From an uncultured archaeon (lineage in GTDB: Archaea > Halobacteriota > Methanosarcinia > Methanosarcinales > Methanoperedenaceae), in contig CABMII010000035.1 in the NCBI GenBank assembly GCA_902386255.1, forward strand, positions 1 through 34,507: a stretch of DNA of 34,507 bases. Reading direction: 5' to 3'. The translations under genes were made by a program, and so were the position numbers. The notes beneath the pieces were generated by a model. The model saw only the letters and a list, made by a program, of their open reading frames with translations, was not told where the DNA came from and did not search any database. This document shows, piece after piece, positions 1 to 34,507 of this stretch (positions are counted from its first letter, which is position 1; every line of letters starts with the position of its first letter).

Positions 1-13
1 GGTAAAAAATCTT

Positions 14-472
14 TCATAGCCTTACACCGGTTTTCTTAAATTCCCGTTCGCTGAAAAGAATGCTGTAATCCTTAATGCCAGTAGCAATGGATATCTCTCT
101 TGCTATTTTTTCGCATTCATCACGGGAATAGGCATGAATCATGGTAAAAAGGTTGTATCTCCAGTCAGGAAAACGCGGCCGTTCATAGCAATGGGTCACC
201 TCAGGAAAACCAGCCATTATAGCCCCGACAGTTTCCACTTTCTCATCCGGGACATTCCATGTGCACATGGCATTTGCGGTTATCCCGATAGCCCGGTGAC
301 CGATAGATGCGCCAAAACGCCGTATGACCCCGTCTTTTAGAAGGTTATCCAGCCTTCTCAACACCTCGTCTTCGGAGAGTGCCAGTTCTTTAGCGATTTG
401 TTTGAACGGTTCGGATACTATCGGTATCCCATCTTGCGTTAATTTTAATAATTTTTTATCAATTTCGTCCAT
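14..472 (-). CDS. ahbB: Siroheme decarboxylase subunit, AhbB-like
   Basis: This 152-aa protein belongs to the Lrp/AsnC-like AhbA/AhbB/NirDLGH family. In the alternative heme pathway an AhbA-AhbB pair decarboxylates siroheme to 12,18-didecarboxysiroheme in the cytoplasm. An N-terminal winged helix (about residues 1-55, ending in GVIRRFGASIGHRAIG) precedes a ferredoxin-like domain containing THCYERPRFPDWRYNLF, the form I associate with the AhbB branch. The length is normal and the stop is inside the window. The ATG has no Shine-Dalgarno, but an AT-rich element lies 10-25 nt upstream, so a leaderless transcript is possible. Its likely partner, AhbA, is 5.5 kb away beside AhbD. Which paralogue is A and which is B rests on motif recall and could be swapped. 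Confidence 0.8.
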   Translation of the reverse strand: MDEIDKKLLKLTQDGIPIVSEPFKQIAKELALSEDEVLRRLDNLLKDGVIRRFGASIGHRAIGITANAMCTWNVPDEKVETVGAIMAGFPEVTHCYERPRFPDWRYNLFTMIHAYSRDECEKIAREISIATGIKDYSILFSEREFKKTGVRL

Positions 473-575
473 GTTTAGCCGATAAATTTATTTGACCAAT
501 GTGCATATTATTACTTAATAAGTTCGGTATGGATAGGAATGAATGGATATTAGATTTTCATATAAATGAAATAAT

Positions 576-932
576 ATGATATACCTCAAAAACGCCCTGG
601 AAGTGATTAATGAAGTAGTAGTCATCCCTTTAGCGATAATAACCTTTTTTTTATTAATATACATAGTTATATATCTTAATAAAAAAGACCCTGATGTTAT
701 AAGATCCAGGATTTTTTTGAAATATAACGAGTTAAAAAAAGCATTTTTATTGCTGGCTGTTTTTGCTTTTATCCTGATATTGCATGTATCATTGATTTAT
801 GTTCCGCACTTCTATTCATTCGAGGATAATCCTTTAATCGAGTATATCCAGAGGTTTTTCGGATTGGTATTGATTATGGTAATGATAACTTTTGTGTATA
901 AAATTTTCAGAAGTATACGAAACGGCAAATAA
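576..932 (+). CDS. Small three-TM membrane protein, unknown function
   Basis: This 118-aa protein is not recognised. It has three strongly hydrophobic stretches, at about residues 12-34, 55-75 and 92-108, separated by short Lys/Arg-rich loops such as NKKDPDVIRSR and the C-terminal KIFRSIRNGK. It is therefore probably an integral membrane protein with no sizeable soluble domain. An AT-rich TATA-like element (CATATAAATG) ends about 10 nt before the ATG and there is no clear Shine-Dalgarno. It is transcribed divergently from ahbB and converges on a short minus-strand gene at 963-1121. No enzymatic motif is visible. Confidence 0.6.
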   Translation: MIYLKNALEVINEVVVIPLAIITFFLLIYIVIYLNKKDPDVIRSRIFLKYNELKKAFLLLAVFAFILILHVSLIYVPHFYSFEDNPLIEYIQRFFGLVLIMVMITFVYKIFRSIRNGK

Positions 933-962
933 TAGAGTTCTTCTTCGCAGCTTTTAAATAAA

Positions 963-1121
963 CTATCTTTTCAAATTGATACTGACTGTTTTCCAGTCGC
1001 TTCTAATGCCATGAAGCGCTTCAATAGAACCTTTGACCATTCCGAATAGGATTTTTTTTACAAAACCGTTCATAGGGATATCCTTTCCATCTACTTCTAA
1101 AATAATATCTGCATCTTCCAT
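963..1121 (-). CDS. Small conserved-looking protein (52 aa)
   Basis: A 52-aa frame runs from an ATG at 1121 to a TAG at 963. The protein begins MEDADIILEVDGKDIPMN and ends WKTVSINLKR. A Shine-Dalgarno-like GAGGT sits about 7 nt before the ATG, which is good support for real translation. The alternation of acidic and hydrophobic residues followed by a hydrophobic middle (NGFVKKILFGMV) resembles short archaeal proteins of unknown function, but I cannot name a family. It occupies the gap between the 3-TM gene and radC and is read on the opposite strand to both. Confidence 0.6.
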   Translation of the reverse strand: MEDADIILEVDGKDIPMNGFVKKILFGMVKGSIEALHGIRSDWKTVSINLKR

Positions 1122-1225
1122 ACAAGAACCTCGTCTCAATATAGGCTAAATGCCCATAATAGTTTTTACTATTATGTTCAATTATTTTAGAAGATTTTAT
1201 GTCTATAAAAATTATTGGAGGATTC

Positions 1226-1912
1226 ATGCAGGAAGATAAAATCAGAATCCTTGATATGCAAAAAGAGGACAGACCGCGCGAAAGACTGGTAAAAAAAGGA
1301 CCTGCGTCATTGAGCGATTCGGAACTCCTGGCGATAATCCTGAGGACGGGCTCAAGAAAGGAAAACGTGTTAAATCTGTCCCATAGGATATTAAATCAGT
1401 ATAATCTCAAACAACTATCCCGGATTAATCTTACCCAGTTGATGAAAGTGCACGGCATAAAAGAAGGCAAGGCAGCGCAGATTTCAGCTTGTTTTGAGAT
1501 TGCGCGAAGGCTTGAATCCTGCACTGAAGAAGCAAAACCAAAAATCAACTCGCCTGAAGACGTTTACAGGCTGATATACCCGAGATTGCGTGAAGAGAAA
1601 AAAGAAATGTTTATCGAGCTTTGCCTTGATACCAAAAACCAGGTGATAAAGGAGGAAACCATCTCAATCGGTTCCCTGAATGCCAATGTCGTACACCCGA
1701 GAGAAGTGTTCAAGATGGCGCTTGCCGAATCGGCAGCGCATATCATCGTGGCTCATAATCACCCCTCAGGCGACCCTGCGCCAAGCAGGGAAGATATTGA
1801 AATAACCAAAAAATTAGTTGAAACAGGAAGCATCATGGGAATAACCGTCCTTGACCATATAATTATCGGTGACGGGAGGCATTTTAGCATGAAAGAGGCA
1901 GGACACATCTGA
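1226..1912 (+). CDS. radC: RadC family JAB/MPN domain protein
   Basis: The 228-aa protein has the RadC/UPF0758 layout. The N-terminal half carries a helix-hairpin-helix segment (around LMKVHGIKEGKAAQI). The C-terminal half carries the JAMM metal site with HNHPSGDPAPSREDI, giving two His near residues 177 and 179 and the Asp near 190, plus an upstream Glu. RadC was named for DNA repair, but its role is unsettled and the fold suggests a metalloprotease or nuclease-like activity. I use the ATG at 1226 because GGAGG lies 4 nt upstream; an earlier in-frame start at 1199 lacks such a site. It leads a close plus-strand run with mobA 13 bp downstream, so the four genes may be cotranscribed. Confidence 0.88.
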   Translation: MQEDKIRILDMQKEDRPRERLVKKGPASLSDSELLAIILRTGSRKENVLNLSHRILNQYNLKQLSRINLTQLMKVHGIKEGKAAQISACFEIARRLESCTEEAKPKINSPEDVYRLIYPRLREEKKEMFIELCLDTKNQVIKEETISIGSLNANVVHPREVFKMALAESAAHIIVAHNHPSGDPAPSREDIEITKKLVETGSIMGITVLDHIIIGDGRHFSMKEAGHI

Positions 1913-1925
1913 TTCAGGAGTTTGC

Positions 1926-2546
1926 ATGTCTTATTCTGCTCTCATCCTTGCAGGTGGAAAGGGAAGCCGCCTGGGTTACCGGGAAAAGGCTCTTATGGAT
2001 ATTAAGGGCAGACCTCTTCTGGCTTTTGTTATCGAAAGCCTCAAAAAAGTGGTCGATAACATTATCATTTCTGTTCGCGATAAGGCACAGGGCGAATTAC
2101 TGGAAACCCGCTTCCCGGGATTTACTTTTGCATACGATACGTATAAAAACACAGGGCCGCTTGCAGGCATCCTTTCAGGGCTTCTGGCATGCAGGGATGA
2201 ATTCTGTTTTATTGCTGCCTGCGACATGCCTTTCATAAATGATAATGTAGTCAAGATGCTTTTTAAAAAAAGTGAATTTCACGATGCTGCAATCCCGCGA
2301 TGGGAGGATGGTTTTCTTGAGCCCTTGCATGCTGTTTACAGGTGTAGGTCAATGATACTTGAGACGAGAAAAGCAATCGATTCCGGTGAAACCATTATTC
2401 TTGCCCCCGTTTTTAAATTAAAAGTCAATTATGTGGGAATCGAGGAGATTAAGAAACTTGACCCGGAATTAAAAACGTTTATGAATATCAATACACCTGA
2501 AGATATGCAGCAGATAATCAAAAATACAGAATTCCAATCATATTAA
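1926..2546 (+). CDS. mobA: Molybdenum cofactor guanylyltransferase MobA
   Basis: The 206-aa protein has the MobA nucleotidyltransferase fold. The signature LILAGGKGSRLGYREKAL near the N-terminus binds GTP, and TGPLAGILSGL and AACDMPFI are further conserved segments, the latter holding the metal-binding Asp. It transfers GMP from GTP to molybdopterin to give the bis-MGD or MGD cofactor in the cytoplasm. GGAG lies upstream of the ATG. It is followed one base later by fdhD, and then mobB, forming a molybdoenzyme-maturation group. No molybdoenzyme structural gene is in the window, so the client enzyme (formate dehydrogenase, nitrate reductase or another) is not visible here. Confidence 0.9.
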   Translation: MSYSALILAGGKGSRLGYREKALMDIKGRPLLAFVIESLKKVVDNIIISVRDKAQGELLETRFPGFTFAYDTYKNTGPLAGILSGLLACRDEFCFIAACDMPFINDNVVKMLFKKSEFHDAAIPRWEDGFLEPLHAVYRCRSMILETRKAIDSGETIILAPVFKLKVNYVGIEEIKKLDPELKTFMNINTPEDMQQIIKNTEFQSY

Positions 2547-2547
2547 T

Positions 2548-3291
2548 ATGTATTCTAAAAAATATCATGCCCAAGAGCAAACAAGCGATTCAACACATGA
2601 ACAGGATTATGTAGTGGCTGTGGAAGATACGATTGAACTGTTTGTAAACAATACCAATATTGCATCAATACTTGCTACCCCTGAAATGCAAAAAGAGCTT
2701 GCTTATGGTTATCTTATCTGCGAGGGGCTTGTGAAAGAACCTGATGATATTCATAGAGTCCGTCTTGATGGAAAAACAATACACGTCGAGGTAGAACCCA
2801 CCGAACATCTTGAACTATGGCGCGAACTGCGCTCCTCAGGATGCGTAGGTGTCAGGTGGGAAGAAAACGAATCAATATCTGTAAGCTCTGATACGATTTT
2901 CAGCCCGGATTCTATTAATAAAAGCCTTGTGTTCCTCGAATCGGAAGTATATACAAGGACGCGAGGTACGCATGCGGCATGCCTTGTAAATGCCGGTGGG
3001 GAATGCGTGGCAAAAGCGATAGACGTTGGAAGACATAATGCTTTTGATAAGGTTGTAGGACTCGCCTATCTTGAGGGGATTGATGTAAGCGGGCATTTCA
3101 TTCTTTCCACGGGGCGCCAGTCAGCCGGCATGGTATTGAAAGCCGCCCGCGCCGGGATACCACTTGTAGTAACAAAAACCGCTCCGCTTAATACTGGTAT
3201 TGATGCCGCCGTGAGAAGCGGGGTCTGCCTTGTTTGTTTTGTCTCGCATGATAAAATGTCAGTCTTTGCGCATCCGGAGAGGCTCAAGTGA
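2548..3291 (+). CDS. fdhD: FdhD-type sulfurtransferase for molybdoenzymes
   Basis: The 247-aa protein is FdhD/NarQ-like. It contains MQKELAYGYLICEGLV, TRTRGTHAACL, DVGRHNAFDKVVG and STGRQSAGMVLKAA, all characteristic of the family. FdhD carries a persulfide from a cysteine desulfurase to the Mo/W cofactor of formate dehydrogenase-type enzymes. The bacterial CxxC loop appears here as SSGCVGV with a single Cys at residue 99, which would align with the essential first Cys of the E. coli protein; the second is absent. The start ATG is one base after the mobA stop. Its 3' end overlaps mobB by GTGA, so translation of the three genes is probably coupled. Confidence 0.9.
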   Translation: MYSKKYHAQEQTSDSTHEQDYVVAVEDTIELFVNNTNIASILATPEMQKELAYGYLICEGLVKEPDDIHRVRLDGKTIHVEVEPTEHLELWRELRSSGCVGVRWEENESISVSSDTIFSPDSINKSLVFLESEVYTRTRGTHAACLVNAGGECVAKAIDVGRHNAFDKVVGLAYLEGIDVSGHFILSTGRQSAGMVLKAARAGIPLVVTKTAPLNTGIDAAVRSGVCLVCFVSHDKMSVFAHPERLK

Positions 3292-3764
3292 TTCCAGTCA
3301 TCTGCATTGTGGGGAAAAGCAAAATCGATAAAACACGATTGATGGAGGTATTGATAAAAGAATTAAAGAACAGGAATCTCCGGGTCGGCGCTATCAAATA
3401 TCATAAACATGGCGATTTTGATATGGATATCGAGGGTAAAGATAGCTGGAAATATGCAAAAGCAGGAGTCGATACGGTTGCTGTATCCTCATCGGTGAAG
3501 TTTGCATTAATCAAAAAAGTTGAAAAAGAAATGAAAATTGATGAGATTTGTGATGACTATTTCCCGGATGTAGATATTGTTCTTGCCGATGGTTTCACGT
3601 TATCCGACAAGCCCCGCATCATTGTTGCGGAAAGTGATGAAGATGCTTCTATTTTCAAAAGGGGCTGTCCTGTGATAGCGGTTGTGGGTAAATCCGGGCT
3701 TCTGGATATAGAACCAATAGTGGATAAAATAATTGCATTTTTGGAAAGTTCAAATATTAGCTAA
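3288..3764 (+). CDS. mobB: MobB-like molybdopterin-guanine biosynthesis protein
   Basis: The 158-aa protein matches MobB by fold order and context: an N-terminal P-loop region, then VGAIKYHKHGDFDMDIEGKDSW, a GVDT segment, and a Walker-B-like IVLADGFTLSDKPRI. MobB is a GTP-binding helper to MobA. The P-loop is unusual, reading GKSKIDKTR where the family normally has a GxxGxGKTT pattern: the Gly before Lys is Asp and the second Thr is Arg. The start is GTG at 3288, overlapping the fdhD stop as GTGA, with GGAGAGG upstream. Its end overlaps the converging DUF429 gene by 4 bp. Assignment is firm; GTPase activity is uncertain. Confidence 0.85.
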   Translation: MIPVICIVGKSKIDKTRLMEVLIKELKNRNLRVGAIKYHKHGDFDMDIEGKDSWKYAKAGVDTVAVSSSVKFALIKKVEKEMKIDEICDDYFPDVDIVLADGFTLSDKPRIIVAESDEDASIFKRGCPVIAVVGKSGLLDIEPIVDKIIAFLESSNIS

Positions 3765-4420
3765 TATTCGTTTATCATATGGTTGCGCCGTTTCATCGGC
3801 ACGTAGATTGCGCCGTCCCCGCCGTCTATTTTAGAAGCGATTCCATTACCTTCGCAGTAGGCGACGTATGCGGAAAGTATGGCATCCAGTTCATCATCAA
3901 ACAAAAGCCTGTCGCCCGTGATTTCATCCAGCCCGGCTATAAAACCTGAAAGTGCATCCTGGATTACCTTTCTCCCTTCCTTTGATTTTTTCTTTTCATC
4001 AATGCCAATATGGAGGATTCTCCTTGCTGCATAAGGGTAAACCTCTATTACCATGGCATCAAGTTCTTTTTCAGCCCATTTCTTAAGTTCAATCCCCTTA
4101 TCCACCCATCTGCTTACCCATTGTGCGCCCGATGGATAGCACGGGATTCCGTGTTTACGCAGCCGCCTTTCGCATTCCCTCATGGTACCGTGCTCCGGTC
4201 TTGAGAGAGGCGCATCTATGCCGATAATCCTTGAACCTGAATCTTCTGATAAACCGGTTAAGTAATCGCGGATTTTCTTATCGTCAGATACCATATGCTC
4301 AGGTGGAGCTTCTATGAGAGGTTTTCCGTTTTTTTCAAGGAGGTATGCAAGACCGGTACTTTTGCGAAGCATGCTGGTTCCAAGGTCAACGCCTATGAAT
4401 ACGGTTCTACTGTTGCTCAT
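3761..4420 (-). CDS. DUF429 family predicted nuclease-like protein
   Basis: The 219-aa protein begins with FIGVDLGTSM and has IIGIDAPLSRPEHGTMRECERRLR, then VIEVYPYAARRIL and a late DDELDAILSAYVAYCEGNG. These are the features of DUF429, a family with an RNase H-like fold predicted to be a nuclease. Candidate acidic catalytic residues are the Asp in GVDLG, the Asp in GIDAP and the Asp pair in DDELDA. The biological role is unknown. It converges on mobB with a 4-bp overlap and lies just downstream of the ATPase gene on the same strand (28 bp), but nothing shows a functional link. Confidence 0.78.
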   Translation of the reverse strand: MSNSRTVFIGVDLGTSMLRKSTGLAYLLEKNGKPLIEAPPEHMVSDDKKIRDYLTGLSEDSGSRIIGIDAPLSRPEHGTMRECERRLRKHGIPCYPSGAQWVSRWVDKGIELKKWAEKELDAMVIEVYPYAARRILHIGIDEKKKSKEGRKVIQDALSGFIAGLDEITGDRLLFDDELDAILSAYVAYCEGNGIASKIDGGDGAIYVPMKRRNHMINEY

Positions 4421-4448
4421 GGTTTATCTATAAACATCTCCCATTTTC

Positions 4449-5768
4449 TTAAGATTGATTTGCAAGTAAAAACAGCCAGATAGGTATCATCCGTATCTCT
4501 TTTCCCTCTGATTCGATGCTATCTAAACTATTTTTAGTAACAACTATTCCATTTTTACAATTGTATTTATCCATAAATGAAAACAAACCTTTTAGCGCTT
4601 TTTTATCAACCTTGGACTTGAATTTCACTTCGATGGGCAGCAGGGTTTTATTTCTCAGGATGACGATATCCACTTCATTCCCTTTTGCATCCTTCCAATA
4701 AAAAACATCGTCCCAAATATGCTTTTTGCAGTGGTTGAATACAAGGGTTTCCGCTATTAACCCCACTTCTGTGTCTTCAAGGTGGAAGAAAGCGTGGTCG
4801 GAGGCATAAATTTTGAAGTTTTTTTCAGATATTTTTATTCTGCTTCCGGAGTAGTACTGGCTTTTCTCTATGAGGAAAGAATTATCAAGATATTCTATAT
4901 ATGTTTTTATCGTTTCAAATTTTGTATTAAGGGAATTAGCTAGTTTTGCGTAATTTACGATGTTTCCAGACTCTTTCACAAACGAATAGAATAGACCTTC
5001 GAGCGCATCTATTCTCTTTACTTCAAATAAATTCACTATGTCCCTGTAAAACACTAAATCAATCCACGTTTTAAGGGTATTTTTTACCCCTTCTTTTGTA
5101 AGCGAATATGTCTCAGGAAAACCGCCAAGCTCCATGTATCTATCAAATAACAGCATTATTTTTTCAGCTTGCAGAGGGGGTTTCAGGTCTCTGAGAGGCA
5201 TTTTTTCAATTTCCATGTCATTTTGCCTCAAAAATTCCCTGAATGAAAAGGGATGTATCCTGTGAATTTTTATCCTTCCAACAAGACTCTCGCCGCTCCC
5301 CTTCAATATGTTCATGCTTGAAGAACCCGAGACGAAGAATTTTATGTCCCAGCCTTTATCATATATGGATTTCACTTCTTCTCCCCATTCTTTAATTTTC
5401 TGAACCTCATCAAGGAATATGAAAACCTTACTTGAAAGTTCATTTGGAACTTCCTGGATTATGTTTCTGCTGTAGAGAGTTAATAGTCGCCTGATGATTG
5501 TTTCTTCTTTTTTCATGGCATCAAAAGAAAAGTAGAGTATCCTCTTTGGAGCAATCCCATTTTCTAAAAGATGCTGGATTGCCTGTTTCATCAATATTGT
5601 TTTTCCAACTCGCCTTAAACCTACGAAACAGGTGACTTCTTTTCCATCTATTTCTTCGAGAACCTCGTTCCAGATATCTCTCGTAGTAGTTTTTTCTTTC
5701 AGGGGCGCTCCGCCAGTCCACCATGGATTCTGAGAGACGATTTCGTTCAGGAGTTCGAGGTCTTCCAT
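4449..5768 (-). CDS. AAA family ATPase with DUF4143 domain
   Basis: The 439-aa protein has the usual layout of the archaeal/bacterial AAA_14-DUF4143 family. Walker A is VGLRRVGKT at residues 49-57, Walker B is VFIFLDEVQKIKEW near 115-125, and a sensor-like FFVSGSSSMNILKG follows. The C-terminal part carries YWKDAKGNEVDIVIL...LPIEVKFKSK, the E-x-D...ExK arrangement of a PD-(D/E)XK-like fold. The molecular function of this family is not established. It is often patchily distributed, which fits an accessory gene. There is no Shine-Dalgarno; a TATA-like CTATTTATCC lies about 25 nt upstream and a perfect inverted repeat lies just beyond it. Confidence 0.85.
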   Translation of the reverse strand: MEDLELLNEIVSQNPWWTGGAPLKEKTTTRDIWNEVLEEIDGKEVTCFVGLRRVGKTILMKQAIQHLLENGIAPKRILYFSFDAMKKEETIIRRLLTLYSRNIIQEVPNELSSKVFIFLDEVQKIKEWGEEVKSIYDKGWDIKFFVSGSSSMNILKGSGESLVGRIKIHRIHPFSFREFLRQNDMEIEKMPLRDLKPPLQAEKIMLLFDRYMELGGFPETYSLTKEGVKNTLKTWIDLVFYRDIVNLFEVKRIDALEGLFYSFVKESGNIVNYAKLANSLNTKFETIKTYIEYLDNSFLIEKSQYYSGSRIKISEKNFKIYASDHAFFHLEDTEVGLIAETLVFNHCKKHIWDDVFYWKDAKGNEVDIVILRNKTLLPIEVKFKSKVDKKALKGLFSFMDKYNCKNGIVVTKNSLDSIESEGKEIRMIPIWLFLLANQS

Positions 5769-5806
5769 GCTGAGATATGGACTCTCAAGGGATAAATAGT
5801 TGTCGA

Positions 5807-5829
5807 AATATTCCAGTAGATGGAATATT
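5807..5829. promoter_or_regulatory. Perfect 9-bp inverted repeat upstream of the ATPase gene
   Basis: AATATTCCA and TGGAATATT form a perfect inverted repeat separated by 5 bases, about 40 nt upstream of the DUF4143 ATPase start and adjacent to its TATA-like element. The position suits an operator or BRE-region site, although a simple hairpin cannot be ruled out. A third partial copy (TTGGAATAAT) occurs about 25 bp further upstream. Confidence 0.4.
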
Positions 5830-5939
5830 TTAACTTAAATTTGATACAGATGTTGGAATAATTTAGTCTTTATTGCTCACTTTTGTCGCTAATAGGTCCA
5901 CCCGCGTAAGTTTTATAGCTCCCAGTCAGTATATAATAC

Positions 5940-6395
5940 CTACCTAATATTAAACTTCACCCCGATCTTGAACAGCCTCTTCGTAGGCAAATTCATGACC
6001 TCACACCCCGTTTTCTCCTTAATCTCCCTCAGAATCTCCTGCATCCTCTCCTCGCTCTCAGCCGAAAGCGTGAACCAGATATTGTAATTAGCAGGTCTCA
6101 AATAATTATGCGATACCTCATCATATTCATTAATAATCCCGGCCACCTCATCCACTCGCTCTTCCGGCACCTTCATAGCCACAAGCGTGCTAACTCCACC
6201 TGTTTTCTTGGTGCTGATTATCGGACCTATGCGCCTTATAGCCCCCTCTCTCTGGAGCCGCGTGATGCGCCTTATAACCTCTTCCTCTTTTAAGCCGAGG
6301 CTTTTTCCAAGTGCCTCAAACGGCCTGTGCTCAAGCGGGAAATCAAGCTGTACTGCGTTCAATATCTTTTTATCAACATCGTCCAGTGAAATCAT
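5940..6395 (-). CDS. ahbA: Siroheme decarboxylase subunit, AhbA-like
   Basis: The 151-aa protein is the second Lrp/AsnC-like siroheme decarboxylase subunit in the window. It has a winged helix (residues 1-55, with [18 protein letters not shown]) and an effector-like domain with [19 protein letters not shown], the pattern I associate with AhbA. It pairs with AhbB to make didecarboxysiroheme. I place the start at 6395, not at an upstream in-frame ATG at 6428. At 6395 the ATG overlaps the ahbD stop as ATGA and a GGTGA ribosome site lies about 6 nt upstream inside ahbD. Translation is therefore likely coupled to ahbD. Confidence 0.85.
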
Positions 6396-7468
6396 GCCTT
6401 CACCGCTTTCACAGGCACATATACGCAATACGGCTCTTCATCCAGGTAATCGCCTGTAGCCGCATACGCCCTCGCGCGGCACCCCCCGCACACGGTGCGG
6501 TACTCACAGTTCCCGCATTTGCCTTTGAGCTTTCCAGGATCTCGAAGGTCGTTGAACACTTTTGATTTCTCCCATATCATCGCAAACGGCTTCTGCCTGA
6601 TATTGCCTGCAAACGCAGGAAGGTACCCGCACGGATAGACATCGCCTTTGCTTGAAACAAAACAGAATGCAGAGCCACCGAGGCAGCCTTTCGTCATGGC
6701 TTCAAACCCGTGTGTTTCGGGCGTAATCCTTATTCCCTCGGCTTTTGCGCGCTGGCGCATAATCCTGAAATAATGCGGGGCGCATGTGGCTTTTAACTGA
6801 ATCCTCTTATCCTTGCTCTTATCGTAAAACCAGTTAAGCACTCGCTCGTATTCCTCAGGTGGGATTTCCTCGGATTCGATTTCCTCGCCCCTTCCTGTGG
6901 GGACAAGCAGGAATATGTGAAGCGCAGACGCCTTTAATGCGAGTGCAAATTCATAAATTAGCGGGATTTCAACAAGGTTCCTTTTCGTTATCGTGGTGTT
7001 TATCTGGAAACTTAAGCCCTCTTTCTTTAAAATATCAATCCCACGGAGCGCAGCCTCAAATGCACCGGGCTCTCCCCTGAAGGTGTCATGCGTCTCTTTT
7101 GTCGCGCCGTCGATACTGATGCTCACCCGCTGGATGCCCGATTCTTTTAATTTCCTGGCGATTTCAGGCGTGAGAAGAGTCCCATTTGTGGCAAGCACCG
7201 CCCGCAGGCCGCGTCCAGTGGCATACCGTGCAATATCATAAACATCGGCGCGGAGAAGCGGCTCGCCCCCGGTCAGGATTATAATAGGTTTGTATTCTAC
7301 CAGTTCATCCACAAAATGTTTTGCCTCAGCCGTGGATAATTCATCAGGCGTAGGCTCTTTGATGGCCGATGCCCGGCAGTGTATGCAGGCAAGATTGCAG
7401 GCGTTTGTCAATTCCCATGCAATAAGCCTTGGAGGTTTTACTTTTTGTTCTGTCAATAAATCACGCAT
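6392..7468 (-). CDS. ahbD: Radical SAM heme synthase, AhbD-like
   Basis: The 358-aa protein has the radical SAM cluster motif CNLACIHC (C24, C28, C31), the TGGEPLL glycine motif, and a C-terminal SPASM-like region with CxxC-type cysteines ([13 protein letters not shown] and a last Cys near residue 350) for an auxiliary 4Fe-4S cluster. AhbD oxidatively decarboxylates the propionates of Fe-coproporphyrin III to the vinyls of heme b. The start [18 protein letters not shown] and direct linkage to ahbA fit AhbD; the deacetylase AhbC is the main alternative. AAAGGA precedes the ATG. The gene is divergent from the Fic/Doc-like gene, with a 57-bp shared upstream region. Confidence 0.82.
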
Positions 7469-7525
7469 TATCCTTTGTTACCTTAACCTTTATGTATTTA
7501 TGGAAACAGCACCTAAGGGCGCTTA

Positions 7526-7972
7526 TTGAGCCAAAAACTACTCACGGTAGAGAACTTATTGGATATTAACAATGAACTTAAAGAGGATGCTATGAGGGAC
7601 CCTCGGATAGAATACACTGGAAGCGGTGAATATCCAATCAAAAAATATGAACTCGAAAAGTTGATAGAATACACTCCGCGTCGTGATAGTCTTGAAATAG
7701 CAGCATACTACCTTAAGAACATAATCCTGTTGCAGGCGTTCCCGGATGGGAATCACAGGACAGCCCTGTATGCTGTGGAGCTTTTCCTGAAAAAGAATGG
7801 CTACTCTTTCAATTATACACCGGAAGAATCCTATGAATTCAGAAAAGAGCTTTACAGTAGAAGACTTCGGCAATACAAAACCTATGAGGAAAGACCTGTA
7901 AGCGTTTTAAAAGAAGATGATAATCAGGTGTTCTCATTCTGTTTCGAGTTTGTCAGGTCCCATGCGGGTTAG
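7526..7972 (+). CDS. Fic/Doc-like protein with altered catalytic motif
   Basis: The 148-aa protein contains QAFPDGNHRTALYAVE, which aligns with the Fic/Doc motif HxFx(D/E)GN(G/K)R except that the leading catalytic His is Gln (codon CAG). The preceding helices (DSLEIAAYYLKNIILL) fit the Fic helical core. Family members transfer AMP, phosphate or related groups to proteins, or act as Doc toxins. The missing His suggests an inactive or altered enzyme. The only good start is TTG at 7526, because an in-frame stop lies 9 nt upstream. A TATA-like TTTATGTA lies about 30 nt before it, suggesting a nearly leaderless mRNA. No antitoxin gene is adjacent in the same direction. Confidence 0.65.
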   Translation: MSQKLLTVENLLDINNELKEDAMRDPRIEYTGSGEYPIKKYELEKLIEYTPRRDSLEIAAYYLKNIILLQAFPDGNHRTALYAVELFLKKNGYSFNYTPEESYEFRKELYSRRLRQYKTYEERPVSVLKEDDNQVFSFCFEFVRSHAG

Positions 7973-8118
7973 CTTAAGATTACAGAAACCTCATGCCTGC
8001 GGTCAAGTATTTCTCTGATTAACTGCCTGTCGCTGCGGCTCTCTGCCTGTCCGGTTTGCAAGCTGGCTCTTCTGGCCGCCTTTTTCTTCCTTAAAACAAA
8101 TTGTTTGCTCTGCATCAT
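7969..8118 (-). CDS. Possible small basic protein (49 aa)
   Basis: A 49-aa frame starts at a double ATG (8118/8115) and ends in TAA at 7969. It is strongly basic at the N-terminus (MMQSKQFVLRKKKAARRAS) and has an amphipathic segment DRQLIREILDRRHEVSVIL. A TATA-like CTTAAATAGG lies about 20 nt upstream, which would suit a leaderless archaeal transcript. There is no Shine-Dalgarno. It overlaps the last 4 bases of the converging Fic/Doc-like gene. No family is recognised. It may be a nucleic-acid-binding peptide or not a gene at all. Confidence 0.4.
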   Translation of the reverse strand: MMQSKQFVLRKKKAARRASLQTGQAESRSDRQLIREILDRRHEVSVILS

Positions 8119-8198
8119 AACTACTATTAATAATTCCTATTTAAGTATGTGTATAAGAGTTCATAACATTTATGTAATAAGTGGATAGAATAACAGAC

Positions 8199-8327
8199 AT
8201 GAGCATAAGTTATCTGGATACAGCTTTTACCGCCGTATGGATTGTTTTCATAGCTTATATTTTAAACCTGATTCGAATACGGCGGGGATTAAACAAAGAA
8301 CTTAAAACCCTTGAAAGCATGAAATAA
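8199..8327 (+). CDS. CcmD-like single-TM peptide
   Basis: A 42-aa frame has a short N-terminus (MSISYLDTAFT), one membrane segment (AVWIVFIAYILNLI), then a basic and charged tail (RIRRGLNKELKTLESMK). This is the shape of CcmD-type peptides of system I cytochrome c maturation, which stabilise the heme exporter CcmABC: a TM helix followed by an R-rich, L..EL..L tail. Sequence identity in this family is low, so the match is by pattern. The stop overlaps the next start as TAATG, so translation of the CoA-binding protein is probably coupled. The linked heme genes agree with this role; no other ccm gene is in the window. Confidence 0.55.
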   Translation: MSISYLDTAFTAVWIVFIAYILNLIRIRRGLNKELKTLESMK

Positions 8328-8719
8328 TGACTATCGGGAATATTTTAAATTACAGGACAATTGCAGTCGTTGGCATCTCGGATGACCCGGAGCGTCCGAG
8401 CCATTTTGTGGCAAGTTTTCTTGAATCGCACGGCTATAAAATCATCCCTGTAAACCCGAAATTGACAGAGTGGGAAGGGAAAAAATGCTATCCGGATCTC
8501 CTTTCCATACCTGAAAAGGTGGATGTGGTGGATATTTTCAGGCGTGCTGAAGCTGTTCCTCCCATTGTGGATGAGGCAATCAAAATAAAGGCAAAAGCTG
8601 TGTGGATGCAGGAGGGTGTCGTGAATGAAGAGGCTGCAGCAAAAGCGCGGGATGCGGGAATCGAGGTTGTTATGGACAGGTGCATGAAAAAAGAATATAT
8701 CAGTTTACGCGGAAGCTAA
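8327..8719 (+). CDS. CoA-binding Rossmann-fold protein (YccU-like)
   Basis: The 130-aa protein is a stand-alone CoA_binding domain. It has IAVVGISDDPERPSHFVASFLESHGYKIIPVNP, then GKKCYPDLLSIPEKVDVVDIFRR and AVWMQEGVVNEEAAAKARDAGIEVVMDRCMKKEY. The last Cys-containing segment is characteristic of the YccU family. These small proteins bind CoA, but their physiological role is unknown. The ATG overlaps the stop of the CcmD-like gene, and the 3' end overlaps converging pth2 by 4 bp. Length is typical. Confidence 0.85.
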   Translation: MTIGNILNYRTIAVVGISDDPERPSHFVASFLESHGYKIIPVNPKLTEWEGKKCYPDLLSIPEKVDVVDIFRRAEAVPPIVDEAIKIKAKAVWMQEGVVNEEAAAKARDAGIEVVMDRCMKKEYISLRGS

Positions 8720-9072
8720 AGCAGCTTCAAATGTCCTGTGATTTTATCCAGTTCCCCGACTTCAGCAGGTCCGATTCCCAGCACGGTAATCGTTCCGGGT
8801 GGCACTTCCGTAAGTCCGGCATCGGTTATCAGCATGGACGGCAAACCCTGTCTTCTTGCAAACTCCTTCAATTCAAAAAGGTCTTTCAAAGAGGGAACTC
8901 TCAATACCACTTTCTTCTGCCCGCCCTCTTTCCATGCTTCGCGAACCCTCTCGCCTGCACATTCATACGCGGAGATTGCGGCATGTGCAACCTGCACCGC
9001 AAGCTTCCCTTTGGACAATTTCAGGTCATCGCGTACGATGATGCATTGTTTGTACTCTGTCACGGCGGTCAC
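8716..9072 (-). CDS. pth2: Peptidyl-tRNA hydrolase, archaeal Pth2 type
   Basis: The 118-aa protein matches Pth2/Bit1 throughout: YKQCIIVRDDLKLSKGKLAVQVAHAAISAY at the N-terminus, QKKVVLRVPSLKDLFEL in the middle, and TVLGIGPAEVGELDKITGHLKLL at the C-terminus. It releases tRNA from peptidyl-tRNA in the cytosol. The start is GTG at 9072 and overlaps the stop of the upstream gene (GTGA), so the two are likely translated together. Length is normal. Confidence 0.93.
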   Translation of the reverse strand: MTAVTEYKQCIIVRDDLKLSKGKLAVQVAHAAISAYECAGERVREAWKEGGQKKVVLRVPSLKDLFELKEFARRQGLPSMLITDAGLTEVPPGTITVLGIGPAEVGELDKITGHLKLL

Positions 9073-9404
9073 TTAACGAGCATCCCTTTCTCGTCAAATT
9101 GTAATGTATCTTTTCGCTCAAACCAATCTTTCCCGAGCTGGATGGATTCTTCCCTGTTAAAATCCCCGACTGCAATAATTTCACTATTGGTGACAACGGC
9201 ATCAAATGGAATGGACATGAACCCGTCAGGATTTTTTACGATAAATCCTGTTCCGGTAACTGCAATGCTCTCGCCTATATCCACACCGTTTTGTTTGACA
9301 AATTTGCCGGTTAATGCATGAGCCCTGGCTTTATTGTCTTCTTTTTCAGAAGCCGTTTTCTTTAGAAAATTGGAAATTTTATTGAGGATTGACATGAATA
9401 TCAT
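9069..9404 (-). CDS. Conserved archaeal small protein, probable beta-barrel
   Basis: The 111-aa protein has a basic N-terminal helix (SILNKISNFLKKTASEKEDNKARAHA) and a beta-rich remainder (GKFVKQNGVDIGESIAVTGTGFIVKNPDGFMSIPFDAVV). This resembles an archaeal DUF, possibly DUF5749, but the name is from memory and uncertain. The function is unknown. Two ATGs (9404, 9395) are possible and neither has a Shine-Dalgarno. TATATATTTT about 22 nt upstream of 9404 suggests a leaderless start there. It is coupled to pth2 by a 4-bp overlap. Confidence 0.65.
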   Translation of the reverse strand: MIFMSILNKISNFLKKTASEKEDNKARAHALTGKFVKQNGVDIGESIAVTGTGFIVKNPDGFMSIPFDAVVTNSEIIAVGDFNREESIQLGKDWFERKDTLQFDEKGMLVK

Positions 9405-9454
9405 TTATTGTTCATTCTAAAATATATACTATTTGAATAAAGCAAAGTTAATAA

Positions 9455-10063
9455 TCATTCATGCGTCCCGGGGATTGTCCCAAGCGCTTCATCGATTTCC
9501 TCTGACAGTTCAAAAGGTATTCCAACGACGAGCTCGTCATCCGGGTATTTGCTGTGCTTTCTTGAACCCTTGCACCCGAGCGATATCCCGAGCTTCCCCT
9601 GCAATGGATACGTTGTACAGTCGCTGCATATCGAAGCTATCCCGCCTGTCCTGAACTCAACTGGTATTCCGGTATAGTAAGCATGAGCCTGGACAATACG
9701 CATTGCACACTCGGGTTTCAGGAAGAGGAGAAGGATATCAAAATCCCCTCCTGAGTAAGGGCCGATCCTTATTGATTTTCCTTTTTTCGTGAGCCTGTAA
9801 AGGCTGGCGACTGCGTTCTTTGCCGCATTCTTGTCCCGGTATCTCCTCGAGTCGTGATAATAATCAAGGGGTGCGATTTCCGTATTACCCAGAACGTACT
9901 CTCCTACTTTGCAGCCCTGGTTTTTTATGAGGAAAGAATCGCCGAACCTGGCTTTCTGGATTAGTTCACAATACAACCCAGGGGTTTGTTCGCCTTCCTC
10001 ATCAGTGAAAAAAACGCTTACAGGCTTACCTTTTTCCATTAATGAAGGAAGGCGGCGCAGCAT
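9455..10063 (-). CDS. DUF169 family protein
   Basis: The 202-aa protein shows DUF169 features: PGLYCELIQKARFGDSFLI near the start, a YRLTKKGKSIRIGPY segment, then ECAMRIVQAHAYYTG, ASICSDCTTYPLQGKLGISLGCKGSRK and a final DDELVVGIPFE. The conserved cysteines in SICSDC and LGCKG suggest metal or cofactor binding, though the family has no proven activity. It begins 5 bp after the Ig-repeat gene on the same strand. It is slightly short for the family, so the N-terminal strand may be missing or the true start may differ. Confidence 0.75.
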   Translation of the reverse strand: MLRRLPSLMEKGKPVSVFFTDEEGEQTPGLYCELIQKARFGDSFLIKNQGCKVGEYVLGNTEIAPLDYYHDSRRYRDKNAAKNAVASLYRLTKKGKSIRIGPYSGGDFDILLLFLKPECAMRIVQAHAYYTGIPVEFRTGGIASICSDCTTYPLQGKLGISLGCKGSRKHSKYPDDELVVGIPFELSEEIDEALGTIPGTHE

Positions 10064-10068
10064 GGGTA

Positions 10069-11487
10069 TTAGTGAGCTATTGTTGTTGTGCCGTCTATAT
10101 ATCCTGTTTTTCGCGCTGTCACACTTATGGTTCCCGAAGCCGCCGCATTGAGCTGCAATGTTGCCAGACCCTGTGAATTTGTAATTGCGTCAGCAGTGAT
10201 GCCTCCGCCAGACACGCTCACAGTTGCGCCGCTTACTGCAGAACCGCCGCTTGTTACCGTGAATGTCACATATGTGGCTACGCCGTTGGTGATATTGGAC
10301 GGACTTGCACTCACGCCTAGAGTTGGCTGCCCGACGGCTGTAAGCGTTGTGGTCGTACCTGAGAAACCATTCTTGGTAGCAGATGCGGTTATCGTGCCTG
10401 TGCCGGTCGAATTGACCTGGATTATGACCTGCCCGTTCTGGTTCGTGACACCGTTTCCGCTTGCTGCTCCTGTAAGAGTGACCGTGGATTCGCTTACAGC
10501 GATACTCCCGCTCGTTACAGTAAACATAACATAAGTCGGAACTCCAGCAGTAACAGATGTCGGACTTGAAGCAATAGCTAGTGCCTGTGTGCTTGCCGAG
10601 GTTATTGTGGCCGAGCCTCCCGCATACCCCGCTTTACTTGCAGAGGCTGTTATTGTGCCTGTTGAGGTTGAAGTGAATGATATAATGGCTTTGCCGTCCT
10701 GGTTCGTTATCCCGGTTCCCGACGCCGCCCCGCTTAAAGTGACCACCGCATCATTCACAGCCGAGCCGCCTGCTGTAACCGTTATTGTAACAAACACAGG
10801 TACGTTGACCGTGACTGAACTCTGGCTTGAAGAAACACTCAATGTTTGCTGGCTTGCTGATGTTATAGTTGTTGAACCGTCGGAATATCCGGTTTTTTTG
10901 GCAACGGCAGTAATCGCGCCTGTATTCGAGGGATTCAACTGGAGAATTATCGTGCCGTTGGAATTCGTAACCCCGTCGACGGAAATCCCGGCTCCGGAAA
11001 GACCCAGGGCTGCGCCATCAACCGGCTTTCCAAGACCGCTCACCGAAAATGTAACAAAAGAGGCTGTGCCTGAGGTTATTGAACCCGGCGTTGCGCTTAT
11101 AATAAGACCGGGCGTAGCCATAATAATTGAAGTCGCATTCCTGTAACCTGCTTTTTCTGCGGTAACATTTATGCTCCCGTTTGTGGTTGCATTTATTGAA
11201 AGTTCAAGCCTGCCGTTTGTATCCGTCGTTCCCCGCCCGGATGCAGCGCCGTCAAGTGTAATATTTACATTGCCAATAGCTTCACTGCTGTCGAATGTGA
11301 TAAAGGTGACTTTGGAAACCTGTCCCACGCCCACGTTGCCGGGGATACCAATGATATACATCCTGGAGGTATCCGTCCAGCCATTGATAAACCTGTCCAG
11401 GCCATATCCTGCAATTATTCCTCCGATCAATACAATCAAAACAATATATCTCGTTTTTCCATCATCATCGTATCCTTTAATAGCCAT
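10069..11487 (-). CDS. Membrane-anchored protein with five Ig-like repeats
   Basis: The 472-aa protein has a charged N-terminus (MAIKGYDDDGKTR), one TM segment (YIVLIVLIGGIIAGYGL) and five tandem repeats of about 85 residues. Each has the pattern SVTxGVPxYVxFTVTSGGxAVxxAxVTLSGAASGxGxTNxxGxAxIxxxxxxTGTITASAxKxGYxxGxxTI. This is a Big_1/invasin or carboxypeptidase-regulatory type beta-sandwich repeat, and the protein is probably extracellular and anchored at its N-terminus. Ser/Thr/Gly/Ala-rich composition with almost no Cys fits a surface or S-layer-associated protein. GGAGGG directly abuts the ATG, closer than usual. Binding partner unknown. Confidence 0.8.
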   Translation of the reverse strand: MAIKGYDDDGKTRYIVLIVLIGGIIAGYGLDRFINGWTDTSRMYIIGIPGNVGVGQVSKVTFITFDSSEAIGNVNITLDGAASGRGTTDTNGRLELSINATTNGSINVTAEKAGYRNATSIIMATPGLIISATPGSITSGTASFVTFSVSGLGKPVDGAALGLSGAGISVDGVTNSNGTIILQLNPSNTGAITAVAKKTGYSDGSTTITSASQQTLSVSSSQSSVTVNVPVFVTITVTAGGSAVNDAVVTLSGAASGTGITNQDGKAIISFTSTSTGTITASASKAGYAGGSATITSASTQALAIASSPTSVTAGVPTYVMFTVTSGSIAVSESTVTLTGAASGNGVTNQNGQVIIQVNSTGTGTITASATKNGFSGTTTTLTAVGQPTLGVSASPSNITNGVATYVTFTVTSGGSAVSGATVSVSGGGITADAITNSQGLATLQLNAAASGTISVTARKTGYIDGTTTIAH

Positions 11488-11562
11488 CCCTCCGGGAATA
11501 TTCTATTTTAAATGCAATGAGGATGGATATAAAGATTCCCCGCGGTCTCTTTCCATTAAGTC

Positions 11563-11570
11563 TATATATA
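11563..11570 (+). promoter_or_regulatory. TATA box for the 11610 gene
   Basis: TATATATA lies 40 nt before the ATG at 11610. Initiation about 25 nt downstream would give a short leader that includes the GGTGG ribosome site. Confidence 0.5.
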
Positions 11571-11609
11571 CGAGAAGAATAATTTGTATCAAGATTCTGA
11601 GGTGGATTA

Positions 11610-11927
11610 ATGGACATGAAACATATCGCACTTGCCACTGTTATGACCCTGTCTTCGATAGTATTGACTTATAAATGGCTTACACGTCTTGGCAATTCGG
11701 ACCCGGTCATCATAATTTCTGCTATGCTTTTGATAGGTTCGCTTGCGGTCATGATTTTATTGCTTGACCAGAGGCTTCGGGGCCTTGAAGAAACGCTTGA
11801 TGCAAAAGAGCGTTCCATCAGGATAAATATCAAAGGCGTTGAAGAACATCTTGATAATAAGATGGATGAGTTTGTTAAGAAAACCAATAATACCATTGGT
11901 GAATTTTCTAAGAGGATGTATCGCTGA
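11610..11927 (+). CDS. Membrane protein with C-terminal coiled coil, unknown
   Basis: The 105-aa protein has two hydrophobic segments at about residues 5-22 and 33-52. A charged helical region follows (RLRGLEETLDAKERSIRINIKG and HLDNKMDEFVKKTNNTIGEF) with heptad-like spacing that suggests a coiled coil. It would sit in the membrane with a cytoplasmic or external helical tail. GGTGG lies about 5 nt before the ATG. It is divergent from the Ig-repeat gene across 122 bp, so a shared promoter region is possible. The family is not recognised. Confidence 0.65.
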   Translation: MDMKHIALATVMTLSSIVLTYKWLTRLGNSDPVIIISAMLLIGSLAVMILLLDQRLRGLEETLDAKERSIRINIKGVEEHLDNKMDEFVKKTNNTIGEFSKRMYR

Positions 11928-12210
11928 CAGCATCCTTTATTATTGAAATTATTTCTTCCATTACTTTTGCGGCTTCACCGGTGTCTTTTATTTTCCTTAT
12001 GTCCACGCGCCCGCTTTGATACAGCATCACGCTTCTCCCTTCATGTTCAAAACGCGCAACCCCGAGTCTCACCGAGCATTTTAATTCCTTTGCGCCGGTT
12101 TCCCTTAGAATATCACACAATTTCCCGATATTCACCTTTTTCCCGAGATTACATTCTGCAATATACCGGGTGGGGTCGTCTACGCACGGGCGGGATAGCC
12201 TGATTTCCAT
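11908..12210 (-). CDS. Conserved small protein, possibly TBP-half-like fold
   Basis: The 100-aa protein is not firmly recognised. Its order (RYIAECNLGKKVNIGKLCDILRE, then GVARFEHEGRSVMLYQSGRVDIRKIKD, then AAKVMEEIISIIKDA) resembles one half-repeat of a TATA-binding-protein-like fold: beta strand, helix, strands with a FxSGK-like YQSGR, and a final helix. This is a pattern impression only. It has three Cys. It converges on the 105-aa membrane protein gene with a 20-bp 3' overlap. Confidence 0.6.
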   Translation of the reverse strand: MEIRLSRPCVDDPTRYIAECNLGKKVNIGKLCDILRETGAKELKCSVRLGVARFEHEGRSVMLYQSGRVDIRKIKDTGEAAKVMEEIISIIKDAVSDTSS

Positions 12211-12456
12211 GAGGGATGTTAATAGTGGAAAGGAATATAAGAACTACGGCGTGAGGGGGTGGAGAAGGGTATTTCGAATAAATATGTGTGTTCATGAAAA
12301 GCAGTATATATTGGGCTTGTATGTCGTTCGGGGTTTGTTACTCTATTATACGTTTGGGATTGGTGCATCCATTAGGAATCTTGAACCCGAATAACATACA
12401 TAGTGATAAAAATGAGGGGCAAAGAACAGTTTTATAATTCATGATAAAATTAGATA

Positions 12457-14769
12457 TCATAAAGATTTTATAAAATCATTTATACAATCTAAAACTTTCT
12501 CCCTACATGCTGTAGCATCATCCATATTTAGAGTTTTCACGTGAGCTGCTGGATTCCTATAATAATCTACAATTTCCTTAATTCTGGAAGTAAAACCAAC
12601 CTTTGCTAAAAAGATTTCAGGACTTTGGGTTTTAGTTTGAATAAAATCTTCCAAAACACGGAGTAGTATACTTTTGGATCGTTCGGAATCGCTATTGACA
12701 AGAGTGAGAATAAATGCTATTTCGCCAAGTGTAAGTTCTTTTTCTTCTTTAAAAAATTTGCAGACTGATTTTAAATTTTTAATTTTTTCTTCATTTTTCA
12801 GTACCTCATCAAGGGATTTTGAAGAGAAAATTTTAAAATGCGTCCGTATCTTCTTGAATAGTTTAGTATATAATTCACATTCTAGGGCTTTACAATACTC
12901 GATTATAATTGGAGAGAAATCCAGATTAGGATTATATTTGAAGGATCGAAGAAGGAAATCCCCCGTTGCAATTGCACAGATGCTTTCATTCTCTAACTTA
13001 TGTGAGAAACTGACAGTCTGTTTTATTGAATATTCAATTATTTGAACTTCAACTTTTCTTTCCTTAAGTCTGTCGTCCAGCATATGCCACAATTCATAGC
13101 AAAAATTATCTAAAATTTCCGATTTTTTTAATTGGTCTGTTTCGGTAAGATACATCTTTATAAATTTATTTTGCATTTTTTCGGAATTTTCTGATACCCC
13201 AGGAAGTAAAGATTTTACGATATCTGAAAGTGTTTTCTCTTCAGAAAGTTGCTCTTCTATGTAACGGATTTGTTCAATTTTACCATCGAGCTCTTTTTGA
13301 TATTGCGCCCTTATTTCATCGATTTCTTGTAAACTCTCTTTTTTTGCAGCTACATAACCTATTTCCTTAGTAATCGTAGGATCATTTGGTCTAATTTCTA
13401 ATGCTGAATTAAGTTTTTCAAGAGCTGTCTCCCAATCTTTCTTTTTAATTAAAATTCGTGCAAGTCCGATATAGCTCTGGACAAAATAATTATTCAAAGC
13501 GATGGAGCGTTGGAATGATAGTTCAGCTACTTCTATTTGCCCCAAATCAGAGGATATGATACCCTTTTCATACCATAAAAAATCTCTATTTGGCTCTAAA
13601 AGAATGGCTTCCTGAAGATAATTATTGGCTTTTATTTTCTCCTGCTTTAAGTAATGTAATCTGTATAGTTGATATAGTGCATTCCAAGAAGTTGAGACTG
13701 AGACGACAGTCTCATAGATATGAATAGCATCATCTATGTGATTCATTATAGCGAGAATGTATGCTTTACTTGAAAGAGCTTCATAATTTGTTGGCTCCTT
13801 TTCTAAATATTCAGAAATAAGAGAGAGTGCATCGGTATATCTTTGGAGTTTAATATAACAATGCATAAGATTCCTAATAGTCAAGTTATATCCTTGAATT
13901 GAATACTTTTGATAGATTTCTATTGCCTGCTCATATCTACCCAATATTGAAAGACAATTAGCAATACTAAGCGAACATTCAATGCCTTTTGCAGATAACT
14001 TTTCAAATACTTGCAAAGCTTTATCTGCCGTTTCGGAATTTATAAGTCCCCTAGCTGTAGACTCAATTTCACATAGAATTGATTTTTCCTCTAAATGATA
14101 AATACTAATACTATTTTCCAAAAACTCTATGGCACTTTGATTACCCCAACTTCTTCTAATAAGTTGAATTTTTAAAAAAAATAGTGGTCTATCGAATCCC
14201 GATGAGCTTAAGATTTGATCAATTAATCCAATTGCTTCTTCTATTTTATCCATTTTGTCTAGAATATGAATCTTCCTTCTTACCCTATCATCATCGTAGC
14301 CTTTTTTACTCAATAACAAATTAATGCGGTCTAATGCATCATCTAAGTAACCAAGTTTTCTCATCAGAATAATATCTGGATCTCTCTGGCCATGACTTTT
14401 TATACCTTTATAAAACTCAAATTCTGGATTTATTGACAAGACTTGTTCATAATAAGACAAACCTTCTTCTTCTTGTCCTAGCTTATCTAATATCTCAGCA
14501 CACTTTATCAAAGAAGGAATTTTTTGAGGTGAAATCGATAGAGCTTTCTTAAATGAATCTAGCGCTAATAAATATGTATCTTTGTTATTTGTGGATTTAG
14601 CGATATTAAGTTGACATAAACCAAGAAGATGAAATATTTTGGGATCATTATTTTTTTCATTAATTGATAACTCAAGAGTTTTTATGGCCTCCTCATATTT
14701 TTGTTCAGCCATTAAATTTGATACTTTTTTATATATAACGATTGGTTTATTATAATTTGAAGTTTTCAC
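12457..14769 (-). CDS. TPR-repeat protein with C-terminal HEPN-like motif
   Basis: The 770-aa protein is mostly tetratricopeptide repeats (roughly residues 1-460), with recurring motifs such as KYEEAIKTLELSI, RYEQAIEIYQKYS and DWETALEKLNSALEIRPNDP. A charged coiled coil (about 475-510) follows, then an alpha-helical domain. That domain ends in VDYYRNPAAHVKTLN, a HEPN-type R-N-x3-H motif with R738 and H743. HEPN domains are often RNases or RNA-binding. The start is GTG at 14769. An ATG at 14712 is possible, but it would cut the first TPR helix. The gene is AT-rich compared with its neighbours, suggesting transfer. Function unknown. Confidence 0.75.
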   Translation of the reverse strand: MKTSNYNKPIVIYKKVSNLMAEQKYEEAIKTLELSINEKNNDPKIFHLLGLCQLNIAKSTNNKDTYLLALDSFKKALSISPQKIPSLIKCAEILDKLGQEEEGLSYYEQVLSINPEFEFYKGIKSHGQRDPDIILMRKLGYLDDALDRINLLLSKKGYDDDRVRRKIHILDKMDKIEEAIGLIDQILSSSGFDRPLFFLKIQLIRRSWGNQSAIEFLENSISIYHLEEKSILCEIESTARGLINSETADKALQVFEKLSAKGIECSLSIANCLSILGRYEQAIEIYQKYSIQGYNLTIRNLMHCYIKLQRYTDALSLISEYLEKEPTNYEALSSKAYILAIMNHIDDAIHIYETVVSVSTSWNALYQLYRLHYLKQEKIKANNYLQEAILLEPNRDFLWYEKGIISSDLGQIEVAELSFQRSIALNNYFVQSYIGLARILIKKKDWETALEKLNSALEIRPNDPTITKEIGYVAAKKESLQEIDEIRAQYQKELDGKIEQIRYIEEQLSEEKTLSDIVKSLLPGVSENSEKMQNKFIKMYLTETDQLKKSEILDNFCYELWHMLDDRLKERKVEVQIIEYSIKQTVSFSHKLENESICAIATGDFLLRSFKYNPNLDFSPIIIEYCKALECELYTKLFKKIRTHFKIFSSKSLDEVLKNEEKIKNLKSVCKFFKEEKELTLGEIAFILTLVNSDSERSKSILLRVLEDFIQTKTQSPEIFLAKVGFTSRIKEIVDYYRNPAAHVKTLNMDDATACREKVLDCINDFIKSL

Positions 14770-14797
14770 ATCAGATGTAATTATTCACATCTGATGT
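14768..14797. promoter_or_regulatory. Perfect inverted repeat over the TPR gene start
   Basis: ACATCAGATGT (14768-14778) and ACATCTGATGT (14787-14797) form a perfect 11-bp inverted repeat with an 8-base spacer. A TATA-like TACTAAATAC overlaps its upstream edge on the minus strand (14796-14805), and the first arm overlaps the GTG start. The repeat therefore covers the expected transcription start, as an operator would. A repressor, possibly the TPR protein itself, is a guess. Confidence 0.55.
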
Positions 14798-15037
14798 ATT
14801 TAGTATTTCCGTTCGGTTCATAAATTTAGACATATTTTGATATTGAACTTCATATTTCTATTGGTTTAAATGAGGTTGAGGGAAAAACCTCTGCTTTACT
14901 CTACTGCGAACATATTTTCAGATCCGTTCTATTTAAAAAAATTCAAACAAACTAGTAAACGATAGAAACCCCTCATGTACCTGCCCCGAGATGCTCCCCA
15001 CATTCCAGTGCGGAGTCCGTGACTACATCTGAAAATC
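14798..15037. other. Intergenic, no gene seen
   Basis: This stretch between the TPR gene promoter and the gltB terminator has no convincing reading frame on either strand and no tRNA-like fold that I can draw. A short inverted repeat GAGGTT/AACCTC (14872-14891) could act as a hairpin. The remainder is AT-rich except for a GC-rich patch near 14970-15025 of unknown meaning. Confidence 0.5.
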
Positions 15038-15072
15038 AAAAAAAAAGAAAGGCTCTACTTTCGTAAAGCCTT
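15038..15072 (-). terminator. Hairpin plus T-run terminator after gltB
   Basis: On the minus strand AAGGCT and AGCCTT form a 6-bp stem 14 bases after the gltB stop. A run of nine T follows at 15046-15038. This has the layout of an intrinsic terminator. Confidence 0.65.
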
Positions 15073-15085
15073 ATTCATTAATTCT

Positions 15086-16675
15086 TCACTCATCCAATAT
15101 TGCTTCTGCCGTCTCGCGATAGGCATTCATCACATAAGGAATGCCAGAAACCTTTGAAGCATCCTCTGTCAATGCCATGACATCCTGGCGCCCGATAAGC
15201 GAAACATTGAACCTGCGCGAGCCTGCCATGAGCTGCTGCAAGCCTGTCCTGAACTTCTGGGCATAGGTGTAAATGCCTACTGCTCCCAGCGGGAGATTCT
15301 TCATGTCATCGCCGAATTTCTGGGCAAGTTCCTCATAGCATACGAAAATTTCCTCAGGCCTGCTTCCGAACTCGGAAACCGTCTTGGGCAAATCGCCGTC
15401 TTTTATCCACTGACCGATGTTCTTACCAACGAAACCGGGTATCATCAATGCTCTTCCCATGCATACTGCCTTGAAGTATGGTGAGCCCATTGCCAGCGCC
15501 TTATAGACGCCGTCTTCGCTTGAGAAGCCGCCTGCCATGGCAAGGTCGGGTACTCTCATGCCTTTCCTGCTCAATTTCTCGGCGAACTCATACATCAACG
15601 ACTGGAAATAGAACGTAGGAATGCCCCATTCTTCCATCATCGGCCAGGGGCTCATGCCGGTACCGCCGGGTGCGCCGTCGCATGTCAGGAGGTCAATCTT
15701 CGCTTCGGAGCAGTATTTCAATGCCATTGCAGCTTCCACCATGGAATAAGCGCCGGTCTTGAGTGTGACTCTCTTGAAACCAAGGTCGCGCAGGCGGTCA
15801 ACCTCTTCCATGAATCCTTCTTTTGTGACAAAGCCGAGCCTTGAGTGCCGCTCGAATTCCTTAATAGCTCCTTCCTTGTATGCAATCTTTATCGCAGGGT
15901 CTGTCGGGTCGGGTGTAACGATGTATCCCCGTTTCTTAAGTTCAACCGCGCGCTCGATGCTGTTTACTTTTATCTCGCCGCCTATGCATTTTGCGCCCTG
16001 CCCCCATTTAAGCTCGATTGTATCAAGGTCATGTTTCGATGAAACATATTCGGCCACGCCGAGCCTTGTATCTTCCACGTTCATCTGGACGAGGATTTCG
16101 CCAAAGCCTTCATGATATTTCTTGTAGGTGGTTATCCTGCGGTCCATTTCTGGCGAGCTCTTAATTTTCTTATTGCTGTCAAGCACAAGCCCGGGGTCGA
16201 TGCCGCACACGTTCTCACCGCATACGAGCGTTATCCCTGCGATTGCAGCGCCTGCTGCGAAATGCTCCCAGTTCTTTCTTGCGATTTCGGTGGAGCCAAG
16301 CGCACCTGTGAAAATCGGTACTTTCATGCGGACTTTCTTATCCCAGCCGTATTCGGTCTCGGTATTGACGCGCGGGAATATCGCCGTATCGGGATTGGGT
16401 TCTTCTCCCTCAGGTAATCCCCATGCTCCCACTGCGTAGCCCTGAATGTTCAAATGGGAATAATCCACCGGGTAGTTCTTGTCTGCGCCTGCGGTTATAT
16501 TTCCGAAGGGCCCGGGATAAATCACTTCACGTCCCCTGAATGAGGATTTGAAGATTTCACAGTTGCCACGGCAACCGTCTATACACCGGGTGCATATCCC
16601 TGACATCGGGGATACGCTCTTTGAGCGATTAAAGGTCTGCGTCGCTTCATTCGCATTTGGTTGTCTAAGATTCAT
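15086..16675 (-). CDS. gltB: Archaeal glutamate synthase, FMN-binding domain protein
   Basis: The 529-aa protein is the central/FMN domain type of glutamate synthase without the N-terminal amidotransferase domain, as in many archaea. Seen features include PVDYSHLNIQGYAVG, GALGSTEIARKNWEHFAAG, IELKWGQGAKCIGGEI, LKTGAYSMVEAAMAL, LLTCDGAPGGTGMSPWPM and AGGFSSEDGVYKALAMG. An N-terminal cysteine cluster (CTRCIDGCRGNC) suggests an Fe-S site. It would make glutamate from 2-oxoglutarate using ammonia from a separate glutaminase or other subunit. I use the ATG at 16675 because GGAGG lies about 5 nt upstream; a frame extends to 16708 without such a site. A terminator follows the stop. Confidence 0.85.
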   Translation of the reverse strand: MNLRQPNANEATQTFNRSKSVSPMSGICTRCIDGCRGNCEIFKSSFRGREVIYPGPFGNITAGADKNYPVDYSHLNIQGYAVGAWGLPEGEEPNPDTAIFPRVNTETEYGWDKKVRMKVPIFTGALGSTEIARKNWEHFAAGAAIAGITLVCGENVCGIDPGLVLDSNKKIKSSPEMDRRITTYKKYHEGFGEILVQMNVEDTRLGVAEYVSSKHDLDTIELKWGQGAKCIGGEIKVNSIERAVELKKRGYIVTPDPTDPAIKIAYKEGAIKEFERHSRLGFVTKEGFMEEVDRLRDLGFKRVTLKTGAYSMVEAAMALKYCSEAKIDLLTCDGAPGGTGMSPWPMMEEWGIPTFYFQSLMYEFAEKLSRKGMRVPDLAMAGGFSSEDGVYKALAMGSPYFKAVCMGRALMIPGFVGKNIGQWIKDGDLPKTVSEFGSRPEEIFVCYEELAQKFGDDMKNLPLGAVGIYTYAQKFRTGLQQLMAGSRRFNVSLIGRQDVMALTEDASKVSGIPYVMNAYRETAEAILDE

Positions 16676-16908
16676 ATTTCCTCCAAGTTGGGTTTTTGAA
16701 GAAGACACTGTCTATTTTTTTCACGGTTCTTCTCCTACATTGTAACAGTTTTTTCGCGTTCTCTCAAAAACGCTCGGAAGCGGAAGGGCGTTTCCTTTAT
16801 TTAAATATTGCGAGATGATTTTCAGTGTGGTGTTTGAACGCATGCACAACTCACTTTCACGACGTCCGAATACAAAGAAATAAATGATAACAAAGCGAAG
16901 TGAATATT

Positions 16909-17067
16909 ATGAAAGCGAAGAGCTATGAAGCAAAAGTTGAGGATGACCTTCTCAGGCTTATTGACGAGGATCCGGATAAATTAAAAGGCTGGGAAGGTCC
17001 TATTGATATGCATTTGAGGTCTGTTCGCTATCCTCCAAAAAAATCGAAAGGTAAGTCCGCGCGGTGA
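16909..17067 (+). CDS. Possible small protein (52 aa)
   Basis: A 52-aa frame from ATG at 16909 to TGA at 17067 encodes a charged peptide beginning MKAKSYEAKVEDDLLRLID and ending in a basic tail KKSKGKSAR. It contains WEGPIDMHLRSVRYPP. There is no obvious Shine-Dalgarno. It lies between gltB and the HepT/MntA pair, converging on hepT with a 23-bp gap. No family is recognised. Balanced charge and an absence of rare runs make it plausible, but evidence is thin. Confidence 0.4.
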   Translation: MKAKSYEAKVEDDLLRLIDEDPDKLKGWEGPIDMHLRSVRYPPKKSKGKSAR

Positions 17068-17090
17068 ATAAGTGATTTTTTTCTTTTTTG

Positions 17091-17426
17091 TTATAAAGAT
17101 TGAAGTATCTTCTCCAGCGCATCAATCAGCGGTAGCAGGTCGTTATGGACAGTTTCCCAGACGATTACCAGGTCGACATCATCATATTCATGAATCATGA
17201 TGTTGCGCATACCGACCATGTCGCTCCAAGGCAAGTCGGGATAAGCTGCTCGTGTTTCTTCTGGGATTCGCCGCGCCGCCTCTCCTATAATTTCCAGGCG
17301 CCGGATGATGGCATCTTGGCACTGGAGGTCATTATAAAATTCCTCCTTGGTTTTATCGCCAATATACTCAATGGCGAGCTTTGCAGCTTCCAGAATGTCA
17401 AGCATGTATTCCCTATCACGCTGCAT
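17091..17426 (-). CDS. hepT: HepT-type HEPN toxin RNase
   Basis: The 111-aa protein belongs to the DUF86/HepT family. The RNase motif Rx4HxY is intact as RNIMIHEY (R74, H79, Y81), within an all-helical HEPN fold with a conserved IIRRLEIIGEAARRIP helix. HepT cleaves RNA and is silenced by a cognate MntA-type nucleotidyltransferase that adds AMP to the tyrosine of this motif. Its start overlaps the 3' end of the MntA-type gene by 11 bp, so the two are co-translated, antitoxin first. The length is typical. Confidence 0.9.
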   Translation of the reverse strand: MQRDREYMLDILEAAKLAIEYIGDKTKEEFYNDLQCQDAIIRRLEIIGEAARRIPEETRAAYPDLPWSDMVGMRNIMIHEYDDVDLVIVWETVHNDLLPLIDALEKILQSL

Positions 17427-17796
17427 AGACAGCCTCTGCTGAATTTATAATGGCATTTCTGCGGATGTAATTCCGGCTGGATTCGATACCGCGGCGGCTG
17501 ACTATGTCAACTTCGCGCCCGAAAATCTCTTTGAGTTCGTTTTCCATGTGGACAAGATCGAATAAGGTATGTTTTGCATCCTCGCTGAATGTGACAAGCA
17601 CGTCTATGTCGCTGTCAGGGTGAAAATCCTCACGGAGCACAGAGCCGAAAAGGGAGAACTCGCGTATCTTCCATTTTTTACAGAATTCTGCAATCTTTTT
17701 TTCCGGGATATCTATGTGTGATTTTGTTTTTGACATTCTTATATATCTATTATTGTGTATGTCTTTTAAATTCCTTTTCATAAAGTCGCATTGCAA
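17416..17796 (-). CDS. mntA: MntA-type nucleotidyltransferase antitoxin
   Basis: The 126-aa protein carries the minimal nucleotidyltransferase motif FGSVLREDFHPDSDIDVLVTF, that is GS-x10-DxD, with G51-S52 and D63/D65. It AMPylates the partner HepT and so acts as antitoxin. The likely start may be the internal ATG at 17736 (residue 21), because residues 1-20 (MQCDFMKRNLKDIHNNRYIR) lie outside the usual fold. The longer form starts with TTTTTAAAAAG about 20 nt upstream, so either is possible. The hepT gene overlaps its end. Confidence 0.88.
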   Translation of the reverse strand: MQCDFMKRNLKDIHNNRYIRMSKTKSHIDIPEKKIAEFCKKWKIREFSLFGSVLREDFHPDSDIDVLVTFSEDAKHTLFDLVHMENELKEIFGREVDIVSRRGIESSRNYIRRNAIINSAEAVYAA

Positions 17797-17874
17797 ATAA
17801 GTGACGTCTTTTTAAAAACCATATCTTTAATAAGTTAAATGAGGTAAAAAGAACCTACTGTGTAAATTACATCT

Positions 17875-19230
17875 ATGTCCACCCCACTCCTCACCAAAGT
17901 AACCCTCGCAAAAAGCGCCTCAATCCCCTTAGCCAGCGTTCCCGGCGCCACAAAAAACAAAGCCCTCACAGCGATGGCGCAGGCTCTTGACTCAAACAGA
18001 GATAAAATCATCTCAGCCAACAAAAAAGACCTTGCAGCGGCTGAAAAACTCGTAGAAGCAGGCAAGCTCTCAAAAGCGCTCCTCAAAAGGCTGAAAGTCG
18101 ATGACGTAAAAATAGACGAGATGATAGCGGGCATCAAAGATGTCATCAAATTCGAGGACCCCGTCGGTAAAACCCTCTCAGCCCTTGAACTTGACAGCGG
18201 TCTTGAGCTTTACCAGGTAAGCTGCCCGATTGGATTAATCGGCGTAATTTTCGAATCCCGCCCCGATGTTGTCCCGCAGATTATGTCGCTGTGCTTAAAG
18301 AGCGGCAATGCTTCCATCTTCAAAGGCGGAAGCGAGGCTGCGTACTCAAACAGGGCAATTTTTGATGTGCTCGTGAATGCCATCGAGGGCACGGGAGGAA
18401 TGCCTGCGGGCGCATTCGCGCTCATGGAGACACGGGAAGAAGTAAACGAGATGCTAAAACTCGATGATTACATAAACCTCATCATTCCCCGCGGTTCCAA
18501 TGAGTTCGTGAAATACATCCAGGACAATACGCGGATTCCAGTGCTTGGTCATTCTGCTGGCATCTGCCATGTGTATGTGGATAGCGAGGCCGATATGAAT
18601 ACGGCGCTCGATGTTTGTTATGATGCCAAAGTCCAGTACCCAGCTGTCTGCAATGCCATGGAAACCCTGCTTGTGCATAAGGATATTGCGGAAAAATTCC
18701 TGCCTGAGATGGGAAAAAGATACAACGAGGCCGGGGTGGAACTTCGGTGCGATGAGCGCTCATTCAGGTTATTAAAAAATATGGGTTTCTTAAAAGCCCT
18801 GCTTCATGCCACAGAAGAGGACTGGAGAACAGAGTACAATGACCTTATTCTCTCTATAAAAATAGTGGATTCGCTGGATGAGGCTATAGACCATGTCAAC
18901 AAATACGGCTCACATCATACGGATGCCATTGTGACCGGGGATAAAAGCAATGCTGGCAGGTTCATCGACCTTGTTGATTCATCAAGTGTGATGTGGAATG
19001 CATCCACGCGCTTTGCAGACGGGTTCCGCTACGGCAAAGGGGCAGAAGTGGGTATCAGCACCAATAAAATCCATGCCCGGGGGCCGGTCGGGATGGAAGG
19101 ACTCCTGATATACAAATATGCGCTCATCGGGAAGGGGCATGAAGTGGCGGATTATGTCGGGAAGAACGCAAGAAAATATACGCACAAAAAGCTAAACGCA
19201 AGCCTTGCTGACAAAATGGGTAAGGGATGA
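17875..19230 (+). CDS. proA: Glutamate-5-semialdehyde dehydrogenase
   Basis: The 451-aa protein is ProA, which reduces glutamyl-5-phosphate to glutamate-5-semialdehyde with NADPH in proline synthesis. Seen features include GVIFESRPDVVPQIMSLCLKSGN, NLIIPRGSNEFVKYI, the catalytic-Cys segment VQYPAVCNAMETLLVHKD, and ARGPVGMEGLLIYKY near the end. The length is slightly above the bacterial norm. The proB start follows immediately, so the order here is proA then proB. Confidence 0.95.
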   Translation: MSTPLLTKVTLAKSASIPLASVPGATKNKALTAMAQALDSNRDKIISANKKDLAAAEKLVEAGKLSKALLKRLKVDDVKIDEMIAGIKDVIKFEDPVGKTLSALELDSGLELYQVSCPIGLIGVIFESRPDVVPQIMSLCLKSGNASIFKGGSEAAYSNRAIFDVLVNAIEGTGGMPAGAFALMETREEVNEMLKLDDYINLIIPRGSNEFVKYIQDNTRIPVLGHSAGICHVYVDSEADMNTALDVCYDAKVQYPAVCNAMETLLVHKDIAEKFLPEMGKRYNEAGVELRCDERSFRLLKNMGFLKALLHATEEDWRTEYNDLILSIKIVDSLDEAIDHVNKYGSHHTDAIVTGDKSNAGRFIDLVDSSSVMWNASTRFADGFRYGKGAEVGISTNKIHARGPVGMEGLLIYKYALIGKGHEVADYVGKNARKYTHKKLNASLADKMGKG

Positions 19231-19231
19231 G

Positions 19232-20371
19232 ATGGAACCCGGGAAAACCATTGACAGGAAAGAGCTTTTTAAGGATGTCAGAAGGATTGTCCTAAAAATT
19301 GGGACGTCATCCCTTTCCAAAGAGGATGGAAGTTTTAACAGGCGATTGACAGAAGACATAGCAGCGCAGGTTGCAAGACTGAGGGACTCCGGGAAAACTG
19401 TGATAATAGTAAGCTCAGGCGCCATCGGGATAGGATGCGAGGAGCTGAAAATGAAAGAACGGCCTCGCGAGATACCGCTGCGTCAGGCAGCCGCTGCCGT
19501 GGGGCAGAATATCCTGATGCAGGAATGGATGACTGCATTCAATAAGCATAATCTCAAGGTGGCTCAGTTATTACTGACCTACGAAGCCTTCTCGAACAGG
19601 ATGACGTATCTTAACCTCCGTAACAGCATCTCGGCTTTATTGGAGGCAGGTGTCGTTCCCATAATCAATGAAAACGACCCGATTTGCGTGCATGAAATAG
19701 AGGCGACCTTCGGAGATAACGACAAGCTCTCCGCAATGGTTGCAAGTAAGGTTGAGGCAGAACTCCTCATCCTTTTATCCGATATTGACGGGCTTTATGA
19801 TAAGAATCCCAAGAAAAATGAGGATGCAAAACTCATAAGCACCATAGAAAAAATCACACCGGAAATCGAGAGCTACGGCGGAAGCCCGACCAGTATGAAA
19901 GGTGTGGGCGGCATGAGGACAAAAATTGAGGCCGCCAAAATAACATCCATGGCAGGCTGCCACATGGTGATAGCAAACAGCGCAATCCGGGATGTGGTTA
20001 TGAAAATCATGGACGGTGAGGATATCGGGACGCTGTTCCTTGCCCGTGACGGGAAATACAAGAACAGGACGCGCTGGATAATCCTATCAAAGACAAGCGG
20101 GAAGCTCATCGTTGATAAAGGCGCCGGTGAGGCTGTGAGGAAAAAAAGAGGGCTTTTACCTTCAGGGATTATTGAGGTTGCCGGCGTATTCGACAGGGGA
20201 GATATCATCGAAATAGAGAGCGAAGGCACGGTATTTGCAAAAGGCATCACGGATTATTCTTCATCAGAACTCGATAAAATAAAGGGGAAGCATTCTGATA
20301 TGATTGAGAAAATATTGGGGATCAGGAATTACGATGAAGTGGTCAGGAAAGGCAACATTGGCTTGCTCTAA
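19232..20371 (+). CDS. proB: Glutamate 5-kinase
   Basis: The 379-aa protein is ProB, which phosphorylates glutamate in the first step of proline synthesis. An amino-acid-kinase domain comes first (IVLKIGTSSLSKEDG, VSSGAIGIGCEEL, INENDPICVHEIEATFGDNDKLSAMVA, GVGGMRTKIEAAKI). A C-terminal PUA domain follows (about 290-365, GKLIVDKGAGEAVRKKRGLLPSGI). I chose the ATG at 19232, one base after the proA stop, with GGGATGAG upstream; an in-frame TTG at 19205 inside proA is less likely. No proC is in the window. Feedback by proline is a family property and is not shown by this sequence. Confidence 0.95.
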   Translation: MEPGKTIDRKELFKDVRRIVLKIGTSSLSKEDGSFNRRLTEDIAAQVARLRDSGKTVIIVSSGAIGIGCEELKMKERPREIPLRQAAAAVGQNILMQEWMTAFNKHNLKVAQLLLTYEAFSNRMTYLNLRNSISALLEAGVVPIINENDPICVHEIEATFGDNDKLSAMVASKVEAELLILLSDIDGLYDKNPKKNEDAKLISTIEKITPEIESYGGSPTSMKGVGGMRTKIEAAKITSMAGCHMVIANSAIRDVVMKIMDGEDIGTLFLARDGKYKNRTRWIILSKTSGKLIVDKGAGEAVRKKRGLLPSGIIEVAGVFDRGDIIEIESEGTVFAKGITDYSSSELDKIKGKHSDMIEKILGIRNYDEVVRKGNIGLL

Positions 20372-20387
20372 TTTTCATCATGGCTTT

Positions 20388-20437
20388 GTGTAAATAGTCC
20401 TTCCTGTGTATAAAGTCAAGTTTCTGTGTATAATGTC
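20388..20437. repeat. Three tandem-spaced copies of a GTGTATAAAGTC motif
   Basis: GTGTAAATAGTC (20388-20399), GTGTATAAAGTC (20406-20417) and GTGTATAATGTC (20426-20437) are near-identical direct copies at 18- to 20-bp spacing. The middle copy extends to TGTGTATAAAGTCAA, which recurs exactly at 23122-23136 on the far side of the ATPase cassette. They lie between proB and the cassette. They might be protein-binding sites, cassette ends, or chance AT-rich similarity. Confidence 0.6.
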
Positions 20438-20445
20438 TACCTAAC

Positions 20446-20889
20446 TCATGGGCTAAGATAATTATTTATTTCATCAATAATTTTAATTTTTTGCTCTTCG
20501 CTTATTTTTACTTTTTTTCCTAATAATTTAGCCAACAGCCAATTTCTTGAGCATTTTTTCTTTATTTTAATCCTCATTGGCTTTGGTATATAAATAGCTT
20601 CAATAGAATTTATAAAACCTATGATTTCTTGAGATTGTCCCCTATTAACTCTTTTAGACAGCTCTGCCATTGCTTTTTTTATTTCTGTTTGATTAGCTTG
20701 AATATAGATACTTCTAGTATTATTTAGTACAGTATAATATGTTATAACTATACTCGTTATTCCAGTCGCAACAATTGCAGCTACAGGTATTAGAATTTGA
20801 GAAATTAGAGCCAATGAATCATTAGTTCCTGCTTGTGAATTAATCATAACTCTGGCTACATCAATTGTGATGTTGGTTTCATTTAACAT
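20446..20889 (-). CDS. Small membrane protein of the ATPase cassette
   Basis: The 147-aa protein has a short extracellular-like N-terminus, a long hydrophobic stretch (about residues 26-54, ISQILIPVAAIVATGITSIVITYY), and a basic cytosolic tail (around RIKIKKKCSRNWLLAKLLGKKVKISEEQKIK). One TM or a tight hairpin is possible. It is the last of three minus-strand genes, 20 bp after the PIN-like gene. No family is recognised. It has AT-rich codon use like its two upstream neighbours. Its role in membrane anchoring or as an effector is a guess. Confidence 0.65.
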   Translation of the reverse strand: MLNETNITIDVARVMINSQAGTNDSLALISQILIPVAAIVATGITSIVITYYTVLNNTRSIYIQANQTEIKKAMAELSKRVNRGQSQEIIGFINSIEAIYIPKPMRIKIKKKCSRNWLLAKLLGKKVKISEEQKIKIIDEINNYLSP

Positions 20890-20909
20890 GGAACTAAAAG
20901 ATTTATTTC

Positions 20910-21476
20910 TTATTCTTCAATCCGTATTTTATTTTCCATCTCGCAAACGTTTTTGCATTCAATCCTCAAGCTTAGACCAGTTGTATGTGTAGGGTGGTAA
21001 ACATTTTCTTTATCTTCTTTCGTTGAGATAATTGTTCTCTGGCATAGAGATGCCGCTAAGTCCAAATAATTTCGCTTTGACCTTAAAGCGTCCGATTCTT
21101 CTATCAAGTTAAAGTCAACATCTATGAGACCGCCAACTCCTTCTTTTTTTATTGCATGTTGGTCATTTGAGAGAATGGAATTAAGAGAACCCAAAAGAGG
21201 CTCCGGTAATAGTAATCCATCATATTCGCTCAGGATATGATTGTTATAATAAAGGATGCATTTTCCATTATCAATAAAATCTAAAAATTTATCAAGGCAT
21301 TTACTTTCTTTGATAATCCAACTCTTCCGTCTACCCGTCTCGGTTTCGATTAAACATACTATAACTTCATCGAGGGAGTCTTTACATCCACTATATTTCT
21401 CACATGACGTAATACCGCATTCGTGTAAACAATATTTTTTAAATAATTCTGCATCAACAACGCATTCTGATGTCAT
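20910..21476 (-). CDS. PIN-like, Cys-rich candidate nuclease
   Basis: The 188-aa protein has no firm match. Four acidic residues fall in the order and setting of a PIN domain: D8 in CVVDAELF (strand 1), E84 in ILSEYDGLL, D139 in NYLDLAASL and D155 in IISTKED, where PIN proteins have a T-x-D segment. A cluster of cysteines (CLHECGITSCEKYSGC, residues 16-31) is inserted after strand 1 and could bind a metal. The gene overlaps the ATPase 3' end by ATGA, so it is likely made with it. A nuclease effector is inferred; PIN assignment needs a profile or structure search. Confidence 0.55.
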   Translation of the reverse strand: MTSECVVDAELFKKYCLHECGITSCEKYSGCKDSLDEVIVCLIETETGRRKSWIIKESKCLDKFLDFIDNGKCILYYNNHILSEYDGLLLPEPLLGSLNSILSNDQHAIKKEGVGGLIDVDFNLIEESDALRSKRNYLDLAASLCQRTIISTKEDKENVYHPTHTTGLSLRIECKNVCEMENKIRIEE

Positions 21477-22885
21477 TTTTCTTTTGATAAATTTTCCAAT
21501 AATTTTTTCATCATTTTTCTATTTTCTTCTAATTTAAAATTAGTAACATAGTTGTCAGGCAAATTTCCATCGGGCAAATTTGAAGTCGAATATTGACCTT
21601 TAGAATTTATCTTGATCTCAGTGTATGTAGAACACTTTTTATCCTCATCCTGTTCGATATAATAGATAGCTACATTATCTGAAGATATATCTTCATTCAT
21701 TATACAATATCTAATCCTTTCAATAAAATAGTCTGAATGTGTTTCCAATAAGAATTTTCTTTCATTGGATGCGAACTTAACAAAGAAATCCGCTAAATCT
21801 GCCTGAATTTTTGGATGCAAATGTATCTCTGGCTGCTCTATTAATATTAAGGATTCTTTTTGTTGTTTTAGACTTTGAACTATTAATGGTAATATTTGAG
21901 CTGTCCCACTTCCTGTGTCGGCATAATTAACTTCTTTATCGGTAATTTTTGTTTTCAATTTGAACTCAAAAATTTTTGAATTTTCTTCCATTTCTGAAAC
22001 GTATAAAGAATTAACAATATCCATCTTTTTTAAATATTCCTGTGAATCATTTCTTATTTCAGAGTTAGATGCTAAAATTTGAACGGCATGTTCGCCCTCT
22101 GTTCCAACATCATTGTAGTCTCCTTTTTCGTAAGACCTTCTAGCAATAGCTCTAAGCGGACCTATGTATATTATATTTTGAAAATCTTGTTTTATATTTT
22201 GGTAGAAATCAGTTGAAATCTTTTGTAAATTCAAATAAAATCTTAAATTTTCCATAAAATCTGACCTGATATTAGCCTTACTCTTAGTGCTTTCAAAAAT
22301 GTCAGGAATCAAAAACATTTTATCCTTTTTTTCTTCATAAAAAGCAATTATAAAAAAGAAATTATTTCGATAAAATGTAGGAATAAAAGTTTCAAAAAAC
22401 TCTTTGTATTTTTCCTTTCCAGAGGTCTTAATATCAAATTTAAATGTTTTTGGAACATAATATGCCGATTCGTCTTTAGGTGTACCTTTCTTCTTCGTAA
22501 TTTCATTAATAGTATATTCGAATCTACCATTGTTGCATGAAAAGTCTTTGACATATACCTCATTATTATCTGGATTTTTTAATACATTTATGTCAAAATA
22601 TTTTCCATCTTCCAGTTCAAAATTAAAATGCATCTCTTTTTTTTCCAAGTCCTGATGAATTAAAGTATCAAAATTACCCAAATTCAGATGAGGGGTTCTG
22701 AATTTCAAGACTTCTTCAGGACCTCCTAATTTTAATGTTTGCTGGATTAAACCTATTGCTTGCAATATACTACTTTTCCCACCATTATTCGGACCAACGA
22801 GGATAGTAATTGGTTTTATTTCAATTTCAGCGTGCTTAAATGCTTTGAAATTATCCAATGTTATTTTTTTAATCACAATATCCAC
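21473..22885 (-). CDS. SMC/OLD-like AAA ATPase (AAA_15, DUF3696-like)
   Basis: The 470-aa protein begins with IKKITLDNFKAFKHAEIEIKPITILVGPNNGGKSS, the ABC/SMC-type Walker A (GPNNGGKS at about residues 32-39). Much later come Walker B (ILIEQPEIHLHP) and LLETHSDYFIERI. These mark an OLD/RecF-like ATPase; a glycine-rich DTGSGTAQILPL resembles the signature segment. There is no TOPRIM domain. Its C-terminal SNLPDGNLPD region recalls DUF3696. Such ATPases pair with effectors in several phage-defence systems. It is first in a three-gene minus-strand set with overlapping or closely spaced starts. Its codon use is AT-rich. Confidence 0.82.
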   Translation of the reverse strand: MDIVIKKITLDNFKAFKHAEIEIKPITILVGPNNGGKSSILQAIGLIQQTLKLGGPEEVLKFRTPHLNLGNFDTLIHQDLEKKEMHFNFELEDGKYFDINVLKNPDNNEVYVKDFSCNNGRFEYTINEITKKKGTPKDESAYYVPKTFKFDIKTSGKEKYKEFFETFIPTFYRNNFFFIIAFYEEKKDKMFLIPDIFESTKSKANIRSDFMENLRFYLNLQKISTDFYQNIKQDFQNIIYIGPLRAIARRSYEKGDYNDVGTEGEHAVQILASNSEIRNDSQEYLKKMDIVNSLYVSEMEENSKIFEFKLKTKITDKEVNYADTGSGTAQILPLIVQSLKQQKESLILIEQPEIHLHPKIQADLADFFVKFASNERKFLLETHSDYFIERIRYCIMNEDISSDNVAIYYIEQDEDKKCSTYTEIKINSKGQYSTSNLPDGNLPDNYVTNFKLEENRKMMKKLLENLSKEK

Positions 22886-23120
22886 TCCCTACAAACACAT
22901 ACCATATATTTGTTTCTCTTTGTAATAAATTCGCTTGTAGGGTACAGGTATGTTCATAGTTCGTCCCGTTTTTACCAGTGGTAATAATCATGATTATCTT
23001 AAGAATATATATTTATTCCCCATCCTATTTATAAGCACGTCAATAATCCCTGACACCACTTTGCCTTTTATCTATCCATCCACGCCTATGAAATTCATTA
23101 AGGTACTTGTCAGCCGCCTG
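22886..23120. other. Intergenic, no gene seen
   Basis: This sequence between the ATPase start and the flanking repeat has only short frames with no Shine-Dalgarno or family resemblance. A short inverted repeat CCCTACAA/TTGTAGGG (22887-22894 and 22935-22942) lies just upstream of the ATPase gene and could be part of its control region. Confidence 0.45.
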
Positions 23121-23160
23121 TTGTGTATAAAGTCAATGATTTTTGTTACTTTTTACACAA
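23121..23160. repeat. Exact 15-bp repeat copy plus inverted partner
   Basis: TGTGTATAAAGTCAA (23122-23136) is identical to 20405-20419 on the other side of the ATPase cassette. The 13-base form TTGTGTATAAAGT (23121-23133) also pairs, with one mismatch, with ACTTTTTACACAA (23148-23160) as an inverted repeat with a 14-base spacer. It is 50 bp upstream of the RecB-family gene. Confidence 0.6.
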
Positions 23161-23180
23161 AATCCTTTCATCACACAACC

Positions 23181-23186
23181 TTTATA
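23181..23186 (+). promoter_or_regulatory. TATA box of the RecB-family gene
   Basis: TTTATA is 25-30 nt before the ATG at 23211, the spacing expected for a leaderless archaeal transcript. No Shine-Dalgarno is present. Confidence 0.5.
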
Positions 23187-23210
23187 CCCGGCAAATCTAA
23201 TCCATAGCAA

Positions 23211-24413
23211 ATGACAATCTACTCCCATTCCCGATTATCCGCTTTTGAGACATGCCCGCTTCAATACCGCCTGAGATATGTGGATAAAATAAAAATCGAT
23301 GAGAGTGAAACCATTGAAGCTTTCATGGGTTCGAGAGTACATGAAACGCTTGAGAAACTCTATAAAGACCTTCGCCTATCAAAACCCAACTCACTGGATG
23401 AGCTTCTTTCTTTTTATAACGATGTGTGGGTCAAGAACTATTCGGATGATATCAAAATTGTAAAACAAGGCTATGCTCCCGGGAATTATAAGGACACAGG
23501 CGCCAAATGCATCAGCGAGTATTATGCGCGGTACCAGCCCTTCAATGACGGGAAGACACTGGGCATTGAGCAGATGATTGCAATCGATATCGAAGGTTAT
23601 AAGCTCAGGGGATTTATCGACAGGCTCTCATCAAGCCGCGACGGGGTATATGAAATTCATGACTACAAAACCTCACAATACCTGCCGCAGCAATCGCATT
23701 TTGACTCGGACAGGCAGCTTGCGCTTTACCAGATCGGCGTGCAGGAAATGTTCGGGGATGTAAAGGAGGTCGACCTTATCTGGCATTATCTTGTATTTGA
23801 CAGGGAGATAAAATCAAAACGGCAGCCGCATGACTTGGCGGAACTCAGGTCGGGGATTGTAAAGCTGATAGAGACTATCGAACGGGCTGAAAAAGAAAAT
23901 GATTTCGAGGCAGAAGAAAGCGGCCTGTGCGACTGGTGCGATTACCAGTCCCTATGCCCGAAACGAATGCATCTGGTGAGAACCGGCCAGATGCCGCTTA
24001 ATAAATACCTGGAAGACCCGGGCGTTCTGCTTGTGAACCGGTACGTTGAGAAATCAATGGAGAAAAAAAAGCTGATTGATAATATAGATGCAGAGCTTGA
24101 ATTATTGAAAGATGCGATTGTCGCCTATGCAAAAAGGGAAGGAGTGGAAATCATCCGCGGCAATGATAAGAAATTACGTGTTAAGATCGAAGAAAAGCCG
24201 CATTTTCCAGCAAAAGAGGAAACGGAAAGAGAGCAGCTTGATGCAATTATCAAAAAAGCAGGGAAATGGGAAGAGGTCTCGGACCTGAATGTTCATGCTC
24301 TTTCAAAGGTTTTGACCGGATGGAGCCCCGAACTCATTGGAAAAATCCGGGAGTTCCAGAAAATGCAAGAGTCCTGCAGGATTTATATTTCGAATTTGAA
24401 GGAACGGGAATAG
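23211..24413 (+). CDS. RecB-family PD-(D/E)XK exonuclease, Fe-S type
   Basis: The 400-aa protein is a PDDEXK_1/RecB-like nuclease. SHSRLSAFETCPLQYRLRYV at the start supplies the first cysteine, and GSRVHETLEKLY the conserved His. LRGFIDRL and EIHDYKTSQ give the D...ExK-type active site (IDR Asp and DYK Lys near residues 139 and 155). LCDWCDYQSLC near residue 245 completes a probable 4Fe-4S cluster, as in Cas4/AddB-like enzymes. The C-terminal 150 residues are helical and charged. Such proteins process DNA ends. It is not near any cas gene in this window. An AT-rich TATA box suggests a leaderless start at 23211. Confidence 0.85.
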   Translation: MTIYSHSRLSAFETCPLQYRLRYVDKIKIDESETIEAFMGSRVHETLEKLYKDLRLSKPNSLDELLSFYNDVWVKNYSDDIKIVKQGYAPGNYKDTGAKCISEYYARYQPFNDGKTLGIEQMIAIDIEGYKLRGFIDRLSSSRDGVYEIHDYKTSQYLPQQSHFDSDRQLALYQIGVQEMFGDVKEVDLIWHYLVFDREIKSKRQPHDLAELRSGIVKLIETIERAEKENDFEAEESGLCDWCDYQSLCPKRMHLVRTGQMPLNKYLEDPGVLLVNRYVEKSMEKKKLIDNIDAELELLKDAIVAYAKREGVEIIRGNDKKLRVKIEEKPHFPAKEETEREQLDAIIKKAGKWEEVSDLNVHALSKVLTGWSPELIGKIREFQKMQESCRIYISNLKERE

Positions 24414-24448
24414 TTCATCTTCAGAATTCCAGCAATAAGTTTTTAAGA

Positions 24449-24955
24449 ATGCCTGACGATTACAAGGTAAATATGAGACGCATGTATCACCAGTTCCCAA
24501 CAAACCCTGAATTTGAGCGAAAATATAATTTCAAAGAAGACCTGCCATATATTGTCAGAACAATGGCAGGAATGGACGGACAATCCGGAGAATTCATTAC
24601 GGATGGCCCGGATAAGAAAGGCCGCCCCATAAAAGCCAAAAGGAGCATTAATATTGAAATCACGGACAGGAGCGTTGATTTCTATCCTCTCAACAATAGC
24701 ACAATTAATTCAGTCCTCAAAAACGTGGAATCCGAAGGGATAATTGATTTCAAAGTGACCCTGCAGTATTCTTTTCTCAATGATAAGTTTGACCGCATCC
24801 CATTCAAGGGAGATTCATATCTTGTCAGGACAGGCCTTGAAGATGGGGTACTTACCTTAAAGGTGCATAATATCGATGGCCTCGGAAGGACCGAAAGTGA
24901 AAGGATAGCAGATACTATTGTTGAAGAAATAGTAAAAAATGCCCCCAATGTTTGA
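24449..24955 (+). CDS. Conserved protein of unknown function
   Basis: The 168-aa protein is not recognised. It is polar and beta-rich (ITDGPDKKGRPIKAKRSINIEITDRSVDFYPL, SYLVRTGLEDGVLTLKVHNIDGLGR) and ends in a helix (SERIADTIVEEIVKN). A frame extends back into the nuclease gene, but I begin at the ATG at 24449, the first after the nuclease stop. An ATG at 24473 with AAGGTAA just upstream is an equally good choice. It lies 36 bp after the RecB-family gene and 24 bp before the DUF2240 gene, so a shared transcript is likely. Confidence 0.65.
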   Translation: MPDDYKVNMRRMYHQFPTNPEFERKYNFKEDLPYIVRTMAGMDGQSGEFITDGPDKKGRPIKAKRSINIEITDRSVDFYPLNNSTINSVLKNVESEGIIDFKVTLQYSFLNDKFDRIPFKGDSYLVRTGLEDGVLTLKVHNIDGLGRTESERIADTIVEEIVKNAPNV

Positions 24956-24978
24956 TGAACCCGTAGGATTGATTAGTA

Positions 24979-25455
24979 ATGGGTCCATCTGACCTTACCT
25001 ATACTGTTTCAATGCCTTTTTTGAGAAAAGGAAAAGATGCGTTAAAAGAGAGCGAATTCGTGCTTGCCCTTTCTATTGATTTGAAATGGTTCACTCCTGA
25101 GCAGGCGAAAAACGTATTGAAAGATGCTGAAAAGTCAGGTCTTTTAAAAAGACAGGGAGAACTGGTCTGCCCTGCTTTTGATATAACAGGTGTTGAAATC
25201 CCGTCCGGATTCAAGCCTGAACCTGCGACTTTTGAGAAAAAAACCATCTTTGACAGGATACTTGAGCGCATAATACTCAAAACAGGAATAGAAAAGCGCA
25301 AAGTAATAGCGCTGATAAATAAGAAACAGGAAGACCTTGGAAAACAGGTGCTGATAGAGGTCAGCGCCATTCTCGTTGCGCTTGAGCACGGGACAATAGT
25401 GGATGACCTCATCGATGAGGAATATGGAGTTTTAATTAACCCTTCGTCTTCTTAG
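24979..25455 (+). CDS. DUF2240 family archaeal protein
   Basis: The 158-aa protein matches DUF2240: MPFLRKGKDALKESEFVLALSIDLKWFTPEQAKNVL, GLLKRQGELVCPAFD and VEIPSGFKPEP. The N-terminal half resembles a winged helix. It is an archaeal family without established function. It follows the 168-aa gene by 23 bp. Its 3' end overlaps the converging rpoL gene by 20 bp. Confidence 0.8.
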   Translation: MGPSDLTYTVSMPFLRKGKDALKESEFVLALSIDLKWFTPEQAKNVLKDAEKSGLLKRQGELVCPAFDITGVEIPSGFKPEPATFEKKTIFDRILERIILKTGIEKRKVIALINKKQEDLGKQVLIEVSAILVALEHGTIVDDLIDEEYGVLINPSSS

Positions 25456-25714
25456 TAAATAATTTAATAAACTCGTCGCATTCCTTGACAATATCCTTGG
25501 ATGCTTTTTTGATCACATCAATCGGGTCTGCGCCATCTGTCCTCACAAAAAGCACAGGTTCGCTGATTGTCGGATGTTTTATATCGTACGTTGCTATCTC
25601 GACATGCTTGTTATCCAGTAAAGCAGTCTTCAGGATACCGAGCATCGTATGCGTCTCCCCTGTCACTTTGATATTTATTTCATTTTCTGTCTTATTGAGG
25701 ATTGTAAGTTCCAT
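25436..25714 (-). CDS. rpoL: DNA-directed RNA polymerase subunit L
   Basis: The 92-aa protein is the archaeal Rpb11/RpoL homologue, which pairs with RpoD in the polymerase assembly platform. Seen motifs include GETHTMLGILKTALLDNKHVEIATYDIKHPTISEPVLFVRT, diagnostic of the family. GGTGA lies about 5 nt upstream of the ATG, 8 bp after the csl4 stop, so the two are probably cotranscribed. The length is normal. Confidence 0.95.
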   Translation of the reverse strand: MELTILNKTENEINIKVTGETHTMLGILKTALLDNKHVEIATYDIKHPTISEPVLFVRTDGADPIDVIKKASKDIVKECDEFIKLFTKKTKG

Positions 25715-25722
25715 GATATCAC

Positions 25723-26463
25723 CTAAACAATTCCTGTCCCGTAATCCAAAGACACTTTTCTTGTTTCTGTTCTTTCACAATTAGGACATTTAAGTTTACC
25801 GTTGTCTATTTTCAGCACTGCCCTGCAATTGCCGCAATAGGCTTTCATGACGCCGAGTTCTTTATCGACTGTGGTTAAGCGCATATTCCGAAGGTCAATT
25901 ACCCGGGCTTTGACGATGTCAAACGGGGCAAATTCATTATACAATTCTTTCACGTATGCATCTTTGACGTTTGAAACGTGGATTGCTGCCTGGTCTGCAT
26001 TGACAATCTCCCGCTCTCCCTTTCCTTTTATCCCCGCAATCTCAACAAGTGCGACTGAATCTTTTACATCGGTAACCTGGCCTATTACGATATCGCCTAC
26101 CTGGATATGAGGCGGCGTATTGGTTACAGGAATAACTGAAATAGACCTGTCCTTCGTATTTATCTTAACAATTCCGCTGGCTGTAGCGTAAATATTCCCT
26201 TTATCCGCATACGTTCCGTTTCTGGGCGAATATTCCTCTGAAGTCCCGATAAGGTCTCCGGGCAAAACTGCTCTTGTTTTCTCCTTCGGCTCTTCCCTGA
26301 TCTCTTCTGATGGTTGCTCTGGCTTCTCTGGTTCTTCAGGCTGTTCTGTCTCTTCACCAGCCTCTTCAATTTCTTCTATTTCTTCCTCCAGCTCAAGCTC
26401 GCCTTCCTTTACTTCTTTGGGTTCCTCAGCATCGCTTTTCCCCAGCTTTCTCCTGTTTGTCAT
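25723..26463 (-). CDS. csl4: Exosome subunit Csl4 with acidic extension
   Basis: The 246-aa protein is the archaeal exosome cap subunit. VLPGDLIGTSEEY starts the N-terminal domain. The S1 domain follows (GDIVIGQVTDVKDSVALVEIAGIKG ... AAIHVSNVKDAYVKELYNEFAPFDIVKARVID). A C-terminal zinc ribbon (YCGNCRAVL ... KCPNCER) ends the protein. It binds RNA and recruits it to the Rrp41/42 core. Before the usual start lies an extra N-terminal segment of about 65 residues dominated by Glu and Pro, which I infer to be disordered. No Shine-Dalgarno is visible at the ATG. It lies upstream of rpoL. Confidence 0.93.
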   Translation of the reverse strand: MTNRRKLGKSDAEEPKEVKEGELELEEEIEEIEEAGEETEQPEEPEKPEQPSEEIREEPKEKTRAVLPGDLIGTSEEYSPRNGTYADKGNIYATASGIVKINTKDRSISVIPVTNTPPHIQVGDIVIGQVTDVKDSVALVEIAGIKGKGEREIVNADQAAIHVSNVKDAYVKELYNEFAPFDIVKARVIDLRNMRLTTVDKELGVMKAYCGNCRAVLKIDNGKLKCPNCERTETRKVSLDYGTGIV

Positions 26464-26486
26464 TTTCTTTCTTTTGATTCTAATAA

Positions 26487-27086
26487 TTATCCCTCTATTC
26501 GTTTCTCAATCCTGTATATCTCAACTTTTATGACCTTTATCTCCTTCGTATGAAACCTGAATATCCTCTTAATAGGAAAATCGATTACCTGATACTCTGT
26601 TATGACCGATGGGCTTATGAATTTTTTTATGAATTCCAGACTTCCGGCGTTATGTATGGAATAAACCACGCTGCTTACTTCGAGGGCTTTCCTCAAAAAA
26701 GGGCGGTCGCTTCCCTTAACCTGTGCGCCAAACGGTGGATTCATCACAACTGTATGCGCTTTCCCGCCAATATTTTCGATGCGGCTGCATACGAACTCGA
26801 CATCCGCGCCAAGTCTCTCTGCATTTGCCCGTGCAATCTCAAGAACTTCTTTATCATCATCAAAACCTATAACCTTTTCTGCTCCAAGGAGTTTTGCCCC
26901 GATTGCAAGTATTCCCCCGCCGCACCCGAGGTCATATACGGTATCAACGAGGTCTCCCCGCATGAAAGCAAAATGCAGAAGCTCAGCAGCGACTGTTGCC
27001 GGCGTGGAGTACTGCTCTTTATCAGGCTTCGGGGATTCAAAACCTTTGAGCCCTTCAAGCAAAATCTCAAGATTTTTTTGCTTCAT
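26487..27086 (-). CDS. METTL5-like RNA adenine methyltransferase
   Basis: The 199-aa protein has SAM motif I VYDLGCGGGILAIGAKLLGA, the acidic ribose-binding VIGFDDDKEVL, and the catalytic NPPFGAQVKGSDRPFL. NPPF and its neighbours match archaeal METTL5-type N6-adenine methyltransferases that act on small-subunit rRNA. Target is inferred. It starts one base after the stop of the preceding methyltransferase gene, in the minus-strand group ending at rpoL. Confidence 0.85.
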   Translation of the reverse strand: MKQKNLEILLEGLKGFESPKPDKEQYSTPATVAAELLHFAFMRGDLVDTVYDLGCGGGILAIGAKLLGAEKVIGFDDDKEVLEIARANAERLGADVEFVCSRIENIGGKAHTVVMNPPFGAQVKGSDRPFLRKALEVSSVVYSIHNAGSLEFIKKFISPSVITEYQVIDFPIKRIFRFHTKEIKVIKVEIYRIEKRIEG

Positions 27087-27087
27087 A

Positions 27088-27735
27088 TTATTTTTTAGCT
27101 GTAAAATGAATTGCAGGCAGCATGGCTTCCCCGTGAATTTTCATATTGTTAAAATACTGCCTTGCAAGATCTTTTATTAGTGTCCCGCCCTGCTCTTTTT
27201 CTTTTTTCACAAGATTTCCAAGCATCAACAGGTGCGACCTGGCAAAATCCTCGGGTATGACTATATCGCGTTTTACACTTTCTGCTGTTATCTCGCTGAA
27301 ACCGGATTCTGAGAGCATCCTGCTTACTTCTTCGAATTCATGCTGGAAAAGAGCGCCTGTGCTTTTCAGGAGTTCATTGAAAAAAAGGCTTGAGCGCTGT
27401 GCTTCGTTCTGTGCTGCCCATTGGGTTATCATGAAAGAAAAGCTTGAATCTTTGTCCAGAACCCTCGCTGCTTCATCAAAAGCGTACCTGAGAATGCCGG
27501 AGGGAATAAGGTCAAAGTAATGATATGAAACAACCGATTTGAATACTGAATTTTTAAATGGCAATAGCGCGGGTTTTATGAGAACAGCGCCTGTCATCTG
27601 CCTTTTTGTTGTAATCCCGAAAACAGCGGATGGTATCTCTTCTCCAAGCATTCCTCCGAAATCGAGAACGCGGACATCCGGCGTCAGGTTGATGCGTTTT
27701 ATGAATTCCTGCCTGTCTTTTTCTGCGTAGGGCAT
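27088..27735 (-). CDS. Class I SAM-dependent methyltransferase-like protein
   Basis: The 215-aa protein has a Rossmann methyltransferase shape: VRVLDFGGMLGEEI as a weakened motif I, SVVSYHYFDLIPSGILRYAFDEAARVLDKD in the motif IV to V region, and SGFSEITAESVKRDI at the end. The glycine-rich loop is reduced, so activity is less certain than for its METTL5-like neighbour. It lies 35 bp downstream of rtcB and 1 bp upstream of the METTL5-like gene, and is probably in one transcript. Confidence 0.7.
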   Translation of the reverse strand: MPYAEKDRQEFIKRINLTPDVRVLDFGGMLGEEIPSAVFGITTKRQMTGAVLIKPALLPFKNSVFKSVVSYHYFDLIPSGILRYAFDEAARVLDKDSSFSFMITQWAAQNEAQRSSLFFNELLKSTGALFQHEFEEVSRMLSESGFSEITAESVKRDIVIPEDFARSHLLMLGNLVKKEKEQGGTLIKDLARQYFNNMKIHGEAMLPAIHFTAKK

Positions 27736-27770
27736 ACTGCTCGGTATTAATATCCTCTACCCACTATAAT

Positions 27771-29234
27771 CTATCCCTTCGCCACTCCCATCGGCATAAG
27801 TTTCACGACTTTCCTGGCAATATCCAACTGATGCACCACATCCACCACTTCCTCACTTGGCTTATAAACCCCCGGCGCTTCTTCCGCTATTATGGACGGA
27901 TGCGTTGCCCTCACCGAGATGCCTCGAGCAGCCAATTCCTTTTGTATGGTCTCGCCGTAAAATTCCCGCTTTGCCGCCGCCCTGCTTGAGACCCTGCCCG
28001 AACCGTGGCATGCGCTTCCGAAAGTGAGTTCCATGGCTTTCTGTGTTCCGTGCAGCACAAACGAAGGCGTGCCCATGCTGCCCGGGATGAGAACAGGCTG
28101 GCCAACATTCCTGAATACCGCCGGAACATCCGGATGCCCTGGCGGGAATGCCCGCGTTGCACCTTTGCGGTGCACATACACCATCTTTTTCTCTCCATCG
28201 ATAACGTGTTCTTCAAGCTTGGCGACGTTATGCGCCACGTCATAGATGAGATTCATACCAAGGTCGTCCATATCGCGCCTGAAAAAGCGTGAAAACGCTT
28301 CCCTGACCCAGTGGGTAATGACCTGCCTGTTCGCCCATGCATAATTTGCACCCGCAGCCATGGCTTTAAAATAGTTCTGGCCTTCGGGCGATTCCGCAGG
28401 CGCGCATGCAAGCTGCCTGTCAGGAAGGACAATGCCGTATTTACGTGTGGCTTTATCAAGAATTTTCAGGTAATCATCGCAAATCTGGTGACCTGCGCCC
28501 CGCGAACCGCAGTGTACCATGACCGTGACCTGTCCTTTGTGAAGACCGAATACTTTCGCAACCTCTTCATCGTATACTTCATCCACGTACTGCACCTCAA
28601 GGAAATGATTGCCGCTGCCGAGTGTCCCGAATTGCGGTTTGCCACGGTTTCGCGCCTTCTCGCTCACTTTTGAGGGGTCTGCGATTTTCATGTAACCGTT
28701 CTCTTCGCAGTGCTCGATATCTTCCTTGACTCCGTACCCGCTTTCCACCGCCCATTTTGCTCCGTGCAGGAAGGCGTCTGTCAGTTCAGCGTCCGAGGCT
28801 CGAATCTTGCTTTTTGAACCCACGCCCGAGGGAATCTCATGGAAAAGAAGCTCAATAAGTTCTTTCACCCTTGGGCGAACTTCATCAGCAGTCAAATTCG
28901 TCCTGATTATACGCACGCCGCAGTTGATGTCGTATCCCACGCCGCCGGGGCTGATTATGCCTGTATTCCTGTCAAACGCCGCCACGCCGCCGATGGGAAA
29001 ACCGTAACCCGAATGGGCATCGGGCATCGCCATAGCGTATTTCTGGATGCCTGGAAGGGTTGCGACGTTGGCTGTCTGCTCAAGAGTATCGTGCTCAAGG
29101 CTCTCAAGTAGTTTCGAAGATACGAAAATGCGTCCGGGCACTCTCATGCCGGGCTTATAAGTCATGGGTATGTCCCACGTATAATCATTCACTTTTGTGA
29201 GGATACTTGCTGCATCTTTTCTTTCTTCAGGCAT
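27771..29234 (-). CDS. rtcB: RNA ligase RtcB (tRNA splicing)
   Basis: The 487-aa protein is RtcB, which joins 2',3'-cyclic phosphate or 3'-phosphate ends to 5'-OH ends, mainly in tRNA splicing, using GTP and Mn. Visible landmarks are [12 protein letters not shown] (D102, C105), the metal-binding [11 protein letters not shown] and [11 protein letters not shown], and ACHGSGR (H410, guanylylated). The length is that of a full ligase and there is no intein, which many archaeal RtcB genes carry. Archease is just upstream in the same direction (280 bp away). Confidence 0.97.
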
Positions 29235-29485
29235 GGTAATCTTCCGGTAATTCTTGTTTTAATATTATATCTGCAAAGCTATTAAGTCTGGTGTTTTTAA
29301 TGGGCAGTCTAACTGCAATCCTCTCCATCAAGAAAATTGCTTGCCGGAAAGATTCATATGATTGTCATTATTAAGATTGGATGGGCAGGCGAAAGGGATT
29401 GATGGCGATGGTTCGATATAAAAACATACACCTGCCCCAAATTAAAATAATATTTTAATATACTTGAATTAGCAAGTGATTAGGA

Positions 29486-29504
29486 CATATGTTTCTAACA
29501 TATG
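29486..29504. other. Perfect 8-bp hairpin after archease
   Basis: CATATGTT and AACATATG flank a 3-base loop 10 bp past the archease stop on the minus strand. There is no T-run, so it may be a weak terminator, an RNA-processing site, or an operator for rtcB about 250 bp downstream. Confidence 0.4.
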
Positions 29505-29514
29505 CTACATTCCT

Positions 29515-29961
29515 TCAAGTATCTACAACAACCTGAACCCAAAATCCGCCATCATCTTGCTGGACCTCAAGCTCATGAAGCGTCACGGCTTTGACCTGTG
29601 TATCAAACCTGTGGCGGGAAAGGTCGATAGGTTCCCCCCATGCCTCCGCGGTTAAAGAAAAGCCCTCGCCAGTCTTTTCAATCCGTTCTATCTTAAATTC
29701 ACAGAATACGATCCCATCCACTTCAAACAGGTACAACAATTCGGACAGCCACTCGGCAAGCAACATTTTAATATCCGGGGATGTTATCTCAATTTTCCTT
29801 AATTCTTTAGCTTCAAGCCCGGAAGTATCAACCATCACATTGAACATCGCCAGCGCAGCATTCTCAAAAGCCTCTTCCATCGTGGACCCGTACGCCCTGA
29901 ACTTGGCATCAGCTATATGGTAAAGAAATTCGTATTTTTTTTCATTCCTTTCCCTTTGCAT
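29515..29961 (-). CDS. Archease, RtcB activator
   Basis: The 148-aa protein is an archease: YEFLYHIADAKFRAYGSTMEEAFENAALAMFNVMVD, LLAEWLSELLYLFEVDGIVF and TLHELEVQQDDGGFWVQVVVDT. The metal-binding Asp and His (ADAKFRA, D18, and the final D of VDT) are in place. It stimulates guanylylation and turnover of RtcB, encoded next on the same strand. Its start is 2 bp after the winged-helix gene stop, so it is probably co-translated. Confidence 0.95.
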   Translation of the reverse strand: MQRERNEKKYEFLYHIADAKFRAYGSTMEEAFENAALAMFNVMVDTSGLEAKELRKIEITSPDIKMLLAEWLSELLYLFEVDGIVFCEFKIERIEKTGEGFSLTAEAWGEPIDLSRHRFDTQVKAVTLHELEVQQDDGGFWVQVVVDT

Positions 29962-29963
29962 TA

Positions 29964-30266
29964 TTATCCAAAACCAATCCGTTTGATTTCTTCTGTCATT
30001 TCCCCTATCTTTTCAAGCTCGGATTTAAACTGCAAATATGCTTCTTCTGCCGATTTTGCAGCTACGGCGCCCTGCGTTGAAGGAGTTATTAATCCCTCCT
30101 GCTCAAGAACACGAAGGGAATACCTTACAAGATGTTCCGGTATACCCGTTTCCAGAGAGAGTTTCATGATTCCGATAGGCCCGACATCTATCACTTTTTT
30201 CAGCACGATTATGTGTCTTTTTAATAATTCCAGTTCATGCAGCACTCTTCGGGTAAGCATAATCAT
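29964..30266 (-). CDS. Small winged-helix protein
   Basis: The 100-aa protein contains a winged-helix core: RRVLHELELLKRHIIVLKKVIDVGPIGIMKLSLETGIPEHLVRYSLRVLEQEGLITPS, then an amphipathic C-terminal helix. It is of the archaeal type with unknown target. The first ATG (30266) or the third codon (30260) could be the start. It precedes archease by 2 bp. It may regulate the RtcB/archease genes, but nothing shows this directly. Confidence 0.75.
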   Translation of the reverse strand: MIMLTRRVLHELELLKRHIIVLKKVIDVGPIGIMKLSLETGIPEHLVRYSLRVLEQEGLITPSTQGAVAAKSAEEAYLQFKSELEKIGEMTEEIKRIGFG

Positions 30267-30329
30267 TTAGAGTTGTAACTATGAGAATATGTAATTTGGC
30301 ATTAAAAGAGGGGTTGTATAATTAAAAAC

Positions 30330-30376
30330 CAAACAAAAATTCTTTGCGGCCTTTGCATCTTTATAACTGCAAAGGC
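30330..30376 (-). terminator. Hairpin terminator of the ribosomal operon
   Basis: On the minus strand GCCTTTGCA and TGCAAAGGC form a perfect 9-bp stem (30349-30376) with a 10-base loop, 25 bases after the S27ae stop. A short T-rich segment (AATTTTTG, about 30335-30342) follows. It is placed to end the operon starting at aif2g. Confidence 0.6.
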
Positions 30377-30401
30377 GCAGGGAGCGCAAATACAAAAAAA
30401 A

Positions 30402-30551
30402 TTATTTCTTGAACTCGGTATAACCGCACTTACCGCATGCAAGGCGGTTCTTGTGCTCGCCAAGGAACACGCCGGGCCCACATCTGGGACATGACGGTTT
30501 TATCCTTTTCGCTTTATTCCCGCTTATTTCATAAAATTCATTAACTGCCAT
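30402..30551 (-). CDS. rps27ae: 30S ribosomal protein S27ae
   Basis: A 49-aa frame begins [18 protein letters not shown] and has the zinc-ribbon pattern [10 protein letters not shown]...[11 protein letters not shown], that of archaeal S27ae (eukaryotic ubiquitin-fused S27a). It is a structural protein of the small subunit. It was too short to be seen by simple length-limited searches. It follows rps24e with a 5-bp gap and is last in the operon, with a hairpin terminator beyond it. Confidence 0.95.
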
Positions 30552-30556
30552 TAAAA

Positions 30557-30985
30557 TCACTTCTTTTCAGGTTTTTTCTTTTCTTCTGATTTAGCTTCTA
30601 CTTTGGTTTCAGCTTTCGGCTTAGCTTCTGGTTTTGCTTCTGCCTTAGGCTCGGCTTTAACTTCAGCTTCTTTGGCCGCAGGTGCAGCCGGAGCCGCTTC
30701 GCCTTCTTTTACCTTAGGTGCATCCCTTGCAACAAGATGCTCATGAGCCAGCTGTTTTAAGCGCTCTTCGGTCTGGTAGATACATGCTGTTCCTGCCAAT
30801 TCCTGTTTTCCATAAGCCGTTTCAAGACACTCTATCACGATTAACTCGGGTTTTGAATTCAGCAGCGCTGCAAGTTTGCCCTTGACCTCAATCCTTGAGG
30901 GAGTCACTTTGTCCTTTACTTTTAACGATATCTCTCTTCTTTTCAATATGGGATTTGTCTTATCTTTGATAATCTGAACTTCCAT
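30557..30985 (-). CDS. rps24e: 30S ribosomal protein S24e with charged tail
   Basis: The 142-aa protein has the S24e core in its first 100 residues ([43 protein letters not shown]). Residues from about 95 onward form a low-complexity tail of Ala, Lys, Glu and Pro ([17 protein letters not shown]). Similar tails occur in some archaeal ribosomal proteins and are probably unstructured. It starts 2 bp after the dephospho-CoA kinase stop. Confidence 0.93.
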
Positions 30986-30987
30986 TA

Positions 30988-31521
30988 TTAATTCTCCTTA
31001 CACTTCATTTTATCAAGCAATGATTGTATTTCTTTTTTCTTGTTTTCTGTAACTCGAACCAGTACCGCCCCTTTGTCAGGCAACCCATATATAATTACTG
31101 ATGAAATAGGCGCCATGGCAATCGACGGCAGGGCTGCAAGGTCTTCCTCGCCTTTTACAAATATCTGTACAGGTGTTTTGGATTCCATTGCCTTTCCGAT
31201 TTCCTGCAATAATTCCCCGGTGATTGTGCCTGGTGGGTTTTCAACTGTTATTGTTTTAAAATGCGCATGCCTTGTGCCTTTCATGATTTTATCGGAAGCT
31301 GGACCGCGTTTTGTCCTGTCATCCACAAAGGATATGTCAGGAACCAGCCCGACGGTCAGGAGATTGAATGTAACGATATCCCCTACAGAAATTATTTTGG
31401 AATATTTATGTAAATCTTTGACAATCTGCTTTGCATTTTCGATGCCGTCTCCCGGATAAAGTTCACCATGGAGTTTTCGAAGCTCCTCTCTTAACTCTTC
31501 AGGGAGGCAGTATCTTTTCAA
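30988..31521 (-). CDS. GTP-dependent dephospho-CoA kinase
   Basis: The 177-aa protein is DUF359, the archaeal GTP-dependent dephospho-CoA kinase that makes CoA in the last step of its synthesis and is unrelated to bacterial CoaE. Visible family features: SVGDIVTFNLLTVGLVPDISFVDDRTKRGP, ITVENPPGTITGELL, IFVKGEEDLAALPSIAMAP and VIIYGLPDKGAVLV. It sits 1 bp after spt4 and 2 bp before rps24e, the usual archaeal setting. Confidence 0.93.
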   Translation of the reverse strand: MKRYCLPEELREELRKLHGELYPGDGIENAKQIVKDLHKYSKIISVGDIVTFNLLTVGLVPDISFVDDRTKRGPASDKIMKGTRHAHFKTITVENPPGTITGELLQEIGKAMESKTPVQIFVKGEEDLAALPSIAMAPISSVIIYGLPDKGAVLVRVTENKKKEIQSLLDKMKCKEN

Positions 31522-31522
31522 G

Positions 31523-31714
31523 TTAGCGTACCTTCAATGCGTATGAACCAGCTAATTTAATATTAAGTTTTTTTGCGATCTGTGACTTTAGCGGGTCGAT
31601 TATCACAACATAACCGCTCCAATCAGTCGTAAAAGTAGTTGATTTGCAATCCTCACACGCTGTATACTTTTCCTTGATTAGTCGGTGACAATCTTTGCAA
31701 ACTCTCTCTGCCAT
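31523..31714 (-). CDS. spt4: Transcription elongation factor Spt4
   Basis: The 63-aa protein is archaeal Spt4 (RpoE''). A zinc finger with CKDCHRLI...CEDCKS is followed by WSGYVVIIDPLKSQIAKKL. It binds Spt5 and supports processive elongation. The start overlaps the rpoE' stop by one base as TAATG. Confidence 0.95.
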   Translation of the reverse strand: MAERVCKDCHRLIKEKYTACEDCKSTTFTTDWSGYVVIIDPLKSQIAKKLNIKLAGSYALKVR

Positions 31715-32349
31715 TATGTTCCCCCGGTTTCATCCGATTTCCCGGCCTTTCCCTCTTCTTTCTTTTTCTTCCTGGGTTTTGCTTTTTCATCGCCGCTTTC
31801 TTTGGGCTTGCGGGCTTCTTCAATCCACTCCAGTTTGCCAAGGGCATGCTGGCGCATGGTAAGACCTATTTTACTGTCCCTGGGTTCGCGCTCATTTAAG
31901 CTCACGGCGATTATTCTTGCACGAATTTTGTCCCCTTCTGTTATTGCACGGCCGGATTCTTTGGTTATCAGGCGTGAGTTTTTCTCGTCGTAACTGATGA
32001 ATTCATCGGTCAACTGGCTTACATGCACAAGACCATCAAGAGGACCTATGCCCACGAACACGCCGAACTCGACAACTTCCACAACGCTTCCTTCTATGAT
32101 TTCCTGCAGTTCTGGCATGAATGTCAGGGCATCAAAGATGGCATCGTAATAGACCCCGCCGTCCCCGGCGAGAATATGTCCTTCCCCGACTTCAATCACG
32201 TCTTTTACCGCTACTATTGCGCCGATTCTCTTATCAACAAGCCCTTCAAGTTTTTCACGCAAAGCGAGTTTAACCGCTTCCTGTACAGGCTCACCAAGTA
32301 ATTCAGGTGCAATTCTCACCGTATCTGCTAATCTCATTTTCTTATACAT
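31714..32349 (-). CDS. rpoE1: RNA polymerase subunit E' (Rpb7 homologue)
   Basis: The 211-aa protein is RpoE'/Rpo7. The N-terminal RNP-like domain (YKKMRLADTVRIAPELLG, GDGGVYYDAIFDALTF) is followed by an S1 domain (EGSVVEVVEFGVFVGIGPLDGLVHVSQL). The last 30 residues are Lys/Glu-rich and probably disordered. It forms the polymerase stalk with Rpo4. GAGGA lies about 6 nt upstream of the ATG at 32349, confirming the start. Confidence 0.95.
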   Translation of the reverse strand: MYKKMRLADTVRIAPELLGEPVQEAVKLALREKLEGLVDKRIGAIVAVKDVIEVGEGHILAGDGGVYYDAIFDALTFMPELQEIIEGSVVEVVEFGVFVGIGPLDGLVHVSQLTDEFISYDEKNSRLITKESGRAITEGDKIRARIIAVSLNEREPRDSKIGLTMRQHALGKLEWIEEARKPKESGDEKAKPRKKKKEEGKAGKSDETGGT

Positions 32350-32369
32350 CTAAATCCTCTTAATAAAAG

Positions 32370-32741
32370 TTATTGAATACTTAAACGAGTTTTTTCTCGA
32401 AGATACACAGTAGTGATTCCCTTACTACATAATCTTTTCTTTAATTCTATGTCGTTAGTCAGAACTGCAGCTTTTTCAGTGATGGCCTGTTCTACAATGA
32501 TATCGTCCGCGAATCCATTCTTTTCTATGATTGTGCACCTGTCCAGCAATGACATTGCTATTTTTGCGGCTTTCCTGTCCCTGCCTTTCCCTTCCGCATA
32601 AATTTTTTCCAGTTCTTTGATCGAAGGTTTTGTGACAATATAAATATCAAAACCCAGTCGTTCAAGCTCAGAAAAAATGTCCAGACCGAACTGCCCCGGC
32701 ACCATCATCCCATTGGTGTCGATTATCACTTTTCTTGTCAT
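32370..32741 (-). CDS. PIN domain protein, Fcf1-like
   Basis: The 123-aa protein has an intact PIN fold: [11 protein letters not shown] (D8), [13 protein letters not shown] (E), [11 protein letters not shown] (D) and [12 protein letters not shown] (D). It resembles the archaeal Fcf1/Utp24-like PIN proteins often found beside aIF2 gamma, which may act in rRNA processing. Its start overlaps the aif2g stop by ATGA, so the two are co-translated. There is no antitoxin gene next to it, which argues against VapC. Confidence 0.88.
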
Positions 32742-33967
32742 TTAAATTCTTTCAACACACCTGAACCGATAAGCCTCCACCGCGCTCCCACACGCCTGCT
32801 TATTGCAATATGCGCACCTTTATCCGCGCATATCGGTCTTTTAAGTTTGACCTCTGCATCAGCCCCCCTTGCGCTTGTGACGACACCAATTGTAGTAGCC
32901 GTCCCGATATTAAGCATCAGCGGTTCATTTGAACGTATGGGCTCGACTGCTGCTTCATCGCTTATCCCCACAACACGTTCAAGAAGCTTAGTTTCCATTA
33001 GAAAACCATCAAGTGTCGGAGGTAGCGACCCCGGAATCCCCGCGACCTGCCCGACAAGGGCATCGCTTTTGGTGAGAGTGGGGTCAAGATTGGTGCCAAT
33101 GCCGATAAGACCGCCGGGTACTGCTTCTTTTAACTCTTCTTTCCCAGCGTGTATCGTAGTGATAATAGTTTTGATCGGGACCCATTTGACAACTCCCCCG
33201 CTTTCAACTTTTCTGCCGGGACGCATCTCTATCTCATCGGCCGGGTGAAAAACACCAAAATTCAAAGACCCGCCGATAGCGCCTCCTACAAGTTTATCAG
33301 GAAGTGTACCGGGTTTATTGATATCAAAAGACCGCGCCACATACATCAAAGGTGATTTCTTCAGGTCATGTTTAGGCGTCGGGATGTATTTTTCAATAGC
33401 TTCAATGACCAGGTCGATATTGGTATTCTGCTGGGCTGAGATGGGGATAATCGGTGCACCTTCTGCCACAGTCCCTTTCACGAATTCCTTGATCTGGTTG
33501 TAACTCTCAAGGACTTTCTCCCGCGGAACAATGTCAATTTTATTCTGGATAATCACTATATTTTTAATCCCCAGGATATTCAATGCCATAAGATGTTCTT
33601 TTGTCTGCGGCTGCGGGCATTGTTCGTTGGCAGCGATGACAAGGAGTGCGCCATCCATCAATGCCGCTCCAGATAACATGGTTGCCATCAGTGTTTCATG
33701 GCCCGGAGAATCTACAAATGAAATAGCTCTAAGTACCTCTGTTTTTGCTCCGCATTTTTCGCATATTTCTTTGGTTGTATAGCCGTCAGGTTCAGGACAG
33801 TCAGGGCATTTCCTGAGCACAATATCCGCATAGCCGAGCCGGATAGATATACCTCTTTTTATCTCTTCGCTGTGCCTGTCAGTCCAGACACCAGAAAGTG
33901 CCTTGACAAGCGTGGTCTTGCCATGGTCAACATGCCCTACAATGCCGATATTTACAACTGGTTGCAA
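32738..33967 (-). CDS. aif2g: Translation initiation factor aIF2 gamma subunit
   Basis: The 409-aa protein is aIF2 gamma, the GTPase that binds initiator Met-tRNA. It has G1 [13 protein letters not shown], switch 2 [15 protein letters not shown], a zinc knuckle [10 protein letters not shown]...CEKCG, and the EF-Tu-like domains 2 and 3 to the end. The start appears to be TTG at 33967 because GGAGG lies 6 nt upstream and no nearby in-frame ATG fits. It begins the transcription/translation operon. Confidence 0.96.
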
Positions 33968-34011
33968 TGAAATCCTCCAATACGGAAACGATGCCTTACA
34001 TTGGGCTCTTT

Positions 34012-34020
34012 GTATTTAAT
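34012..34020 (-). promoter_or_regulatory. TATA box of the aif2g operon
   Basis: ATTAAATAC on the minus strand is about 45 nt before the TTG start. Initiation about 25 nt downstream would leave a leader that includes the GGAGG site. Confidence 0.45.
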
Positions 34021-34050
34021 GGCTTTTACATAAAAGATTAAGAAACTGAT

Positions 34051-34066
34051 AGCATTAAAAAATGCT
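34051..34066. terminator. Short hairpin after the 35-aa gene
   Basis: AGCATT and AATGCT form a perfect 6-bp stem with an AAAA loop, 4 bases after the 35-aa gene's stop on the minus strand. Weak as a terminator because no T-run follows directly. Confidence 0.35.
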
Positions 34067-34070
34067 GGAT

Positions 34071-34178
34071 TTACTTTTTCTTCTTTTCCCCATATTCCAC
34101 AAAATCCCTTCCAGCCTCAAGAATTTTATTAATTTTATCTGCTTTGCTCCGTTCGATATATACTACTTTTGCCTTCAT
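34071..34178 (-). CDS. Small charged protein (35 aa)
   Basis: A 35-aa frame begins MKAKVVYIERSKADKINKI and ends in a basic run (EYGEKKKK). GGAGGT, the strongest ribosome site in the window, sits 5 nt before the ATG, which is the main reason for accepting it. The family is not recognised. It might be a small antitoxin-like or ribosome-associated peptide; nothing beyond this shows its role. It precedes aif2g by about 100 bp. Confidence 0.5.
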   Translation of the reverse strand: MKAKVVYIERSKADKINKILEAGRDFVEYGEKKKK

Positions 34179-34507
34179 TTCCTACCTCCTTCAGGAGTGA
34201 AGAAGAATCTCACCGAAATCCAAATACCCTAATTCGTTTCCCCATTTCTTATTTGGTTATCTAAATTTTGAGATATTCTTACTATACCCATCATTAATTT
34301 CATATATGCAATTATAGTTTTGTTGGTCACAAAGCGGATAAATAATATTTAATCATTAAATTAAAAATTTATCTTAATACGCCAGTACTTCCGAGTTAGC
34401 TTAGTTCCGAACAAGCTACTCTGAATACTCTATTTAACCTCAAATCAAATACTTCTATTTTCCATCACAAAACGAAAAATGAGACTCTTTTGCATTTATT
34501 TTTGTAA
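34179..34507. other. Window edge, no gene seen
   Basis: This AT-rich stretch has no frame above about 20 codons with a ribosome site, no tRNA fold and no repeat beyond short AT-rich runs. It should hold the promoter of the 35-aa gene, but the box is not unique. Confidence 0.45.

Follow-up and report, generated by a model that had tools for sequence, protein, structure and literature searches.

A stand-alone TPR protein with a predicted HEPN-like RNase domain at a variable site of a Methanoperedenaceae genome, and its relatives in archaeal viperin loci

A gene of an uncultured Methanoperedenaceae archaeon probably encodes a solo, horizontally acquired defence protein, in which a TPR sensor and a HEPN RNase are joined in one polypeptide; we infer its RNase activity, dimerisation, trigger and protective effect. 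The gene (12457..14769, minus strand) lies in the stretch of 34,507 nucleotides analysed here, which is called the window. The defence reading is based on the conservation of a putative active-site motif, the HEPN-like predicted fold, the variable insertion site, which holds an AbiL pair in the congener G006, and the antiviral contexts in which the domain occurs. The domain represents a HEPN-like family that Pfam does not list, here within a stand-alone TPR protein.

The open reading frame is intact (no internal stops) and yields 770 aa from a GTG start. Some 26 nt before an alternative ATG (M20, 14712), a TATA-like TTATATAT was recognised by eye, and the start codon is considered uncertain. 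The GC content of the gene is 31.2% (42.3% for the window). The earlier note, made from the sequence alone, had proposed a long TPR array followed by a coiled coil and a C-terminal helical domain, and the analysis recovered this arrangement. The TPR superhelix (aa ~8-460; 13390..14748, minus strand) was delimited by Pfam TPR families, predicted helices and VIA-align. The best Pfam families are TPR_2 (3.5e-23) and TPR_19 (3.7e-23); among the TPR families listed, the best-matching stretches fall between aa 91 and 482, and aa 18-112 are covered by a DUF627 match. The full-length AlphaFold2 model (mean pLDDT 79.8) has 27 helices, or about 13 TPR pairs, at aa 8-459, and the 50 VIA-align rows listed for the TPR part (Z 18-22) include O-GlcNAc transferase, a consensus TPR and further TPR proteins. 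A single predicted helix of 46 residues follows at 464-509 (13243..13380, minus strand), where the coiled coil had been placed and is still presumed, and further helices continue to residue 769. With a pTM of 0.52, the relative placing of the parts in this model is unsure. The last part (aa ~565-770; 12460..13077, minus strand) is the predicted HEPN-like RNase domain, which was assigned from a profile match, a structural model with its PDB matches, and conservation. It contains the predicted active-site motif R738-N739-P-A-A-H743 (12541..12558, minus strand), located by a residue check and by conservation; R, N and H stand where the earlier note had put them.

Taken alone, the RNx3H motif is modest evidence for HEPN. 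It appeared in 1.9% of 5000 shuffles of the 770-aa protein (0.7% within the last 210 residues), the looser Rx4-6H appeared in 75% of such shuffles, and the ORFs of the fetched loci contain RNx3H at a rate of 0.20 per 770 aa, a value inflated by the HEPN loci themselves. The motif rises above chance because it is conserved across homologous domains: of 43 aligned together, 42 retain R738, 41 retain N739 and all 43 retain H743. In the same alignment, K627 is K or R in 42/43, and G682 is kept in 42/43. The alignment consists of 46 hits minus 3 short fragments and comprises 41 different rows; some of them came from contig scans using patterns which contained the motif or the K-E region and are therefore biased towards it, and the rows from the single-sequence and phylum profile searches are free of this bias. 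R, N and H are kept in all 15 viperin-linked rows, which came from searches with a profile or a single sequence. According to the published description, HEPN domains carry Rx4-6H, in which R is mostly followed by N, D or H, and a second conserved acidic residue, often within Ex3[KR] (PMC3710099). RNPAAH, with its polar residue after R, agrees with the first part of this description, and E630 (42/43, with D in the remaining one) with the second. The Ex3K form occurs in the window protein as E632-x3-K636, but E632 is kept in just 22/43 domains.

The predicted structure points in the same direction. An AF2 model of the C-terminal domain, built from the window sequence and the sequences of related loci, reached a mean pLDDT of 87.1 and a pTM of 0.77 and has the form of a HEPN-type helical bundle. 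A Foldseek search with this domain gave nothing significant against the PDB (best E 0.67) or against the viral models of BFVD (best E 0.077), where the sixth match was a MAE-28990-like phage HEPN (E 0.46). After re-scoring with VIA-align, which covers Foldseek candidates only (990 of the top 1000) and in which a Z under about 13 can be due to chance for helical bundles, the top PDB match was LsoA (5hy3; Z 10.2, 146 residues, 3.2 A), followed by human sacsin HEPN (3o10; Z 9.4) and Sulfolobus 2q00 (Z 8.8) with its NMR model 2jpu (7.8), which are listed as uncharacterised and which we take to be HEPN. Next come the HEPN toxins 8xdj and 8xeh (Z 7.4) and the HEPN entry 4nqf (Z 7.3). An alpha-catenin domain is the highest unrelated row and, with a Z of 7.3, equals the weaker HEPN rows; other HEPN/MNT and Csm6 entries have Z 6.9-7.2 (Csm6, 7.0). 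The earlier note had linked the HEPN reading to R738 and H743 lying together in a HEPN helix, and the pair was found on one predicted helix, 726-743, of the full-length model; the corresponding helix of the domain model stops one residue before H743.

Sequence profiles gave less. The Pfam scan of the C-terminal 252 aa returned two matches at E up to 10, both weak and unrelated, and no HEPN family. The relative L063 approaches Pfam HEPN_MAE_28990 (PF18737) with 24.4 of the 26.8 bits of the threshold (E 3.9e-5) within the same stretch. The PF18737 profile itself exceeded its cut-off in none of 246 phylum genomes, the window genome included. In hhalign, no meaningful match was obtained to single RnlA, LA2681 and HepT sequences, and the sub-threshold MAE_28990 sequence aligned only over a short segment at the motif (E 0.037). 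With these comparisons negative, it is the predicted structure and the conservation of the motif that carry the HEPN claim. HEPN is the best reading of the domain, as suggested by the re-ranked fold matches, the motif and the sub-threshold match of L063.

The gene is the only one within an insert of about 2.8 kb (12247..15039), delimited by blastn of the flanks and by ORFs. In the congener G010 (L113), the window matches from 15040 upward and from 12246 downward, and just 60 bp lie between the same flanks, which leaves about 2.8 kb extra in the window. The matching site of G006 (L114) is occupied by a 31% GC stretch with an AbiLi (2.6e-99)/AbiLii (1.2e-28) pair, whose domains are AAA_21 (4.2e-32) and RloB (7.4e-41), and that of G018 (L115) by a histidine kinase and a response regulator, the latter recognised by eye. 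Both flanking genes are present in the stretches of six of the 14 fetched relatives (L113, L114, L115, L117, L118, L124); L117, L118 and L124 hold still other genes at the site, which in L117 and L118 look by eye like DNA-repair genes. Since the cargo differs and includes non-defence genes, this is a variable site whose content goes beyond defence. Gain is the simplest explanation of the insert, with loss elsewhere as the alternative, and the acquisition once suggested by the AT-richness of the gene is thus supported by the 60 bp in one congener and the different gene pair in another. The sporadic distribution within the genus is evident from a search with profile A6, which found the domain in 1/31 genomes, that of the window, and in none of the 30 other congeners, although 12 of the 31 genomes are below 90% completeness or above 5% contamination.

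At the GTG start, a double palindrome ACATCAGATGT-8 nt-ACATCTGATGT (ACATCWGATGT; 14768..14797) was detected. The spaced pair occurs at this place only in the genome, and its hairpin z is -4.2; two or more single palindrome sites at up to 1 mismatch were present in 8 of 100 window shuffles. It is possibly an operator, a translational hairpin or a trace of insertion.

Several other loci of the window should be mentioned. A second AT-rich block (20446-22885, minus strand; 30% GC) encodes an OLD/AriA-like AAA_15/AAA_21 ATPase, matched in PADLOC by NsnB (4.8e-60) and PDC-M55A (8e-54), together with ORFs of 188 aa and 147 aa that gave no PADLOC or Pfam match; this block is likely another defence locus. 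At 17091-17796 (minus strand), a HepT-like HEPN (PF01934, 1.7e-28) is paired with a nucleotidyltransferase (PF01909, 1.2e-17; gene 17416-17796), forming a classic HEPN/MNT module, separate from the TPR-HEPN gene and 2.3 kb upstream of it. A Fic/DOC-family ORF (PF02661, 2.9e-7) is located at 7526-7972 (plus strand).

A single-sequence search detected the domain in 2/99 genomes of relatives and in 7/392 genomes of the phylum, the window's own being counted in both, and also on two plasmids. A profile of 10 domains (A1) raised the phylum count to 22/392, again including the window genome; the window domain matches this profile at E 5e-77, the profile having been built with this sequence included. 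Pattern and alignment scans of contigs added 15 genome-contig loci, all from the second scan since the first found no relative, and three viral loci (L024, then L080 and L081); one of the 15, L066, is a plasmid already counted as L021. The viral and phage collections yielded no relative when searched with the window domain alone.

The phylum profile search gave 23 matches outside the window. Long open frames of 983-1345 aa, discussed below, account for 15 of them, and the other eight are L014, L055, L057, L059, L060, L056, L049 and a fragment in G267. Of L055, L057, L059 and L060, the three scanned with Pfam (L055, L059, L060) have YaaA-like parts, and in two of the three HEAT repeats stand behind the domain. 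L056 is a protein of 528 aa with sub-threshold TPR matches, and L049 an open frame of 239 aa. In L014 (5624-7462, minus strand), an SF1 helicase part similar to Mokosh MkoA (3.9e-62) is joined to the HEPN-like domain. Beyond the matches of this search, L020 encodes a specificity-like protein (type I specificity models, best 7.3e-13) which ends in the domain, and its operon (L020:2313-11598) reads by eye as HsdM-HsdS-[domain protein]-HsdR of a type I R-M system; a similar protein in L079 has no R-M neighbours, as judged by eye. On the viral contig L024, the gene at 116-1294 (plus strand) combines the HEPN-like domain with a weak TPR-type match under the cut-off (PF23310, E 0.0032) and adjoins portal-like genes recognised by eye; it is possibly a prophage-borne defence gene. 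A further group of ~300-aa proteins from several bacterial phyla has a CxxC-type N-terminus, zinc-ribbon-like by eye. In a Dehalococcoidia genome, a viperin-like radical-SAM ORF (by eye; L070:15646-16533, plus strand) lies ~7 kb from one such gene.

In the domain tree, the viperin-linked and YaaA/HEAT domains are split from the rest with support of 100/98, and the window belongs to the second set. By path it is nearest to the R-M-type and other solo members, with no well-supported smaller group. The solo-TPR members do not form one clade, which may point to more than one origin of the TPR fusion. We give even weight for and against a wider reading, in which the domain would represent an uncatalogued HEPN effector family of archaea and bacteria, placed behind different sensors (a TPR array, a Mokosh-like helicase, an R-M-type DNA-recognition protein or a zinc-ribbon-like part). 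The viperin-associated TPR protein would be a member of this family, and the window protein its viperin-free, stand-alone version. Viperin immunity in archaea would then join a CARF-type regulator and the chemistry of viperin to an RNase under the control of TPR repeats.

The 15 long relatives deserve separate consideration. They constitute the viperin-linked set (L015-L019, L050-L054, L058, L061-L064), and all 15 match the PADLOC family "TPR" PDLC02907 (4.8e-216 for L018, 9e-269 for L063). In a Pfam scan of nine of them, TPR was over the cut-off in five and weaker only in three, and L061 had none; because of these patchy matches, the TPR label rests partly on PADLOC. The HEPN-like domain is C-terminal in 12 of the 15 and internal in three (L062-L064), and five of the proteins were found by the window sequence alone (E 2.4e-5 to 2.3e-4). 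Their neighbours were grouped by BLAST, and the 36 picked on this basis for scanning matched pVip in 17/17 cases, Csa3 (and a CARF family) in 14/14 and VakA in 5/5. By locus, pVip is present in 14/15, Csa3 in 14/15, at least one of them in 15/15, and VakA in five. The viperin+TPR type is described, in an excerpt of PMC12988326, as the only defence type reported to be exclusive to Archaea. Among the open-licence papers listed for viperin with TPR, HEPN or Csa3, none was seen to name a HEPN domain in the viperin-associated TPR protein. Since R, N and H are invariant throughout the 15 proteins, the viperin operon seems to include an RNase effector, namely a HEPN one within the "TPR" protein of the archaeal viperin systems.

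Like the PDLC02907 proteins, the window protein is long, and it shares with them TPR repeats, a homologous domain, archaeal origin and a link to defence; however, it is shorter (770 versus 983-1345 aa) and stands alone, and its domain falls on the other side of the 100/98 split. PADLOC assigned it to no family at E up to 0.1, PDLC02907 included, and its membership in the viperin group was rejected on the basis of PADLOC and the tree. The radical-SAM ORF at 6392-7468, ~5 kb away, looks by eye like a haem-pathway enzyme and the insert holds one gene; for the latter reason, a viperin link within the window was set aside as a candidate, together with an antitoxin partner and a CRISPR/CARF link.

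Comparison with other known systems revealed partial similarities. Among the anti-phage HEPN RNase toxins RnlA/LsoA, LsoA provides the best fold match to the domain model, and the R-x4-H spacing recurs in K-12 RnlA as R318-H323, these two residues being presumably catalytic. hhalign against a single K-12 RnlA sequence gave no match, and no RnlB-type antitoxin neighbour was found, the insert having no second gene. RnlA differs in its N-terminal part and in its paired antitoxin RnlB (PMC3710099). In the same paper, a TPR-HEPN fusion is on record as the LA2681 family. This family (Pfam PF18733) shares the TPR-HEPN architecture with the window protein, but its profile exceeded the cut-off in 2/246 phylum genomes, the window genome not among them, and it was absent from the C-terminal Pfam scan. 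The architecture, which had been called unusual, is so only in part, given LA2681 and the similarly laid out viperin-associated TPR proteins of archaea. The C-terminal half of the NCBIfam HP0729 family NF041917 (residues 181-344 of 355) matches window aa 576-761 (E 8e-10), but this partial match reaches only 38.4 bits where the cut-off is 250. Six homologues of the domain were compared with this family as well, and none matched at E up to 0.1; an extract of PMC3561388 lists HP0729 as a probable ATP/GTP binding protein. HepT/MntA has HEPN fold matches among those given above (8xdj, 8xeh) but is a small two-gene module with a nucleotidyltransferase antitoxin. Judged by profiles, the window protein appears to be set apart from LA2681, PDLC02907 and HP0729_fam.

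We suppose that the N-terminal TPR superhelix would serve for sensing and assembly, and that the long helix (coiled coil) with the linker would pair two copies into a dimer. The two C-terminal HEPN domains may then form a composite, metal-independent RNase site of R738, N739 and H743, with K627/E630 assisting. When the TPR array binds a viral protein or a nucleic acid, the HEPN pair would be released or aligned; it would then cut RNA and stop the virus or cell growth, either by abortive infection or by blocking the translation of viral proteins. A precedent for such a single-protein sensor-HEPN design is DS-11, a CBS-HEPN one-protein system in which, according to an excerpt of PMC13092281, phage protection needs the HEPN catalytic residues.

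Other explanations should be weighed against this one. The HEPN-like domain might not be an effector but a module that binds RNA or nucleotides or dimerises, and the protein a TPR scaffold that acts in RNA metabolism or in the response to stress. Such scaffolds are common, but a nearly invariant R, N and H over archaea and bacteria is at odds with this role, as is a domain restricted to one genus genome and a variable site; we regard this explanation as unlikely. It is still less likely that the protein is a toxin of a toxin-antitoxin or addiction module which mainly maintains the inserted DNA. HEPN domains are indeed common as toxins, and the insert is AT-rich and sporadic; however, it contains a single gene, next to which no ORF of antitoxin size lies on the same strand, and the nearby nucleotidyltransferase is paired with its own HepT. 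Least of all do we expect a domain without any relation to HEPN, whose helical-bundle likeness and motif arose by coincidence. This would agree with the lack of a significant Foldseek match and of a profile match to single HEPN sequences, but it is very improbable given that the top re-ranked structures are HEPN (LsoA exceeding the first unrelated row by Z 10.2 to 7.3), that L063 comes near the HEPN_MAE_28990 cut-off, and that the motif, the polar residue after R and the upstream acidic residue fit the HEPN description.

A solo TPR-sensor/HEPN-RNase defence protein, acquired horizontally, is thus the reading which we prefer for the window gene. It points to a possible effector in proteins which PADLOC lists only as "TPR", including the archaeal viperin partner, and it supplies a candidate active site for mutants: R738/H743 in the window protein and the matching R946/H951 in L018.
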